DNA from: Bacteroidales bacterium
GTDB taxonomy: Bacteria > Bacteroidota > Bacteroidia > Bacteroidales > UBA932
Direction of reading: 5' to 3'
DNA: 64,000 bases
Assembly (NCBI GenBank): GCA_015060455.1
Contig: SUYM01000012.1
Location: forward strand, 19,225-83,224
Shown: positions 1 to 64,000 of the stretch, piece by piece
Position numbering within the stretch: the first letter of the stretch is position 1
Layout: every line of letters starts with the position of its first letter
Notes under the pieces: model-generated
The model's database searches: none
What the model saw: the letters and a program-made list of their open reading frames with translations, nothing else
Told to the model about the DNA's origin: nothing
Position numbers and translations under genes: made by a program

Positions 1-1617
1 AAGACTCCTGTGGATGGTTCGAAGGATATGAAACTCAAATTCAGGGTCAATTCCTCCCAACTGGATATGTCTGACAGTGAAACCATGGCTTCTTTGGATT
101 CACTGAAAGCGGAACTCCGACAGATATGTAATGATCCGGCTTCTGACCTTATAGATATAAATTTTTACGGATTTTCGTCTCCGGAAGGTAAGTATGACAA
201 GAATCTTTCATTGTCTGGACAGAGGACCTCAACTGTTAAGAACAGCGTGCTTTCAGCCCTTCCTCGCGAATTTCAGAAATTGGGACGGCGTTCCAAGGGT
301 GAGGTGGCTTCATGGAGTCAGGTGGCTGATATACTTGAAGCCGACAGTCTTGTTATGCAGGCTCTTGAGGTAAGGAAGATCGTCGCGGACAACCCGAAGA
401 ACATTGATGCACAAGGAGCAAAAATCAGGGGCCTGAGTTACTATCGTTCGGAAATAGTGCCACGCCTGGAGCAACTTCGCGTAGTCCGTTGCGAATACAA
501 GACAGTGGTCACGCGTAAACTTGAACCTGAGGAGATCATGGCCCGATACAAGGCGGACCCGAATTTTGAAGGGGATTATGAGTTCACCCTCAATGACTAT
601 TGGCATCTTTTCGCGATGGTCAAGGATAAAGACGAGTTGGAGAAACTTTATAGAAAGGCCATAAAGGTGGCATGGGCCGAGGAACGTGAGCATTGGATGC
701 TGCCTGCCAATAATCTGGCTGTCATGTTATTGGAAAAGAAACAGGTGGACACGACATTGTTGGCCCCGTTCATCAGCCGGAAATTCGGTCTGAATGCAAC
801 CCCGATGGACAGGAACGGCAAGAAACTGCTGGTCAATCATCCTTCTGTGGTCATGAACCAGGTGCAGATGTATATGCTGGCCAAGGAATATGAGAAGGCG
901 GAGGAACTGTCTTCCCTGCTTGAAACCCAGAATCCTGTGCTGCGCGCAATCGTAAGGTGCCTTGGAGGCTATATCGATCCGGAAGACCCGAGCGATGCCA
1001 GAAGAATTGATGAGATATGCCGGTCCTCTGCGCGGAATACGGCCATAATCAACATGTACAATGAGGTATATGATTCGACGACGGCTGTGATTCTCAATAA
1101 ATTGCCAAAGGACGAACCTGTTACTCTTTATCTGAAGGCTCAGAGAATATGTCTTGAACACGCCAATCAGGCGACATATCTGAAGACGAGGCCTTTTGAC
1201 AGGGAAACGGATCCCGATTTTGAACATCCGGAGGACAAATGGTCCGATTTCGCCACCCCGGAACAGATGAACAAGCAGGCGAAATTTATCCGGAAACTGG
1301 AAGCGAAAGTCCGTGAATATGAGAGGCTTCAGGTGGATTATGCCAATCCCGTGCTTGTGCCGTTTGAAGAAACGATGAACTATTTCAGGTACGAGTTGGA
1401 TCAGGCTCGGGAAAAACTTGCAAAGATGAAGACCGGCGAGGACCGTGTGTTCAATAAGTATGAGGGGGATATCAAGGCATGGGATGCGGCCAGGGCTTAC
1501 CTTGTCAAATGTTTTGCTTTGGACAAGAAGTATATTGAAATCGCAAAACGGGATGCCGACATCAATGAGGATCTCTACAATGATATAATGGGTATTGAAA
1601 AGGAGGGGAAAAGATGA
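1..1617 (+). CDS. OmpA-like/TPR-like envelope protein, 5' end outside window
   Basis: The frame is open from the left window edge, so the true start and any signal peptide lie outside; the GTG at 10 is probably an internal valine. The first 90 or so visible residues look like an OmpA-type domain: a hydrophobic strand (DLIDINFYGFSSPEG) followed by a conserved SLSGQRT helix start. The remainder is helical and charged, with a region around residues 180-400 reminiscent of TPR/Sel1 repeats and a K/E-rich tail. No membrane segment is visible. The stop overlaps the next start (ATGA at 1614), implying translational coupling with the barrel-like protein downstream. Pairs of this kind occur in Bacteroidales envelope and fimbria-associated operons; the exact role is not known. 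Confidence 0.75.
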   Translation, partial: KTPVDGSKDMKLKFRVNSSQLDMSDSETMASLDSLKAELRQICNDPASDLIDINFYGFSSPEGKYDKNLSLSGQRTSTVKNSVLSALPREFQKLGRRSKGEVASWSQVADILEADSLVMQALEVRKIVADNPKNIDAQGAKIRGLSYYRSEIVPRLEQLRVVRCEYKTVVTRKLEPEEIMARYKADPNFEGDYEFTLNDYWHLFAMVKDKDELEKLYRKAIKVAWAEEREHWMLPANNLAVMLLEKKQVDTTLLAPFISRKFGLNATPMDRNGKKLLVNHPSVVMNQVQMYMLAKEYEKAEELSSLLETQNPVLRAIVRCLGGYIDPEDPSDARRIDEICRSSARNTAIINMYNEVYDSTTAVILNKLPKDEPVTLYLKAQRICLEHANQATYLKTRPFDRETDPDFEHPEDKWSDFATPEQMNKQAKFIRKLEAKVREYERLQVDYANPVLVPFEETMNYFRYELDQAREKLAKMKTGEDRVFNKYEGDIKAWDAARAYLVKCFALDKKYIEIAKRDADINEDLYNDIMGIEKEGKR

Positions 1618-2891
1618 TCAGATTTCGTACGACTATATTGATGCTTGTGTTTTCTGTGTGCTTCTTTTCTGCGGGGGCGCGGGATACTGCTGTGGGATTG
1701 CCTGAAAAAGAGGACACGAGCCGGGTGGAAAACAAAAAGAAGTCCGGGCCGATTGCTATCGATAACTGGGGGGATGCATCCAGATATATAAGACAGCGTA
1801 GAGATGTGAGCGCACCTAAGACGCCTTTTGTTACAGATAAATTCAGGGAAAACCTGCATCTGGGAGTTGTGGGACTTGCCCGTGCTCCGTTCTCGGATGA
1901 TTATGCCTTTGCTTATGGTGCGGGAGTATCGGCATTGAAGTGGTTCAATACTTCTTTGGGTGTCCGTGCGGATGTCTTGGGAGAGTATATGCACAGCAAT
2001 CTTACAGGGAATCGTGTTGGTGAGTTGTCGGTTGGATGCTCGCTGTTGTTTAATGTGTCTTCCTATATCTCCGGTTTTGACAAAATGCGTTTCTGTGAGG
2101 TATCTACTGTGATGGGAGTGGGATATTCCTGTCGTTGGGACCTTATGACAGAGCATTACTTTGCCGGTAATGTCGGTGTAAATATCAATATGAGGCTGGG
2201 CAAAGGGCTGTCTCTTTATTTGGAGCCTCACCTGCCTCTGTATTTGGGAATCGGTGGACTTACATATGGTTTTGCTACCAGTGCAGGAATTTATTATGAC
2301 CTGTCAACCCAGTTGTATAAACCGACTATTGCTGGAAAGTATTATGTGTTCTGCTCAGGCGGAATGCAGTTGCAGAATTCCGAACTGGTGAAAATGGCTT
2401 CGGACAAGGATTATTCCACAATAGGTTATACGACGTCCTTGGGCTTTGGCCGCCGTTTTGACGATTATCTGGCTTTGAGACTGTCGGCTCTTTATTCCAC
2501 CCATACATGGACAGTCTATTATGGCGGCAAGGCTATGCCTGCCAGATATTTTGCCTTCAGGGCCGAGGTGGAGTTCGATGCCTTGAGTCTGATTCTGGAC
2601 AAGTGCGGTGTGAAGAACTTTCCTCTCGGCTTTGGTGTCGTTTTAGGACCTGAGGCGGGATGCCTGATCAAGAAGGATCTTGGAGAGACTCTCACAAGAC
2701 ACTATGTAGGACTGACCGGCGCATTCCATCTGGATTATCATTTCGGAAAGAGGGTCGGTGTCTTCATTGAGCCACGTATGTCCCTGCTGCCATACAGCGC
2801 CCCTCATGACTCGAGTACAGCAAATAATGCCTACCGAAACTATTACGACGGTCTGTTCAATCTGACATTAGGCGTCGAGGTGGATATTTAG
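1614..2891 (+). CDS. Putative outer-membrane beta-barrel protein
   Basis: 425 residues with a clear signal peptide (hydrophobic stretch LMLVFSVCFFSAGA ending near residue 23). From about residue 60 onward the sequence is a series of short amphipathic strands with alternating aromatic/Gly residues and turns, as expected of an outer-membrane barrel, ending in a strand-like terminus (LTLGVEVDI). It overlaps the OmpA-like gene by 4 nt and ends the operon, since a strong terminator follows at 2931. Probably an envelope partner of the preceding protein. I do not recognise a specific family and infer location only from the signal peptide and strand pattern. Confidence 0.7.
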   Translation: MIRFRTTILMLVFSVCFFSAGARDTAVGLPEKEDTSRVENKKKSGPIAIDNWGDASRYIRQRRDVSAPKTPFVTDKFRENLHLGVVGLARAPFSDDYAFAYGAGVSALKWFNTSLGVRADVLGEYMHSNLTGNRVGELSVGCSLLFNVSSYISGFDKMRFCEVSTVMGVGYSCRWDLMTEHYFAGNVGVNINMRLGKGLSLYLEPHLPLYLGIGGLTYGFATSAGIYYDLSTQLYKPTIAGKYYVFCSGGMQLQNSELVKMASDKDYSTIGYTTSLGFGRRFDDYLALRLSALYSTHTWTVYYGGKAMPARYFAFRAEVEFDALSLILDKCGVKNFPLGFGVVLGPEAGCLIKKDLGETLTRHYVGLTGAFHLDYHFGKRVGVFIEPRMSLLPYSAPHDSSTANNAYRNYYDGLFNLTLGVEVDI

Positions 2892-2930
2892 ATCCGGTCA
2901 ATCGTTTATAGTCATCAAATTTATAGTATA

Positions 2931-2959
2931 AAAATGGCGCATTGTGCGCCATTTTTATT
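2931..2959 (+). terminator. Rho-independent terminator after the barrel-protein gene
   Basis: A 10-bp stem AAAATGGCGC / GCGCCATTTT with a 5-nt loop (ATTGT), followed by a T-rich run. It sits 40 bp after the stop at 2891 and just before the purE promoter. Confidence 0.85.
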
Positions 2960-2966
2960 ATTTTTG
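2959..2966 (+). promoter_or_regulatory. Bacteroidota -7 box for purE
   Basis: TATTTTTG matches the TAnnTTTG consensus and lies 30 nt before the purE ATG. A well-spaced TTG -33 element is not evident because the terminator stem occupies that position. Confidence 0.55.
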
Positions 2967-2995
2967 CGGGATTGTAGAAAATACTTGACAAATAT

Positions 2996-3463
2996 ATGAA
3001 AGTAGCAGTAATCATGGGATCGACCAGCGACCTTGACATCATGTCGCAGGCGATAAATGTCCTCGAAGATCTCGGGGTGGAAGTAGTTAAGAGAGTCATC
3101 AGCGCACACCGTACTCCTGACCTTATGTGCGAGTTTGCAAAATCGGCAAAGGCAGAAGGTATCGGTGCCATCATTGCCGGAGCAGGCGGGGCGGCCCACG
3201 TGGCAGGTGTCGTTGCCGGCATGACCACAGTTCCTGTAATCGGAGTCCCTATCCAGACCAAGGCTCTCGGCGGAATGGATTCGCTTCTTTCCATTGTGCA
3301 GATGCCTGCCGGTATTCCTGTGGCGACTATGGCCATCAACGGAGCCAAGAATGCAGGCCTTTTCGCAGCCCAGATTCTTGCGCTGACAGATGCGGAACTG
3401 TCTGCAAGACTTGACGCCTTCCGCGCTGCACAGACACAGAAAGTGCTGGATGCGACAATTTAA
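2996..3463 (+). CDS. purE: N5-carboxyaminoimidazole ribonucleotide mutase (PurE)
   Basis: Class I PurE of 155 residues, near the usual 160. It converts N5-CAIR to CAIR in de novo purine synthesis in the cytosol. Visible signatures are the N-terminal [10 protein letters not shown] phosphate-binding segment, SAHRTPD with the catalytic His, and the Gly/Ala-rich [14 protein letters not shown] region. It has its own -7 box 30 nt upstream and is followed, across a short dispersed repeat, by purL and purF, forming a purine cluster. No purK is seen in the window. Confidence 0.95.
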
Positions 3464-3466
3464 AAA

Positions 3467-3515
3467 GATGTCTCGACTTCGCTCCTTTGTTATCCTGAGC
3501 GCAGCGAAGGATCTG
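3467..3515. repeat. Short dispersed palindromic repeat (purE-purL gap)
   Basis: Inverted arm pair: GATGTCTCGACTTCGCTC then TATCCTGAGCGCAGCGAAGG ending in ATCTG. Member of the dispersed family found throughout the window (arms of the form TGTCATnCnGAGCG and GGATCTG). Fills most of the 78-bp gap between purE and purL. Confidence 0.75.
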
Positions 3516-3541
3516 TTTAAAGAATACAACTGAATCACTAT

Positions 3542-6500
3542 ATGAACAACTATCGCATTTACGTAGAAAAGTACCCTGAATTTCAGGTGGAAGCACGCAG
3601 CCTCTTGAGCGAGTTGAACGAAAACCTTCAACTTGATCTCTCGACGCTGCGTCTGCTCAATGTATATGACCTCTTCGGTTTCTCGAAGGACCTTCTCGAG
3701 AAGAGCCGCTACAGCGTGTTCGGAGAGATCGTGACCGACAGCGTGACCGACGAGTGTAACCTCGAAGGCGCGAAATATATTGCCGTGGAGTACCTTCCGG
3801 GCCAGTTCGACCAGAGGGCGGCTTCAGCAGTGGATTGCGTGCGCCTTATAGACCCGTCCGCACAGGTAAGCATAAAGAGTTCGAAACTCATCATCCTGCC
3901 GGCAGACACAACAGATGAGGTGATTGCCAAGATCAAGAAATATTATATCAATGCGGTGGAGTCCCGCGAGAAGGACCTCTCGAAACTCAATGCAATGGAG
4001 CAGCCGGAGGTGATACCGGTACAGGTCCTCGAAGGCCTGACCGCCCTCACGGAAGAGGAACTTGCACCGTATTGCAAGAAGATGGGGCTGGCAATGAACG
4101 CCGATGACCTCCGTGAGGTTGTCAATTACTTCAAGGCCGAGGGACGCGATCCGTTCGAGACCGAACTCCGTATCCTTGATACATATTGGTCTGACCACTG
4201 CCGTCATACAACCTTCACCACAGAACTTGAAGACATCGATGTGGAGGAGTCCTTCCTCAAAGACGAGATTGACGGCACGCTCAACCTCTACATGAAGATC
4301 CGCAAGGAACTCGGACGTGAGAACAAGGGCCTGAACCTTATGGACATGGCCTGCATCGGCGCGCGTTACCTCAAGAGCAAGGGCCTTCTTGATGATATGG
4401 AGGTAAGCGAGGAGAATAACGCATGCAGCATCTATGTGGATGTCGATATAGTTGACGACGAGGGCGAGATGACCACAGAAAAGTGGCTTCTCCAGTTCAA
4501 GAACGAGACACACAACCACCCGACTGAAATCGAGCCGTTCGGTGGTGCGGCAACCTGTCTGGGCGGTGCCATCCGTGACCCTCTTTCAGGCCGTGCGTAT
4601 GTTTATCAGGCTATGCGCGTGACAGGAGCAGGTGATATCTATCTCCCTGTGGCCGACACCATGCCGGGCAAACTTCCGCAGAGCATCATTTCACGTAAGG
4701 CCGCTCACGGATATTCAAGTTACGGTAACCAGATCGGACTTGCGACGACTCATGTGCGTGAGGTATATCACGAGGGATATGTTGCAAAGCGTCTCGAAGT
4801 GGGTGCAGTTGTCGGTGCAGTGAAGGCTGACAGCGTACGTCGCGAAAGCCCTGCCCCTGGCGATGTGGTCCTCCTTCTCGGCGGCCGTACAGGTCGTGAC
4901 GGAGTAGGTGGAGCGACAGGCTCGTCAAAGGAGCACACTGAGGAGTCTCTCGAGACCTGCGGCAGCGAGGTTCAGAAGGGTAATGCACCAGAGGAAAGGA
5001 AACTCCAGAGGCTTTTCCGCCGTCCTGAGGTGACAAGACTCATCAAGAAATCCAACGACTTCGGTGCTGGCGGCGTCAGCGTGGCGATCGGCGAACTTAC
5101 CGACGGTCTTGACATATACCTTGACAGAGTGCCGACAAAGTATAGCGGACTCAACTCCACAGAACTGGCCATCAGCGAGTCGCAGGAGCGTATGTCGGTT
5201 GTAATCGAGGCAAAGGACAAGGAAGCTATGATGGCTTACTGCGCAAGTGAGAATGTAGAGGTAACCCATGTTGCTGACGTTACTGACAGAGGCCGCATGC
5301 GTATGTTCAACGGTGAGAGAATGGTGGTTGACCTTTCCCGCGAATTTATCGACAGCGCGGGAGCAAAGCATTACGCAAAGGCTACCGTAGGTGCAGTCGA
5401 GCAGAAGAATCCGTTTGAGCGTAATGTGGAGGGTGAAAACCTCCGTGAGAAGATGTTCAACAATCTCCAGGATCCTAATGTTACTTCACAGAAGGGTCTG
5501 ATCGAGATGTTCGACTCTTCTATCGGCCGTTCGACAGTCCTTATGCCGTTCGGAGGTATGCTCCAGACCACTGAGACACAGGTGTCTGTACAGAAGCTTC
5601 CTACTGACGGATATACTGATACCGCGTCTATCATGGCGTTCGGTTACAACCCGTTCATCGCAAGCTGGAGCCCGTATCATGGCGCTGCATACGCAGTAGT
5701 CGAGGCATGCTCGAAGGTTGTTGCCGCAGGTGCATCATACGAGAAGATGCGTTTTTCTTATCAGGAGTATTTCGAGAGAATGACCGACCGCAAGTCATGG
5801 GGCAAGCCGCTTTCAGCCCTTCTTGGTGCCCTCAAAATGCAGGTTGAGTTCGGTCTCCCGTCTATCGGTGGCAAGGACTCCATGAGCGGAACATTCGAGA
5901 ACATCAACGTGCCGCCTATGCTCATGGCCTTCGGTATCACCACTGTCGATGCTGAGCAGGTCATCTCTCCTGAACTCAAATACGAAGGCAACAAACTGTA
6001 TCTGGTCAAGCATACTCCACTTGACAACCACATGCCGGATGTGGAGCAACTCAAGGCCAACTGGAAGTTCATCCACGAGCAGGTGCTCTCTGACAATATC
6101 GTTTCTGGCTATGCACTCGGATTCGGAGGCGTTGCCGAGGCTATCTGTAAGATGTCTTTCGGTAACGGTCTTGATGCCAAGATAAATATGGATGAGGCAG
6201 AACTCTTCAACTACGGTTACGGTTCCATCCTCGTCGAGGCAGAGAATGCCCTCGACTATCCGAATGCGGTCCTCATCGGTGAGGTGACTGACGGAGAGGA
6301 GAGCGAACTTACGGTGAACGGTGTCAAGTTTGACCTTTTCGAACTCATGGATGTCAACGGCGCCAAGTTCGCACAGGTATATCCTGATACTGCCGAGGCA
6401 TATCACAAGGAGGTCGTTCCTGCCGGAATGGAAGATGTGAAGCCTCTCAAAGTCAAGAAATCCCAGATGAAATATAAGGGCGAACCTGTTCAGAAGCCTA

Positions 6501-7300
6501 TTGCCTATCTCCCTGTCTTCCCTGGTACGAACTGTGACTATGATTCAGCCAAGGCTTGGAGAAATGCCGGTGCCGAGGTCCGCATGAGCGTGTTCTGCAA
6601 CCTTACCGAAGATGATATATTCAGGTCTATAGCCGAGATGAAGAAGAATATCGACGAATGTCATATCCTTATGATCTGTGGCGGATTCTCTGCTGGTGAC
6701 GAACCTGACGGAAGCGGTAAGTTTATTGCAAACGTGCTGAACAACAAGGAGATAGCGGACGCAATCCATGCTCTGCTCGATCGTGGCGGACTTATTCTCG
6801 GTATCTGCAACGGATTCCAGGCCCTTGTGAAGTCGGGTCTTCTCCCGTACGGCCGTCTGGGCATGGTGACCAAGGAAAGCCCAACACTCTTCCGCAACGA
6901 CATCAACCGTCATATCTCCCAGATTGTGACCACCCGCGTGGGCACGACCAACTCCCCTTGGCTTTCAGGCTTTGCTGTGGGTGATCTTCACACAATTGCA
7001 GTAAGCCACGGTGAGGGTAAGTTTGTGGTGAACGAGGAACTTGCGCGCGAACTCTTTGCAAACGGTCAGGTGGCATTCCAGTACGTGGATCCGCTTGAAG
7101 AAGAGCCTACGATGGAGTCACCGTACAACCCTAACGGCTCATACTACGCTATCGAGGGTATCATCAGCAAGAATGGACAGATTCTCGGAAAGATGGGACA
7201 TACCGAGCGTTATGAGGGCAACCTGTTCAAGAATATCATGGATGAGGGGCTTGAGCAGCCGCTCTTTGACAATGCGGTGGCTTACTTTAGAGGAGAATGA
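3542..7300 (+). CDS. purL: Phosphoribosylformylglycinamidine synthase, large single-chain PurL
   Basis: 1252 residues, the large fused form found in Proteobacteria and Bacteroidota, rather than the PurLQS complex. Converts FGAR, glutamine and ATP to FGAM. An N-terminal PurS-like region is followed by a linker with YWSDHCRHTTF (near residue 219), two AIRS-type ATP-binding halves (THNHPTEIEPFGGAA near residue 321) and a C-terminal class I glutaminase. The glutaminase triad is visible as Cys1089 (GICNGFQ), His1220 and Glu1222 (MGHTERYEGN). All key residues are intact. purF follows after a small dispersed repeat. Confidence 0.97.
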   Translation: MNNYRIYVEKYPEFQVEARSLLSELNENLQLDLSTLRLLNVYDLFGFSKDLLEKSRYSVFGEIVTDSVTDECNLEGAKYIAVEYLPGQFDQRAASAVDCVRLIDPSAQVSIKSSKLIILPADTTDEVIAKIKKYYINAVESREKDLSKLNAMEQPEVIPVQVLEGLTALTEEELAPYCKKMGLAMNADDLREVVNYFKAEGRDPFETELRILDTYWSDHCRHTTFTTELEDIDVEESFLKDEIDGTLNLYMKIRKELGRENKGLNLMDMACIGARYLKSKGLLDDMEVSEENNACSIYVDVDIVDDEGEMTTEKWLLQFKNETHNHPTEIEPFGGAATCLGGAIRDPLSGRAYVYQAMRVTGAGDIYLPVADTMPGKLPQSIISRKAAHGYSSYGNQIGLATTHVREVYHEGYVAKRLEVGAVVGAVKADSVRRESPAPGDVVLLLGGRTGRDGVGGATGSSKEHTEESLETCGSEVQKGNAPEERKLQRLFRRPEVTRLIKKSNDFGAGGVSVAIGELTDGLDIYLDRVPTKYSGLNSTELAISESQERMSVVIEAKDKEAMMAYCASENVEVTHVADVTDRGRMRMFNGERMVVDLSREFIDSAGAKHYAKATVGAVEQKNPFERNVEGENLREKMFNNLQDPNVTSQKGLIEMFDSSIGRSTVLMPFGGMLQTTETQVSVQKLPTDGYTDTASIMAFGYNPFIASWSPYHGAAYAVVEACSKVVAAGASYEKMRFSYQEYFERMTDRKSWGKPLSALLGALKMQVEFGLPSIGGKDSMSGTFENINVPPMLMAFGITTVDAEQVISPELKYEGNKLYLVKHTPLDNHMPDVEQLKANWKFIHEQVLSDNIVSGYALGFGGVAEAICKMSFGNGLDAKINMDEAELFNYGYGSILVEAENALDYPNAVLIGEVTDGEESELTVNGVKFDLFELMDVNGAKFAQVYPDTAEAYHKEVVPAGMEDVKPLKVKKSQMKYKGEPVQKPIAYLPVFPGTNCDYDSAKAWRNAGAEVRMSVFCNLTEDDIFRSIAEMKKNIDECHILMICGGFSAGDEPDGSGKFIANVLNNKEIADAIHALLDRGGLILGICNGFQALVKSGLLPYGRLGMVTKESPTLFRNDINRHISQIVTTRVGTTNSPWLSGFAVGDLHTIAVSHGEGKFVVNEELARELFANGQVAFQYVDPLEEEPTMESPYNPNGSYYAIEGIISKNGQILGKMGHTERYEGNLFKNIMDEGLEQPLFDNAVAYFRGE

Positions 7301-7304
7301 TAAC

Positions 7305-7329
7305 GTCATCCCCGGTTGACCGGGGATCT
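7305..7329. repeat. Short palindromic repeat between purL and purF
   Basis: GTCATCCCCGG, two-base spacer, then a matching GACCGGGGATCT arm. It has the same end signature (GTCATCC...GGATCT) as the larger dispersed repeats but a different palindromic centre. It is technically open in the purF frame, which creates a false upstream start at 7297. Confidence 0.7.
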
Positions 7330-7347
7330 AAAAAAACGAACGAAACA

Positions 7348-8736
7348 ATGTGTAATTGTAAAAAGATAATGGATGACAAGCTGCACCACGAGTGTGGTGT
7401 GCTTGGAATTTATGGCGTGCAGGATGCTGCAGGCCTGGCGTATTATGGCCTTCATGCTCTCCAGCATAGGGGACAGCAGGGATGTGGCATCGTGACAGTT
7501 GACGCAGAGGGCGAATTCCATCGCGTGAAAGGTGATGGACTGGTGACAGAGGTGTTCAACGAGTCAAAAATGGCCCTTCTTCCGGGCGATATGGCCATCG
7601 GCCATGTGCGTTACAGCAACGCAGGATGCAAGGGAACGGAGAATCTCCAGCCATTCCTTTTCCATCACAATTCGGGCGACTTTGCATTGGCAAACAATGG
7701 ACAGATAGTCAACTATCGCCAGCTACGTGAGGAACTCGAAGATAAGGGAAGCCTTTTCCAGTCGTCTTCTGATGCGGAAGTACTTGCCCATCTTATCAAG
7801 AAGCAGGGTATTGATAAGGAACAGCCTCGTATCAATTCTCTCAAGAACGCCCTCAATATGATGGACGGTGCGTTCGCATTCGTCGTTATGACAGGCCGTC
7901 GTATCTATGCCTGCCGTGACAAGTACGGATTCCATCCGCTTGCTCTCGGTAAACTGGGCGATGGATATGTTGTTGCCAGCGAGACTTGCGCGTTCGATGT
8001 CCTCGGAGCGGAGTATATCCGCGACGTCGAACCTGGTGAAATCGTTACTATCGACCACCATGGAGTACGCAGCCAGTTCTACGCACCGACCGAGCGTCAT
8101 GCGATGTGTGCGATGGAGTATGTCTATTTCGCCCGTCCTGACAGCGATATAGAGGGTTGCAATGTGCATAATTACAGAAAGGAGTCTGGCAGGATCCTGT
8201 TCAAGGAGGCGCCTGCTGATGCGGATATCGTCATTGGTGTCCCTGATTCAAGCCTTTCTGCAGCACAGGGTTATGCAGAGGCCAGTGGCCTTCCATACGA
8301 GATGGGTCTTATCAAGAGCAAATATGTAGGTCGTACATTCATTCTTCCGACCCAGTCTCTCCGTGAGAAGGGCGTGAAGATGAAACTCTCCCCGGTAAGA
8401 TCTATCGTCAAGGGCAAGAGGGTAGTGCTGGTGGATGATTCCATCGTGCGCGGTACCACTTCCCTCAAGATCGTGAAAATGCTTCGTGAAGCCGGAGCCG
8501 CCGAGGTACATGTCCGCATTGCCAGCGCTCCGCTGAAATACACCTGCTACTATGGCGTGGATGTCCACACCCCTGAAGAACTCATAAGCAACAGCAACAG
8601 CGTAGAAAAGGTGTGCGAACTCATAGGCGCGGACTCGCTGGCCTTCCTCTCCCACAAGGGAATGTTGGATGCAGGCCGCCGAAGCGACCTCTGTCTCGCA
8701 TGTTTCAACCATAAATATCCTACAAAACTGTATTAG
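7348..8736 (+). CDS. purF: Amidophosphoribosyltransferase (PurF), Fe-S type
   Basis: First committed step of purine synthesis: PRPP plus glutamine to phosphoribosylamine. I place the start at ATG 7348 (462 aa) because the frame extension to 7297 only translates an intergenic repeat; ATG 7369 is also possible. Cleavage before Cys16 (HHE-CGVLGIYG) would expose the N-terminal nucleophile, giving a short propeptide as in the Bacillus subtilis type. Class II glutaminase is N-terminal; the PRPP loop is VDDSIVRGTT (residues 362-371). Cys254, Cys400, Cys449 and Cys452 sit where the 4Fe-4S ligands of the Bacillus enzyme lie, so an oxygen-labile cluster is likely. Confidence 0.95.
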   Translation: MCNCKKIMDDKLHHECGVLGIYGVQDAAGLAYYGLHALQHRGQQGCGIVTVDAEGEFHRVKGDGLVTEVFNESKMALLPGDMAIGHVRYSNAGCKGTENLQPFLFHHNSGDFALANNGQIVNYRQLREELEDKGSLFQSSSDAEVLAHLIKKQGIDKEQPRINSLKNALNMMDGAFAFVVMTGRRIYACRDKYGFHPLALGKLGDGYVVASETCAFDVLGAEYIRDVEPGEIVTIDHHGVRSQFYAPTERHAMCAMEYVYFARPDSDIEGCNVHNYRKESGRILFKEAPADADIVIGVPDSSLSAAQGYAEASGLPYEMGLIKSKYVGRTFILPTQSLREKGVKMKLSPVRSIVKGKRVVLVDDSIVRGTTSLKIVKMLREAGAAEVHVRIASAPLKYTCYYGVDVHTPEELISNSNSVEKVCELIGADSLAFLSHKGMLDAGRRSDLCLACFNHKYPTKLY

Positions 8737-8788
8737 GATAGAATGAAGGGCGGTTGGATACCGCTAAATGATTAAATATAAGGCATAT

Positions 8789-10597
8789 ATGCAGGAAATT
8801 AGAAATATCGCCATCATCGCGCACGTTGACCATGGCAAGACGACCATAGTCGACCGCATGATCTATCAGGCTCGTCAGCAGCGTGAACAGGAGAAACTTG
8901 GCGAACTGATCCTTGACAATAACGACCTTGAAAGAGAAAGGGGTATAACCATTCTTGCCAAGAATGTATCCGTTGTATATAAAGGAGTGAAAATCAATGT
9001 CATCGACACTCCTGGCCATAGTGATTTCGGCGGAGAGGTGGAGCGTGTGCTGAATATGGCGGACGGTGTGATCCTTCTGGTGGATGCATTCGAGGGCTGT
9101 ATGCCGCAGACACGTTTCGTGCTTCAGAAGGCCATCGAGATGGGCAAGAAGCCTGTGCTCGTGATCAATAAGGTGGATAAACTCAACTGCCGCCCGGACG
9201 AGGTGCAGGAAGAGGTGTTCGACCTTATGTTCTCCCTCGGTGCGACTGAGGACCAGTTGGATTTCCGCACGATATACGGAAGCGCGAAGCAGGGCTGGAT
9301 GTCATACGACTGGAAGCAGCCGACAGAAGACATCACTGCACTTCTTGACACCATCCTTGAAGTGATTCCTGCTCCTAAATATAACGAAGGAACGCCACAG
9401 ATGCTGATTTCGTCTCTGGAGTATTCTCCGTATGTAGGCCGTATCGCAGTCGGACGTATCACCCGTGGCACCTTGCAGGCAGGTCAGAACATTACCCTCT
9501 GCAAGCGCTATGACATACAGCAGAAACAGAAGATCAAGGAACTGATGATATTTGACGGCCTCGGAAAGGCTAAGGTCGATGAGGTCAAGTGTGGAGACAT
9601 CTGTGCAGTTGTGGGTATTGAAGGCTTCGAGATCGGTGACACCATCGCAGACTTCGAGAATCCTGAGGCGCTTCCTCCTATCGAGGTTGATGAGCCTACC
9701 ATGAGCATGCTCTTCTGCATCAACAATTCACCGTTCTTCGGCAAGGAAGGCAAGTTCGTGACCTCGCGCCATCTCAAGGAACGTCTTGACAAGGAGTTGG
9801 AGAAGAACCTTGCCCTGCGTGTCAAGCCGGGTCCTAATGCTGACTCGTTCATAGTCTATGGCCGTGGAGTGCTGCATCTTTCTGTGCTTATCGAGACCAT
9901 GCGCCGTGAGGGCTTCGAACTTCAGGTCGGTCAGCCTAAGGTGCTTGACAAGATGATCGGAGGACAGAGGTGCGAACCTATTGAGAATCTTACCATCGAC
10001 CTTCCGGAGGAGTTTGTGGGCCGTGCCATCGAGATGGTGACCCGCCGCAAGGGCGCTCTGATCCAGATGGAAGGCAGGGGAGACCGCACTCATCTGGAGT
10101 TTGACATCCCCTCGCGCGGACTTATGGGACTGCGAAGCAACCTGCTCACAGCCACTCAGGGTGAAGCGGTGGTCGCTCACCGTCTGAAAGGATATGAGCC
10201 ATATAAGGGTGATATAGAACGTCGTACAAACGGCTCGCTTGTATCTCTTGAAACAGGTGTGTCGGTGGCATACTCGATGGACAAACTTCAGGACCGCGGC
10301 CGTTTCTTCATTGAGCCGGGAGTGGATATCTATGAGGGTCAGGTGGTGGGAGAGCATACCCGCGAAAGAGACCTTAACATAAATATATGCAAGACCAAGA
10401 AACTCACCAATATGCGTGCGTCCGGAAGTGATGACAAGGTGATGCTTCCGCCGCCTGTGGTGTTCTCGCTGGAGGAGGCTTTGGAATATATTCAGGAGGA
10501 TGAACTTGTTGAGGTTACTCCTAAGTCCATGAGGCTTAGGAAGATAATCCTGAACGAAATCGAGCGCAAAAGGAAAAGTTCCGATTTTAATTGCTGA
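8789..10597 (+). CDS. typA: Ribosome-associated GTPase TypA/BipA
   Basis: Translational GTPase that acts on the ribosome in stress and 50S assembly. Domains in order: G domain with P-loop AHVDHGKT (residues 11-18), the ERERGITI switch [13 protein letters not shown] switch II and NKVDKL specificity motif; a beta-barrel domain II; EF-G-like domains III and V; and a Lys/Arg-rich C-terminal domain ending in KRKSS. Start is set at 8789 ([10 protein letters not shown]), giving 602 aa; an in-frame ATG at 8768 would add seven residues not typical of the family. Standalone gene. Confidence 0.95.
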
Positions 10598-10621
10598 TAA
10601 CAAAAATATTTCTTACCTTTG
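10591..10621 (+). promoter_or_regulatory. Promoter for the yceD(DUF177)-rpmF unit
   Basis: TTG at 10591-10593, 20-nt spacer, TACCTTTG at 10614-10621. A full match to the Bacteroidota promoter. The transcription start should fall near 10627, which rules out the in-frame TTG at 10619 as a start codon and supports ATG 10649. Confidence 0.75.
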
Positions 10622-10648
10622 CGGGCTCAAATTTATTTATGGGTAGGA

Positions 10649-11173
10649 ATGAACGAGAATTTTATCATACCTTTAAATGGTTTGACGGCTGGGAAAAACG
10701 AGTTTTTTCTGCATGCCGGCAAGGAGTTCTTCGATAGTTTTGAAAACGAGGAAATCTTCGATGCAGACCTTCAAGTAAGGATTCTGGTTGAGAAATCGGG
10801 CCGATATATCGGGGTTGACTGCGATATCAAGGGGGAGGTTACAGTGGAGTGCGACAGGTGTCTTGACATGGTTGACATGCCCATAGACACACAGGTCAGG
10901 CTGAGCGTGAAATTCGGCGATGAAGAGGTTTCCGAGATCGGTCAGGAAGGGGAGAGAGAGGTGATTTTTGTACGGGAAGACGAGGCTGTCCTGGATATGA
11001 GTCAGATAGTATATGACTATGCTTGTCTGGCGCTTCCGATGCAGCGGACACATGAGGTTGGAGGATGTAACCCTGATGCGATGAAGTACTACAGTGCTCC
11101 GGAAGGACACGACTACTTCAACGAGGAGGAAGAGATGAATCCTTTCGCCGCCCTGAAAGGCATGTTCAAGTAG
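10649..11173 (+). CDS. DUF177 (YceD) family protein
   Basis: 174 residues from ATG 10649, 27 nt beyond a strong promoter. The family motif is visible as VECDRCLDMVDMPIDTQVRLSVKFG near residues 75-98, containing the CxxC pair, and the tail has the usual acidic EEEEMNPFAALKGM end. DUF177 proteins are encoded next to rpmF in most bacteria and have been linked to 23S rRNA accumulation; a role in 50S assembly is inferred from that. rpmF follows after a 190-bp gap filled with dispersed repeats. Confidence 0.9.
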   Translation: MNENFIIPLNGLTAGKNEFFLHAGKEFFDSFENEEIFDADLQVRILVEKSGRYIGVDCDIKGEVTVECDRCLDMVDMPIDTQVRLSVKFGDEEVSEIGQEGEREVIFVREDEAVLDMSQIVYDYACLALPMQRTHEVGGCNPDAMKYYSAPEGHDYFNEEEEMNPFAALKGMFK

Positions 11174-11175
11174 AA

Positions 11176-11330
11176 GATGTCTCGACTGCGCTCGACATGA
11201 CAAACCTTTGTTGTCATCCTGAGCGGAACGAAGTGAAGTCGAAGGATCTTTCGTTCTGTCATCCTGAGCGTAGTGAAGAATCTTTCGCCCTGTCATCCTG
11301 AGCGGAACGGAGTGGAGTCGAAGGATCTGT
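11176..11330. repeat. Compound dispersed repeat between yceD and rpmF
   Basis: One inverted arm (GATGTCTCGACTGCGCTCGA) followed by three direct copies of TGTCATCCTGAGCG...GATCT or AATCT. The direct copies differ at several positions, so the cluster is not a recent duplication. It occupies almost all the gap and ends 36 bp before rpmF. Confidence 0.8.
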
Positions 11331-11366
11331 AAACAAATGAATATTAATAATTAAAAATATAGTAAA

Positions 11367-11549
11367 ATGGCACATCCAAAACACAAGGTCTCTAAGCAGA
11401 GACGTGACAAAAGAAGAACACATGATGTAGCAGTGGTTCCTACACTCGCTACTTGTTCAAACTGCGGTGCAACAATCATGTACCACAGAGTATGCCCAGA
11501 GTGTGGCTACTATAGAGGTCGTCAGATCATCGAGAAGAAGGCTGAGTAA
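11367..11549 (+). CDS. rpmF: 50S ribosomal protein L32
   Basis: 60 residues, usual length. Basic N-terminus (MAHPKHKVSKQRRDKRR) followed by a zinc ribbon with Cys30, Cys33, Cys43 and Cys46 (CSNC...CPEC), so this is the zinc-binding C+ paralogue type. Conserved yceD-rpmF order. A tRNA gene begins 21 bp after the stop and may be in the same transcript. Confidence 0.97.
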   Translation: MAHPKHKVSKQRRDKRRTHDVAVVPTLATCSNCGATIMYHRVCPECGYYRGRQIIEKKAE

Positions 11550-11570
11550 TCGGTCTTCTTATTGAATTTT

Positions 11571-11642
11571 GGCCCTGTAGTTCAACGGATAGAATGGAAG
11601 TTTCCTAAACTTTAGATAGCAGTTCGATTCTGCTCGGGGCTA
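11571..11642 (+). tRNA. tRNA-Arg (anticodon CCT)
   Basis: 72-nt cloverleaf folded by hand. Acceptor GGCCCTG pairs with CGGGGCT (two G-U type pairs), D stem GTTC/GAAT, anticodon stem GAAGT/ACTTT with loop TTCCTAA (anticodon CCT reads AGG), 4-nt variable loop, T stem AGCAG/CTGCT with loop TTCGATT, discriminator A. The 3' CCA is not encoded. Confidence 0.92.
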
Positions 11643-11645
11643 CAG

Positions 11646-11685
11646 ACTCGCAAATCGCTTAACGGTGGTTTGCGAGTTTTGTTTT
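11646..11685 (+). terminator. Terminator after tRNA-Arg
   Basis: Perfect 9-bp stem ACTCGCAAA / TTTGCGAGT with a 14-nt loop, then TTTGTTTTG. It begins 4 nt beyond the tRNA. Confidence 0.8.
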
Positions 11686-11792
11686 GTGGACGGCGCATCT
11701 GTTTCCGGTCACAGTATGATGCAGGCCAGGCAGGATGGTGGAAATGGAACGGATATTGGAAATGTCGAAGGGAACGATTAAAACGAACTGCT

Positions 11793-12263
11793 ATGTTTTA
11801 CAATTTTCTGTTTCCCCAATATCTGAGAGGAAGGGCGGTGTCATTGATTCTTCTTCTGATCAGGATCTTCTTCGCAGTCATGTTCTTCATGCATGGCCTG
11901 GACAAGATGCGTAATTTCGATGTACTCTCAGAGACCTTCCCGAGTATCATGGGATTGGGTTCATACACCACCCTCATGTTGGCGATATTCTGCGAGTTTG
12001 CCTGCTCGCTTTTTCTGATGACAGGGCTCATTACGAGGATAATCCTCATTCCGATGATACTGTCCATGGCTGTGGCCTTCTTTGATGTGCATGACGGAAT
12101 GATGCCGCAGGGCGAACTCTCGCTGATTTATCTTATCGTTTTCTTCGGGCTTTTTATCTGCGGTCCGGGGAGATATAGTGTTGATTATCTGATAGATAAG
12201 AGATTGCAGAAGGATAGGCAGAATGACGAGGAAGCAGCCCGGACTCTAAACGGAAAGGCGTAG
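11793..12263 (+). CDS. DoxX family membrane protein
   Basis: 156 residues from ATG 11793; the frame is open further upstream but that part overlaps the tRNA terminator. Four hydrophobic segments with the DoxX signature LLLIRIFFAVMFFMHGLDK in the first, EFACSLFLMTGLITR in the second and the C-terminal CGPGRYSVDYLID. DoxX-like proteins are inner-membrane and associated with respiratory or redox functions; the substrate is unknown. It lies directly upstream of the ATP synthase promoter. Confidence 0.85.
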   Translation: MFYNFLFPQYLRGRAVSLILLLIRIFFAVMFFMHGLDKMRNFDVLSETFPSIMGLGSYTTLMLAIFCEFACSLFLMTGLITRIILIPMILSMAVAFFDVHDGMMPQGELSLIYLIVFFGLFICGPGRYSVDYLIDKRLQKDRQNDEEAARTLNGKA

Positions 12264-12282
12264 GATTGAACGGGAGAAAGGT

Positions 12283-14084
<1,802 letters not shown>

Positions 14085-14088
<4 letters not shown>

Positions 14089-15143
14089 GGTGGATGAAGG
14101 TCATATCGGTATGCTTCCTGCTGGCAATCTCTGCATCAGTGTATAGCCAAGAGATTACCACGTCGGGCGATAATGAAATCGACGTAGGCCACATGCTCTT
14201 CGGCCATATCGGAGACTCCTACGGCTGGCACATAACCGACTGGAAGGGTCAGCATATAACCATCCCGCTTCCGTGCATAGTCCATAGCAGGACCACCGGC
14301 TGGCATGCCTTCATGTCCTCGAAAATAGAACACGGACACTCGTACAAGGGATTTTCACTCGCAGAGGAAGGCCGCTACAAGGACAAGATCGTGGAAACCA
14401 CCCCGGACGGGCAGCAGGTGCGGCCGTTTGACATATCCATAACCAGGAACGTAGCCTCGCTGATCTTCTCCGCCCTGCTGCTGATAGGCATAGTCCTTTA
14501 TGCAAGGCGGTGGTATGCCAGGAACGACGCTCGGGAAAAGGCTCCGGGAGGACTTGCCGGGCTTGTGGAAATGATGGTGATGATGGTGCAGGATGATATA
14601 ATCAAGGATGCTGTGGGGCCGGAATACAGGAAATATTCCCCTTACCTTCTGACAGCGTTCTTCTTCATATTCCTGAGCAACCTTCTCGGCATCGTGCCTT
14701 TCTTCCCGGGAGGGGCGAATGTGACGGGAAACATTGCCGTGACGATGGTGCTGGCCATGTGCACATTCTTCGCGGTGAACATGTTTGCAGACAGGCATTA
14801 TTGGAAGGAAATTCTCTGGCCGGATGTGCCGGTGTTTCTGAAATTTCCGATACCGCTCATGCAGATGATAGAGATATTCGGTATGTTCACCAAGCCGTTC
14901 TCCTTGATGGTGAGGCTGTTTGCCAATATAATGGCGGGACATGCGATGATATTGGGACTTGTGTCGGTGATATTCGTGACTGCAAAGTTAGGTCCGGTAA
15001 TCAACGGGTCGATGACAGTGGTCACCATGCTGTTCGGAGTGTTCATGGACTGTCTGGAACTGCTTGTGGCGTTCATCCAGGCCTATGTGTTCACGATGCT
15101 CTCCAGCGTGTTCATCGGCATGAGCCGGCAGACGGAGCATTAG
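14085..15143 (+). CDS. atpB: Fo ATP synthase subunit a
   Basis: 352 residues from ATG 14085 (ATGA overlap with atpC); GTG 14073 would add only four residues. Signal-like N-terminus (VISVCFLLAISASVYSQ) followed by a soluble extension of roughly 100 residues that is absent from Proteobacterial subunit a, then about five membrane helices. The essential helix contains the conserved Arg in FSLMVRLFANIMAGH. The extension is predicted periplasmic by the signal-like start. The stop codon TAG abuts and partly uses a dispersed repeat (TAG-ATGTC). Confidence 0.95.
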
Positions 15144-15256
15144 ATGTCTCGACTTCGCTCGACATGACAGTAAGGACCTTACAGCAATTGTCATCCTGAA
15201 TGTTTCACTGTCATCCTGAATGTTTCACTGTCATCCTGAACGAAGTGAAGGATCTG
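15143..15256. repeat. Compound dispersed repeat between atpB and atpE
   Basis: Starts with the inverted arm GATGTCTCGACTTCGCTCGA, whose first base is the last base of the atpB stop, then three TGTCATCCTGAA copies (two are short identical 20-bp units ending in TTTCAC) and a closing GAAGTGAAGGATCTG. Occupies nearly the whole atpB-atpE gap inside an operon. Confidence 0.8.
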
Positions 15257-15286
15257 AAAACAATGTATAACTAAAATATAAAAACT

Positions 15287-15544
15287 ATGTTACTTTCAAC
15301 AATTCTTCTTCAGGCCGCAGGACTGGCCGTATGGGGAAAGGTCGCCGGAGCAATCGGCGCCGGAATCGCGGCAATCGCAGCAGCATGGGGCATCGGCAAG
15401 ATCGGTTCATCTGCAATGGAGGCCATCGCACGTCAGCCGGAGTCGGCAAACAACATCCGCACGGCAATGCTTATCATCGGTGCGCTTGTCGAGGGTGCCT
15501 GCCTTTTCGCAATCATCGCCTGTCTGATGGCAATCGTGATGTAA
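15287..15544 (+). CDS. atpE: Fo ATP synthase subunit c
   Basis: 85-residue hairpin of two membrane helices with the polar loop RQPE at residues 49-52 and the ion-binding Glu69 in IGALVEGACLF. The residue after Glu is Gly rather than the Ser/Thr of sodium-type subunits, and the N-terminal helix is Gly/Ala-rich without the Gln of the sodium motif, so proton coupling is likely. It is separated from atpB by a dispersed repeat and followed 1 nt later by atpF. Confidence 0.97.
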   Translation: MLLSTILLQAAGLAVWGKVAGAIGAGIAAIAAAWGIGKIGSSAMEAIARQPESANNIRTAMLIIGALVEGACLFAIIACLMAIVM

Positions 15545-15545
15545 T

Positions 15546-16058
15546 ATGAATCTGTTGCTACCTGACAGCGGTCTTCTGTTCTGGATGACCATAATCTTTG
15601 CCATGGTGTTCTTCGTTCTTGCGAAGTTCGGCTTTCCTGTGATCACGGGTATGGTGGAGAAACGTCGTTCCCGGATTGACGAATCCATAGAGGCTGCACG
15701 TAAGGCCGAGGAGGCCATTGCCCATCTGACCCAGGAGCAGGAGCGCATCATTGCAGAGACACGTGCCGAGCAGGCGCAACTCAAGAAGGATGCGGCTGCC
15801 GAGCGTGACAGGATGATTGCGCTGGCACGCGAACAGGCTCGCGTGGAGGCGCAGAAGATCATGGATGAGGCCAAGGTGCGCATTGCCGAAGAAAAGGAGG
15901 ATGCACTCAGGGATATGCGGCGGGAGGTGGCAATGCTCTCCCTCGCCGTAGCCGAGCAGGTGGTGCGCAAGGAACTGCAGTCGGACAAGGGACAGCAGGA
16001 ACTGGTGGATACGCTGCTGGACCAGATGTCCGGCAATGACGTGAAATTGTCATCCTGA
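15546..16058 (+). CDS. atpF: Fo ATP synthase subunit b
   Basis: 170 residues: one N-terminal membrane helix (LLFWMTIIFAMVFFVLAKF) then a long heptad-rich, charged helix forming the peripheral stalk. The last codons (K-L-S-S-stop) read through the start of a dispersed repeat: TGTCATCCTGA supplies the final residues and the TGA stop. The natural C-terminus may therefore have been changed by repeat insertion; length is still within the family range. Confidence 0.95.
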   Translation: MNLLLPDSGLLFWMTIIFAMVFFVLAKFGFPVITGMVEKRRSRIDESIEAARKAEEAIAHLTQEQERIIAETRAEQAQLKKDAAAERDRMIALAREQARVEAQKIMDEAKVRIAEEKEDALRDMRREVAMLSLAVAEQVVRKELQSDKGQQELVDTLLDQMSGNDVKLSS

Positions 16059-16086
16059 GCGAAGCGTAGAGAAGTCGAAGGATCTG
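16048..16086. repeat. Dispersed repeat overlapping the atpF stop
   Basis: Single unit TGTCATCCTGAGCGAAGCG ... GAAGTCGAAGGATCTG. The TGA at 16056-16058 inside the unit is the atpF stop codon. The unit fills the gap to atpH. Confidence 0.8.
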
Positions 16087-16093
16087 TTACATT

Positions 16094-16648
16094 ATGAATA
16101 CAGGAATAATAGCATCAAGATACGCAAAAGCCTTTCTGGAGTATGTAACCCAGGAGGGTGCCGGAGAAAATGTATATTCTCAGGCATGTGCCCTTGTGTA
16201 TATGTTCAGCACCCTTGAACAGTTCAAGGAATATGTCGAGAGTCCTTCCGACATATCCGTTGACAGAAAAACGGAACTGCTCACCGCGGCGCTCGGCTCT
16301 CCTGTGGATCCTGCCATCGTCAGTTTCCTGAAAATGGTTACGGCCCATCGCAGAACGGAATTCTTTCCCCGGATGCTCCTGTCCTTCATCGAACAGTACA
16401 GGAAGCAGAATGATATAATGGTGGGACGCCTTGTCTCGGCAGTCCCCATAGATGGTCTTCGCCAAAGGCTGGAGGACATGTTCCATGACAGGACAGGCGC
16501 ACAGGTCCATCTTGAAGAAAATATCGACAGTTCTCTGGTCGGCGGTTTTGTCTTCGAACTTGACGGATACCGCCTTGATGCAAGCGTAGAAAGCCATTTA
16601 GAACGCCTCCGCAGACAGATTGTCGAAAAGAACAACAGAATAGTATAG
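16094..16648 (+). CDS. atpH: F1 ATP synthase subunit delta
   Basis: 184 residues, usual length. N-terminal six-helix domain begins [14 protein letters not shown] (the conserved RYAKAL-type motif), C-terminal part includes [27 protein letters not shown], matching the family's GGxxxxxxxxxxDxSxxxxLxxL signature. It caps F1 and binds subunit b of the peripheral stalk. Two nt separate it from atpA. Confidence 0.93.
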
Positions 16649-16650
16649 AT

Positions 16651-18234
16651 ATGAATACAATAAAACCATCGGAAATATCTGAGGTGCTGCTGAGCCAACT
16701 CAAGCAGATCGGGTCAGAACTCCATTATGAGGAGGTCGGCAAGGTTTTGCAGGTGAGTGACGGGGTGGTGCGCATATATGGGCTGCTCAATGCCGAGGCA
16801 GGGGAACTTCTGGAGTTCGACAACGGTATCATGGCCGTTGTGATGAACCTTGAGGAGGACAATGTCGGCGCTGTGCTTCTCGGACCGACCGACCGCATTA
16901 AGGAAGGCATGAGCGTAAAGCGTACCGGCCGTATCGCATCCATAAATGTGGGTGAGTCCATGCTGGGGCGTGTGGTGAATCCGCTTGGCGAACCGCTTGA
17001 CGGAAAGGGACGCCTGGGCGGGGAACTCATGCAGATGCCGTTGGAGAGGAAGGCTCCGGGCGTGATCTTCCGTCAGCCGGTGACCGAACCGCTTCAGACA
17101 GGCCTCAAAGCCATAGATTCGATGATTCCGATAGGTCGTGGTCAGAGGGAACTCATCATCGGAGACCGTCAGACCGGTAAGACAGCCATAGCGTTGGACA
17201 CCATCATCAATCAGCGCAGTGCGTATGAGGCAGGACAGCCGGTATATTGCATATATGTGGCAATAGGCCAGAAGGGCTCGACCATTGCGAATATTGTCAA
17301 TACGCTGAAAAAGCACGGCGCGCTTGATTATACAGTAGTCGTGGCTGCCACTGCCGCAGATACCGCTGCTTTAAGGTATTATGCCCCTTTTGCCGGTGCA
17401 GCCATCGGAGAATATTTCCGTGATACGGGCAGACATGCCCTGGTGGTATATGACGACCTGTCGAAACAGGCTGTGGCCTATCGTGAGGTGTCTCTGATTC
17501 TGCGCCGTCCTTCCGGTAGAGAGGCATATCCGGGTGATATATTCTACCTTCATTCAAGACTTCTGGAACGTGCAGCCAAGATCATCGGCCAGCAGGAGGT
17601 CGCGGAGAATATGAACGACCTGCCGCCTTCGCTCAAAAGCAAGGTGAAGGCCGGAGGTTCATTGACGGCTCTTCCTATCATCGAGACGCAGGCGGGAGAC
17701 GTTTCTGCATATATCCCTACAAATGTGATCTCCATCACGGACGGACAGATCTTCCTTGAAGCGGACCTGTTCAATCAGGGATTCCGTCCTGCGGTGAATG
17801 TGGGTATTTCGGTTTCGCGTGTGGGTGGAAGCGCTCAGATAAAGAGCATGAAGAAGGTGGCAGGTACCTTGAAGATAGACCAGGCGCAGTATCGTGAACT
17901 GGAAGCGTTCTCAAAGTTCAGCAGCGATATGGATCCGATCACGGTGATGACCCTTGACAAGGGACGAAAGAACAACAGGCTTCTGGTGCAGTCCCAATAT
18001 GCTCCGATGCCTGTGGGCGAGCAGGTGGCCATCCTCTATTGTGGCACAAAGGGGCTTCTGAGGGATCTGCATATAGACCAGGTGGATGATTTTCAGGTAA
18101 CCTTCCTCAGCAAGATGAGGGCCTTCCATCAGGACGATGTGCTGACACCCCTCTCCCAGGGGGCCACGGACCCGCGGATCTTTGACATAATAGAACACGA
18201 AGCATTGTCAATAGTTCATGGAATGATGCCTTAA
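16651..18234 (+). CDS. atpA: F1 ATP synthase subunit alpha
   Basis: 527 residues. Regulatory nucleotide-binding subunit of F1: Walker A GDRQTGKT at residues 171-178, [22 protein letters not shown] region, and the C-terminal helical domain. Conserved Arg in [10 protein letters not shown] (the arginine finger region) is present. Followed by an 87-bp gap to atpG that contains an unusual 14-bp hairpin with a long loop. Confidence 0.98.
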
Positions 18235-18241
18235 ATAAAAT

Positions 18242-18312
18242 AGAAAAACAACCTGTCGCGCAAGCGAACATTTACCCGGATAGGGCCGAGCGGTGAGGCA
18301 GGTTGTTTTTCT
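18242..18312. terminator. Terminator-like hairpin with conserved loop core, between atpA and atpG
   Basis: Perfect 14-bp stem AGAAAAACAACCTG (18242-18255) / CAGGTTGTTTTTCT (18299-18312) enclosing a 43-nt loop. The loop contains AAGCGAACATTTACCCGG followed by ATAGGG, which recurs with two A-to-G differences in the loop of an unrelated hairpin at 39253-39340. The T-run in the right stem resembles a terminator, but atpG lies only 10 nt downstream, so it may attenuate rather than end transcription. Confidence 0.6.
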
Positions 18313-18321
18313 GGAATATAT

Positions 18322-19260
18322 ATGAGTTCACTGAAGGAAATAAAGACCAGAATCAATTCGGTCAAAAGTACGCTGAAGATAACCTCGGCCATGAAGATGG
18401 TCGCGGCTGCCAAACTGCATAAGGCCCAGAACACCATCGGCGGCAAACTGCCTTATGAGCAGCAACTTCGCCGTACCCTTGCCGGAATGCTTCAGGACGA
18501 CGATATGCAGAAGGCCATCCACGACGAACTCGGTCTGGGGGACAGCAGGAGCGGCTCCCTTGTCAGCCTGCGAGATGTCCATGTAGATGAATACCCTTCA
18601 AAGGAGACCGTCTCGCGCGTGGCCCTGGTGCTTTTCTCGTCAAACTCTTCTCTCTGCGGCGCCTTCAATGCCAATGTCATAAGAGAGTTTCATCACACCT
18701 ATGAGGCCTTGCAGGAGAGGGGATATGAGCCGGAAGACATTGATGTATATGCCATAGGAAGGAAAATTGCAGATGCTGCGGTCAAGTCAGGACTGACCCT
18801 TACAGAAGACCTTTCGGCCATGGCGGACAAGCCTTTGTATGACGATGCCGCAGACCTCGCCATGACCCTTGTAGATAGATTCGTGTCCGGAGAGGTGGGA
18901 CAGATAATCCTGATATACAGCCATTTCGCGACAGCGGCCAGCCAGCCTGTGGTGCGCGAAAACTATCTGCCCATGGCCATGCATGACCTTGACACCACTT
19001 CTGAACCGGTGGATTATATCCTCGAACCGGACCCTCTGGAACTCGCTAGAGAACTGCTTCCTATGGTGCTCAGGCTCAAACTCTACACAGTCCTTCTCGA
19101 CGCGAACGCCGCCGAGCACGCAGCCCGCACGATAGCCATGCAGATCGCTTCCGACAATGCCAGGAATCTCATTGCCGAACTCACCCTCGCATACAACAAA
19201 GGCCGCCAACAGGAGATTACGGCAGAAATCCTTGATCTTGTCGGCGGCAACGTCTTATAG
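18322..19260 (+). CDS. atpG: F1 ATP synthase subunit gamma
   Basis: 312 residues, slightly longer than the usual 285-295. Rotor subunit. N-terminal coiled-coil helix SLKEIKTRINSVKSTLKIT and SAMKMVAAAKLHKAQ, central Rossmann-like domain with SSNSSLCGAFNANV, and C-terminal helix with MQIASDNARNLIAELTLAYNKGRQQEIT. Last gene of the operon, convergent with the GH105 gene 9 bp away; no separate terminator seen. Confidence 0.96.
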   Translation: MSSLKEIKTRINSVKSTLKITSAMKMVAAAKLHKAQNTIGGKLPYEQQLRRTLAGMLQDDDMQKAIHDELGLGDSRSGSLVSLRDVHVDEYPSKETVSRVALVLFSSNSSLCGAFNANVIREFHHTYEALQERGYEPEDIDVYAIGRKIADAAVKSGLTLTEDLSAMADKPLYDDAADLAMTLVDRFVSGEVGQIILIYSHFATAASQPVVRENYLPMAMHDLDTTSEPVDYILEPDPLELARELLPMVLRLKLYTVLLDANAAEHAARTIAMQIASDNARNLIAELTLAYNKGRQQEITAEILDLVGGNVL

Positions 19261-19269
19261 TCCTTTCGG

Positions 19270-20382
19270 CTATTTTTCCAGCATCTTCAATATTTCAGTA
19301 CCGGCCAGCAGGAAGGCGCCGACTCCATAGACATCTGTAGAATCCTTTGTGACCTTGTCAGGCGAGGCACCGACCGGTTGTACATATCCGAGTTTTCCAT
19401 CAGGATTGACACTTTCGACCAGGCCGCTCCATGCCTTCTTCAAGGCCTTTTCATATTTCGCGCCGTCAAGGATGCCATTGTTGATTCCCCATGCGAGACC
19501 ATAGCAGAAGAAAGCGGAAGCACTGTTTTCCGGTGTAGGATATGAGTCCGGATCGAGGAGACTGGCGTGCCAATGACCGTCTTTATCCTGTGTCTTCAGC
19601 ACAGCGTCAGTCATCTGCTTGAAGATGTCCACAAAATATGAACGCTCCGGATCATCAGCAGGAAGGTTGTTGAGTATCAGAGGTATGCCTCCATATACCC
19701 AACCGTTTCCTCTGGCCCAGAACTGCTTGGCTCCGTTCGCCTCACGCAGTTTTATTCTCTTGCAGTCGCGATAATAGAGCCCTTCCGAGCGGTCATACAG
19801 GGAGTCAGTTGCAGTCTTGTATTCGCTGATAAGATAATCTCTATATACGTCTTCGCCTGTAAGTGTATATAGTGCAGCATAAACCGGCGGAGCCATGAAC
19901 AATGCATCGGACCATGACCATCTGTTGCTCTTGCCGACAGGGTCCTTCTTTGAAAGTGCAGCATCGGAAGGATGGCTTGCAACATAGAAGGCACGCTCTT
20001 TAAGAGGCTGGATCATCTTCCCCTTCTTGTGTTTCTTATACATTTCAATGTACATCTGTCCCACACAGATGTCATCTGCATGGTATGAGCGGCCAAGAAG
20101 TCCCCATTTTTCTTCCTTTCCCACGCTCATGAGAAAATCGGCAGCCTTGGTGTCGCCTGCCTTTTCTGCCCAATGATACATTCCTATATAGAGCGCTCCA
20201 TTGTGCCACCCGGTCTTTTTATATTTGACATTTCCGAAATTGTCTATCTGCCAATCAGAAACTGCACGGCAGACTTCCTTTACGGCATCTTCTGTCAGTT
20301 TGTCTGAATATGAACTTTTTTCGTTTGCCGACAATGTAATGGACAAGACAGCGATTGAAATGATGGAAAGAAATTTTTTCAT
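19270..20382 (-). CDS. Glycoside hydrolase family 105 (unsaturated glycuronyl hydrolase)
   Basis: 370 residues with a signal peptide (FLSIISIAVLSITLSA). Alpha/alpha-toroid fold signatures of GH105/GH88: HNGALYIGMY, SYHADDICVGQMY with the catalytic Asp pair region, WSWSDALFMAPP, FWARGNGWV and ENSASAFFCYGLAWGI. Family members remove unsaturated galacturonyl or glucuronyl residues from oligosaccharides made by polysaccharide lyases, typically from rhamnogalacturonan. No SusC/D or lyase is nearby, so it is an isolated enzyme here. It is the last gene downstream of DUF1015 on the minus strand (51-bp gap), and no separate promoter is evident. Confidence 0.9.
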   Translation of the reverse strand: MKKFLSIISIAVLSITLSANEKSSYSDKLTEDAVKEVCRAVSDWQIDNFGNVKYKKTGWHNGALYIGMYHWAEKAGDTKAADFLMSVGKEEKWGLLGRSYHADDICVGQMYIEMYKKHKKGKMIQPLKERAFYVASHPSDAALSKKDPVGKSNRWSWSDALFMAPPVYAALYTLTGEDVYRDYLISEYKTATDSLYDRSEGLYYRDCKRIKLREANGAKQFWARGNGWVYGGIPLILNNLPADDPERSYFVDIFKQMTDAVLKTQDKDGHWHASLLDPDSYPTPENSASAFFCYGLAWGINNGILDGAKYEKALKKAWSGLVESVNPDGKLGYVQPVGASPDKVTKDSTDVYGVGAFLLAGTEILKMLEK

Positions 20383-20433
20383 GGTTATCAGTTAAAGTGT
20401 CTTATGGGTTAACCTGATTTTGTCTTTATATGC

Positions 20434-21672
20434 TTATGCCAGTTTATGGATAGCCAGTCCCGAGCGGAGTTTCGGCTCGAACCATGTGGTCTTCGGCGGC
20501 ATGATGTTGCCTGAATCTGCAATGTCGATGAGTTGCTTCATGGAAACAGGATAGAGGGCGAAGGCAACTGCCATCTCGCCGCTATCGACTCTGCGCGAAA
20601 GTTCGCCAAGTCCACGGATTCCGCCGACGAAATCTATTCTTTTTGAAGTGCGAAGGTCTGTGATGCCGAGAATCTTGTCCAGCACGAGATTGGACAGAAT
20701 GGTCACGTCAAGCACTCCGATAGGGTCGTTGTCGTCATATCGCCCTTCCTTTGCAACGAGCGAGTACCATTTGCCCGACAGATACATCGAGAACTCATGG
20801 AGTCTGCACGGCTTGTATATCTCACAGCCTTCTTCACGAACCTCGAAATCGGCAGACAGCGCTTCAAGCAACTGCTCTGGGGTCAGTCCGTTGAGGTCCT
20901 TCACCACGCGGTTGTAGTCGATGATCTTAAGTTGGCTGTCAGGGAAGGCGACTGTCATGAAATAGTTATATTCCTCCTCTCCAGTATGGCTTGGATTCTG
21001 TCCGCGGAGTTCTGCTCCCACACGTGCTGCGGCTGCCGTACGATGGTGACCATCAGCGACATAGAAGGCAGGGATTCCGGCAAAGATCTCTGTTATGCGG
21101 GCAATGTCCTCCTCTGAGTCAATCACCCAGAAATGATGACCGAAACCGTCCTCCGCCACGAAATCATACTCCGGTTCGCCTGCGATATAACGCTCCACAA
21201 TGGCGTTCACCTCGGCGTTGTCCGGATAGGCAAAGAATACAGGCTCGATGTTGGCATTTTGGATGCGCACATGGATCATGCGGTCGTCCTCCTTGTCCTT
21301 GCGGGTAAGTTCATGCTTCTTGATGGCTCCTGAGGCATAGTCATCGGTGTGGGCGCACATCACAAGTCCATACTGTGTGCGGCCGTCCATAGTCTGTGCA
21401 TATACATAGTAACATGGCTTCTCGTCCTGCACAAGCCAGCCTTTCTGCTGCCATGCCTTGAAATTCTCCACTGCCTTGTCGTATGCCGGCTGGCTATGCT
21501 CGTCGATGATAGGGTCGAAATCGATTTCCGGCTTGGTGATATGCAGAAGGGATTTCTCTCCGGCTTCCGCCTTGGCCTCTACCGAGTTGAGCACGTCGTA
21601 TGGACGCGCTGCAACTTCTTCTACATATTGTTTCGGTGGTCTAACCGCCGCAAATGGTCTGATCTTTACCAT
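20434..21672 (-). CDS. DUF1015 family protein
   Basis: 412 residues beginning MVKIRPFAAVRPPKQYVEEVAARPYD, the N-terminal signature of DUF1015 (COG4198). Contains YVADGHHRTAAAARV and a C-terminal segment FALYPVSMKQLIDIADSGNIMPPKTTWFEPKLRSG. Biochemical role is unknown; a link to serine metabolism is inferred from the conserved serC-serA-DUF1015 order in Bacteroidales, seen here with a 3-bp gap to serA. Confidence 0.9.
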   Translation of the reverse strand: MVKIRPFAAVRPPKQYVEEVAARPYDVLNSVEAKAEAGEKSLLHITKPEIDFDPIIDEHSQPAYDKAVENFKAWQQKGWLVQDEKPCYYVYAQTMDGRTQYGLVMCAHTDDYASGAIKKHELTRKDKEDDRMIHVRIQNANIEPVFFAYPDNAEVNAIVERYIAGEPEYDFVAEDGFGHHFWVIDSEEDIARITEIFAGIPAFYVADGHHRTAAAARVGAELRGQNPSHTGEEEYNYFMTVAFPDSQLKIIDYNRVVKDLNGLTPEQLLEALSADFEVREEGCEIYKPCRLHEFSMYLSGKWYSLVAKEGRYDDNDPIGVLDVTILSNLVLDKILGITDLRTSKRIDFVGGIRGLGELSRRVDSGEMAVAFALYPVSMKQLIDIADSGNIMPPKTTWFEPKLRSGLAIHKLA

Positions 21673-21675
21673 ATA

Positions 21676-22587
21676 TTACTTGTTTACCTGGAATTTGACG
21701 CATCCGATCTCAAAGAAATTCACAATCTGATGTGCGGCCGCAAGACCTGCATGGACATTGGCCTCTGCTGTCTCGGCTCCCATCTTCTTCGGAGTGGCAA
21801 ACACCCTGTTTCCGAACTTTTCTTTCAGTTCGGCGATGCACGAAGGAGCAACGTCAGTCGCAAATTTGAGGTCAGGTCTGTCAGTGAGTGCCCTCATCAG
21901 TCCCTCCTCGCACACAAGTTCCTTGCGGGCCGTGTTTATAAGGCAGCCTCCTTTCGGCATCTGAGTAAGGAATTCATATTTTATAGACCCCTTTGTCAGA
22001 GGCGTAGCAGGGATGTTGACCGATACGAAATCGCAACTTTCATATAGTTTGTCGTATGAGAAGGTGTGCTCCCATCTGTTGTGTTTTTCCTTGATCTCAT
22101 CAGTCTTGACCAGCACTTCCATACCAAGGGCAACAGCCTTTCTGGCAATGAGTTGGCCGATGTTTCCGAAACCGATGATGCCGAGTCTTTTGCCGCTGAG
22201 TTCGCAGCCTGTGCCTGGGTTGAAGCAGTTTCTGGACATATAGATCATCAGACCTATGGCAAGTTCAGCCACTGCATTTGCGTTCTGTCCCGGAGTGTTC
22301 ATGACCACGATTCCACGCTCCGTGCATGCGTGCAGATCCACATTGTCATATCCTGCACCGGCGCGTACCACAAGTTTGAGTTGCTTTGCAGCCTGAACGA
22401 CCTCGGCTGTAACCTTGTCTGAACGGATAATCATTGCATCGACATCGGCTACGGCTTCGAGGAGTTGTGACTTGTCTGTATATTTTTCCAGGCGGACCAG
22501 TTCATGTCCGGCCTTTTCAATGATTTTCTGTATGCCGCCCACCGCGGCAGCGGCAAATGGCTTCTCTGTTGCTAAAAGTACTTTCAT
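21676..22587 (-). CDS. serA: D-3-phosphoglycerate dehydrogenase, short form
   Basis: 303 residues, the compact type lacking the C-terminal ACT regulatory domain, so probably not serine-inhibited by the ACT mechanism. Oxidises 3-phosphoglycerate to phosphohydroxypyruvate with NAD. Rossmann motif IGFGNIGQLIARKA (GxGxxG), substrate-binding VRAGAGYDNVD and the catalytic Arg/Glu/His region near NTARKELV...KKMGAETAEAN. Between serC and DUF1015; separated from serC by a dispersed repeat. Confidence 0.93.
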   Translation of the reverse strand: MKVLLATEKPFAAAAVGGIQKIIEKAGHELVRLEKYTDKSQLLEAVADVDAMIIRSDKVTAEVVQAAKQLKLVVRAGAGYDNVDLHACTERGIVVMNTPGQNANAVAELAIGLMIYMSRNCFNPGTGCELSGKRLGIIGFGNIGQLIARKAVALGMEVLVKTDEIKEKHNRWEHTFSYDKLYESCDFVSVNIPATPLTKGSIKYEFLTQMPKGGCLINTARKELVCEEGLMRALTDRPDLKFATDVAPSCIAELKEKFGNRVFATPKKMGAETAEANVHAGLAAAHQIVNFFEIGCVKFQVNK

Positions 22588-22597
22588 ATTGTTTTTT

Positions 22598-22686
22598 AGA
22601 TTTCTCCACTCGCTTCGCTCGGTCGAAATGACAGTTAATGGTCGCTCGGTCGCTTTCTGTCATCTCGAGCGAAGTCGAGAGATCTG
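22598..22686. repeat. Dispersed palindromic repeat between serC and serA
   Basis: Arms AGATTTCTCCACTCGCTTCG and a right unit TGTCATCTCGAGCGAAGTCG followed by AGAGATCTG, with GGTCGCTCGGTCG between. Closely matches the repeat at 24241-24356 in the pyrB-pyrI gap. Confidence 0.8.
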
Positions 22687-22687
22687 A

Positions 22688-23761
22688 TTATTTATGTAAT
22701 GCTTCAAACTCCTTCATGCAGTCCACAAGTGCCTGTACGCTCTCCATAGGACATGCATTGTAGATGGATGCGCGGAATCCGCCCACAGACCTGTGACCCT
22801 TGATGCCCGTCATGCCCTTTGACTTTGCAAACGCCATGAACTCGTCCTGGAGAGCCTCCTTGCCCTCTGCCATCACGAAGCATACGTTCATGATTGAGCG
22901 GTCCTCGACTGCTGCGGTTCCCCGGAACATGCTGTTGCGGTCTATTTCACCGTAGAGCAGTTCCGCCTTTGCCTTGTTTATCTTCTGAATTGCCTCTACA
23001 CCGCCCTGTTCCTTGAGCCAGCGTAGAGTCTCGTTCATCACGAATATCGAGAATACCGGCGGAGTATTGAACATCGAACCGCCGTCTATATGTGTCTGGA
23101 GGTTGAGCATGGTCGGGATATATCTGCTTACCTTTCCGAGCAGGTCCTTATTCACGATGAAGAACGCCACTCCGGCAGGACCCACATTCTTCTGCGCACC
23201 ACCGTAGATCATTGCGTATTTGCTTACATCCACCGGACGGCTCATGATGTCAGACGACATGTCCGCGATAAGCGGAACAGGGGAGTCAAGGTCTTCGTGA
23301 AGTTCCGTGCCGTAGATGGTGTTGTTTGTCGTCACATGCAGGTAGTCGAGGTCGGCAGGAATCTCGAATCCCTTTGGTATATAGTTATATACGGTTTCTG
23401 CCGAAGATGCGATGGCGTATGCGTTGCCGAGACCTTTTGCCTCTTTGAGAGCCTTCTTCGCCCATACACCGGTTTCCAGATATGCAGCCTTGTTTTCAAG
23501 GAAGTTCATCGCAACATAGAGGAAGCCGAGGCTTGCACCACCGCCGAGGAATACAACCTCGTGAGTGTCAGGGATATTGAGGAGTTCTTTCCAGAGTGCA
23601 CGGCATTCGTCCATGACACTTTCCCACTCCTTAGTACGGTGCGATATAGAGATGACAGGAATACCTGTGCCTTTAAAGTCTTTCAATGCTTCGATTGCTT
23701 TGTCGATGGCCTGCTGTGGAAGGACGCATGGACCTGCGGTAAAGTTGTGTACCTTTTTCAT
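22688..23761 (-). CDS. serC: Phosphoserine aminotransferase
   Basis: 357 residues, usual length for SerC. PLP enzyme converting phosphohydroxypyruvate to phosphoserine. Opens [13 protein letters not shown] (family start), contains [18 protein letters not shown] and the PLP-lysine segment [14 protein letters not shown], and ends [27 protein letters not shown]. Second enzyme of the serine pathway, transcribed toward serA; lies 16 bp downstream of pyrI, so pyrB-pyrI-serC-serA-DUF1015 may be one transcript. Confidence 0.96.
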
Positions 23762-23777
23762 ACGTTTTGAAGTTCGT

Positions 23778-24230
23778 TTAGAAAATATGTTTTGAATCTG
23801 TTATCTTTTCGCAATAGCAGCACAGAAGCGATACCTCGTTGCCGTTTTCTATTGTCGTGAATTTTGTCTTTATCGGCTGGTGATTGGTCACGCACTTAGG
23901 GTTCTTGCATTTTGCGATACCTATGATCTCGTGCGGCATGACCAATTTTTTCTTCTCCACCACCTTGAACCCGCGTATCACATTAACAGTGGCCTTTGGG
24001 GCTATAAGTGCGAGTTTGTTAAGTTCCTCATCTTCAAAGAACTTGTCGGCAATCTTGATGATGCCTTTCTTGCCGTATATCTTGCTGGCAAGGTTGATGC
24101 CGATGGTGATCTGGCTTTCCACCCCCTTGAGGTTGAGGATGTCGAGTGCCTTATATACGTTTTCCGCAGGAATATGGTCAAGTACCGTACCATTCTCCAA
24201 TGCGCTTACTACCAATTCTTTTCTTCCCAT
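23778..24230 (-). CDS. pyrI: Aspartate carbamoyltransferase regulatory subunit
   Basis: 150 residues, usual length. N-terminal allosteric nucleotide-binding domain ([22 protein letters not shown]) and a C-terminal zinc domain with four cysteines in the CKNPKC ... CCYC pattern. Together with pyrB forms the class B dodecameric ATCase, feedback-controlled by CTP and ATP. Separated from pyrB by a 116-bp dispersed repeat. Confidence 0.96.
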
Positions 24231-24240
24231 GATGAAATAT

Positions 24241-24356
24241 AGATTTCTCCACTCGCTTCGCTCGGTCGAAATGACAATTAATGGTCGCTCGGTTGAAATG
24301 ACAGTTAATGGTCGCTCGGTCGCTTCCTGTCATCTCGAGCGAAGTCGAGAGATCTG
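24241..24356. repeat. Dispersed palindromic repeat between pyrB and pyrI
   Basis: Same arms as the serC-serA repeat (22598-22686) with one additional internal TTGAAATGACAGTTAATGG unit; ends in GAGAGATCTG. It fills the intragenic-operon gap. Confidence 0.8.
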
Positions 24357-24357
24357 T

Positions 24358-25263
24358 TTAACGATATCCGAGCAGGTATGAAATGATTGCCATTCTGACA
24401 TAAAGACCGTTCTCCGCCTGCTTGAAATAATATGCGTAAGGAGTCTCGTCAACATCCTGAGTGATTTCCGTCACCCTTGGCAGAGGATGCAGGATCTTCA
24501 TGTTGTCCCTTACGTTTCCAAGCATATCCGCACTTAATGTATATACATCCTTCACTCTTTCATATTCCATCGGATCGGTGAACCTTTCCTGCTGCACGCG
24601 TGTCATATAGAGGATGTCGCAGTCGTTGAGGTGCTCTTCAAGAGATGTGGTCTCTATGTATTCTATGCCCTTGCTGTCAAGGAACTGCTTGTATTCCTTA
24701 GGCATCTTGAGTTCCTCGGGAGCAGTGAATATGAATTTCGGATTGAAATGGGACATCGCCTGAAGAAGGGAGTGGGTGGTGCGGCCATATTTGAGGTCTC
24801 CTACCATATTTATTGTAAGCCCTTCAAGCGTGCCCTGAGTCTGCAATATCGAATAAAGGTCAAGCAGAGTCTGAGAAGGGTGCTGGTTGGCTCCGTCTCC
24901 TGCATTCACCACAGGAACATCAGCAACTTCCGAAGCATAGCGTGAACTGCCTTCGAGAGGGTGGCGCATGACGATCATATCCACGTAGTTGTTGACCATC
25001 TTGATGGTGTCTTTCAGCGTTTCACCCTTGCTCTGACTGGTGTTTGAGGCATCCGAGAAGCCAATGACCTTTGCACCGAGACGGTTGATCGCTGTCTCGA
25101 AACTCAGCCTGGTCCTTGTCGAAGGCTCAAAGAAAAGGCTTGCGATGACCTTTCCCTGAAGGAAATTCTGCTCTCTGTTCCGCTCGAATTCCCTTGCCGT
25201 TTCCAGCACATGAAGAATTTCCTCTTTCGTAAAATCTCCGATAGAAATCAAACTCTTTTTCAT
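24358..25263 (-). CDS. pyrB: Aspartate carbamoyltransferase catalytic subunit
   Basis: 301 residues. Condenses carbamoyl phosphate with aspartate, the committed pyrimidine step. Carbamoyl-phosphate motif [36 protein letters not shown] and HPLPRVTEI with the aspartate-binding PLPR. Upstream gene of a pyrBI operon that may extend into serCA. Confidence 0.97.
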
Positions 25264-25358
25264 ACGTATATCTGCTACAAAAACATATTAAAATCGTCGC
25301 AGGTGGTGCCGAAATCGTGGGTGCCTGCTACACTTTTGCGGTGATATTGCTGCAGGTG

Positions 25359-25973
25359 CTACAGCGATTCCAGTCTGCATCCTTCCACATCGCCCATCCT
25401 CTCCTCAAATGTCTCCACCAAGGACAGCCTCACATTCACATCTACGCTGCACTCCATGTCAAACTTCTGATTCTTCTGCTCCAAGCCCATATCCTTGCAT
25501 ACCTTCATGACTGCGTTCATGCTCATATACCCGAAATGCACCCTGTACATCTTCGAAGCGATCTTCTCCACAATCTCAGCGTTTGCCAGTGCGTCAGCAG
25601 TCGAACTCTTGTATGCGCGGATCAGTCCCGGTATCCCTAATTTTATACCCCCGAAATACCTCACGACCACCACAAGTATGTCGCTCAGTCCGTTGGAGTC
25701 TATCTGTCCCAGCACCGGTCTGCCGGAAGATCCGGAAGGCTCGCCGTCGTCATTCGCCCTGAACCTGTCGCCCAAGTATCCGAGGCGATATGCATAAACG
25801 TGGTGCCTCGCGTCAAAGTACTCCTTTTTCAGCGCCGCCACAATCTCCTTCACTTCCTCCTCAGTTTCAACGGGGTACGCATGGGCAATGAACCTGCTGC
25901 CATTGTCCTTGAAGAGACCTTTTGCCTCACCGGCGATGCTCTTGTACGAGTCCTTTATCTGGTCGCTATCCAT
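25359..25973 (-). CDS. YigZ/IMPACT family protein
   Basis: 204 residues. N-terminal UPF0029 domain with the family signatures SRFIAHAYPV, HHVYAYRLG, NDDGEPSGSSGRPVLGQI and VVVVRYFGGIKLGIPGLIRAY, then the DUF1949 C-terminal domain. Related to eukaryotic IMPACT; bacterial function unclear, possibly translation-linked. A TAAATTTG box ends nine nt before the ATG, suggesting a very short or absent leader. Confidence 0.9.
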   Translation of the reverse strand: MDSDQIKDSYKSIAGEAKGLFKDNGSRFIAHAYPVETEEEVKEIVAALKKEYFDARHHVYAYRLGYLGDRFRANDDGEPSGSSGRPVLGQIDSNGLSDILVVVVRYFGGIKLGIPGLIRAYKSSTADALANAEIVEKIASKMYRVHFGYMSMNAVMKVCKDMGLEQKNQKFDMECSVDVNVRLSLVETFEERMGDVEGCRLESL

Positions 25974-25981
25974 ACAACCCT

Positions 25982-25989
25982 CAAATTTA
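25982..25989 (-). promoter_or_regulatory. -7 box for the yigZ-family gene
   Basis: Reads TAAATTTG on the minus strand; eight nt separate it from the ATG at 25973. The -33 element is poor. Confidence 0.5.
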
Positions 25990-26281
25990 GTATTATTTAA
26001 TGGAAAAACCGAAATAATAACGAATAATCATTCAAATAAAATGATTATCCGTTATCAGTGCAGTAAAACAGGCTCCACTATCCCTGTGCGCTACATCGAA
26101 GGAACATTATCTGCACCTTTAACGCCAAATACATCCGTCCCGAAATACTGTCTCCTGCCGGCGGCTGACACACACGCAAAAAAACGGCGAAAAACTGTGG
26201 GTGTGTCCGTGCGGCTTTTCCGATACCAGTTTCTGAGGCATAGCCATCGTGCATGCTTCACTATTCGCCAAAGGACCGGCA

Positions 26282-26329
26282 CGAAGCAGGCGAGCGATAC
26301 CTGAAGGGCTCGCTCGCGAACCTGCTTCG
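26282..26329. repeat. Large hairpin in element copy 1, inner loop inverted relative to copy 2
   Basis: Stem CGAAGCAGG + CGAGCGA pairs with TCGCTCG + CGAA + CCTGCTTCG. The 12-nt loop TACCTGAAGGGC is nearly the reverse complement of the copy-2 loop GTCCTTCAGGTA while the flanks keep their orientation. Confidence 0.8.
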
Positions 26330-26384
26330 AGCAGGAGGAGATCATTTATTCCGCCTGCGGTGCCGCGCTGATGTTATCTGCGCC

Positions 26385-26491
26385 ACAAATGCCGCGCGAC
26401 AACACCAGCATCATAAATACCGTGACAGTACCAGCATCGGAAATCCCGCGCAGTATCTGCATCACAAATGCTTCACATCAGCACCTGCATC
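26385..26491. repeat. Degenerate 25-28-bp tandem array in copy 1 (4 units)
   Basis: Units start at 26385, 26413, 26439 and 26464, each of the form (A)CAAATnCCGCGC...ACCnGCATC. Copy 2 has three related units at 63519-63600. No invariant repeat with variable spacers, so not CRISPR-like. Confidence 0.65.
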
Positions 26492-26862
26492 TTTTGCGGA
26501 GACCTGGAACGGGGCATATTTGTAACTCGCAGACTATCAAGTATATACAAAAGGCAGTGTCGCCACTCTACCCCTAAAACAGGGGACCTATGACATTCAC
26601 CTTTTGTACTCCGTTGATAATCAATATATTACAAAAAACACCCCGCTCCAGGTTTCCGCAAAAAACACTGCCGACCAGCCAACACTAAGAGAGGCCTGCA
26701 ACATCTCTGGTCTCTGCAAACACTGCCGACTAACCAACACTATGAGAGGCCTGTAACATCTTAGGTCTCCGCACAACACTCCCCACCGGACGACCGTGAC
26801 AAAAAATCGGCGAAAATTGTAACGAAGGTCCTCAAAACCGGCATTTCAGCCTCGAAAACAAG

Positions 26863-26902
26863 ACGACCGTGACAAAACCAGGCAGATTTTTGTCACGGTC
26901 GT
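26863..26902. repeat. Perfect 15-bp hairpin near right end of copy 1
   Basis: ACGACCGTGACAAAA (26863-26877), 10-nt loop, TTTTGTCACGGTCGT (26888-26902). A degenerate version of the same hairpin occurs about 65 bp to the left and in copy 2. Confidence 0.75.
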
Positions 26903-26910
26903 TCAAAAAT

Positions 26911-26958
26911 CACTGCACCCTTTGCAGATAATCATTATTATCCGCAAAGGGTGCAGTG
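26911..26958. repeat. Palindromic right end of copy 1
   Basis: Outer 15-bp stem CACTGCACCCTTTGC / GCAAAGGGTGCAGTG and inner 6-bp stem GATAAT / ATTATC around CATT. The left arm is an inverted relative of the element's left end (ATGATTATC then GTGCAGT). Confidence 0.75.
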
Positions 26959-27164
26959 GTATCCCGAATTAATAACTCGGCAGCAGTTCCGGTAGATTTG
27001 CACTATGCCTCTCATCGTCATGCCGAGCCGTCATACCTGAACAGGGTCAAATGGAGACATCCGCTGTGCATCTCGACGCCACACCTTGCTGACGCCCTCC
27101 ACAATATTACGTTTTCATCCGGAAAACAACCCCCGAAACCCGGATGAGATTATAGATTGTAATA
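26959..27164. other. Non-coding gap, no gene seen
   Basis: No credible coding frame. Holds a degenerate dispersed-repeat arm (CGTCATGCCGAG near 27018) and an 8-bp hairpin TCATCCGG / CCGGATGA at 27116-27147. Confidence 0.5.
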
Positions 27165-27201
27165 AAGCCTTGATGCTTCATTTCGTCATGCATCAAGGCT
27201 T
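27165..27201 (-). terminator. Terminator of the DUF2147 gene
   Basis: Perfect 12-bp stem AAGCCTTGATGC / GCATCAAGGCTT with a 13-nt loop, followed on the minus strand by TTATTA. Lies 20 bp past the DUF2147 stop. Confidence 0.8.
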
Positions 27202-27221
27202 CAATATATGCAGATGTATCC

Positions 27222-27647
27222 CTATTTCACGCGGAACCAGTCCATTGTTCTGCCGAGGAGTCCCATGCGGTCCAGTGAACCACGCACTTTAAGAATGTCT
27301 CCCTCCACTTTCATAGAGCAGTTGTAGGTCTTGCCGTTGCCCGGATCGTAGATTTTTCCTCCGCTATATTCGTCGCCGTCCTTTTTCAGGCCACTGAGCA
27401 TATTCAGACCGATCAACTTACGGCTACGGAGTTTTTCGTCAGGGTTCTTGTCGTCAACAGCCGGAGTGCCGTCCGCTTCTATCGGCTTCTCAAGCCATAC
27501 GATTTTTCCGTTGAACACATTTCCCTGCTGGTAGACTTCAACGATAGCAGTCCCGTCTTCAAGTTTCCAGCGTCCGATCACGTCCTGCGCAAATCCTGCA
27601 GCAAAAGAGCCGAGCATGAAAACTATGCAAAACAAAATTTTCTTCAT
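27222..27647 (-). CDS. DUF2147 domain periplasmic protein
   Basis: 141 residues with a signal peptide (ILFCIVFMLGSFAAGFAQ). The mature part is a small beta-rich domain opening DVIGRWKLEDGTAIVEVY, with GKIVWLEKP, RKLIGLNMLSGLK and YDPGNGKTYNCSMKVEGD, typical of DUF2147. Predicted periplasmic. Function unknown. It has its own terminator and is not linked to other genes. Confidence 0.9.
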   Translation of the reverse strand: MKKILFCIVFMLGSFAAGFAQDVIGRWKLEDGTAIVEVYQQGNVFNGKIVWLEKPIEADGTPAVDDKNPDEKLRSRKLIGLNMLSGLKKDGDEYSGGKIYDPGNGKTYNCSMKVEGDILKVRGSLDRMGLLGRTMDWFRVK

Positions 27648-27811
27648 TTGGTTCAGATATTAATTGGTTTAAACATGCCGCAAAGTAGACCACTTCCCCC
27701 CGAAACGCCAACTTTATGTGGTGTAATGCTGCTTTCTGTGGTAAAATGCCTCAAAATGCGGAGGTGAGACGCCCGTTTGTCGGATGTAACATTTATTTAA
27801 CAGCCGAAGTA

Positions 27812-27841
27812 TTGCCGGAGTGAAAAATCTCCGTACCTTTG
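27812..27841 (+). promoter_or_regulatory. Strong promoter upstream of a short transcript
   Basis: TTG 27812-27814, 19-nt spacer, TACCTTTG 27834-27841, a full consensus match. It faces the DUF262 module but a terminator lies only 45-80 nt downstream. Confidence 0.7.
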
Positions 27842-27847
27842 CACCCG

Positions 27848-27921
27848 GTTATTAGTTTTAGTGTTATTAATTATGTGGTTAGTATGAGGTGCCCCACGCG
27901 AGTGGCGCAACTCATTTTTTT
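27848..27921 (+). ncRNA. Candidate ~75-nt small RNA or orphaned leader
   Basis: Bounded by the promoter at 27812-27841 and the terminator at 27884-27921. A short frame from ATG 27884 would run through the terminator and is not convincing. The terminator ends exactly where the 37-bp direct repeat flanking the DUF262 module begins. It may be an independent small RNA, or the former leader of ridA cut off by the module. Confidence 0.4.
27884..27921 (+). terminator. Terminator of the short transcript
   Basis: ATGAGGTGCCCCAC, loop GCGA, GTGGCGCAACTCAT (14-bp stem with two mismatches) followed by seven T. The T-run also supplies the first two stop-codon bases of the opposing DUF262-DUF1524 gene. 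Confidence 0.75.
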
Positions 27922-30058
27922 ATATTGTCACCATCTCTTGGTATTTGACCGGAATTTGTTGATTGTCTGGCGACTGAATGTCTGCATATTCTTCTGTGGT
28001 TTTCTTGAAGTATTCCTTGGCGGCTTCCTTCATTTTTGTGAAGTGCTCCTGACATCGCTCTTCTCCCCAACAATCGTTGTATTGATAAATCATGTCTGAT
28101 TTCAAAGAATCTATGAAGCCATGACTCCTCTTGTCAAGATAAGAAGCCCGTTTTTCTTTGTAGGACTTATTGTTGTAACTGGAATTGTCTTGGCTTGATA
28201 TCAGGGCGAGGTTGCCGAAATCGTCGCAATTTGAAATTTTCTCCTCATCAAACTTTGGCGTTTGCGGGGAGATGTGTTCTATCGAGTTTTTTGAGTTGAT
28301 CCGATATTCTTTCCATCTTTGATTTCTGTCGTCCTCCCGGGTTTTCCAGAGTATATACTCCATCTTATAGAAAAGGTAGTGTGCGAAGCCGCAGCCTTTG
28401 GATTCGCATATCCTTTCGTGGAAACAGTTATAATAATCTTCTGCATTACCTGGCTTCAAACCTTCTGACATCACAGTGTATGTTCTGATGATCATATCGT
28501 CTTCATGCCTTTGGCAAAGAAGGTTGTTATCCAATTCCTGAAGGTATTTGAGCAAGGTGCCCGGGTCATCTTCGGTAAGAGCCTTGTATATGAAAGGACA
28601 GATCCAGTGCTCATAAATACGAGGCTGAGAAAAATAGAGCATGCTCTGCAATTGAGACATGTCGTTTATATTTTCCGAGAGGTCTCTTGTGACAGATAGG
28701 GTGCCTTGCCCTGAGTTTTCGTAGATTCTGAGTTTCTTTATAGCCAGGACGGGTTCACGAGAGTGCTCTGTAGAAACAAATTTGACTACATGTCTGTCAA
28801 AGGCATATCTGACTTTCCACAATAGGTGTAAGAATTTCACTGAGGCTTTCTTGTTTTGATTGTTTTCCAGCCAGTTTATAAACGGAGAGAATATATGCAG
28901 AAGTTTCTTCTCGTTGAAAATATTGATGTCGCATCTGTCGCCACAGCCATATATGTTGATTTTGTCGCTTACCAGGAAGATGCGCAATGTATAGAGCAGA
29001 AGCATAGGGAATGATGCTATGCTCCTGACGGTTTCACCATATTTGTCAGGGCGGTTATTTTCTGCACACTCCGGTCTGTAATTCTTTATGATTTCTAACA
29101 GGTCTTCGGAACGAGTTATGTCGTTGACTTCGTTATGAACTCTCTCATTTATAAATTGCTCCAGAAATCTGTCATCAAAGTCCAAATCACTTTCCCCTCC
29201 GCCGTTTTTGGCTTTCAGCAGGTCTTTCCATGTCAGTCTGGGGTCCTGGTGGTATATGTTGGATTCAATATAGCCGGACATGTCTGAGCAACTGTCCCAG
29301 AGTTGTCCATATCTTATGAGCATGTCTTCGTTGTCATCAATATCTCGTCTTACCGTCTTTAAGATCCGTGACTTCAATATATCTGTCTGCGACAGTTGTT
29401 GTCCTCTGCCGTTAATCAACTCGAATATTTTATTCAGGTCTGCATCGTCGGGTATCCGAGTCTCGATCAGGACTACATTTGTCAAAAGATATTCTGCGAA
29501 ATCCCGAAGACTGTTCTTTCTGTCGTCAAGTTCTAAAAATGACCGGATATGTCCTGCCGCGTCAATCAAATTTCTCAGATCCGGAATGTCGTCATGTAAA
29601 GTTGAATCAAGACCAAGAGTGCTGATGAACTCTGATACTTTTGGTCTGATTGAAAAACAAATTCTTTCCCTGCCGGATTTCTTGCAAAAATCTGTCAGGA
29701 TGTCTGGAGCGTTATCTGCCAGGAGACACCGTAGTGTATTGCAAGTGAGCCATAAGGTTGTGAATCTCTGCTGCCCGTCTATCAGGTCAAATGTTCTGTC
29801 TGCTTCTCTGTTCGGAGCCGTCATGATTCCTCCAAGGAAGTATTTTTGTTCCTTGGTCTCAAACGCATTGTATATGTCTTCCAGCAGCGTGTTGACTTGA
29901 GCCTGTTTCCAGACGTAAAGTCTCTGATATATAGGGACGTTAAAATATTTGTCCTCTTTTACAATGTCCGTCAATATAATGTATGCTGACCTGTATTCAG
30001 AATTGTTCATAAGCACTTTCTGCCCATTTAAGTTTAACGTCTCTAAGGTCTCCGTCAT
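27920..30058 (-). CDS. DUF262-DUF1524 protein, GmrSD-like nuclease
   Basis: 712 residues. N-terminal DUF262 domain: VPIYQRLYVW at 41-50, IDGQQRFTTLW with DGQQR at 94-98 and a later INGRGQQLS. C-terminal DUF1524 HNH-type domain: SIEHISPQTP with His595, FGNLALI and NNKSYKEKR, all intact. This fused arrangement is that of single-chain GmrSD type IV restriction enzymes and of SspE/BrxU relatives, which cleave modified phage DNA using nucleotide hydrolysis. The start may be ATG 30010 instead of 30058. It overlaps the upstream DUF262 gene. The last 12 residues (701-712) lie in a 37-bp direct repeat, and the stop codon is completed by flanking DNA. Visibly more AT-rich than neighbours. Confidence 0.85.
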   Translation of the reverse strand: MTETLETLNLNGQKVLMNNSEYRSAYIILTDIVKEDKYFNVPIYQRLYVWKQAQVNTLLEDIYNAFETKEQKYFLGGIMTAPNREADRTFDLIDGQQRFTTLWLTCNTLRCLLADNAPDILTDFCKKSGRERICFSIRPKVSEFISTLGLDSTLHDDIPDLRNLIDAAGHIRSFLELDDRKNSLRDFAEYLLTNVVLIETRIPDDADLNKIFELINGRGQQLSQTDILKSRILKTVRRDIDDNEDMLIRYGQLWDSCSDMSGYIESNIYHQDPRLTWKDLLKAKNGGGESDLDFDDRFLEQFINERVHNEVNDITRSEDLLEIIKNYRPECAENNRPDKYGETVRSIASFPMLLLYTLRIFLVSDKINIYGCGDRCDINIFNEKKLLHIFSPFINWLENNQNKKASVKFLHLLWKVRYAFDRHVVKFVSTEHSREPVLAIKKLRIYENSGQGTLSVTRDLSENINDMSQLQSMLYFSQPRIYEHWICPFIYKALTEDDPGTLLKYLQELDNNLLCQRHEDDMIIRTYTVMSEGLKPGNAEDYYNCFHERICESKGCGFAHYLFYKMEYILWKTREDDRNQRWKEYRINSKNSIEHISPQTPKFDEEKISNCDDFGNLALISSQDNSSYNNKSYKEKRASYLDKRSHGFIDSLKSDMIYQYNDCWGEERCQEHFTKMKEAAKEYFKKTTEEYADIQSPDNQQIPVKYQEMVTI
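27922..27958. repeat. 37-bp direct repeat, left copy, flanking the DUF262 module
   Basis: Identical at all 37 positions to 31530-31566, beginning ATATTGTCACCATCTC and ending ACCGGAATTTG. Bases outside differ on both sides. Encodes the C-terminus of the DUF262-DUF1524 protein. Confidence 0.95.
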
Positions 30059-31454
30059 AATTTTTTCCGAAGTATTTTTTGCATGCTTCTATATAGCAGT
30101 TTATTGGCCCGTTCTCAGGCTTTTTGTGCTCATCTTTCAGAGTGAGGGAAGATATGTAGGCGAACACTTCCTGTGGCTCGTAACTGATCTGGATCAGATC
30201 CAGGATATTGTTCTCGCGCGTGAAATTCCTCATAGCCACCTCCTTTAAGTAATAAGTGTTCAGACGGATTGTTCCGATTATATAGTCAGTATATAATGCG
30301 AAGCGATAAAGTTCCCGACTGCCGAACTTATCGTAGTAAGCCATCACCATTATGATGAAAAAGTCGGTAATATATTTGCTGGACCGGGAATCAATATATA
30401 GTTTTTGGTAAAGTTCCCTGACTTTGCGCACGGTCCTGTCTGATGTTTCCTTCTCAAACAGGTTCTGTGCTATCGTGTGGTAAGTGTCAAAGAAAGCGAA
30501 GACACTAACTCCTTTATATAGGGGCTGTCTTATGCTGAACAGATGACTTTTATCCTCGCTGCTGTCGTCTTCCGGTATCTCCTGCTTGTTTGAAAGGGAG
30601 TGCGAGTGTGTGAATTTTCTATGACTTCCAGCAGGATAGTAGCAGATGGTGTTGCCGTGATTCTTTAACGGATTGTCAGCAAATTCCTCCATGGCGGAAT
30701 TATAGTCGGACCTGTTCTCAAAGTCCTTGCCTTTCCATCTGCGGATTCTCCATAATGCCATGTCAACAAGATTGTCCAGATAATCTTCCGGGGAATTACG
30801 GAAGAGATTACTCCTGTTCGTCTGAATGTCTTGCCACCTTCTCGCGCAGTCGATCCTGAGGGCATTGTCGTTCTGTATTGCCCTCAGATGCACGGCCTTC
30901 ATTACATCTACGGCAGCCGGCTGTATGCCCCGATTGTTTTGGGAATCAAAGAAGGTGAATGCGTCATCCTCGCTTTCTGTCATAATGACGCAAAATTTCA
31001 GATGGTTGAAAATGTCGGATATGTTGACAGACGAGGGTTTACCACCCAATTGAGACTTTGCGTATTCGAGGTTGCTGTGGATGTTTTGCCTGGACAAATG
31101 ATGGCTGAATGAAAAGTTTAACTGCTGACTGTATTTTATCAAAGCAGAGTCGTCACCATTTAATATGTAGTCAATAAGCAGGATGGAGGTGAGACGCTGC
31201 TGACCGTCAACTATGTTCATGACTTTGTTTGACTCATTTTTATGTATAATGAGAGTGCCCATGTAGTACCAGCAACCAGGGACGGAGCGGGATTCCAGAA
31301 ATTCTCTCCAGTCATCCAGAAGTTGTCCGATTTTCTTGTTGCTCCAGACATATGGACGTTGGTATGGCGGAATCTGGATTGTATAACCCTTATCCTTGAT
31401 TAGTTGGAAAAGTGTTTCGTAGGAAGGGTTTTCAACATGAATGTAATCGGTCAT
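29997..31454 (-). CDS. DUF262 protein, partner of the GmrSD-like gene
   Basis: 485 residues. DUF262 hallmarks: IPPYQRPYVW at 28-37, VDGQQRLTSILL with DGQQR at 83-87, and FFDSQNNRGIQPAAVDVMKA. No DUF1524 domain is present, so any nuclease activity would have to come from the partner. It is the first gene of a two-gene operon with a strong promoter at 31481-31510 and overlaps the second by 14-62 nt. The sequence differs greatly from the partner's DUF262, so the pair is not a recent tandem duplication. Role as a defence sensor/ATPase half is inferred. Confidence 0.8.
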   Translation of the reverse strand: MTDYIHVENPSYETLFQLIKDKGYTIQIPPYQRPYVWSNKKIGQLLDDWREFLESRSVPGCWYYMGTLIIHKNESNKVMNIVDGQQRLTSILLIDYILNGDDSALIKYSQQLNFSFSHHLSRQNIHSNLEYAKSQLGGKPSSVNISDIFNHLKFCVIMTESEDDAFTFFDSQNNRGIQPAAVDVMKAVHLRAIQNDNALRIDCARRWQDIQTNRSNLFRNSPEDYLDNLVDMALWRIRRWKGKDFENRSDYNSAMEEFADNPLKNHGNTICYYPAGSHRKFTHSHSLSNKQEIPEDDSSEDKSHLFSIRQPLYKGVSVFAFFDTYHTIAQNLFEKETSDRTVRKVRELYQKLYIDSRSSKYITDFFIIMVMAYYDKFGSRELYRFALYTDYIIGTIRLNTYYLKEVAMRNFTRENNILDLIQISYEPQEVFAYISSLTLKDEHKKPENGPINCYIEACKKYFGKNYDGDLRDVKLKWAESAYEQF

Positions 31455-31480
31455 TGTAGCGGTTATTTTATGTCAGAGTG

Positions 31481-31510
31481 CAAAGATATACATTTTGTAA
31501 ATGACCGCAA
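31481..31510 (-). promoter_or_regulatory. Promoter of the DUF262 operon
   Basis: On the minus strand: TTG (31510-31508), exact 19-nt spacer, TATCTTTG (31488-31481). Transcription should start about 20 nt before the ATG at 31454. The promoter lies inside the module, between the direct repeats. Confidence 0.8.
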
Positions 31511-31529
31511 CCTGTACCGTACAATGCTA

Positions 31530-31566
31530 ATATTGTCACCATCTCTTGGTATTTGACCGGAATTTG
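31530..31566. repeat. 37-bp direct repeat, right copy, flanking the DUF262 module
   Basis: Perfect copy of 27922-27958. In this copy the reading frame of the C-terminal codons continues without a stop. It contains the TTG -33 element of the ridA promoter. Confidence 0.95.
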
Positions 31567-31575
31567 CTAAATTTG
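31546..31575 (+). promoter_or_regulatory. ridA promoter, half inside the direct repeat
   Basis: TTG 31546-31548 (inside the 37-bp repeat), 19-nt spacer, TAAATTTG 31568-31575 (outside it). About 25 nt of leader before the ridA ATG. Confidence 0.7.
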
Positions 31576-31604
31576 CATGGTTTTGACCTTTAAATTTTGA
31601 TAAT

Positions 31605-31979
31605 ATGAAACGAGTAATAGCAACCCCTGATGCACCCAAGGCGGTGGGCCCATATTCACAGGCCATTGAAGTGAACGGAACACTTTATATTTCGGGTCAG
31701 ATTCCGGTAAATCCGGCTGACGGAAAGGTCCAGGAGGATATTGTCGCTGCGGCTCACCAGTCGTTGAAGAACATCGGCGCCATTCTCAAAGAGGCGGGCA
31801 TGACATACGACAATGTGGTGAAGACAACCGTCCTTCTTGCTGACATCGCTGATTTCAAGGCTGTCAATGAGGTTTATGCTGAGTATTTTACAGGTGACAA
31901 GCCTGCACGTGCCTGCTATCAGGCAGCAGCCCTTCCTCTTGGAGTGAAGGTTGAGATTGAGGCGATCGCAGTGAAATAA
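31605..31979 (+). CDS. ridA: RidA family enamine/imine deaminase
   Basis: 124 residues, usual size. Hydrolyses reactive 2-aminoacrylate and related enamines formed by PLP enzymes. Opens KRVIATPDAPKAVGPYSQAIEVNGTLYISGQIP, with the conserved YSQA, and contains the active-site Arg in KPARACYQAAALPLGVKVEIEAIA. Its stop overlaps the next start by one base (TAATG at 31977), so the two are coupled. Confidence 0.95.
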   Translation: MKRVIATPDAPKAVGPYSQAIEVNGTLYISGQIPVNPADGKVQEDIVAAAHQSLKNIGAILKEAGMTYDNVVKTTVLLADIADFKAVNEVYAEYFTGDKPARACYQAAALPLGVKVEIEAIAVK

Positions 31980-34114
31980 TGAGCAGAAAGGCGCTCATAA
32001 CCCTGATTGCAATCCTTGTGGCGGCCTTTGCTGCCATAGGGATTGCCATTTGTTTTCTATATGCCGGGACTGGTGATGGTTCCGCCTCGGACCGTTCTGC
32101 CGGTCTGCCCTCTGTGCTGAAAGTGGTGCCGTCAGATGCTTCATTGGTCGCCTATGGCAAGGTAGGATGCATCTGTCCGTTTGACGACGATATCTTTGAC
32201 GGGCTGAAACGTCATGACATGAGCATATCCATGCATCATTCCGGGAAACTCCAGACTCTGTATGCATTTGATGTGAGGAGGGCGGACAAGGAGCAGATTG
32301 ACGCCATCACCGGATATCTTGTCTCGGAAGGCTATGTCTGTGAGGTTGAGGATGATATGCTGATTTCTTCCCGCTCGGCAAACCTGCTTAAGTCAGCCGT
32401 CCGTCATCTTCAAGAAGGGGTTTCCATAAAGGATGTAGCGTCCTTCATGCGCGCTTTTGAGTCTGCCGAAGGCAAAAACTCACTCTTTCTTTCGGCTGCA
32501 CATGCCCGCAGACTGCTTTCTTCCGGCTTTACTTCCAAGGTGCTCTCCCGCTCTGCCTTCATTTCGAAGGTGGCCGACTGGTGTGCCCTTGATATTGATG
32601 ATTCAATGCCATTAGGCTTCGAAGGCTCTCTGATATATGATGGCGAACCGGACGAATTTGCAACCGCACTTCAAACCTGTACCCCTGGTATTTGCTCTGT
32701 TGCCGACTATCTTCCGTCATATACTCTTTTTGCCCTCTCTCTTCCGATGTCCGACCATGCAGAATACCGGAAGGGATACAGCACGTTCGCGGACTCTCGC
32801 GGAAAACTTGAATCGATGCGTCTCAAACAGACGAAACTCGAAGGCAGATACTCGCTTTCCCCTGAGGATTTCTTCCAGCAGTTGGGGCTGAAAGAACTTG
32901 CGGCAGCAGTCATGTATATAGGCGGAAAGAAGGAAAAGGTGATTCTGATGCACATAGACAGCCGCAAGCCTGAACTGATTTTCCGTGATGCTTCCATAAA
33001 GACATTGCGTGGGTATGTTCCTGTTGTCCATGAATGGAAATATTCCGGTTTCCTGGCCTCGGTCTATGGCGATTTCTTCGCTTTGGATGACGAATCATGC
33101 TTTACATATATGGATGGGTGGCTCATTGTCGGAAGCCGCCGGGCAATTGATGAATATGTAACCAAGGACGCCCTGCATTACACTCTGGCGGAATATGCGT
33201 CACATGCAGGCAGAAAGGATATTCTTTCTGCCGGACCTGCCCTTGCCGTGGCATATTTCTCGTTCACTGCCGAAAAGGAACGCATCAATTACTATGTGAA
33301 TCAGGGCTTTCTTGACGGCCTTCGTGACTATGTGGGTCAGGCCCAATATACTCCGGCCGTGCTTTATCTGTCAAGGACCGATGACCGCATGGAGGTGTCC
33401 GCAGCAATCGAAGGCCTTGAACTCAGCCGTCTGAAGGCTCCTGTAAGTGACAGGGGAGACTCTCTGGTGAATGTGCCGAAGGGCCCTTTCAAGGTCATCA
33501 ATTCCAGGACCGGAAAGGTCAATTCCTTCTATCAGAACAAGCATATGTCCCTTTGTCTTCGCGACGAGAACGGCAAGGACCTCTGGGGAGTGCCTTTTGA
33601 CAAGCCGATATGTGGCACGGCGGGCAATGTCGATTGTTACAAGAACGGAAAACTCCAGATTCTCTTCGGCGCAGGCAGTCAGTTGTATATAATTGATGTG
33701 CTTGGCCGTTATGTCAATGGCTATCCGGTGGATCTCAGGAATGAAATCCTTATAGGTCCGCAGGTGTATGATTTCTCCTCGGACAGGAATTATTCCCTCA
33801 TGGTGCTGCATAAGGACAATACGGTGCAGATGTACGACCTTCGTGGAAAGAAAATTGCCTCATGGAAGACGATTTCCGTCAAAGGTCAGACAATCAAGGC
33901 GATGCCGTCGCTTCTTGAAGTCGGGCAGGATAGATATTGGGTGGTGAGGACTTCGATTCAGACCCTCATATATCCTGCCAATGGCGGCAGACCGCTGACA
34001 GACTTCAAGGATGACATGATGATCATGCCGGACAGTGAAATAATAATAACAGAAGATATGAATGTTGAGGTGACCTGCTATGATGGAAAGACACGTCAGG
34101 TGACTCTTAAATAA
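31979..34114 (+). CDS. Membrane-anchored DUF3352-like protein
   Basis: 711 residues. N-terminal membrane anchor (LITLIAILVAAFAAIGIAICFLY) followed by a large extracytoplasmic region. The first 450 residues resemble DUF3352-type proteins (repeating ~150-residue alpha/beta segments such as LPSVLKVVPSDASLVAYGKV and YLPSYTLFALSLP). The last 220 residues are strand-rich with short PQQ/WD-like repeats (QLYIIDVLGRYVNGYPV, TVQMYDLRGKKIASWK), possibly a small propeller. Co-translated with ridA. No function assigned; family call is tentative. Confidence 0.65.
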   Translation: MSRKALITLIAILVAAFAAIGIAICFLYAGTGDGSASDRSAGLPSVLKVVPSDASLVAYGKVGCICPFDDDIFDGLKRHDMSISMHHSGKLQTLYAFDVRRADKEQIDAITGYLVSEGYVCEVEDDMLISSRSANLLKSAVRHLQEGVSIKDVASFMRAFESAEGKNSLFLSAAHARRLLSSGFTSKVLSRSAFISKVADWCALDIDDSMPLGFEGSLIYDGEPDEFATALQTCTPGICSVADYLPSYTLFALSLPMSDHAEYRKGYSTFADSRGKLESMRLKQTKLEGRYSLSPEDFFQQLGLKELAAAVMYIGGKKEKVILMHIDSRKPELIFRDASIKTLRGYVPVVHEWKYSGFLASVYGDFFALDDESCFTYMDGWLIVGSRRAIDEYVTKDALHYTLAEYASHAGRKDILSAGPALAVAYFSFTAEKERINYYVNQGFLDGLRDYVGQAQYTPAVLYLSRTDDRMEVSAAIEGLELSRLKAPVSDRGDSLVNVPKGPFKVINSRTGKVNSFYQNKHMSLCLRDENGKDLWGVPFDKPICGTAGNVDCYKNGKLQILFGAGSQLYIIDVLGRYVNGYPVDLRNEILIGPQVYDFSSDRNYSLMVLHKDNTVQMYDLRGKKIASWKTISVKGQTIKAMPSLLEVGQDRYWVVRTSIQTLIYPANGGRPLTDFKDDMMIMPDSEIIITEDMNVEVTCYDGKTRQVTLK

Positions 34115-34138
34115 GTATAAAATCTTAACCGTTTAATA

Positions 34139-35794
34139 ATGGAATTTACATCAGTCAACAAAATTTTTGAAAACTCTTTCAAGAAGAATTGGGACCGCCC
34201 TGCAATATCCAATTATCAGGGTGTGACGTTGCATTATAGGGATGTTGCCCGCAGAATCGAAAAAATGCATATCATGTTCGAGGAATGTGGTCTGCAGAAG
34301 GGTGACAAGGTGGCGATATGTTCGAGGAACCAGGCGAACTGGGCTGTGGCCTTCCTCTCTGCAATGACTTACGGTGCGGTACCTGTTCCGCTCCTGCATG
34401 AGTTCAAGTCAAGTAACATCCATCACCTTGTGAACCATTCTGAGGCAAAGATACTTTTTGTGGATGATGTCATCTGGGAGGGTCTGACAGAGACTGAAAT
34501 GCCGGATCTTCATGCAATCATCCAGGTCAACACCTTCAAACTTCTCTATGCCTCGGACGAAAGGATCACCTCTGCACGCGAGCATCTCAATGAACTTTTC
34601 GGAAGAAAATATCCGAATGTGTTCACCAAGGATGACCTCAATTATTATGAGGACAGTGCTGATGAACTTGCCATAATCAACTACACCTCAGGTACTTCCG
34701 GTTTTTCGAAGGGTGTGATGATACCATATCGCGCAGTACGCTCGAATATCGAGTTTGCCAAGGAGGTTCTTCCGGGTCTGGACAACACCAGGAGCGTCGT
34801 ATCCATGTTGCCGTCAGCACATATGTACGGCCTGATGTTCGAACTCCTGTATGAACTCTGCGTAGGTGCTCATGTGCATTTCCTCTCACGAGTGCCGAGT
34901 CCTAAGATCATCATGCAGGCTCTTGCCGAGGTGAAGCCGTATGTGATCATCGCAGTTCCGCTGGTCATCGAGAAGATATATAAGACCAAGGTGAAGCCTA
35001 TCCTCGAAAAGGAAGGTATCAAGGTCCTCATGAAACTTCCTATCCTCAATCAGGTCCTGCTCAACAAGATAAGGACAGAACTCATCAATGCCTTCGGAGG
35101 AGAGTTCTATGAGGTCATCATAGGTGGTGCGGCGTTCAACAAGGAGGTGGAGGCCTTCTTCAAGAAGATGAATTTCCCGTTCACGGTGGGTTATGGCATG
35201 ACCGAGTGTGCGCCTATCATTGCATACGATGACTGGCAGGCGGAGAAACTAAATTCATGCGGAAAGGCGGTTGTGAACATGCAGATAAGGATTGCTTCTG
35301 CAAACCCGCAGGAGATTCCGGGCGAGATCCAGATCAAGGGCGACAATGTGTTCTTGGGATATTACAAGAACGAGGAGGCTACTAATGCTGTCTTTACTGA
35401 GGACGGCTGGTTCTGCACCGGCGACATGGGTGTTCTCGATGCTGAGGGCAGCCTGTTCATCAAGGGACGTACGAAGTGCATGATTCTCGGACCGAGCGGC
35501 CAGAACATATATCCGGAAGAGGTGGAGACAGCCATCAACAGTCATCCGTATGTGGTTGATTCACTCGTGGTTGAGGATAACGGAGGTCTGACAGCCCTTA
35601 TATTCCCTGATTTCCCTTCCGGTGCCCGTGAAGGAATGGATCAGGAAGCATTTGTAAAGCACATCGAGGGACTTCTTCCTGAAATCAACAAGGACCTTCC
35701 GAACTATGCCAAACTCAAGAGGATCAAGGTCATGATGGAAGATTTCGAGCGCACACCAAAGAAGAGCATCAAACGCTATCTCTATCAAAGATAG
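34139..35794 (+). CDS. AMP-binding acyl-CoA synthetase (FadD-like)
   Basis: 551 residues of the ANL superfamily. Activates a fatty acid by adenylation then thioester formation. Core motifs: YTSGTSGFSKGVM (P-loop-like A3), GYGMTECAPI (A5), GDMGVLDAEGSLFIKGR (A7-A8 with Asp and Arg) and the C-terminal PKKSIKRYLY with the catalytic Lys. Chain-length preference cannot be read from sequence. 24 bp after the DUF3352-like gene. Confidence 0.9.
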   Translation: MEFTSVNKIFENSFKKNWDRPAISNYQGVTLHYRDVARRIEKMHIMFEECGLQKGDKVAICSRNQANWAVAFLSAMTYGAVPVPLLHEFKSSNIHHLVNHSEAKILFVDDVIWEGLTETEMPDLHAIIQVNTFKLLYASDERITSAREHLNELFGRKYPNVFTKDDLNYYEDSADELAIINYTSGTSGFSKGVMIPYRAVRSNIEFAKEVLPGLDNTRSVVSMLPSAHMYGLMFELLYELCVGAHVHFLSRVPSPKIIMQALAEVKPYVIIAVPLVIEKIYKTKVKPILEKEGIKVLMKLPILNQVLLNKIRTELINAFGGEFYEVIIGGAAFNKEVEAFFKKMNFPFTVGYGMTECAPIIAYDDWQAEKLNSCGKAVVNMQIRIASANPQEIPGEIQIKGDNVFLGYYKNEEATNAVFTEDGWFCTGDMGVLDAEGSLFIKGRTKCMILGPSGQNIYPEEVETAINSHPYVVDSLVVEDNGGLTALIFPDFPSGAREGMDQEAFVKHIEGLLPEINKDLPNYAKLKRIKVMMEDFERTPKKSIKRYLYQR

Positions 35795-35799
35795 CAAAC

Positions 35800-35847
35800 T
35801 GTCATCCTGAACCCCGACATGTCATCCTGAACAAAGTGAAGGATCTG
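35800..35847. repeat. Dispersed repeat, two half-units
   Basis: TGTCATCCTGAACCCCGACA then TGTCATCCTGAACAAAGTGA ending GGATCTG. Lies in the gap between the acyl-CoA synthetase and dCMP deaminase genes. Confidence 0.75.
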
Positions 35848-35851
35848 TAAT

Positions 35852-36256
35852 ATGGAAAAATTCGACCAGAGTTATATTGAAATGGCAGGCGTATGGGCCC
35901 GCAACTCCTACTGCAAACGCCGTCAGGTGGGTGCCCTCATCGTCAAGGACCGTATGATCATATCCGACGGCTACAACGGCACCCCGTCCGGGTTTGAGAA
36001 CATCTGCGAAGATGAGAACGGAGTGACCAAGCCGTATGTCCTCCATGCCGAGGCCAACGCCATCACCAAGGTGGCCAAGTCCGGCAACAGCAGCAATGAT
36101 GCAACGCTTTATGTAACAGCCTCTCCGTGTGTGGAATGTGCTAAACTTATTATTCAGGCAGGTATAAAGAGGGTGGTCTATCGTGATGCCTACCGTATCA
36201 CAGACGGCATAGACCTCCTGCTCCGTGCCGGCATCGAAGTTGAACAGGTGCAGTAG
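35852..36256 (+). CDS. dCMP deaminase family protein
   Basis: 134 residues, zinc-dependent cytidine/deoxycytidylate deaminase fold. Zinc ligands and catalytic Glu: His65 and Glu67 in LHAEANAI, Cys93 and Cys96 in SPCVECAKL. GYNGTPSGFENICED is the nucleotide-binding segment of dCMP deaminases (ComEB-like). Provides dUMP for thymidylate synthesis. The start lies just 4 nt after a dispersed repeat. Confidence 0.92.
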   Translation: MEKFDQSYIEMAGVWARNSYCKRRQVGALIVKDRMIISDGYNGTPSGFENICEDENGVTKPYVLHAEANAITKVAKSGNSSNDATLYVTASPCVECAKLIIQAGIKRVVYRDAYRITDGIDLLLRAGIEVEQVQ

Positions 36257-36260
36257 CGCC

Positions 36261-36290
36261 TGTCATATCAAGCAGTGTCGAGACATCTGT
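36261..36290. repeat. Dispersed repeat, short degenerate copy
   Basis: TGTCATATCAAGCAGTGTCG then AGACATCTG. In the 42-bp gap before the S41 peptidase gene. Confidence 0.6.
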
Positions 36291-36298
36291 AAACAATT

Positions 36299-37867
36299 AT
36301 GAAGAATAATAAAAACATATTGACAGCGCTCCTGGGCATAGTCCTGGGAGTTGTTCTTACGCTCTCATTCTCCAGGATATGGCAGACCCGCAAGTTTGAC
36401 GGCGACTACAACCGCTGGCGCAAACTCAATCTCATCCTGCATGAGGTTCAGAAGAACTATGTCGATACCATAGATATGGCCGGAATGACCGATGCAGCCG
36501 TTGTCGCGGCCTTGGAGAAACTTGACCCGCACTCTGTATATCTGCCACCAGTGGAACTCTCGGAGGCGGATACCGAACTTTCGGGAAATTTCGAAGGCAT
36601 AGGCATCACCTTCAATGTGCCGGAAGATACAGCCATCGTCCTCAACACCATTCCGGGCGGACCTTCCGAGAAGGCAGGTCTGATGCAGGGCGACAGAATC
36701 ATCATGGTGGGTGAGAGGACAATAGCAGGCAACAAGACCCCTCAGGATACGATGATCCGTCTGATGAAGGGCCCGAAAGGCACAAAGGTCAAGATCACTG
36801 TAAGCCGTCAGGGCACCCGTATTCCGTTTGACATCACCCGCGACAAGATACCTGTTCACTGTGTCGATGCGGCATTCATGATAGACGACAGGACAGGATA
36901 TATCAAACTCTCCAAGTTTACAAGGACCACATATCAGGAGTTCGCCCAGGCCACATCGAAACTCATGGAGCAGGGTATGAAGGAACTGATATTTGACCTG
37001 CGCAGCAACACCGGGGGCTATCTGGACCAGGCCTATCTGCTGACCAATGAGTTCCTCAGAGATGGGGATCTGGTGGTCTATATGGAAGGTCTTCATCGCA
37101 ACCGGGAAGACCTCTATGCCAATGGCAGGGGAAAGTTGAAGGATATCGGTCTGAATGTCCTTATCGATGAGGGTTCGGCCTCGTCAAGCGAGATATTTGC
37201 AGGAGCCATTCAGGACAATGACAGAGGACTTATCCTCGGACGCCGCTCCTTCGGAAAGGGACTGGTGCAGGAGCCTATAAACTTTACGGACGGCTCAGGT
37301 ATCAGACTTACGGTGGCACGCTTCTACACTCCGTCAGGCCGCTGCATCCAGAAGCCGTACGACAAGGACTATGCTTATGATATATATGAAAGGTACAGTC
37401 ATGGCGAAATGACCTCGGCTGACAGCATAAAGGTGGATACCTCTGCTGTATATTATACCATCAAGGGCCGCAAGGTCTATGGCGGAGGAGGAATCATTCC
37501 TGACGTATTCGTGCCGATGGACACCACTAAGGCAACCAAGTTCCATATAAACTGCACCAGAAAGGCCACAGCGATGCGCTTTGCATCTGCGATGTTCGAT
37601 AAATATAAGGACTCTCTTGCACAGATTTCCGATTTTGAGACCCTCAGGACTTATCTTGACGGCCTCGGTCTCGAAAAGCAGTTCCTTGATTACGCTTCCC
37701 GTGTAGATGGTTTTGTCCCTAAGGCCGGGGAGTGGGAGCAGACCCGCGAATATTTCATGCCTAATGTCTATGGCCTCGTCGGACGCTACTCAAAGGTCGG
37801 CGAAGAGGCCTTCTACCGCTTCTACCTCCCGATCGACGACACCATTCAGGCTGCGCTGAAGCATTGA
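36299..37867 (+). CDS. S41 family C-terminal processing peptidase (CtpA-like)
   Basis: 522 residues. N-terminal membrane/signal segment (ILTALLGIVLGVVLTLSFS), PDZ domain around residues 85-185 (GIGITFNVPED ... IVLNTIPGGPSEKAGLMQGD), then the S41 catalytic domain with Ser295 (GSASSSEIFAGA) and Lys320 (RSFGKGLVQ), a spacing of 25 that matches the Prc/CtpA dyad. Cleaves periplasmic proteins at C-termini, in some species peptidoglycan hydrolase regulators. Ends at a strong bidirectional terminator. Confidence 0.93.
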   Translation: MKNNKNILTALLGIVLGVVLTLSFSRIWQTRKFDGDYNRWRKLNLILHEVQKNYVDTIDMAGMTDAAVVAALEKLDPHSVYLPPVELSEADTELSGNFEGIGITFNVPEDTAIVLNTIPGGPSEKAGLMQGDRIIMVGERTIAGNKTPQDTMIRLMKGPKGTKVKITVSRQGTRIPFDITRDKIPVHCVDAAFMIDDRTGYIKLSKFTRTTYQEFAQATSKLMEQGMKELIFDLRSNTGGYLDQAYLLTNEFLRDGDLVVYMEGLHRNREDLYANGRGKLKDIGLNVLIDEGSASSSEIFAGAIQDNDRGLILGRRSFGKGLVQEPINFTDGSGIRLTVARFYTPSGRCIQKPYDKDYAYDIYERYSHGEMTSADSIKVDTSAVYYTIKGRKVYGGGGIIPDVFVPMDTTKATKFHINCTRKATAMRFASAMFDKYKDSLAQISDFETLRTYLDGLGLEKQFLDYASRVDGFVPKAGEWEQTREYFMPNVYGLVGRYSKVGEEAFYRFYLPIDDTIQAALKH

Positions 37868-37870
37868 TGG

Positions 37871-37907
37871 AAAAGCGACTTGGAAGATAAAACCAAGTCG
37901 CTTTTTT
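37871..37907. terminator. Bidirectional terminator between S41 peptidase and TonB-like gene
   Basis: 13-bp stem AAAAGCGACTTGG / CCAAGTCGCTTTT around a 9-nt loop, T-run on the right and A-run on the left. The T-run overlaps the stop of the opposing gene (37906-37908). Confidence 0.85.
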
Positions 37908-38634
37908 ACTGTGCTATAAATCTGTAAAGAATCTCGCCGGTCTGGTTGTGGGGAGCGGTAGGGGATGCGGAGAAACGTGAAAGACGGGCGGCGCGGATGG
38001 CAAACTCTCTCAGGCAGTTGTCGCTTGAAGAAACGGCGTCAAGAACTTTCGCTGCTGTAACCTGTCCTGAATTGTTCACAGTTATTATTACTGTGACATC
38101 ACCGCTGCCGTAACACCTGTATGCAGGTATTTTCAGGTGGCTTGCCTTGCGGCCGTCAAGGGTATATGACACTACGGAAGGGCCGCTGTATTCCTTTTTC
38201 TTGTCATCCTCCTTCTTTTTCTTCTGCTCGGACGGCAGTTCCACAGTCTCCTCGCGTGCATCTTCCAACTCCTGACCTGCCCTCAGTTCATTGGCAAGCC
38301 TTTCTGCGTCCTTGTACAACTGGTCTGCATCGGTGTTCCTGTCATCCTTGAGTTTCGCTCCGGCATCGACAGCAATGTTTCGGATGGGCTCAGATGAATT
38401 GCGTGAGGCTGCGATGAGTTCGTCAAGACGTCGGCTGACCTCCTCTCTGAATGCCTCCTCTCTTGCGCGCTGCTCGATTTCCTCCTGCTTCGAGAAGTCC
38501 AGCACGAAACTCTCCTCCCTGCGCAGGGTGGAGTCAATCTGGTATGCAAGCATGGCAATAATCACCACCAGATGGAATATGATGGTGACATACAGGCCTG
38601 CACGGTCCTCCTTATTTTTGAAGAACTTTTTCAA
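37906..38634 (-). CDS. TonB-like energy transducer protein
   Basis: 242 residues. N-terminal membrane helix (LYVTIIFHLVVIIAMLAYQI), then a long charged, coiled-coil-prone region with an acidic/Lys linker (QKKKKEDDKKKE), and a C-terminal domain with the TonB-like pattern IPAYRCYGSGDVTVIITVNNSGQVTAAKVL. Anchored in the inner membrane and probably spanning the periplasm. Overlaps udk by 23 nt. A canonical TonB partner ExbB/ExbD set is 3 kb upstream but in a separate operon. Confidence 0.75.
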   Translation of the reverse strand: MKKFFKNKEDRAGLYVTIIFHLVVIIAMLAYQIDSTLRREESFVLDFSKQEEIEQRAREEAFREEVSRRLDELIAASRNSSEPIRNIAVDAGAKLKDDRNTDADQLYKDAERLANELRAGQELEDAREETVELPSEQKKKKEDDKKKEYSGPSVVSYTLDGRKASHLKIPAYRCYGSGDVTVIITVNNSGQVTAAKVLDAVSSSDNCLREFAIRAARLSRFSASPTAPHNQTGEILYRFIAQ

Positions 38635-39223
38635 TTGTTGCTGAAATCACGTCGATGGCTACCTTGTTGTGACCGCCCTGAGGAATGATTATGTCCGCAT
38701 ATCTCTTGCTCGGCTCGATGAACTGGAGGTACATCGGCTTGACCGTCTTGGTGTATCTTTCGATGACCCATTCTGCCGTCTTGCCTCTTTCTGCAATGTC
38801 TCTGGATATGACTCTCATCACCCTGTCGTCATCGTCCGCATCCACAAAGAGTTTGATGTCCATCTGCTCTCGCAACTCCGGGCATGTGAACACAAGGATG
38901 CCTTCTACGATGATCACCTCTGCCGGTCTGACAGTCACTGTCTCGTCCTTTGAACGGGAACATGTAATATAGGAATATACCGGCTGCTCGACACTCCTTC
39001 CTTCTTTCAGTTCCTTGATATGCCGGCAGAGAAGTTCGAAATCGATGGAGTCGGGATGATCGAAATTATGATCCCTCTTTTCCTGGTCTGTGCAATGACT
39101 CAGGTCCTTGTAGTAGGCATCCTGAGGGATGACCACCACCTTGTCTTTCAGTTGCCCGGTGATGGCCTTCACAACTGTCGTCTTGCCCGAACCGGAACCC
39201 CCGGCTATTCCAATTATCATCAT
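38612..39223 (-). CDS. udk: Uridine kinase
   Basis: 203 residues. P-loop GGSGSGKT at residues 8-15, DFELLCRHIKELKEG and the ILVF...DIKLFVDADDDDRVMRVISRDIAERG region with the conserved RRI/RDI segment. Phosphorylates uridine and cytidine in pyrimidine salvage. Its start lies 30 bp beyond a long hairpin that separates it from asnS. Confidence 0.94.
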   Translation of the reverse strand: MMIIGIAGGSGSGKTTVVKAITGQLKDKVVVIPQDAYYKDLSHCTDQEKRDHNFDHPDSIDFELLCRHIKELKEGRSVEQPVYSYITCSRSKDETVTVRPAEVIIVEGILVFTCPELREQMDIKLFVDADDDDRVMRVISRDIAERGKTAEWVIERYTKTVKPMYLQFIEPSKRYADIIIPQGGHNKVAIDVISATIEKVLQK

Positions 39224-39252
39224 GATGTTGTAAATTTTAGCGTTCAGGGAGC

Positions 39253-39340
39253 ATTAGAATCGGGACCGGCCTTTAAGCGAGCATTTGCCCGGATAGGGTC
39301 GCGAAGCGATAGGGAGCGAAAGGCCGGTCCTGATTCTAAT
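39253..39340. terminator. Long hairpin with conserved loop core between asnS and udk
   Basis: 22-bp stem (39253-39274 / 39319-39340, one mismatch) around a 44-nt loop containing AAGCGAGCATTTGCCCGG then ATAGGGTCG. Its loop matches the atpA-atpG hairpin loop although the stems are unrelated. The right arm overlaps the asnS stop codon at 39336. Confidence 0.6.
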
Positions 39341-40730
39341 ACTCTGCGTTCTTCGGTGTACGAGGGAATGGTATCACATCACGGATATTGCTCATTCCGG
39401 TCACGAAGAGAAGAAGTCTCTCAAAGCCGAGGCCGAAGCCGCTGTGTGGAGCGGATCCGTAACGGCGTGTGTCAAGATACCACTCAAGACCCTTCCTGCT
39501 CATTCCGAGTTCGTCGATGCGCGCTTCCAGTTTTGAAAGTGAAGCCTCACGCTCAGAGCCTCCGATAATTTCTCCGATCTTAGGGAAGAGCACATCCATT
39601 GCACGCACAGTCTTTCCGTCCTCATTCTGCTTCATGTAGAACGCCTTGATGTCCTTAGGGTAGTCTGTCAGGATTACAGGCTTCTTGAAATGATTCTCTA
39701 CAAGGTATCTCTCATGCTCGCTCTGAAGGTCTGTTCCCCAACTTACAGGATACTCCCATTCTACTCCTGCTGCCTCAAGGATCTTTACTCCTTCTGTATA
39801 TGAAAGGCGTACGAACTCAGTGTCAGCCACGCCTTCGAGGCGCTCTATAAGTTCGTTGTCATATCTGTCATTGAGGAACTTGATGTCGTCGTAGCAGTTG
39901 TCAAGTGCATATTTTACAAGATACTTGATGAACTCCTCAGCAAGATCCATGTTGTCTGTGATGTCATAGAATGCCATCTCCGGCTCGATCATCCAGAACT
40001 CTGCAAGGTGGCGCGGGGTGTTGGAGTTTTCAGCGCGGAAGGTCGGACCGAAGGTGTATATGTTTCCGAGAGCCATGGCTCCGAGTTCGCCTTCAAGCTG
40101 TCCGCTCACCGTAAGGCTGGTCTCCTTGCCGAAGAAGTCCTTGCTGTAATCGACGCGTCCCTTCTTGTCGCGTGGGAGGTTCTCCATGTCAAGAGTTGTG
40201 ACACGGAACATCTGGCCTGCTCCTTCACAGTCTGATGCTGTGATCAGCGGAGTGTGTACATATACAAATCCCCTTTCGTTGAAGAATGTATGGATTGCAT
40301 ATGCCATTTTGCTGCGGATACGGTAAATCGCTCCGAAAGTATTTGTACGAGGGCGCAGGTGAGCCACAGTCCTGAGGAACTCAAATGAGGTGTCCTTCTT
40401 CTGAAGAGGGAAGCGCATAGGGTCGCACTCTCCGTAAACCTCTATCTCGCTCGCCTGGATCTCTGTCGCCTGGCCGCCGCCCATGGACTCTACGAGTTTG
40501 CCCCATACGGCAATGCACGCTCCTGTCGTTACTTTTGCAAGTACAGCCTCATTCTCCGGAGTCTTATCGACAACAATCTGTATATTATTTATAGTAGAAC
40601 CATCGTTGAGGGCTATGAACGCCACGTTCTTGTTTCCTCTCTTTGTCCTTACCCATCCTTTGGCAAGAACCTCCTTGCCCGGCTCGCTTGTGAGCAGGTC
40701 TTTTACCTTGGTTCTGATAACTGTTTCCAT
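39336..40730 (-). CDS. asnS: Asparaginyl-tRNA synthetase
   Basis: 464 residues, class IIb. N-terminal OB-fold anticodon-binding domain ([25 protein letters not shown]), class II motif 2 ([26 protein letters not shown]) and motif 3 ([29 protein letters not shown]). The Asn-type C-terminus [17 protein letters not shown] is distinctive. Single gene, with a TATATTTG box about 30 nt upstream. Confidence 0.97.
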
Positions 40731-40759
40731 TATATGTTTCTGTTTATATTCCTAACCTG

Positions 40760-40767
40760 CAAATATA
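40760..40767 (-). promoter_or_regulatory. -7 box for asnS
   Basis: TATATTTG on the minus strand, about 30 nt before the asnS ATG. No clear TTG at the -33 position. Confidence 0.5.
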
Positions 40768-40845
40768 ACTAATTTATATAAATTGTGAAATATGTCCCGG
40801 TAGAGATCGCCACGTCGCTATCACTTCTCGCGATGACGTTATGCA

Positions 40846-40875
40846 AAAAAAAGCAGCCCGTCGGACTGCTTTTTA
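40846..40875 (-). terminator. Terminator of the exb operon
   Basis: On the minus strand AAAAAGCAG...CTGCTTTTT with an inner CCG/CGG, followed by a T-run. It lies 20 bp beyond the last exbD stop. Confidence 0.8.
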
Positions 40876-40894
40876 AAAATATTGATAGGAGGGA

Positions 40895-41359
40895 TTACTC
40901 TCCCTTTCTTGCTGTGTACATGATCTTCAATGCCGAGCACTTGCGGAGTTCCTGCTTCACGTCGGTCACGATACCCATACGGGTGTTCTCGTCAGCCTTT
41001 ATGGCAACGGTCATGAACGAACGGTCTGCCTCTGACATCGCGTCACGCTCTGCTGCAATGAAGTCGCGGATCTCAGCCGTAGTCTTGAAGGTGTCGTTGA
41101 GCTGGATACGTGAATCAGTACCGTACTGGCCCTGGAGAGGCTTGATAGGTGTACCGATGTTTATGTATGAAGTCAAGTCCTTTCTTTCAAGTTTTGCTAC
41201 CTCTGACGCCTCTGGAAGTGTTACCATAACCTTGCTTTCTGTCTCACGCATGGTGGTTGTCACCATGAAGAAGAAGAGCAGCATAAACACGATATCGGAA
41301 AGTGAGCCTGAAGGTGGCTGTGGCACTGTCCTTTTCTCTTTCTGTTTGAATTTTGACAT
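40895..41359 (-). CDS. exbD: ExbD/TolR family protein 2
   Basis: 154 residues. Single N-terminal membrane helix containing the conserved Asp of the proton path (GSLSDIVFMLLFFFMVTTTM), then a small periplasmic domain ending IKADENTRMGIVTDVKQELRKCSALKIMY. Second ExbD copy of the exbB-hyp-exbD-exbD operon; works with ExbB to energise TonB-dependent transport. Confidence 0.92.
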   Translation of the reverse strand: MSKFKQKEKRTVPQPPSGSLSDIVFMLLFFFMVTTTMRETESKVMVTLPEASEVAKLERKDLTSYINIGTPIKPLQGQYGTDSRIQLNDTFKTTAEIRDFIAAERDAMSEADRSFMTVAIKADENTRMGIVTDVKQELRKCSALKIMYTARKGE

Positions 41360-41374
41360 ATTGCTTTTCTCCTA

Positions 41375-41950
41375 TTATTTCTTTGAGACATCCTTAGGCT
41401 CTGCCTCGGAAATGTTCTGAGGAACAGCCTTTCTTACAATAACCTGTTCGTCCTCGTTACATTTGATATAGACCTTGCCGAAGTTTGCCATGGCGAACTC
41501 GTCGCGGAGTTCGTTGACAGCCTTCACGAGTTCGTTCTGTACGGCGATGTATGCCTTGTAACTGGTACCACGGTCATTCTGAAGCGAGATGACTCCCTTG
41601 GAAACCATGCATGGGCCGAATCCTTCGATTTCGATCTCCTCCTTTTCTGGAAGGTTCGGATCGTTGTTAGGATTTGAGAGGAACTCTTTGATCTTATCTT
41701 TGAGGAAGACTACATCCATAGGCTCAGTACCAGCAAGAAGTCTGTCGGCAGAGTTAATCTTCACAACGATGATGTTGCGGCGATTAACCTTCTGGTCCTC
41801 CACCTTCTGATTCGGATCAGGCATAGGAGGAAGACGACGCTGAAGACCCTTGTCCTGATCCATGGTGGTAGTCATCATGAAGAAACAGAGCAAGAGGAAC
41901 GCCATGTCCGCCGTTGAACTTGAATTGATTTCTGGTGTTTTCTTTGCCAT
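41375..41950 (-). CDS. exbD: ExbD/TolR family protein 1
   Basis: 191 residues, longer than its neighbour because of an inserted periplasmic segment (about residues 45-110). The N-terminal helix STADMAFLLLCFFMMTTTM carries the conserved Asp. Eight bp separate it from the membrane protein upstream and 15 bp from the second exbD. Two dissimilar ExbDs per operon are common in Bacteroidota. Confidence 0.92.
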   Translation of the reverse strand: MAKKTPEINSSSTADMAFLLLCFFMMTTTMDQDKGLQRRLPPMPDPNQKVEDQKVNRRNIIVVKINSADRLLAGTEPMDVVFLKDKIKEFLSNPNNDPNLPEKEEIEIEGFGPCMVSKGVISLQNDRGTSYKAYIAVQNELVKAVNELRDEFAMANFGKVYIKCNEDEQVIVRKAVPQNISEAEPKDVSKK

Positions 41951-41958
41951 GTCGTTAA

Positions 41959-42390
41959 TTATTTACGGGTTGCACCGATAATCCAACCGGCTACAAGAGC
42001 CACAAGTGAACCTCCGAAGAGGAGATATGTAAGATTGAGTATGGTGTCAGTTAATTTGAGGGTGCCGTCAGATACAGGATCTCCAAGGTAGCCGACAGCA
42101 GGGGTTCCCGGTGCGAGCGCCCAAGCAATCAGAATGATCACAGCGATGGCAGCAATACCGATGCCCAGTTTGACGAGGGACTTCGGATTGTTCATGCCGC
42201 CGATCACAACCACGCCGAGAATAACTGCGGCGATGGCGATCAAAGCATAAGCATAGGCACAGTAGAGCATTATGTCAACAGGGAGGTCACCGCTCTTCTC
42301 GAATCCGATGGCGAAACCGAGGAAACTGAGGATGGCTCCGATGACGAAAAGTCCTACAAGAACCCATTTGATTATTTTGTCGTATTTCAT
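41959..42390 (-). CDS. Small membrane protein of the exb operon
   Basis: 143 residues with four hydrophobic segments (IIKWVLVGLFVIGAILSFLG, LYCAYAYALIAIAAVILGVV, LGIGIAAIAVIILIAWAL, YLLFGGSLVALVAGWIIG) and short Gly/Asp-rich loops. No catalytic motif. The position between exbB and exbD suggests an accessory subunit or assembly factor of the Exb complex; function unknown. Confidence 0.85.
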   Translation of the reverse strand: MKYDKIIKWVLVGLFVIGAILSFLGFAIGFEKSGDLPVDIMLYCAYAYALIAIAAVILGVVVIGGMNNPKSLVKLGIGIAAIAVIILIAWALAPGTPAVGYLGDPVSDGTLKLTDTILNLTYLLFGGSLVALVAGWIIGATRK

Positions 42391-42425
42391 TGTATGGAAA
42401 TGTCAAATGTTAGTTTTCCTTATAC

Positions 42426-43205
42426 TTATTTCTGGTACTTCACCAGGATATCCATGAGAGAGATTGAAGCATCCTCCATCTCGATAGTGAGGGACTCAAC
42501 CTGTGAAAGGATATAGTTGTAGAAAATCTGAAGGATAACGGCAACGATCAAACCACCCACAGTAGTGATCAAAGCGACCTTCATACCACCTGCAACGACT
42601 GCCGGAGACATGTCACCTGCAACCATGATGGCGTCAAATGCCTGGATCATACCGATAACTGTACCCAAGAATCCGAGTGATGGTGCGATAGCGATGAAGA
42701 GAGAAATCCATGAGAGGTTCTGCTCCATTCTGCTTGACTCTACTCCACCGTAAGAAACGAGAGCCTTCTCAGCCTCCTCGAGGTTCTGACCCTTGATAAG
42801 ACGGTCAAGTGCCTGATAGAAGATTGATGCAACAGGACCACGCTCGTTGAAGCAGATCTGTGCTGCAGCCTCAATACCTTCCTCTTCAAGGGCAGCCTCA
42901 ACTTTTGCAAGGAGGTTCTTTGTGTTGGTCTTTGAGAGAGCAAGATAAAGGATACGCTCGATACAGAGAGCAAGACCGAGGATAAGACAAGCGATAACGA
43001 GTGCCATGAAGCCTGCACCACCTTCGATGAACTTAGTCTTAAGAGCCTGGTGCATAGGAACTTCCTCAGGAAGAACCTCCTCAGCAGCAGGTGCTGCTAC
43101 CTCTGTTGCTGCTGGCTCGGCAGCCTGCTCGTCCTGAGCTGCTGCATTCTGTGCAGAAAAGGCCATAACGCCCATTACTGCCAAAAACATGAAAATTTTT
43201 TTCAT
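42426..43205 (-). CDS. exbB: MotA/TolQ/ExbB proton channel protein
   Basis: 259 residues. Signal-like N-terminus and an Ala/Glu-rich stretch (DEQAAEPAATEVAAPAAEEV) precede three membrane helices. The MotA_ExbB domain includes GVESSRMEQNLSWISLFIAIAPSLGFLGTVIGMIQAFD and GMKVALITTVGGLIVAVILQI. First gene of the operon. The long N-terminal extension is a Bacteroidota feature. Confidence 0.94.
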   Translation of the reverse strand: MKKIFMFLAVMGVMAFSAQNAAAQDEQAAEPAATEVAAPAAEEVLPEEVPMHQALKTKFIEGGAGFMALVIACLILGLALCIERILYLALSKTNTKNLLAKVEAALEEEGIEAAAQICFNERGPVASIFYQALDRLIKGQNLEEAEKALVSYGGVESSRMEQNLSWISLFIAIAPSLGFLGTVIGMIQAFDAIMVAGDMSPAVVAGGMKVALITTVGGLIVAVILQIFYNYILSQVESLTIEMEDASISLMDILVKYQK

Positions 43206-43303
43206 AATTGTTTTTGTGTGTTTTGATTAATAAAGTTATTGATTTTGTATGTGTATTCGTAAAATCGGTGCAATTTAGTAAATAAATTTCAAACGGCAAT
43301 AAT

Positions 43304-44341
43304 TTATTTGGTTATTTCTCCTCTGAGGTCTGTTTCAAGGAGCGCCGCCCTTTGTGTATTGTCATAATCTGTCCCCATAAGGAAGAAGAGTTTGGCAAGG
43401 GCGCTCTCCGTGGTGCTGTCATACCCGCTGACAATCCCTGCTTCCTTAAGGCACTTTCCTGTTGCATAGATGTCCATGTTGACGCTTCCCGCCCTGCATT
43501 GGGTGACGTTCAGCAGTATCTTTCCCATCGCGACGGCCTCCTTGATCATGTCGAGGAACCACTCTTTGGACGGTGCGTTTCCGGCCCCGTAGGTCTCCAG
43601 GATGACAGCCTTGCTTTCGGGAGCGCATAGAATGCCCCTGACAACCTGCGGAGTTATCCCGGGATGAATCTTGAGGACTGATACGTTGGTATTCAGTGAC
43701 TTATGGAATATCGGGGTGGAAGTCCAGTCCTCGGGTTTCAGGATTATGCCTGTGTTGTATCTTATGCTGATGCCGGCCTCTGCAAGAGGTGGGAGATTCT
43801 CGGAGCGGAAGGCCCGGAAGTGGTCGGAGTTGACCTTTGTGGTCCTGTTTCCGCGCATGAGGATGTTGTCGAAATATATGCACACCTCAGGCACGAGGGC
43901 ATGGCCTTCTTCGTCCTTTGCTGCGGCGATCTCTACCGCGGAGATGAGGTTTTCCTTTCCGTCGGTGCGCGGCATGCCGATAGGTAACTGACTGCCTGTC
44001 AATATGACAGGTTTTGTAAGCCCTTCTATCATGAAACTTAGTGCAGATGCCGAATATGCCATGGTGTCAGTTCCGTGCAGGATGACGAAACCGTCGTAAC
44101 TGTCATACCTCTGCTCTATAAGTTCCACAAGCGTCACCCAACTCTGTGGCTCTATGTCGGAAGAGTCTATCAGGGGGTCGAAGGTAACGGCGTCTATCTT
44201 GTAGGCAAACTTGCGCAATTCGGGAACCTCAGCAAGTATCTGGCTGAAATCGAAAGGACGCAGGGCCTGGATTGTCGGGTCTTCCTTCATTCCGATGGTT
44301 CCTCCTGTGTATATCAGGAGTATTGAAGATTTCGGGCTCAT
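43304..44341 (-). CDS. ansA: L-asparaginase, type I
   Basis: 345 residues. Active-site threonines in LLIYTGGTIGM and LHGTDTMAYSASALSFM, with the Lys/Asp dyad region following. Lacks a signal peptide, so cytoplasmic, type I. Overlaps tatD by ATGA and is the last gene of dprA-tatD-ansA. Confidence 0.94.
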   Translation of the reverse strand: MSPKSSILLIYTGGTIGMKEDPTIQALRPFDFSQILAEVPELRKFAYKIDAVTFDPLIDSSDIEPQSWVTLVELIEQRYDSYDGFVILHGTDTMAYSASALSFMIEGLTKPVILTGSQLPIGMPRTDGKENLISAVEIAAAKDEEGHALVPEVCIYFDNILMRGNRTTKVNSDHFRAFRSENLPPLAEAGISIRYNTGIILKPEDWTSTPIFHKSLNTNVSVLKIHPGITPQVVRGILCAPESKAVILETYGAGNAPSKEWFLDMIKEAVAMGKILLNVTQCRAGSVNMDIYATGKCLKEAGIVSGYDSTTESALAKLFFLMGTDYDNTQRAALLETDLRGEITK

Positions 44342-45105
44342 ATGTTGAAAAGTTGTTTGGCGTTTTCGGTCGTCTGTGCGGCAATCTCGCTGATGTCAAT
44401 GCCCTTTATTCCGGCAAGTCTGGATGCGATATGCGGTATGTATGCGCTTTCGTTCCGCTGTCCTCTGAAAGGTACTGGCGTCAGATACGGAGAGTCGGTT
44501 TCAAGCAGGATCCTCTCCAAGGGGATGTCCTTGACCGTTTCTGCGATGGATGCCTTCTTGAAGGTGAGGACACCTCCGATGCCGACATGCCAGTCTCCGA
44601 GTTTCTGGATTTCGCGGAAGGTCTCCCTGCTGCCGCTGTACGCATGGAAAACGCCCCTCAGGTCCAATGAGCGGCAACTCCTCAGGATGTCAAGTATGAT
44701 CTCGGTGGATTCGCGTGAGTGGATGATCACAGGCAGGTTTAGTTCGTGCGCCTTCTGCAACTGTATGCGGAAGACCTCTTTCTGCTGGTCGAGATATTCC
44801 CTTGACCAGTAGCAGTCTATGCCGATTTCGCCTATGGCGCGGATCTCTTTCCCTGAATATGCTTCCATCTTTTCCATCTCCGTCTGCCATCCGGCATCTA
44901 CCGATGTTGGATGGAGTCCCAGACATGGATAGAGGCTCCCGGGGTGTCTTTCCGCAAGGGAGAACATCTCCTCCCGTGTCTGGGAGTCGATGTCGGGAAG
45001 AATGATCCGGGTTACTCCTGCCTGTGAAGCCCTCTCCACGGCAAGGTCCATGTCCGCGGCAAAGGCCTCGTCATAAAGGTGTGAGTGTGTATCTACGAAT
45101 TGCAT
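44338..45105 (-). CDS. TatD family metal-dependent hydrolase
   Basis: 255 residues from ATG 45105 (a GTG three bases upstream is less likely). TIM-barrel metal sites: DTHSHLYDEAF, AIGEIGIDCYW, VIIHSRES, GVFHAYSG and LLETDSPYL. Family members are 3'-5' exo/endonucleases or D-tyrosyl deacylase-like. A TAAATTTG box overlaps the dprA stop four nt upstream, implying an internal, nearly leaderless promoter. Confidence 0.92.
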   Translation of the reverse strand: MQFVDTHSHLYDEAFAADMDLAVERASQAGVTRIILPDIDSQTREEMFSLAERHPGSLYPCLGLHPTSVDAGWQTEMEKMEAYSGKEIRAIGEIGIDCYWSREYLDQQKEVFRIQLQKAHELNLPVIIHSRESTEIILDILRSCRSLDLRGVFHAYSGSRETFREIQKLGDWHVGIGGVLTFKKASIAETVKDIPLERILLETDSPYLTPVPFRGQRNESAYIPHIASRLAGIKGIDISEIAAQTTENAKQLFNI

Positions 45106-45109
45106 CACG

Positions 45110-45117
45110 CAAATTTA
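45110..45117 (-). promoter_or_regulatory. -7 box for tatD inside the dprA stop region
   Basis: TAAATTTG on the minus strand. Its first bases form the dprA TAA stop; only four nt separate it from the tatD ATG. Confidence 0.45.
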
Positions 45118-46281
45118 GACATTTTTATAATTTATGCTACATCTTTTCAGCAGGTCCACGCTTATGAATCCGTCTATTTCCAGCATGCCGACAAGTTCGG
45201 CGACCGTCTGGAAGCTGACCCCTAACCGCTCCGGAAGCAGGTCAACCGTTATGTCCCTGTCGCTTTTTATGGCCCGCACTATATCCTTGATGATTGAAAT
45301 CTGGCCGGAAGGCAGCCGGGACTCATATTCCGATGTCAATATACTTTCCATGTCCGGTCTGCCGGCCCTTGCGCTACCCCTGAACCCAAGACTCGTGATG
45401 AGTTCTCTTTCAGAGGTGATGGGCTCGGCTATCTTCCTCCTTATAAGGTCATTGCAGCCCTGTGACCTTATGTCGTCAACCCTTCCGGGCAAGGCATACA
45501 CCTCCCTGTTGTATGAATATGCCAGGCGGCAGGTCATCATCCCTCCACCTCTGATCTTTGATTCTATCAGCAGTGTCGCCCTGCTCAGACCGGCTATTAT
45601 CCTGTTGCGCCTGAGGAAGTTAAGGGCCACGGGGGCTGTGCCGGGAGGGTAGTCTGTAACCAGGGCGCATCCCGGGGTCCGGACTATACGTTCCGCAACT
45701 TCGCGATTGCGCCATGGGTATATGCTTTCCGGTCCCGTGGCCATGACTCCTATCGTCGGCAGTCCGCAGTCCAGAGCCTTCTGATGGGCCGTGATGTCAG
45801 TGCCGAGGGCCAGTCCGCTGACAATGACCGGCTTTTCTCTGCATCTTGACAGGGCTGACACTATCCTGCCGCACCATTCGCGCCCGTATGGGGAAATGTC
45901 GCGGGTCCCCACGACTGCAATGCTGTCGAGTGGTTTCCATAGTTCTTCCGGTGGTGTCGCGCTCCTTACATACAGTCCCACAGGAGGGTCTTCGCACTCC
46001 TTGAGCAGGGAAGGATAGCAGTCCTCGCTCCATCCGCAGAAGGATATGCCCTGCCGGTGCAGACTTTCCAGTTCCCGCATCTCTGTTTCCACTGCCTGTC
46101 TGCATATCTGCCCCTGATATTTGAAGAATGCTCCGGTCAGATGCTCGATATCCTTCCCGCTCAGGTTAAATACTTCCCGGGCGCTGCCCAGATGTGAGAT
46201 GAGTCCGGTCGCCATCTTCGGCTCATATCCGAAAATCCTGTTCAGGGCACACAGGCATGCCTTTTCTGTAAAATCGTCCAT
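45115..46281 (-). CDS. dprA: DNA processing protein DprA
   Basis: 388 residues. Rossmann-like DNA-binding core: AVVGTRDISPYG, VSGLALGTDITAHQKALDCG, MATGPESIYPWRNREVAERI and LLIESKIRGGGMMT. C-terminal winged-helix part (IKDIVRAIKSDRDITVDLLPERLGVSFQTVAELVGMLE) is present. Loads RecA on incoming single-stranded DNA in competence; many non-competent species carry it. Precedes tatD and ansA. Confidence 0.95.
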   Translation of the reverse strand: MDDFTEKACLCALNRIFGYEPKMATGLISHLGSAREVFNLSGKDIEHLTGAFFKYQGQICRQAVETEMRELESLHRQGISFCGWSEDCYPSLLKECEDPPVGLYVRSATPPEELWKPLDSIAVVGTRDISPYGREWCGRIVSALSRCREKPVIVSGLALGTDITAHQKALDCGLPTIGVMATGPESIYPWRNREVAERIVRTPGCALVTDYPPGTAPVALNFLRRNRIIAGLSRATLLIESKIRGGGMMTCRLAYSYNREVYALPGRVDDIRSQGCNDLIRRKIAEPITSERELITSLGFRGSARAGRPDMESILTSEYESRLPSGQISIIKDIVRAIKSDRDITVDLLPERLGVSFQTVAELVGMLEIDGFISVDLLKRCSINYKNV

Positions 46282-46389
46282 GCCCCAAAGTAAAGGAAAA
46301 ATCGGCCTTCATCCGCAGACAAAAGTCGATTTTTAAAAATATTACGCAAATAAATTTCTCTTTTTTGCGTTTGTAGTGATTTTCTAAAA

Positions 46390-47457
46390 TCAGATGATGA
46401 GAAGGGCGTCTCCGTACGGACCGAACTTGTAGCCTTCTCCATTCTCGTCCTTGTATTCCAGAGCCAGTTTGTAGGCCTTCATCACATTCTCATATCCTCC
46501 GAACGCAGCCACGGACATGAGCATTGTCGAGCCCGGACGGTGGAAATTCGATACGATTGCATCTGGAATGGCGAATCTGTAAGGCGGGAAGATGAACTTG
46601 TTGGTCCAGCCGTCGTATGGGTTCACCTCGTCATGGGTCGTCACGTATGTTTCAAGACCTCTGATGGTGGTGATGCCCACTGCGAGCACCTTGTTGCCTC
46701 TTCTCTTGGTCTGGTTGATGACCTCGGCAGCCTCAGGAGTGATGATGAGCCTTTCAGAGTCCATCTTGTGCTTCGAAAGATCCTCCACATCCACTTCCCT
46801 GAAATGTCCGACACCCATGTGGAGGGTGATGAACGCCTTGTTTATGTCTTTCAGAATCATTCTGTTGAACAGTTCGCGGCTGAAATGCAGACCGGCTGCC
46901 GGAGCGGAAACTGCGCCCTCGTGCTGAGCGAAAATGGTCTGGAAATTCTCCGCATCCTCTGCTGTAACCTCCTTCTTTACCCAGGTCGGAACCGGAGTCT
47001 GTCCCAATGCGAAGAGCGATTTCTTGAATTCCTCATAACTTCCGTCGTAGAGGAAACGCAGGGTGCGGCCTCTCGATGTGGTGTTGTCGATGACCTCGGC
47101 CACAAGGCTTTCGTCCTCACCGAAATAGAGTTTGTTTCCTATACGTATCTTTCTTGCAGGATCGACCACCACGTCCCAGAGTCTCTGCTCGCGGTTGAGT
47201 TCTCTGAGCAGGAACACCTCGATGTCGGCTCCTGTCTTCTCCTTGTTGCCGTACAGACGTGCAGGGAACACCTTTGTGTCATTAAGGACGAAGGTGTCAC
47301 CTTTTCCGAAATATTCAATAATGTTCTTGAAGAGTTTGTGTTCGATCTCTCCGGTCTTTCTGTCGAGTACCATCAGCTTGCACTCATCACGCCATCTTGG
47401 CGGTTCTGAGGCGATCTTCTCTGCCGGAAGTACGAATTGGAATTGTGAAAGTTTCAT
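46390..47457 (-). CDS. queA: tRNA ribosyltransferase-isomerase QueA
   Basis: 355 residues, usual length. Transfers the ribosyl part of SAM to preQ1 in tRNA to make epoxyqueuosine. Family motifs [59 protein letters not shown] and [17 protein letters not shown]. Stands alone between dprA and the Nudix gene. Confidence 0.96.
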
Positions 47458-47491
47458 ATGTGTTATAAAATTATATCAACGCAACAATCTA

Positions 47492-47950
47492 TTATACGAT
47501 ATTATCAGGATTTTGTTTCACTGATGGTAAAAATTTTTCAGAAAGTCCCATGGAACGGAACACTTCCACGATTGTCGGATAGGTATGTTGCAGAAAATCA
47601 GACAGTTCGGACTTCGCTACCCACCTGACCTCCGTAATGCCTTCCTCTGTCTGCGGGGTGGTGTGCTGACAGTCGGGACAGGTCATGGCGTACCACCAGG
47701 TGTGTTTGAGATGCCACTGCCCGTTACGGAAATAAGTGTGGTCGGTAACCCTTATGAACTTGCCCAGGACAAGGCCGTGCAGTCCGGTCTCTTCCTCCAC
47801 TTCCCTCAGGGCGGTGTCCTCTATGTTCTCCCCGGGCTCCTGATGTCCCTTCGGCAGGTCCCAGAGTCCGCTCCTGCGGATAAGGAGAAATTTTCCTTCG
47901 GAATCGGTCACCAGACCTCCTCCTGCGTTAACTTCCAAATATTTGTGCAT
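47492..47950 (-). CDS. Nudix hydrolase
   Basis: 152 residues from ATG 47950 (MHKYLEVNAGGG); an extension to 48010 would overlap the pyrE promoter. The Nudix box GHQEPGENIEDTALREVEEETGL fits GX5EX7REUXEEXGU. Preceding LLIRRSGLWDLPKG is typical of Ap4A/NTP-type members. Substrate unknown. Divergent from pyrE. Confidence 0.9.
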   Translation of the reverse strand: MHKYLEVNAGGGLVTDSEGKFLLIRRSGLWDLPKGHQEPGENIEDTALREVEEETGLHGLVLGKFIRVTDHTYFRNGQWHLKHTWWYAMTCPDCQHTTPQTEEGITEVRWVAKSELSDFLQHTYPTIVEVFRSMGLSEKFLPSVKQNPDNIV

Positions 47951-47967
47951 TATTGTCCTATTTTTAT

Positions 47968-47975
47968 TATCTTTG
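47968..47975 (+). promoter_or_regulatory. -7 box for pyrE
   Basis: TATCTTTG. A TTTG at 47942-47945 gives a 22-nt spacer, longer than usual. About 60 nt of leader precede pyrE. Confidence 0.5.
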
Positions 47976-48041
47976 CATGATGCGTGCGCCATGCGCGCAA
48001 AACGCGGCAAATATAGTCAGAAATTATCAAACTTTTAATAT

Positions 48042-48677
48042 ATGGAAGCAGTTGAGAAAGCAGTAGCCAGATCTCTGATGGAGATAAAGGCAGTAATGTT
48101 GAGACCGGAAAACCCTTTCATATGGGCTTCGGGCTGGAAATCACCTATTTATTGTGATAACAGAAGGATTCTTTCCTACCCTCAGATACGCGAGAACGTG
48201 TGCAGGTGGATGGCGGATATCATCAGGGAGAAATATCCTGATGTGGAGGTTATCGTCGGTGTGGCTACGGGAGCCATCGCACATGGTTACCTTGTGGCTC
48301 ATATCCTTGGTCTTCCGTTCTGCTATGTGAGACCGAAACCGAAGGATCATGGTACTGGCTCGCAGATCGAAGGCCTGCTTCCTCAGGGGGCGAAGGTTGT
48401 CATCGTTGAGGACCTCATCTCGACAGGCATGAGTTCGCTTGCGGCAAAGAACGCCCTTGTGAACGCAGGTGCGGACGTGAAGGGCATGGTGGCCATATTC
48501 TCATACAACTTCAACAAGGCACGCAAGGCTTTCGAGGATGATAATGTGGAACTTACCACCTTGTCGAACTATGATACGCTCGTGGAGGTAGCCCATGAGA
48601 CCGGTTATATCAAGGAGTCGGATATCGAGGTCCTGAAGGAATGGAGAGTCTCACCTTCGACTTGGGGACGGGAGTAG
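48042..48677 (+). CDS. pyrE: Orotate phosphoribosyltransferase
   Basis: 211 residues. PRPP-binding loop VVIVEDLISTGMSSLAAKNAL and the family KSPIYCDNRRILSYPQIRE region. Makes OMP from orotate. Followed 1 nt later by an SRPBCC gene that is conserved next to pyrE in Bacteroidales. Confidence 0.96.
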   Translation: MEAVEKAVARSLMEIKAVMLRPENPFIWASGWKSPIYCDNRRILSYPQIRENVCRWMADIIREKYPDVEVIVGVATGAIAHGYLVAHILGLPFCYVRPKPKDHGTGSQIEGLLPQGAKVVIVEDLISTGMSSLAAKNALVNAGADVKGMVAIFSYNFNKARKAFEDDNVELTTLSNYDTLVEVAHETGYIKESDIEVLKEWRVSPSTWGRE

Positions 48678-48678
48678 T

Positions 48679-49119
48679 ATGGCTGTAAATGTAAAGAGCA
48701 AGAAGGGGATTGTCTCAAAGCCCCCGCATGAACTGTATATGGCCTTCACGGACATGAGGAATTTCATGCAGTTCCTTCCCGAGGACAAGAAGGAAGGCGT
48801 GACGGCTGACTATGACAGCATACATGCCAAGGTCCAGGGCTTTGATGTGGGTGTGAGGGTCGCTGACAGGGTGCCGTATTCCAAACTCGAATTTCAGGAT
48901 GATGGCGCGCCGTTTCCGTTCAGGGTCAGGATGACCTTCGATCCGTCTTCCGATCCATACAGGACTGAGTTTCAGATTTGTGTGGATGCGGAACTGAATT
49001 TCATGATGAAGATGCTGCTGGGGTCGAAACTCCAGACTGCTCTGGATCAGATGGTCGATGGTCTTGTCGCCATGTCGGAAGGCCGTATGCCTGAGGGGTT
49101 TGATCCTTCCAAAATATGA
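48679..49119 (+). CDS. SRPBCC/START-like protein
   Basis: 146 residues. Opens SKKGIVSKPPHELYMAFTDMRNFMQFLPEDKK, with the helix-grip pattern of SRPBCC ligand-binding proteins (central strand EFQICVDAELNFMMKMLLG and a long C-terminal helix). No catalytic residue is evident. Its stop overlaps the methyltransferase start. Physiological ligand unknown; linkage to pyrE suggests a conserved, unexplained association. Confidence 0.8.
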   Translation: MAVNVKSKKGIVSKPPHELYMAFTDMRNFMQFLPEDKKEGVTADYDSIHAKVQGFDVGVRVADRVPYSKLEFQDDGAPFPFRVRMTFDPSSDPYRTEFQICVDAELNFMMKMLLGSKLQTALDQMVDGLVAMSEGRMPEGFDPSKI

Positions 49120-50468
49120 ATCAGACGTTCATAAAATATCTTGAAGAGGCGATAGGGTGTGAAAATGCCCGTGTCGCTTTTTCTGCATTTGATGCTCCGG
49201 CATCCGTATCCGTGCGCTTCAACCCCTTGAAACCGGTAGGACGTATGTCAGGCCGTAAGGTGGCGTGGAGTCAGTATGGACGTATCCTTGATGAAAGGCC
49301 CAAGTTCACTCTTGACCCTCTTTTCCATGCAGGCGCATATTATGTGCAGGATTCCTCCTCAATGTTTGTCGGATATATATTCAGGCAGGCCCTCTCGCAG
49401 ATGGACATGCCGTCCCATCGCCCTCTGAGGGTTCTTGACCTGTGCGCGGCCCCGGGAGGCAAGACCACGGATCTTGCATCATCCCTGAGGGAGGTCTGCG
49501 GGGAGAATTTCCTTCTTGTGGCAAATGAGGTCATGAAGGCTCGTGTGGGTGTGCTTGCCGACAATGTGGCCCTGTGGGGTGATCCGAATGTGGTGGTCAC
49601 CTGCGATGATCCGAGAGCCTTTGCCGCATTGGAAGGATATTTCGACATCATACTTGCTGATGTCCCGTGTTCGGGCGAGGGTATGTTCAGAAAGGACGAG
49701 CAGGCCCGTCAGCAGTGGTCGGAGGATAATGTATCCCTTTGCCAGTCCCGTCAGAAGAGGATAATCGCCGATGTGTGGCCTTCCCTCGGCAGGGACGGGG
49801 TCCTTGTCTATTCCACCTGCACCTTCAACAGGTATGAGAACGACGATAATGTGAGGTGGATTTCGGAAAATCTTGGGGCGGATATTCTTCCCAATGACCT
49901 TGATGTGGAGGGAGTGCTGCACACTGAGTGCGGGTACAGTCTCGTGCCGGGTCATGTGGAAGGGGAGGGACAGTATTGTGCTTCTCTGAAAAAGACTGCC
50001 CCGGAGGAATATGTCGCGAAAAAGGCAACAGCTGGCAAGCCGGTCAAAGGACTGACGTTGCCGGACGGGCTTGACGGACTGTTCTCTGTCCCTATGGAGT
50101 TTTCCCTCAAAGGGGAGACCTTGACAGCGGTGCCTCATGTCATTTCATCTGATGTGGCCCTCCTGCGCCGGAGTCTTCATGTGGTGGCGGCAGGATGTGC
50201 CGTGGGCGTGGTCAAGGGCAAGGTTCTTGTGCCGGATGCTGATATGGCACTCTGCGCTTTTCTGAAAGATGAGGCATATCCGCGTCTGGAAGTGGATGAA
50301 AGAACGGCTTTGGCCTATCTGCACCGGGATGCCTTGTGCTTTCCTGATGCTCCGAAGGGATATCTGCTGATATGCCATCAGGGCCATCCGCTTGGATTTG
50401 TAAAGAATATCGGCAACAGATGCAACAGTCTGCATCCTCAAAGCCGTCGAATAAGAATGGATATATGA
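49116..50468 (+). CDS. rRNA cytosine-C5 methyltransferase (RsmF/NOL1 family)
   Basis: 450 residues. SAM-binding LDLCAAPGGKTTDLASSL, DVPCSGEGMFRKDEQA with the releasing Cys, and YSTCTFNRYENDDNVRWI with the catalytic Cys, as in RsmF/YebU. C-terminal part resembles the PUA-like region of RsmF. Target base not determinable from sequence. The downstream gene starts inside its last codons (ATGATG at 50465). Confidence 0.92.
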   Translation: MNQTFIKYLEEAIGCENARVAFSAFDAPASVSVRFNPLKPVGRMSGRKVAWSQYGRILDERPKFTLDPLFHAGAYYVQDSSSMFVGYIFRQALSQMDMPSHRPLRVLDLCAAPGGKTTDLASSLREVCGENFLLVANEVMKARVGVLADNVALWGDPNVVVTCDDPRAFAALEGYFDIILADVPCSGEGMFRKDEQARQQWSEDNVSLCQSRQKRIIADVWPSLGRDGVLVYSTCTFNRYENDDNVRWISENLGADILPNDLDVEGVLHTECGYSLVPGHVEGEGQYCASLKKTAPEEYVAKKATAGKPVKGLTLPDGLDGLFSVPMEFSLKGETLTAVPHVISSDVALLRRSLHVVAAGCAVGVVKGKVLVPDADMALCAFLKDEAYPRLEVDERTALAYLHRDALCFPDAPKGYLLICHQGHPLGFVKNIGNRCNSLHPQSRRIRMDI

Positions 50469-51352
50469 TGAATATCAATAAGAAAATATTGCTTGCAGGT
50501 ATTCTGACGGCATTTTTGTCTGCAGGCATGGCCTCTGCCCAGACCCAGAATTTCCAGAAGAGATATGAACTGCTGACCGCTCAGGTCGGACGGTCGGGTG
50601 TGGGAGTGGAGACCCTTCTCGAAAAATGGGAAAAGGCGGATTCCACAGACAGGGACATGCTGCTGGCCAAGTTTGATTATTATTATACAAAGTCGCAGTC
50701 CGAGATAGTCGTGGTCAAGCCCGACAAGAAATATCTCGGCCAGGACCCTTTGCTTTCATTGAAGGACTCTACGGGCAATAAGGTCTATTATTTCCGTGAG
50801 ATCAATTATGACGATGCTATCTTTTCACAGGCCCTGAATTCGGCAGAGAGGCTTATATCCCTGTATCCTGACGAACTTGATTATCGTTTCCTGAAAGCCA
50901 ATGCCCTGATTTCCTATGAAAAGGATAGTCCCGATATGGCCTATGCCTATCTTTCGGAACTCATATCCGTAAACTCTTCAAGGACAAAGCCGTGGAATAT
51001 CGAGGGAAAGAAGATGGATGAAGGCTTTTTCCCTGATGCCATGCAGGAGTATTGCAGGACATTCTATTCTGTCGGCAGCGGATCATCGATGAAGGTGTTT
51101 TTTGCTCTGTCCGAGCGTCTGAGCAAACTCTATCCTGAGAACATGTGCTTTCTCAGCAATATCGCCACATATTATATGGTGGCGGAAGAAAAGCCGAAAC
51201 TGGCCCTGAAATACTATAATAAAGTGCTCAAGAAGGTCAAGGATGACGAGGTCGCACTCAGGAACAGTTATGTGGCTGCAAGAAAATGCGGTAATGAGAA
51301 ACTTATGGAGAAATACCGGGGGCTTCTTGTCAAATATGGATATGTGAAATGA
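50465..51352 (+). CDS. Periplasmic helical (TPR-like) protein
   Basis: 295 residues from ATG 50465, giving a clean signal peptide (NINKKILLAGILTAFLSAGMASAQ); the frame is open upstream but inside the methyltransferase gene. The mature protein is helical with TPR-like pairs (AYLSELISVNSS, MCFLSNIATYYMVAEEKPKLALKYYNKVL). Predicted periplasmic. Overlaps the ABC-permease gene by ATGA. It may be a partner of that LolC/E-like permease; no family recognised. Confidence 0.7.
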   Translation: MMNINKKILLAGILTAFLSAGMASAQTQNFQKRYELLTAQVGRSGVGVETLLEKWEKADSTDRDMLLAKFDYYYTKSQSEIVVVKPDKKYLGQDPLLSLKDSTGNKVYYFREINYDDAIFSQALNSAERLISLYPDELDYRFLKANALISYEKDSPDMAYAYLSELISVNSSRTKPWNIEGKKMDEGFFPDAMQEYCRTFYSVGSGSSMKVFFALSERLSKLYPENMCFLSNIATYYMVAEEKPKLALKYYNKVLKKVKDDEVALRNSYVAARKCGNEKLMEKYRGLLVKYGYVK

Positions 51353-52536
51353 TGAATGCCCCCGGATTCATATCAAGACGTCTGCGCTTCAGCAACGGCA
51401 TAGCCATGACTGTCATTGCTGTCAGTTATCTCGTGATGCTGATAGCCGTTTCCGTATCTTCCGGATTCAGGGAGGAAATCCGCAGCGAACTTTCCTCAAT
51501 CGGAGGTGATGTCCAACTTACGCCTCCGAATCTGAATGTTCTGGACGGCAGCAGGCCGATATCTGGCAATCCTTCTTATCTGTCTGAGATTGAGAACGTT
51601 GAGGGCGTTCAGAATATAGTCCCTGTTGTATATAAGGCAGGAATCGTCAAGCAGGGGGACAATATTCATGGCGTGCTGTTCAAGGGTGTGCCTCAGGGGG
51701 ACAGCCGTCGTCCGGAGCAGGACAGCGTCAGATTGGCGGTATCGGTTCCGACCCGCCTGACGGAAATATCAGGACTGAGGGTGGGGGACCGCATGACCGT
51801 ATATTTCGTCGGAGAGAAGGTGAGGGTGCGTCAGTTCAATGTCGCCGGGGTATATACTCCATTGGTGGAGGCCGATGAAAAGTTGATTGTATATGCCTCG
51901 TTGGAGGATCTGCAACGGATTGACGGGTGGCAGGAGGACCAGGTCTCTGCGATAGAGATAATGCTGGACGAGGATCACAAGTCGGAGGCGGCCATAGAGG
52001 CGGCTACGCAGAATATAGGGGCGTTGGTCAATGCGTATTCTCAGGACAGCGATTCCCCTGCGGTGGCAAGTTCGTCAGTGTCAAGATATGCCCAACTCTT
52101 TGACTGGCTGAATCTTATAGACTTCAATATGCTCTTTGTACTAATCCTGATGACGGTGGTTGCGGGAGTCAATATGATTTCAAGTCTGCTGATTCTTCTT
52201 TTCGAGAACATCTCCACCATAGGACTGCTGAAATCCCTGGGCATGACCGACAGGGCTATATCCAAGGTCTTCATCCTGCGTGCATCAAGACTTGTGTTGA
52301 GCGGAATGGCGATAGGAACTGCTTTGGCGCTGATCTTCTGCCTTGTGCAGGACAGGACCCATTTCCTGACACTTGACCCGGCCAATTATTTCGTGTCATT
52401 TGTGCCGGTGTCAATAAATGTACCTCTCATACTCATTGCCGAGGCTGTCTCCTTTGCGGTCATCACGCTTCTGATGCTGCTCCCGACCATGTTCATCTCT
52501 AAGGTCGATCCTGCGAGGACTATCAGAGTGAGGTAG
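51349..52536 (+). CDS. ABC transporter permease, LolC/LolE/FtsX-like
   Basis: 395 residues. One N-terminal helix (IAMTVIAVSYLVMLIAVSVSSG), a large MacB-like periplasmic domain, then three C-terminal helices (MLFVLILMTVVAGVNMISSLLILLF, LVLSGMAIGTALALIFCL, LILIAEAVSFAVITLLMLLP). The loop with IGLLKSLGMTDRAISKVF matches the cytoplasmic coupling segment of FtsX/Lol proteins. The ATPase is not adjacent. Tail-to-tail with the MltF-like gene by 14 nt overlap. Confidence 0.85.
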   Translation: MMNAPGFISRRLRFSNGIAMTVIAVSYLVMLIAVSVSSGFREEIRSELSSIGGDVQLTPPNLNVLDGSRPISGNPSYLSEIENVEGVQNIVPVVYKAGIVKQGDNIHGVLFKGVPQGDSRRPEQDSVRLAVSVPTRLTEISGLRVGDRMTVYFVGEKVRVRQFNVAGVYTPLVEADEKLIVYASLEDLQRIDGWQEDQVSAIEIMLDEDHKSEAAIEAATQNIGALVNAYSQDSDSPAVASSSVSRYAQLFDWLNLIDFNMLFVLILMTVVAGVNMISSLLILLFENISTIGLLKSLGMTDRAISKVFILRASRLVLSGMAIGTALALIFCLVQDRTHFLTLDPANYFVSFVPVSINVPLILIAEAVSFAVITLLMLLPTMFISKVDPARTIRVR

Positions 52537-53608
52537 GGCAGATCTGGCAGATGGCCTCGTAGTGTGAAGTTACATTCTCGATATAGTTTATAGTTTCATA
52601 CCCGTAGAACTTGCCGAGTCTGACGTTCTCGTTTTCAAGTATGCTGTCCTCCCTCATCGACGGTATGACCTTCACCACCTCGCTCCATGAATTGCAGTCA
52701 AGTCCTTGGCTTTCAGCCAGATTGCGGCAGTCTATGATTCGTCCCTCTCCTGCATTATAGGCTGCGAGAGTGAATCTGACAAGTTCCTCCTGAGTCATTT
52801 CATATTTGCTGAACATCTTCTGGAGCCTTTTCAGATGGCTTACTCCCGCAATGATGTTCTGCTCAGGGTCAAGCAGGTCGCTGATTCCGTAATATGCCCC
52901 TGTCTGCGGCATCACCTGCATGAGACCCTGTGCTCCGCGCGGGGAGCGGGAACTTATGGAGAAACCGGATTCCTGATATACTACTGCGGCTACCATCCTC
53001 CAGTCCCAGCCGAGCGTCTTTGCGTGCTTCCTTATGATATGGTCATACGGGCTGATGTTCGAGGACTTGATTCCGTTCTCGGCCATTTTGTGCAGGTTCT
53101 GTTTCCTGAATGTGTTCCGGAGGTCGTTTATGCGTCCTGATGCCCTCATGTGTGCGATCCAACTGTTCAACTGTCTGAACTGCTGCGGCTGGGCGCTGTT
53201 TATGACCCATGATGTCCTGCTGTCGATATCGGAAAGGATACCGAGTCCTTGAAGGGAGTCCCGGTAGGTGATTACGAGGTCTGCCTTTCCATGGCGGAGC
53301 GAGTCAAGGTAGTTGTCCTCCCTGTTTGCCGTGATGATGGTGGCGTAGCAATGGTTTGCTGCTGCAAATTCATTTATAAGCCTGTAATTGAAATCGGCAT
53401 CAAGTCCGTGTGCGCCGAATCTTTCATTTTCAAGTTCGATCACGCACAGCAGTTCCTTACCTGCATATGCGTTTGTCGAATGTGCTCCGCTCAGCACCCT
53501 GCTTTTCTCACAAAGCGGCGTGAGGCAGATGATGGTCAGGATAATAATCAGATTCCTTATTCGTCTCTGTAACTTCTCTGTGTGCTTTACTCTTTTTAAA
53601 ATATTCAT
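52523..53608 (-). CDS. MltF-like membrane-bound lytic transglycosylase
   Basis: 361 residues from ATG 53608 (GTG 53641 also possible). N-terminal hydrophobic anchor (NLIIILTIICLTPLC), a periplasmic solute-binding-like region (VIELENERFGAHGLDADFNYRLINEF), then an SLT domain with the catalytic Glu in AAVVYQESGFSISSRSPRGAQGLMQVMPQTG. Cleaves peptidoglycan glycosidic bonds without hydrolysis. Fits the MltF two-domain layout. 45 bp after the porin gene. Confidence 0.87.
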   Translation of the reverse strand: MNILKRVKHTEKLQRRIRNLIIILTIICLTPLCEKSRVLSGAHSTNAYAGKELLCVIELENERFGAHGLDADFNYRLINEFAAANHCYATIITANREDNYLDSLRHGKADLVITYRDSLQGLGILSDIDSRTSWVINSAQPQQFRQLNSWIAHMRASGRINDLRNTFRKQNLHKMAENGIKSSNISPYDHIIRKHAKTLGWDWRMVAAVVYQESGFSISSRSPRGAQGLMQVMPQTGAYYGISDLLDPEQNIIAGVSHLKRLQKMFSKYEMTQEELVRFTLAAYNAGEGRIIDCRNLAESQGLDCNSWSEVVKVIPSMREDSILENENVRLGKFYGYETINYIENVTSHYEAICQICPTSL

Positions 53609-53653
53609 TTCCAATAATTTGTGGCGAACTTCCTGCCTCACGGCAGACCGGGA

Positions 53654-56356
53654 CTAATGGGCGTGGTTGTGGCGCCCTCCCTGTCCTGATGGTTCACCTG
53701 TTGCACCTTTCTTTCCCGGGAATGTCCAGAAAGGCCAGAAAATGCCGAACTTGAATGCTCTCTGTGTGCGTATGTATCCGTCTGCGGAGAAATAGTCCGC
53801 CTTCTTGCATGGCCATCCCATGTTCACGTTCTCGGCCTTCACAAACAGGCTCACACGTTTCCATTGGATATTGACGAATGCATCTATAAATGGGCAGTTT
53901 CCGTATTTTCTTTCATGTTGGTTGTGGAACACGCCAAGTACAGGGTTGTATCCCGGCGCATACCATTTTGTAGTATATGTTCCGTGCGCTCCTATCTGCA
54001 TCTTCATGGCATTCTTCACCACATCAAATTCAAGATAGTATCGCAAATTGAGGGCCAGAAGCGGCAGTGGCATCACCTGCTCGTCTGATGACAGTTGGAA
54101 AAGCACCCTGTGGTCGAAATGCAGTTTCCATATGGTGAAATCCTTTCTGAGTGTCGCACTCATTACACTCATCGGTGTTGTGTTCTGCCTTGCCATGCCC
54201 AGATTGTCGTAGTATATGTTGTTGCTGAGCAATGCGTAGTCAAACGAAGCGCCAAGTTTCCATCTCGGTATGGAAAGTTCAGCCCCTATCTTGGTAGTGG
54301 ATATCTTGCTGAAATCGTTGTTCCATACATAGTGGTTGGTATAAAGATGCTGGTCGTAATAGTTCGGTTCTGTCAGATTGGTCTCGAAGTGCGCCTTCAG
54401 GGCCAAAGGGCTGTTCCTGTCTTTTCTGAAAGGATACAGTTTGAACATCACATTTGCGTCAATGCTGAAATCATTGATTTCGTGTCCGAGGAAATTATAT
54501 TTTCCCTTGGCGTCCCATGTGAGATATTTCTTGTACTGGCCCTGGGCTCCTGCATATACATATACGGAGTTCTGGATTACATTCTCAGCCCCCATCAGAT
54601 ACGATGATGGTCCGAACGAATAGAAGTTCAGGAGTTTGTCTCCGATACCCACGTCCAGTTTGGATACGATGCCGTCGCTTTTCCATGGTTGGAGTCGTAT
54701 GAAGACCTTGTTGTCCAATCTCATGACTCTCAGGGAGTCGTGGCTCGTGGTAGGGTTGAGGTAGAACCGGTTGTCGTAGAACTCCCTGCCCAGATCGTCG
54801 CTTATCTTGTCCTGATATGACCTGCGGAACACTGCATATTCGCTGCTGTGTCCTATGAAGGCGCTGGTGATGTCCTTGCTGACCTTTACTGTGTCCGCTG
54901 CCTGTGCTGCTGCAAGGTCTTCCTCGTCCTTGGCTTTGAGTGCGGCAATCGCCAAGGAATCGCCGGAAGCCAGAATGCTGTCCCTGCGTGCCTGTTCCGC
55001 CTTCCTTTCCTTGCGGCCTTTGAGGTTTGTCAGGAAGTCAAGCGGGATGCGGTAACTCTGGTCGAGATATACTGTGTTGGTCCTTAACTTGCTGCCGGCA
55101 TCTTTCAGATACACCTCGATCTCTCTTGCATCGACGGTTGTGTCCCTCACCATGCTCTGGTCGGTCACACCTCCGTTCTCGCTTCTTTCAATCCTGTTGT
55201 ATATGAATCCGGCATGCATCAGGTATTTCTTGCCCACATAGTTCGTAGAGGCAACGAATGTACGATACTTGGTGTCCTCCCTGCGCAGCATTCCCCTGCC
55301 GCTGAAGTTGGTGTATTGCAGAGTGAGGTTCAGGGCTGGCGTAATGTTCTGTGTAACAAGCACCTTGACGTCGCTTTCCTCCTTTTCCTTGTTGGCGAAG
55401 AGGGTTCCCCAGTAGGCAAGTTCCACATACGGAGTCTTGGTGTTGTATTGCGGAAGGCTTTCCGGCGTGAATCCCCATATCTGATACGGAGCAAAGAACG
55501 GCGCGTCCTGGTTGGTGTCCCGTGTGAAATAATTATAGGACTGGACAGGAGAACCAGCCACACCGAGCCAAGATACTCCGACCTCCTTCTTTGCAAAAGG
55601 ATAATCAAAGAAATGCACATTGTATGAGGTGTCCTGCCATTGGTCCCTGAGTTCCACCATGTTATGGAAATCCCTGTCGTGCTTCCATGTGACTATTCTC
55701 TTGTAGAGCATCGAGTCAGGGAAGGCGAAGGTTTCAAGAACACGCGGGATGGACTGCTTTACGCTGTCCTTATGTGCGCGGATGCTGTCCTTGACCTCCA
55801 TCTTTCTGTTGGCGGCGGCGATAAGGGCAGGGAGGGCCTGCTCGGCGTCATATTTCTTGCGAGCCTTGCGTGTGAGGGAGGCGTACCATGCGTTATGCTT
55901 TGCTGTCGCCACTTCTGTGGAGTCCTTTATATATAAGGAGTCCAACTTGTGAAGTTCCAGGGAGTCGCCCGCCTGGATAAGCGAATCGCGGACCTCGGCT
56001 CTGGTGGCTGAGTCCTTGACCGCTATGTAATATTTATAGAAGAAGGGGTCCTTCTCTTTGAGAGAGTCGGGGATGACGATTGTGTCACGTGCCGAGAGTA
56101 TCTTTGTGGTGTCTGCTGCAAGGCTGTCCGATATGAGACTGTCCGCAGGCATGCTGTCGGTCAGGACTGAATCCTTTCCGGTGCTGTCTATAGCCTCTTC
56201 TGCAACGAAATTGCTGTCTTCCCTCATTACAAGCATAAGGGAGTCAGCAGTCCGCTGCATCTTGAAGGCCCTGCCTGCATCAACCCCGAATGACTGCGCC
56301 GCTGCAATCATCACCAGGACGATAGGGACCCATATTTTTGCTATAAAACTTTTCAT
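53654..56356 (-). CDS. Putative outer-membrane porin (Porin_10-like)
   Basis: 900 residues from ATG 56356; the frame is open to 56752 but that would run through the promoter and the divergent gene. Signal peptide FIAKIWVPIVLVMIAAAQSFG, then a Ser/Asp-rich, charged periplasmic region (about 25-200) with repeated DSL motifs, and a C-terminal barrel of about 600 residues with many aromatic-rich strands ending FKFGIFWPFWTF. Longer than usual Porin_10 members because of the N-terminal region. Transported solute unknown. A TACCTTTG box lies nine nt before the start, so the transcript should be nearly leaderless. Confidence 0.75.
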   Translation of the reverse strand: MKSFIAKIWVPIVLVMIAAAQSFGVDAGRAFKMQRTADSLMLVMREDSNFVAEEAIDSTGKDSVLTDSMPADSLISDSLAADTTKILSARDTIVIPDSLKEKDPFFYKYYIAVKDSATRAEVRDSLIQAGDSLELHKLDSLYIKDSTEVATAKHNAWYASLTRKARKKYDAEQALPALIAAANRKMEVKDSIRAHKDSVKQSIPRVLETFAFPDSMLYKRIVTWKHDRDFHNMVELRDQWQDTSYNVHFFDYPFAKKEVGVSWLGVAGSPVQSYNYFTRDTNQDAPFFAPYQIWGFTPESLPQYNTKTPYVELAYWGTLFANKEKEESDVKVLVTQNITPALNLTLQYTNFSGRGMLRREDTKYRTFVASTNYVGKKYLMHAGFIYNRIERSENGGVTDQSMVRDTTVDAREIEVYLKDAGSKLRTNTVYLDQSYRIPLDFLTNLKGRKERKAEQARRDSILASGDSLAIAALKAKDEEDLAAAQAADTVKVSKDITSAFIGHSSEYAVFRRSYQDKISDDLGREFYDNRFYLNPTTSHDSLRVMRLDNKVFIRLQPWKSDGIVSKLDVGIGDKLLNFYSFGPSSYLMGAENVIQNSVYVYAGAQGQYKKYLTWDAKGKYNFLGHEINDFSIDANVMFKLYPFRKDRNSPLALKAHFETNLTEPNYYDQHLYTNHYVWNNDFSKISTTKIGAELSIPRWKLGASFDYALLSNNIYYDNLGMARQNTTPMSVMSATLRKDFTIWKLHFDHRVLFQLSSDEQVMPLPLLALNLRYYLEFDVVKNAMKMQIGAHGTYTTKWYAPGYNPVLGVFHNQHERKYGNCPFIDAFVNIQWKRVSLFVKAENVNMGWPCKKADYFSADGYIRTQRAFKFGIFWPFWTFPGKKGATGEPSGQGGRHNHAH

Positions 56357-56365
56357 ACAAGACGG

Positions 56366-56373
56366 CAAAGGTA
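56366..56373 (-). promoter_or_regulatory. -7 box for the porin gene
   Basis: TACCTTTG on the minus strand; the transcript would begin within a few nt of ATG 56356. The divergent gene starts at 56404, so both promoters share a 47-bp gap. Confidence 0.5.
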
Positions 56374-56403
56374 CGAATAAATTTTCGTAAATTCGCCTTT
56401 TGT

Positions 56404-57840
56404 ATGGAAAGACTAAGCAGACTCTTTGAAAATCAGTACGGTGTAGGGCCCTCTTCCTCAGTGCTTCTGACTGGTTCAGCGAGCGCCAGGATGTATTATA
56501 GAATGGTGGCTGACGGGGTTTCGTGCATAGGTGTGATCGGTACGGACCGCAGCGAAAATCTTGCTTTCGAGTCCCTTGCGTGCCATTTCCGTTCATGTGG
56601 CATTCCTGTGCCGCAGGTCTATGGCATGAGTGAGGACGGCATGGCTTATATACAGGAAGACCTTGGCGGGGAGCAACTTTTTGAAACCTATATGTCTGTG
56701 CGCAGAACAGGTGGGGATATGACCCCTGTGGAAGACTTGCTGTGCAGGACAATGGCCATGTTGCCGAAAATCCAGTTCGAAGGAGCCAGGAATCTGGATT
56801 TCAATATATGCCATCCGCAGAAGGAGTTCGGACGCAGGACGGTCATGTTTGACCTGAACTATTTCAAATACTGTTTCCTGAAAGCGACCGGACTTGAATT
56901 TCATGAAATGCTCTTGCAGGATGATTTCGAACGCCTTGCAGATGATCTTGTTTCCTGTGGGCTTCCATGTGTCTCTCAGGCTGAGCCGGAGGTTCCCACC
57001 TTCATGTACAGGGATTTTCAGGCGCGCAATGTGATGGTCAGGGAAGGTCAGCCGTATTTCATTGATTTTCAGGGAGGAAGGCGCGGACCTATATATTACG
57101 ATGTGGCTTCGTTCGTATGGCATGCAAGGGCGGCATACAGTGAAGAACTCATGCAGAAGATGCTGGACAGTTACCTTGATGCTGTTTCAGTCTATATCGA
57201 GGTCGATAGGCCGCGGTTCATGGCAGGTCTGAGGATTTTCCGTCTCTTCCGTCTGTTGCAGGTCCTCGGCGCATACGGATTCCGCGGCTGGACCGAACAT
57301 AAGTCCAATTTCATCACATCCATACCATCGGCCCTGTCCGCTCTGAAACAGTTGATTGATGAGCCTTTTGAGAGATATCCTTATCTGATGGCGGTCCTTC
57401 GGGAGATGCTGACCCTTGATATGTTTGCTCAGCCTGAGCAGCATCCCGGACGTCTTGAAGTCAGGGTATGCAGTTTCTCTTTCAAGAAGGGAGTTCCCTA
57501 TGACCCGACAGGAAACGGCGGCGGATATGTGTTTGACTGTCGCTCGATCCATAATCCCGGACGATATGAGCCATATAGGAAACTCACCGGCCGCGATGAG
57601 CCTGTGATAAGGTTTCTTGAAGAGGACGGTGAGGTATTCAGTTTTCTGGAGCATGTCTATGGGGTGGTCGATCCCCATGTGGAGACTTATCGTGACAGAG
57701 GATTCACCTCTCTGATGGTTTCATTCGGCTGCACCGGCGGGCAGCATCGTTCAGTCTATTGTGCCGAGCATCTTGCAGCCCACCTTGCCTCAAAATATCC
57801 TGACATCATAGTCCGTCTGACCCACCGCGAACAGGAATGA
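56404..57840 (+). CDS. amgK: AmgK-like sugar kinase fused to RapZ C-terminal domain
   Basis: 478 residues with two domains. The first ~330 are an aminoglycoside-phosphotransferase fold (LTGSASARMYYRMV, the Brenner-type loop TFMYRDFQARNVMV near 199-212, and FIDFQGGRRGPIYYDVAS). With MurU next door this fits AmgK, the anomeric kinase for N-acetylmuramate. From about residue 350 the protein matches the C-terminal domain of RapZ (VRVCSFSFKKGVPYD, FGCTGGQHRSVYCAE), which in RapZ senses glucosamine-6-phosphate; the N-terminal RapZ P-loop domain is absent. The fusion suggests control of cell-wall recycling by a sugar phosphate. The stop overlaps murU (ATGA). Confidence 0.85.
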   Translation: MERLSRLFENQYGVGPSSSVLLTGSASARMYYRMVADGVSCIGVIGTDRSENLAFESLACHFRSCGIPVPQVYGMSEDGMAYIQEDLGGEQLFETYMSVRRTGGDMTPVEDLLCRTMAMLPKIQFEGARNLDFNICHPQKEFGRRTVMFDLNYFKYCFLKATGLEFHEMLLQDDFERLADDLVSCGLPCVSQAEPEVPTFMYRDFQARNVMVREGQPYFIDFQGGRRGPIYYDVASFVWHARAAYSEELMQKMLDSYLDAVSVYIEVDRPRFMAGLRIFRLFRLLQVLGAYGFRGWTEHKSNFITSIPSALSALKQLIDEPFERYPYLMAVLREMLTLDMFAQPEQHPGRLEVRVCSFSFKKGVPYDPTGNGGGYVFDCRSIHNPGRYEPYRKLTGRDEPVIRFLEEDGEVFSFLEHVYGVVDPHVETYRDRGFTSLMVSFGCTGGQHRSVYCAEHLAAHLASKYPDIIVRLTHREQE

Positions 57841-58664
57841 AAATGAAAGCAATGATATTCGCCGCCGGTCTCGGCACCCGCCTCAAACCCATAACGGACA
57901 CGCTTCCCAAGGCCCTTGTACCTGTCTGCGGAAAGCCTCTGATAGAGCATGTCTGCCGTAAGTTGCACGAAGCCGGCATTGACGAGGCGGTGGTCAATGT
58001 GCACCATTTTGCCGATAAGATCGAGCAGTGGCTCTCTGCGCAGGACTGGATCAGTTTCAGAGAATGCGTCGGAAGCGGGACGCAGGCCAAAGAGGGGGCG
58101 GAGATGACCGTGCAGGTCAGTGATGAGCGTGCTCAACTTCTGGAAACCGGAGGAGCAGTCCTCCATGCGCGCCGATATCTTGAAGGCTGCGGCAGTTTCC
58201 TTATACATAATGTGGATATACTCTCCGATCTTGACATCAGATGGTTTGCCTCTCAGGTGCGTCCTGAGGCACTCGCAACCCTGCTTGTCAGCGACAGACC
58301 CTCATCAAGACAACTGCTTTTCGATCCATCATCCATGCGCCTTGTCGGCTGGCGTAACAATGTCACAGGGCAGGTGCGCTCTCCTTTTTCCGACCTGAAT
58401 CCGGACGACTGCCTCGCCTTGGCCTTCTCAGGTATTCATATCATGTCTGACAGTATATTTGACCCGATGCAGGATTACGCAGTCAGCCACGGACTCTGCC
58501 TGACAGATAACCCGCCACGCTTCCCCGTAATTGATTTCTATCTCTGGGCATGCGCGCATCATGATATATATGGTATATGTGCCGACAGCCTTGAACTGAT
58601 TGATGTAGGCAAACTCGACTCTCTTGAAGCGGCAGAGAAATTGTTGTGGAGTGCAAAGTGTTGA
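57837..58664 (+). CDS. murU: MurU-like sugar-1-phosphate nucleotidyltransferase
   Basis: 275 residues. Pyrophosphorylase signature FAAGLGTRLKPITDTLPKAL, with LVPVCGKPLIEHV, and NVDILSDLDI at the metal site. Short, without a left-handed beta-helix acyltransferase domain, as in MurU rather than GlmU. Makes UDP-N-acetylmuramate from MurNAc-1-P with AmgK, bypassing de novo synthesis. Translationally coupled to the kinase. Confidence 0.85.
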   Translation: MKMKAMIFAAGLGTRLKPITDTLPKALVPVCGKPLIEHVCRKLHEAGIDEAVVNVHHFADKIEQWLSAQDWISFRECVGSGTQAKEGAEMTVQVSDERAQLLETGGAVLHARRYLEGCGSFLIHNVDILSDLDIRWFASQVRPEALATLLVSDRPSSRQLLFDPSSMRLVGWRNNVTGQVRSPFSDLNPDDCLALAFSGIHIMSDSIFDPMQDYAVSHGLCLTDNPPRFPVIDFYLWACAHHDIYGICADSLELIDVGKLDSLEAAEKLLWSAKC

Positions 58665-58675
58665 TAGTTAATAGA

Positions 58676-58722
58676 TTAGCGACATTAAGGTGGGTCAAAA
58701 TCACCCACCTTAATGTCGCTAA
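58676..58722. terminator. Perfect 20-bp inverted repeat between murU and CPBP genes
   Basis: TTAGCGACATTAAGGTGGGT / ACCCACCTTAATGTCGCTAA with a 7-nt loop. It lacks a strong T-run on either side. It lies between convergent genes and overlaps the CPBP stop (58719-58721). Most likely a bidirectional terminator or RNA stabiliser. Confidence 0.6.
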
Positions 58723-59600
58723 TTGTCTGTATTACAGTGATTTATGTTCCACCTTAGCAGGATGACGCTGCAAGCGAGAATCACGATGCAGGCCGCCCAG
58801 ATGGACCAATAGGCCCAGGGACTGAGCACATCCATGAACGTCTCGGCTTCCTTGAAGGCAGGTATCTTGCTGAGAATCACCGCCATGGTGTTGTTAATGC
58901 AGTGCATGAGCATGGTCAGTTTCAGCGATCCTGTCCTGTAATAGGCATAACCGAAAAGCAGTCCGAGAGCAAAGGCCGGTATCGCCTGCCATGGATTCAG
59001 ATGAATCACTGCGAAGAAGGCTGCCGAAACGGTGATCGCCACAAGCGGTCCTTTGGAGTGAAGCAGTCCGCGCAGAACAAGACCCCTGCATAGCCATTCT
59101 TCAAAAAGAGGTGCAAACACAGACACCGACAGCAGGGTGGCCCAAAGAGGCATACCTTCCAGCAGTTGCTTCATCGCCGCTTCAAGATCTGCCGGCATAG
59201 GGGGAAGCAATGTGATGACAGGCTCTACAAGATATGCTCCGGCTATTGTTGCGCATACTCCGATGAATATCAGCCTCATCCAACCCTTGCATCCGAACCC
59301 GCCTTTGTCGAGCGGAACCTCCGGTGTGCGGTGCTCTTCCAGTCTGCTCATTGTCGAGGCGAACAGCAGCGGAGGGATGAACATGACAGGGTAGGATATA
59401 AGTATCCCGTATTTGGTGATGAACGAATTTCCAAAAACATAACCAAGGCCTGCTGTCAAGGCGTTTCCAAGCAGGGCTCCGAGGAGAAACAGTGCTGCAA
59501 GCGCAAACATGCCGCCGATTCCCGGAAGGTAATGACTATAGGAAGAGAAGAGGTCAAATGAACCTCTCCTCTTATGTCCTCTGAAAAATTTTTCTGTCAT
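58719..59600 (-). CDS. CPBP family intramembrane metalloprotease
   Basis: 293 residues with about eight hydrophobic segments. Active-site motifs of the ABI/CAAX family: FEEWLCRGLVLRG (EExxxR-like), AVIHLNPWQA (second His) and LMHCINN (third His and Asn). Integral inner-membrane protein; substrate unknown. Bacterial members include bacteriocin-immunity and prenyl-protein protease relatives. Confidence 0.87.
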   Translation of the reverse strand: MTEKFFRGHKRRGSFDLFSSYSHYLPGIGGMFALAALFLLGALLGNALTAGLGYVFGNSFITKYGILISYPVMFIPPLLFASTMSRLEEHRTPEVPLDKGGFGCKGWMRLIFIGVCATIAGAYLVEPVITLLPPMPADLEAAMKQLLEGMPLWATLLSVSVFAPLFEEWLCRGLVLRGLLHSKGPLVAITVSAAFFAVIHLNPWQAIPAFALGLLFGYAYYRTGSLKLTMLMHCINNTMAVILSKIPAFKEAETFMDVLSPWAYWSIWAACIVILACSVILLRWNINHCNTDN

Positions 59601-59603
59601 AAA

Positions 59604-59716
59604 GAGATTTCTCGTCTTTACTGCGTTCCGCTCGAAATGACAAACCGTTTTTAGAAGAATGTCATGTCTGACAATCAGTCTTGTAAAATGTCATGTCGAG
59701 CGAAGTCGAGACATCT
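59604..59716. repeat. Dispersed palindromic repeat upstream of the CPBP gene
   Basis: Left arm AGATTTCTCGTC...CTCGAAATGACA, right arm TGTCATGTCGAGCGAAGTCG followed by AGACATCTTA. Fills the gap between the CPBP gene and the nucleotidyltransferase. Confidence 0.75.
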
Positions 59717-60648
59717 TATTTATATAAAGGTGTAGGATATACTCCCTTGTCTGCAAACTCCTGGAACTTGGCTACAACTCCCGGACGGTCCTCCTTGAAA
59801 GTCACTCCGAACCAGCGTGACGGAGTAGAAAGAAGTTCGCACCTGCCGACACCGCTCTTGATGATGCTGTCGATTACGAAAGGAATGTAGAACTCAGCCT
59901 TGAGTTCGCCGATGTTCTTTTCAAGGAAGGAAGTGAATATTGATTCACTCTTCTCGAAATAATCAGGAGTGAATCCCCACATGTTCATAGAACAAAGTGA
60001 CTTGGCTTCAAGTTCCACGGTCAGGCCTGTCTCGTTGTTGTCTCCATAGATGTTTCCGTCAGCGGCCTTCGCGATCTTGTGGTGTTCAACGACGCTTGTC
60101 AGATATCCTGTCGAGTCTGCTGTACCGATACCTCTTGAAACGCTTCCTGACTCTGAAAGAGTGTTGTCAAGTTCAAATCCTACAAGAGCGTACTCTCCGG
60201 TCTTGCCCTCATGTGCACGGAGCCAGTCTCCAAGAATCTTGAAGGACTCCTTGCCGTAGTAGTCGTCACCGTTGATGACTGCGAAAGGCTCCTTGATTAC
60301 GTCCTTTGCCATAAGTACGGCGTGTGCAGTTCCCCATGGCTTCTCGCGCTCAGGATTGAGGGTGAACTGTGAAGGAATCTTGTGGAGTTCCTGGGTTACG
60401 AACTCGAACTGGAGAGGCTCTCCGTCAACGCATTTCACGTTGCCGTACTTTGCCTTTACAGTCTGCTCCATCTGCTCCTTGAAATACTCGCGTACGATAT
60501 ATACGACCTTGCCGAAGCCGGCTTCCACTGCATCGTAGATCGAGTAATCGATGATAGTTTCACCATTAGGACCAAGTCCGTCCATCTGTTTAAGTCCGCC
60601 ATAGCGGCTGCCCATACCGGCAGCGAGTACCAAAAGTGTAGGTTTCAT
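59716..60648 (-). CDS. Sugar nucleotidyltransferase family protein
   Basis: 310 residues. N-terminal NTP-transferase motif LVLAAGMGSRYGGLKQMDGLGPNGETIIDY and AVINGDDYYGKESF at the metal site. Alpha/beta Rossmann-like with a helical C-terminal part. Donor and sugar unknown. Probably cytoplasmic. Divergent from the FtsB-like gene, with a shared promoter palindrome. Confidence 0.85.
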   Translation of the reverse strand: MKPTLLVLAAGMGSRYGGLKQMDGLGPNGETIIDYSIYDAVEAGFGKVVYIVREYFKEQMEQTVKAKYGNVKCVDGEPLQFEFVTQELHKIPSQFTLNPEREKPWGTAHAVLMAKDVIKEPFAVINGDDYYGKESFKILGDWLRAHEGKTGEYALVGFELDNTLSESGSVSRGIGTADSTGYLTSVVEHHKIAKAADGNIYGDNNETGLTVELEAKSLCSMNMWGFTPDYFEKSESIFTSFLEKNIGELKAEFYIPFVIDSIIKSGVGRCELLSTPSRWFGVTFKEDRPGVVAKFQEFADKGVYPTPLYK

Positions 60649-60705
60649 GATAATATGGTTTATAGTTATTGATTATCTTTCTTCCGCTGAAGTTTTAAAA
60701 TCAGA

Positions 60706-60722
60706 CAAATTTAGTAAATTTG
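60706..60722. promoter_or_regulatory. Palindromic pair of divergent -7 boxes
   Basis: CAAATTTA-G-TAAATTTG, an exact 8-1-8 palindrome. The right half is a TAnnTTTG box for the FtsB-like gene (60769), the left half for the nucleotidyltransferase (60648). Both have poor -33 elements. Confidence 0.6.
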
Positions 60723-60768
60723 CCGGAACATCGGTAGTAAGTTTTTTAAAATTTTAGAAAATAGTGTC

Positions 60769-61071
60769 ATGGGAAAGATAAAGGATATATTCAGTGGTCC
60801 GCACCGTAAGTTTGCCTGGTATGTTGTCATTTCGACGACGTTGCTTATTGTACTTTGGTTTGTCGGTCCCGGAAACACGTTCATCCATTGGGGCAAGTCT
60901 GCTTTGGAGGTCCGCAGGCAGGAAAAGGTCATAGAGAAATATGAGAGAGAGAATGCCGAACTGGACCGCCGCATCGAGATGATAAGCACTGACCGTGATA
61001 CACTGGAAAAATTCGCCAGAGAGCAATATAATTTTGCAGTCCCTGGCGAAGATGTATATCTTGTTGAATAG
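60769..61071 (+). CDS. FtsB/DivIC-like septum protein
   Basis: 100 residues. Short cytoplasmic N-terminus, one membrane helix (FAWYVVISTTLLIVLWFVG), then a coiled coil (LEVRRQEKVIEKYERENAELDRRIEMI) and the conserved tail LEKFAREQYNFAVPGEDVYLVE. Typical of the FtsB/DivIC divisome family. The TAG stop is formed at the edge of a dispersed repeat (TAG-ATTCC). Confidence 0.9.
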   Translation: MGKIKDIFSGPHRKFAWYVVISTTLLIVLWFVGPGNTFIHWGKSALEVRRQEKVIEKYERENAELDRRIEMISTDRDTLEKFAREQYNFAVPGEDVYLVE

Positions 61072-61335
61072 ATTCCTCGATAAACTCGGAATGACAGTAA
61101 GCCCTTCCGACCGTTGTTCTTCCGATTGTTGTCATTCCGACCGACCGTTGTTCTTCCGACCGTTGTCATTCCGACCGACCGTTGTTCTTCCGACCGTTGT
61201 CATTCCGACTGACCGTTGTTCTTCCGATTGTTGTCATTCCGACTGACCGTTGTTCTTCCGATTGTTGTCATTCCGACTGACCGTTGTTCTTCCGATTGTT
61301 GTCATTCCGACTGACCGTAGGGAGTGGAGGAATCT
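61070..61335. repeat. Large inverted dispersed repeat with a 34-bp tandem core
   Basis: Left arm AGATTCCTCG...GGAATGACAG and right arm TGTCATTCCGAC...GGAATCT are mutually inverted and abut the stop codons of ftsB-like and purB. Between them lie six full 34-bp direct repeats starting at 61111, 61145, 61179, 61213, 61247 and 61281 (CCGTTGTTCTTCCGA...). No spacers vary as in CRISPR arrays. Confidence 0.85.
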
Positions 61336-62674
61336 AAAATCCGGTATAAGTCCACGGAGTGATTGCGCGAAGTTCCTCCTTTACTGACTCGCTGACTTCA
61401 AGTGTTTCGATGAAGTCGGCGATTATTTCATGATTGATGCCTGCTCCGGTACGTGTGAGTGCCTTCAAGGTCTCGTAAGGATTAGGGTAATTCTCGCGGC
61501 GGAGGATAGTCTGTATCGCCTCTGCAACCACAGCCCAGTTCCTTTCAAGGTCGGCGCGGAGGGCATTCTCGTTGAGGATAAGTTTGCCCAGGCCCTTCTT
61601 CAATGAGTTCAGCGAGATTATCGAATGTGCAAGCGGCATTCCGATATTACGCAGCACAGTGGAATCCGTAAGGTCGCGCTGGAGACGGGAAATCGGAAGT
61701 TTCATCGACAGATGTGTATAGAGCGCGTTTGCCACTCCGAAGTTTCCTTCCGCGTTCTCGAAATCGATAGGATTGACCTTGTGCGGCATTGCTGATGAAC
61801 CTACCTCACCGGCCTTGACCTTCTGACGGAAATACTCCATCGATATGTATGTCCATATGTCGCGCGCAAAGTCTATAAGTATGGTATTGATGCGGCGCAG
61901 GCAGTCGAAAAGCGACGCCAGATTGTCGTAATGCTCGATCTGGGTGGTCGGGAATGACCTCTTCAAACCAAGTGAAGCCACGAAATCATTGCCGAACGAG
62001 ATCCAGTCTATGCCCGGATATGCCACCTTGTGCGCGTTCATGTTACCTGTTGCACCACCGAACTTTGCAGGATAGGTAAGAGCCTCGAACTGACGGATCT
62101 GCTCTTGGAGACGAACCACGAACACATTGAATTCCTTGCCAACCCGTGTAGGGGAGGCCGGCTGTCCGTGTGTCTTGGCAAGCATAGGGATGTCCGCCCA
62201 CTCTGCCGCCATGCCCTTGATGAGTCCGAGGACCTCATTCAGAAGCGGCATGAAGCAGTCCTGAACCGCCTCCTTGAATGAAAGAGGAACGGAGGTGTTG
62301 TTGATGTCCTGGGAGGTGAGTCCGAAATGAACAAATTCGCCCCATTTGAGTATATCCATCTCCTTGAAACGTTCCTTGATGAAATACTCCACAGCCTTCA
62401 CGTCGTGGTTGGTCACCTTCTCGATTTCCTTTACCTTGGCAGCATCTTCCGGAGTCATGTTCCGGTAAATGTCCCTGAGTGCCTCAAATCTTGAAGCGTC
62501 AAAATCCGCCAGTTGCGGAAGGGGTATCTGACAGAGCGCAATGAAATATTCAATCTCGATGCGAACGCGATACTTGATAAGCGCATACTCGCTGAAATAT
62601 TCTTTAAGTGGCTCAGTCTGACGCGAATAGCGTCCGTCAACAGGCGAAACTGCCAAGAGTGAAAAGTTGCTCAT
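61334..62674 (-). CDS. purB: Adenylosuccinate lyase
   Basis: 446 residues from ATG 62674 (MSNFSLLAVSPVDGRYSRQ); 62710 is upstream of the promoter box. Catalyses two fumarate-releasing steps, in purine synthesis and in AMP formation. VSPVDGRY, LTSQDINNTSVPL, MLAKTHGQPASPTRVGKE with His, and the signature GSSAMPHKVNPIDFENAEGN. The TAG stop lies at the edge of the 34-bp repeat cluster. Confidence 0.96.
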   Translation of the reverse strand: MSNFSLLAVSPVDGRYSRQTEPLKEYFSEYALIKYRVRIEIEYFIALCQIPLPQLADFDASRFEALRDIYRNMTPEDAAKVKEIEKVTNHDVKAVEYFIKERFKEMDILKWGEFVHFGLTSQDINNTSVPLSFKEAVQDCFMPLLNEVLGLIKGMAAEWADIPMLAKTHGQPASPTRVGKEFNVFVVRLQEQIRQFEALTYPAKFGGATGNMNAHKVAYPGIDWISFGNDFVASLGLKRSFPTTQIEHYDNLASLFDCLRRINTILIDFARDIWTYISMEYFRQKVKAGEVGSSAMPHKVNPIDFENAEGNFGVANALYTHLSMKLPISRLQRDLTDSTVLRNIGMPLAHSIISLNSLKKGLGKLILNENALRADLERNWAVVAEAIQTILRRENYPNPYETLKALTRTGAGINHEIIADFIETLEVSESVKEELRAITPWTYTGF

Positions 62675-62699
62675 TCCGTTAGTTTTTAAAATTGCGACG

Positions 62700-62707
62700 C
62701 AAATATA
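62700..62707 (-). promoter_or_regulatory. -7 box for purB
   Basis: TATATTTG on the minus strand, about 25 nt before the purB ATG at 62674. A longer frame start at 62710 lies upstream of it. Confidence 0.5.
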
Positions 62708-62744
62708 CAAAAATTAAGGTAAAGATATACATGTTTACACTACA

Positions 62745-62892
62745 TGTCATTCTTTCGCATGCGCTTGAAGCGACTTCGTCGATTACTGAGCGTTCCTCTG
62801 TCATTCTTTCGCATACGCTTCACCGACTTCGTCGATTACTGAGCGTCAGCGAAGAATCTGTAACAGATGCTTCACTACGTTCAGCATGACAG
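62745..62892. repeat. Dispersed repeat cluster before element copy 2
   Basis: Two units of TGTCATTCTTTCGCAT...CTTCGTCGATTACTGAGCG in direct order, then an inverted CAGCATGACAG arm. It leads directly to the composite element. Confidence 0.7.
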
Positions 62893-62994
62893 TCTGGAGG
62901 TAATCCATTTTGTGTAAACTGATATATCATTCCCAAAATTAATGATTATCCGGTATCAGTGCAGTAAACTGTTCGCGCTTCCTACCTGCTCCGT

Positions 62995-63385
62995 CCGTAA
63001 AACAGGCAAAATTACGGACGTAGAATGCATTTCGCTGCCTTGCATCCGTAAAACAGGCGAAATTACGGACGGAGCAAGCATTTTGCCGCCTTGCATCCGC
63101 AAAACAGGCGAAATTACGGACGGAGCATGCATTTTGCCGCCTTGCATCCGTAAAACGGGCCTAATCACGGACGGAGCAGGCATTTTGCTGCCTTGCATCC
63201 GTAAAACGGGCCTAATCACGGACGGAGCAGGCATTTTGCTGCCTTGCATCCGTAAAACAGGCGAAATTACGGACGGAGCAGGCATTTTGCTGCCTTGCAT
63301 CCGTAAAACAGGCGAAAATACGGACGGAGCGAGCATTTTGCTGCCTTGCATCCGTAAAACAGGCGAAATTACGGACGGAGCAAAC
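62995..63385. repeat. 51-bp tandem array, about 7.7 units
   Basis: Units begin at 62995, 63046, 63097, 63148, 63199, 63250, 63301 and 63352. Each opens CCGTAAAACAGGC and contains a TTACGGACGG complement, giving a 6-7-bp stem (TCCGTAA / TTACGGA) in every unit. Because 51 is a multiple of three, long open frames exist on both strands, which is an effect of the repeat period. Confidence 0.85.
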
Positions 63386-63415
63386 AAAATTGATGTGCGC
63401 ACTCCGAACTCAGCA

Positions 63416-63463
63416 CGAAGCAGGCGAGCGAGTCCTTCAGGTATCGCTCGCGAACCTGCTTCG
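63416..63463. repeat. Large hairpin in element copy 2
   Basis: Same stem as 26282-26329, with loop GTCCTTCAGGTA, which is nearly the reverse complement of the copy 1 loop. Confidence 0.8.
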
Positions 63464-63518
63464 AGCAGGCGGAGATCATTTATTCCGCCTGCGGTGCTGC
63501 GCTGGTGTCATCTGCGCC

Positions 63519-63600
63519 ACAAATCCCGCGCGACAGCACCTGCATCACAAATGCCGTGACAGCACCATCATCAGAAATCCCGTACAGCAGCACCTGCATT
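63519..63600. repeat. Degenerate 26-28-bp tandem array in copy 2 (3 units)
   Basis: Units at 63519, 63547 and 63573, each (A)CAAATnCCG...CACCnnCATC, matching the four-unit array at 26385 in copy 1. Confidence 0.65.
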
Positions 63601-63859
63601 TTTGCGGAGACCTGCAACACCCACTTTTCACACTCCGTTGATAATCAATATATTACAAAATACCTTGTTCCAGGTCCCCGCAAAAAACACTGCCGACCAG
63701 TCAACGATATCAACAATGAGTGTACTGTAACATCTCTGATCGCCACAAATCACTCCCCGCCGGACAACCGTAACAAAAAATCAGCAAAATTTGTCACGAA
63801 GGTCCTCAGAAACGGCATTTTTCAGTTTCCCGTCCACGTTTCAGCCCGTTTTTATGGAT

Positions 63860-63890
63860 GGCGCACATCATTCTGATGTGCGCCCCTTTT
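63860..63890 (+). terminator. Perfect 11-bp hairpin, terminator-like
   Basis: GGCGCACATCA, loop TTC, TGATGTGCGCC, then CCTTTTG. It follows element copy 2; no adjacent gene is visible. Confidence 0.5.
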
Positions 63891-64000
63891 GTTGGACGGT
63901 TTAACTTTTATTTATTTTCGGCTCGTGGCACAGAGCAAGCGGAGCAGCCCTTGGGCTGAGCTGCGGAGCTTGCTCTGAGCGGCTGGCTGGCGTATTTGCC
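63891..64000. other. Non-coding edge with a 10-bp inverted repeat
   Basis: CAGAGCAAGC (63931-63940) / GCTTGCTCTG (63968-63977), with an inner GCAGCCC / GGGCTG pairing. No gene visible; the structure may continue beyond the window. Confidence 0.4.

Follow-up and report, generated by a model that had tools for sequence, protein, structure and literature searches.

The arrival of small defence modules at new places in the chromosome, with no mobile element to carry them, poses a question, and the literature on insertion with long target duplication, in its accessible part, gives no enzyme for the process. The question is raised by a locus in the window, which is the whole stretch of 64,000 nucleotides of a Bacteroidales genome analysed here (assembly GCA_015060455.1, contig SUYM01000012.1). 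At this locus, two genes lie between a left copy (27922..27958) and a right copy (31530..31566) of a 37-bp direct repeat, to which no strand was assigned. Direct sequence comparison of the copies gave a match over 37/37 bp, as the preliminary description had reported, and 100 shuffles produced no match to the repeat, even when 3 mismatches were allowed. The repeat lies flush with the enclosed segment (27959..31529, 3,571 bp, also without strand) and sets its edges, and the homology of the enclosed gene ends at the edge of the repeat. The G+C content of this segment is 0.425, compared with 0.494 and 0.496 in the flanks. The own assembly, a metagenome assembly of 2.5 Mb in 51 contigs (82.94% complete), contains exactly two copies of the repeat, both at the locus. 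We consider it likely that a linear foreign fragment with the two-gene module was captured beside ridA and that its capture duplicated a 37-bp target ("insertion with long target duplication").

The content of the segment agrees with the preliminary description: two minus-strand genes (open reading frames 27920-30058 and 29997-31454) and their own promoter (31510-31481). The first gene (29997..31454, minus strand) is tgvA-like and, according to the ORF list and Pfam, codes for DUF262 (GmrSD_N) and DUF7834. The second, tgvB-like gene (27920..30010, minus strand) codes for DUF262 (GmrSD_N) and DUF1524 (GmrSD_C), and is 3′-truncated on the basis of the ORF, Pfam and the homologue alignment. Its longest reading frame starts at 30058; the probable start is the ATG at 30010 (696 aa), which lines up with the starts of homologues. 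The locus thus has the order of a DUF262 protein followed by an adjoining DUF262-DUF1524 protein. The first protein contains the motifs PPYQRPYVW, VDGQQRL and FDSQN. In the second, alignment A1 showed invariant Q45 R46, D94-R98, F212, N216, H595 and N616, and the His-Me (DUF1524) residues are retained in the shortened protein. PADLOC profile matches among the best 25 were Orf5, HEC-06, SspE and mREase_IV. A separate DUF262 partner had been described as less usual, but both genes stand side by side in 77 of 80 top-ranking genome loci (exceptions L104, L120 and L156), so that the two-gene form is the rule in the family. TgvAB and GrwAB also consist of two genes.

TgvAB is a two-protein GmrSD-like type IV restriction system, and the available text of its description names Bacteroides fragilis among the genomes with TgvAB homologues (PMC11411939). 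The window was compared with it by layout and motifs. On the features given in that text, the two systems share adjacent genes, the first with DUF262 and the second with DUF262 and DUF1524, as well as the QR, DGQQR and FxxxN motifs in both proteins and, in the second, the histidine and the asparagine of the His-Me domain. Unlike TgvAB, the second protein of the window comes from a subgroup with a C-terminal extension, which it has lost, and the pair is not beside type I restriction-modification genes among the neighbours scanned. GrwAB, as far as its published account could be consulted (PMC12137116), is likewise made of two proteins, both with DUF262 and one with DUF1524, and both are required; its nuclease subunit, unlike that of the window, is encoded by the first gene (GrwA). 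The same partial source describes GrwB and TgvA as distinct outside DUF262. From its domains and motifs, type IV restriction of the TgvAB kind is predicted for the module; modified phage DNA would be sensed via both DUF262 proteins and cut by the His-Me (DUF1524) domain.

On the left, module and putative target meet where the second gene ends. Among the 59 nearest homologues of the second protein, 47 are 925-950 residues long. With the best of them (P0002, 945 aa, 64% identity) the alignment covers window residues 17-700 and goes no further; at the genome level the match ends at base 27959, the first base past the left repeat. Residues 688-945 of P0002 (258 of 945) have no counterpart in the own assembly. 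Close relatives extend about 230-260 residues past the point where the window protein switches to the repeat-encoded tail, and within its own subgroup the nuclease subunit is therefore not full-length. The last 12 residues (QIPVKYQEMVTI) are encoded by the left repeat and the adjoining T-run contributes two of the three bases of the stop codon, in line with the preliminary description. Judged by these alignments, the second gene is cut short by about a quarter relative to its close relatives, and its last 12 residues and part of its stop codon are sequence of the presumed target. The idea of an intact defence cassette is not supported, since close relatives have a 3′ end that this nuclease gene lacks. 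The 60 homologues ranked 61-120 have at most 673 aa, and the C-terminal extension is thus not shared by the wider family. The truncation could also predate the insertion, because a homologue of 688 aa (P0011), encoded on a long contig, is without the C-terminal part and has no known insertion.

The composition of this junction bears on two other explanations. According to the first, already raised in the preliminary description, a third DUF262 gene has been lost and the right copy of the repeat is what remains of its 3′ end; one copy does encode the end of a DUF262 protein. The tail is not native, however: close relatives continue with other residues, and a comparison with 239 other proteins, including 119 homologues of the second gene, did not turn it up. 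This contradicts the lost-gene explanation, which we regard as extremely improbable. According to the second, a metagenome assembler linked separate pieces at a short repeat. The fragmentation and incompleteness of the assembly would allow for such an artefact, but 22 contigs of up to 169,671 bases, which are perhaps not independent samples, carry the 712-aa fusion protein as a single member sequence. In addition, the corresponding gene of relatives does not contain the repeat, so that no shared word could have caused the left join. We therefore consider an artefact highly improbable.

On the right side, the repeat holds part of the promoter of ridA. With the Bacteroidota promoter consensus as a guide, TTG-N19-TATCTTTG (31481..31510, minus strand) was called as the pair's promoter by sequence inspection. 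The ridA promoter (31546..31575, plus strand) straddles the edge of the repeat: its TTG (31546-31548) is within the right copy, in line with the earlier assignment of the ridA -33 element to the repeat, and after a spacer of 19 its -7 box TAAATTTG lies at 31568-31575, just past the repeat. The ridA gene itself (Ribonuc_L-PSP family by Pfam) follows at 31605..31979 on the plus strand. On the left side, conservation in the genus revealed a small-RNA-like gene (27847..27921, plus strand) with a near-invariant 5′ stretch, a terminator hairpin and a T-run; the -7 box TACCTTTG is immediately upstream. Conserved copies of this gene occur across the genus in varying contexts, two of them in the own assembly. 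Covariation analysis of 23 sequences found two-sided changes in 5 of 15 base pairs predicted over the entire RNA, all in the terminator hairpin. FopS is a paralogous small RNA family of Bacteroides with 14 copies in B. thetaiotaomicron, according to the available part of its description (PMC11697453), and the left-flank gene resembles it, on the features given there, in its conserved single-stranded 5′ part, its terminator hairpin and its presence in more than one copy per genome. By its Rfam RF04319 score of 19.1 bits, against a cut-off of 56, the gene is not a member of FopS. It also differs in copy number, with 2 compared with 14. In other genomes, ARAGORN placed tRNA-Arg(cct) at most 400 bp upstream of ridA in 20 of 37 loci, and the small-RNA-like gene was found within this distance in 0/37, 5 of the 37 having less than 400 bp of upstream sequence. 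On these counts, the left flank itself reached ridA by rearrangement, and the site before the insertion is inferred.

A second case, with a related module, was found in another species of the genus (L236, genome G021), in which a related pair sits between AbiEi and AbiEii. A 22-bp duplication, 21/22 identical, surrounds this pair, and its sequence differs from the 37-bp repeat of the window. In all 11 relatives examined AbiEi-AbiEii is unsplit; the stop of AbiEi and the start of AbiEii overlap, and nothing lies between the two genes. In a test of tight repeats within 300 bp of the pair (90 loci counted after 3 of 93 were dropped beforehand; L178-L183 and L245 not entered), the window scored 37 and L236 scored 19. 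None of the 88 remaining loci exceeded 13, and none of 1063 cross-locus pairs exceeded 14. A general rule that such modules bring target duplications was rejected. A tight repeat is not the usual signature of the module, because only these 2 of 90 loci exceed the controls. When 1.5-kb flanks were compared, a match at E ≤0.02 was obtained in 9/86 loci (7 of 93 being dropped for short flanks), compared with 8/425 cross pairs. Three further loci are kept as weaker candidates because of these control matches, one of which reached 1.6e-9: L100 (Spirochaetia), with a 28-bp repeat at 89% and a 31-bp one at 84%; L238 (G280), with an exact repeat of 21 bp, one copy of which is about 700 bp away from the pair; and L098, with 71 bp at 73%.

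The sister case also bears on the possibility that a full-length module was already present upstream of ridA, and that the nuclease gene lost its 3′ end by a deletion, the break being patched with 37 bp copied from the ridA promoter region. Such events would account equally well for a truncation flush with the repeat, and the chromosome region does show rearrangement. Besides the deletion, they require a patch whose template lies 3.6 kb away, and leave uncovered the sister case with its unsplit site in the relatives. We regard this history as quite unlikely.

Insertion from outside is in line with the distribution of the module. Of 400 genomes in the genus, 12 contain DUF7834, the own genome counted, and 11 of these are above the cut-off. 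A donor was not found, the nearest protein being only 64% identical. Eight relatives in viral_contigs have 23-49% identity in the best segment, and two of these loci (L176 and L177) hold distant pairs. Pfam assigned families to 22 of the 24 module and neighbour proteins (2 were without), with no recombinase or transposase family among them. The integrase family PF00589 has 3 matches in the genome, none of them on the contig of the locus. Integrases favour sites such as those behind small-RNA-like genes, and a site-specific recombinase acting in trans could have integrated a small circle, so that the 37-bp repeats would be attL and attR. Exact direct repeats do flank a compact segment here, one of them directly behind a small-RNA-like gene. 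On the other hand, the core sequence was not found elsewhere: the own assembly has only the two copies at the locus, genome_contigs, which may omit very near records, gave 0 exact matches, and a 28-base core of the repeat is absent from viral_contigs. The earlier proposal to look for the repeat near other islands thus gave no further copy in these three sets. Also against attL and attR are the homology of the inserted gene, which ends flush with the repeat, the different 22-bp sequence of the sister case, and the contig without PF00589, the only integrase family searched contig-wide. This makes integration in trans unlikely. Insertion without a recombinase of its own, as proposed earlier, gained support from the sparse occurrence of DUF7834, the low G+C, the contig free of PF00589 matches and the unsplit sister site.

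For the capture of a linear fragment, the following course may be envisaged. The starting site would have consisted of the small-RNA terminator, a single 37-bp copy and the ridA -7 box. Breaks in the two strands, offset by 37 nt, would have opened this site, a foreign linear fragment would have been joined into the gap, and fill-in of the overhangs would have left one 37-bp copy on each side. Both neighbours would have retained their signals, because the duplicated stretch includes the ridA -33 element. Such a mechanism would call for no dedicated recombinase. Insertion with long target duplication was reportedly described for restriction-modification genes by Nobusato et al. in 2000 (Gene 259:99). 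In the accessible parts of later accounts, these genes insert in this way unlinked to a known mobile element, and their movement is associated with rearrangements (PMC3874152, PMC1643837). Their duplications are long and variable, of the order of 100 bp in the part of the review available, compared with 37 and 22 bp in the window and the sister case. Unlike those insertions, the pair studied here has a type IV layout and no modification gene, and one end is cut into a gene. A self-moving module, whose own His-Me nuclease would nick opposite chromosome strands 22 to 37 nt apart before the module DNA is captured, is a very unlikely variant; the length of the duplication would then equal the nick spacing, and landings would weld new tails and spare neighbouring promoters. 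We found no literature linking GmrSD, direct repeats and defense, subscription papers being mostly outside the scope of the search, and claim no priority.

How small defence modules reach new sites has become testable, because one module family now offers two products (37/37 and 21/22 identity) that differ in site and in the length of the duplication; for one of them, relatives have the unsplit site. The locus in the window suggests that a landing can be accompanied by the shortening of a nuclease gene, with host promoter sequence making up its new end.

A perfect 37-bp direct repeat was found at 27922-27958 and 31530-31566, as the preliminary description had it, and the two minus-strand genes with their own promoter that it placed between the copies were both present. 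The promoter of the pair (TTG-N19-TATCTTTG) lies at 31510-31481 on the minus strand. The upstream, tgvA-like gene (29997-31454) encodes a product with DUF262 (GmrSD_N) and DUF7834, and the product of the downstream, tgvB-like gene (ORF 27920-30058) carries DUF262 and DUF1524 (GmrSD_C). The true start of the latter is likely the ATG at 30010, because homologues begin there. Both proteins show the motifs DGQQR, QR and FxxxN, and the downstream one keeps H595 and N616 of its His-Me domain. In 77 of the 80 loci kept from 273 genome stretches encoding a relative of the downstream protein, the upstream gene ends at most 30 bp from the downstream start, mostly overlapping it; the exceptions are L104, L120 and L156. 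The published GrwAB system, as described in PMC12137116, is likewise two-gene, but its gene order differs. Two IMG/VR contigs from the viral collection (L176, L177) each encode a pair of DUF262 genes that is distantly related, at about 24% identity.

Exactly two copies of the repeat occur in the own assembly, which totals 2.5 Mb in 51 contigs and is 82.94% complete, and 100 shuffles gave no match. No exact copy was detected in genome_contigs, a collection that may omit very near records, and a 28-base core of the repeat did not occur in viral_contigs. Among the 59 next-ranked homologues of the downstream protein (P0002-P0060), 47 have lengths of 925-950 aa and the other 12 fall short of this; several of the latter come from short contigs, and one of 688 aa (P0011) from a 96.5-kb contig. 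The best homologue, P0002 (945 aa), gave a 64% alignment from its residue 1 through 687, where the match ends. In the genome, this match stops at C14:47183. That position corresponds to window base 27959, directly past the left repeat, and P0002 residues 688-945 had no match anywhere in the own assembly. Instead of them, the C-terminal tail QIPVKYQEMVTI is read from the left repeat, and two bases of the stop codon fall within the T-run of the left neighbour. Since this tail occurred in none of 239 further proteins retrieved, including 119 homologues of the downstream gene, and the P0002 homology ends at the repeat edge, the repeat belongs to the target and not to the gene. An assembly error is argued against by the catalogued occurrence of the 712-aa fusion protein, as a single member sequence, on 22 contigs that may not be independent. 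The homologues ranked 61-120 (425-673 aa, about 34-47% identity over aligned parts) also end without the extension, which means that the two-domain core is complete. The extension itself (P0002 residues 688-945 and equivalents) has about 230-260 residues and no Pfam match in four proteins scanned; it is present in the closest relatives and in L096-L098, and absent from all 60 of the lower-ranked homologues.

The left repeat begins directly after a small-RNA-like gene of 75 nt (27847-27921, plus strand). On the other side, the boundary of the right repeat runs through the ridA promoter, with TTG inside, the TAAATTTG box just outside and a spacer of 19, so that the -33 element of ridA is supplied by the repeat, as previously proposed. 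Thus, a single 37-bp copy would yield a compact, sensible intergenic region. The 700-bp left flank was matched in 127 of 151 genomes, and most matches listed cover flank positions 626-700, which correspond to the small-RNA-like gene. This gene recurs across the genus, and the sequence past its T-run varies among the copies shown. It combines a near-invariant 5' stretch (GGTTATTAG...TTATGTGGTTAG) with a covarying terminator hairpin, and its contexts vary (behind tRNA-Cys in L084 and L213). Its layout resembles that described for the FopS RNAs, paralogous small RNAs of Bacteroides. It scored 19.1 bits against Rfam RF04319, below the cut-off of 56, and may therefore represent an undescribed family. 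Within 400 bp upstream of ridA in 37 loci of other genomes, 5 of which have less upstream sequence than that, tRNA-Arg(cct) was found by ARAGORN in 20 and the small-RNA-like gene in none. In the window, tRNA-Arg(cct) (11571-11643) and ridA are about 20 kb apart (11571-31605), and the block between them holds core genes (ATP synthase, serA-like, serC-like, pyrBI) plus DUF2147. This separation reflects a rearrangement specific to the lineage and adjacent to the insertion.

Sequences flanking related pairs were scored against each other by the best ungapped repeat within 300 bp, with 1063 cross-locus pairs as controls. The window scored 37 and L236 (G021:C60:1-12000, same genus) 19, against at most 13 in the other 88 loci and 14 in the controls. 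The repeats flanking the pairs at L100, L238 and L098 may or may not be target duplications. At L100 (Spirochaetia), the end of the upstream gene seems repeated, in decayed form, behind the pair (7717-7826 and 11679-11775), perhaps an old long target duplication. In L236, the pair (2141-3652 and 3655-5691) is nested between AbiEi (1387-2148, PF11459) and AbiEii (5736-6671, PF08843), and the 3' end of AbiEi recurs ahead of AbiEii with 21 of 22 bases identical. The ATG that opens the leading inserted gene lies within the duplicated stretch, and the whole (1387-6671) is a toxin-antitoxin operon that harbours a TgvAB-like pair, predicted to be a defence module. Any match to this AbiEii was found in 41 of 250 genomes; in all 11 loci with the strongest matches in other genomes (L247-L257), AbiEi runs straight into AbiEii, the stop of the one overlapping the start of the other without intervening sequence. 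These unsplit operons and the repeat indicate that a related pair entered the AbiE operon with a 22-bp duplication. The second proteins of L236 and the window share about 25% identity, and with the pairs only distantly related, we regard these as separate events.

The shortened nuclease may or may not still restrict phages. In the simplest account, a linear fragment would have been captured at a break whose overhangs were long: the two strands would have been cut 37 nt out of register, and joining and fill-in would have followed. The products are seen directly, and cuts, donor and joining are inferences. A review (PMC3874152; see also PMC1643837) describes restriction-modification (RM) units whose insertion brings target duplications of long and variable length; some of these units have no link to a mobile element, and their movement often goes with rearrangements.
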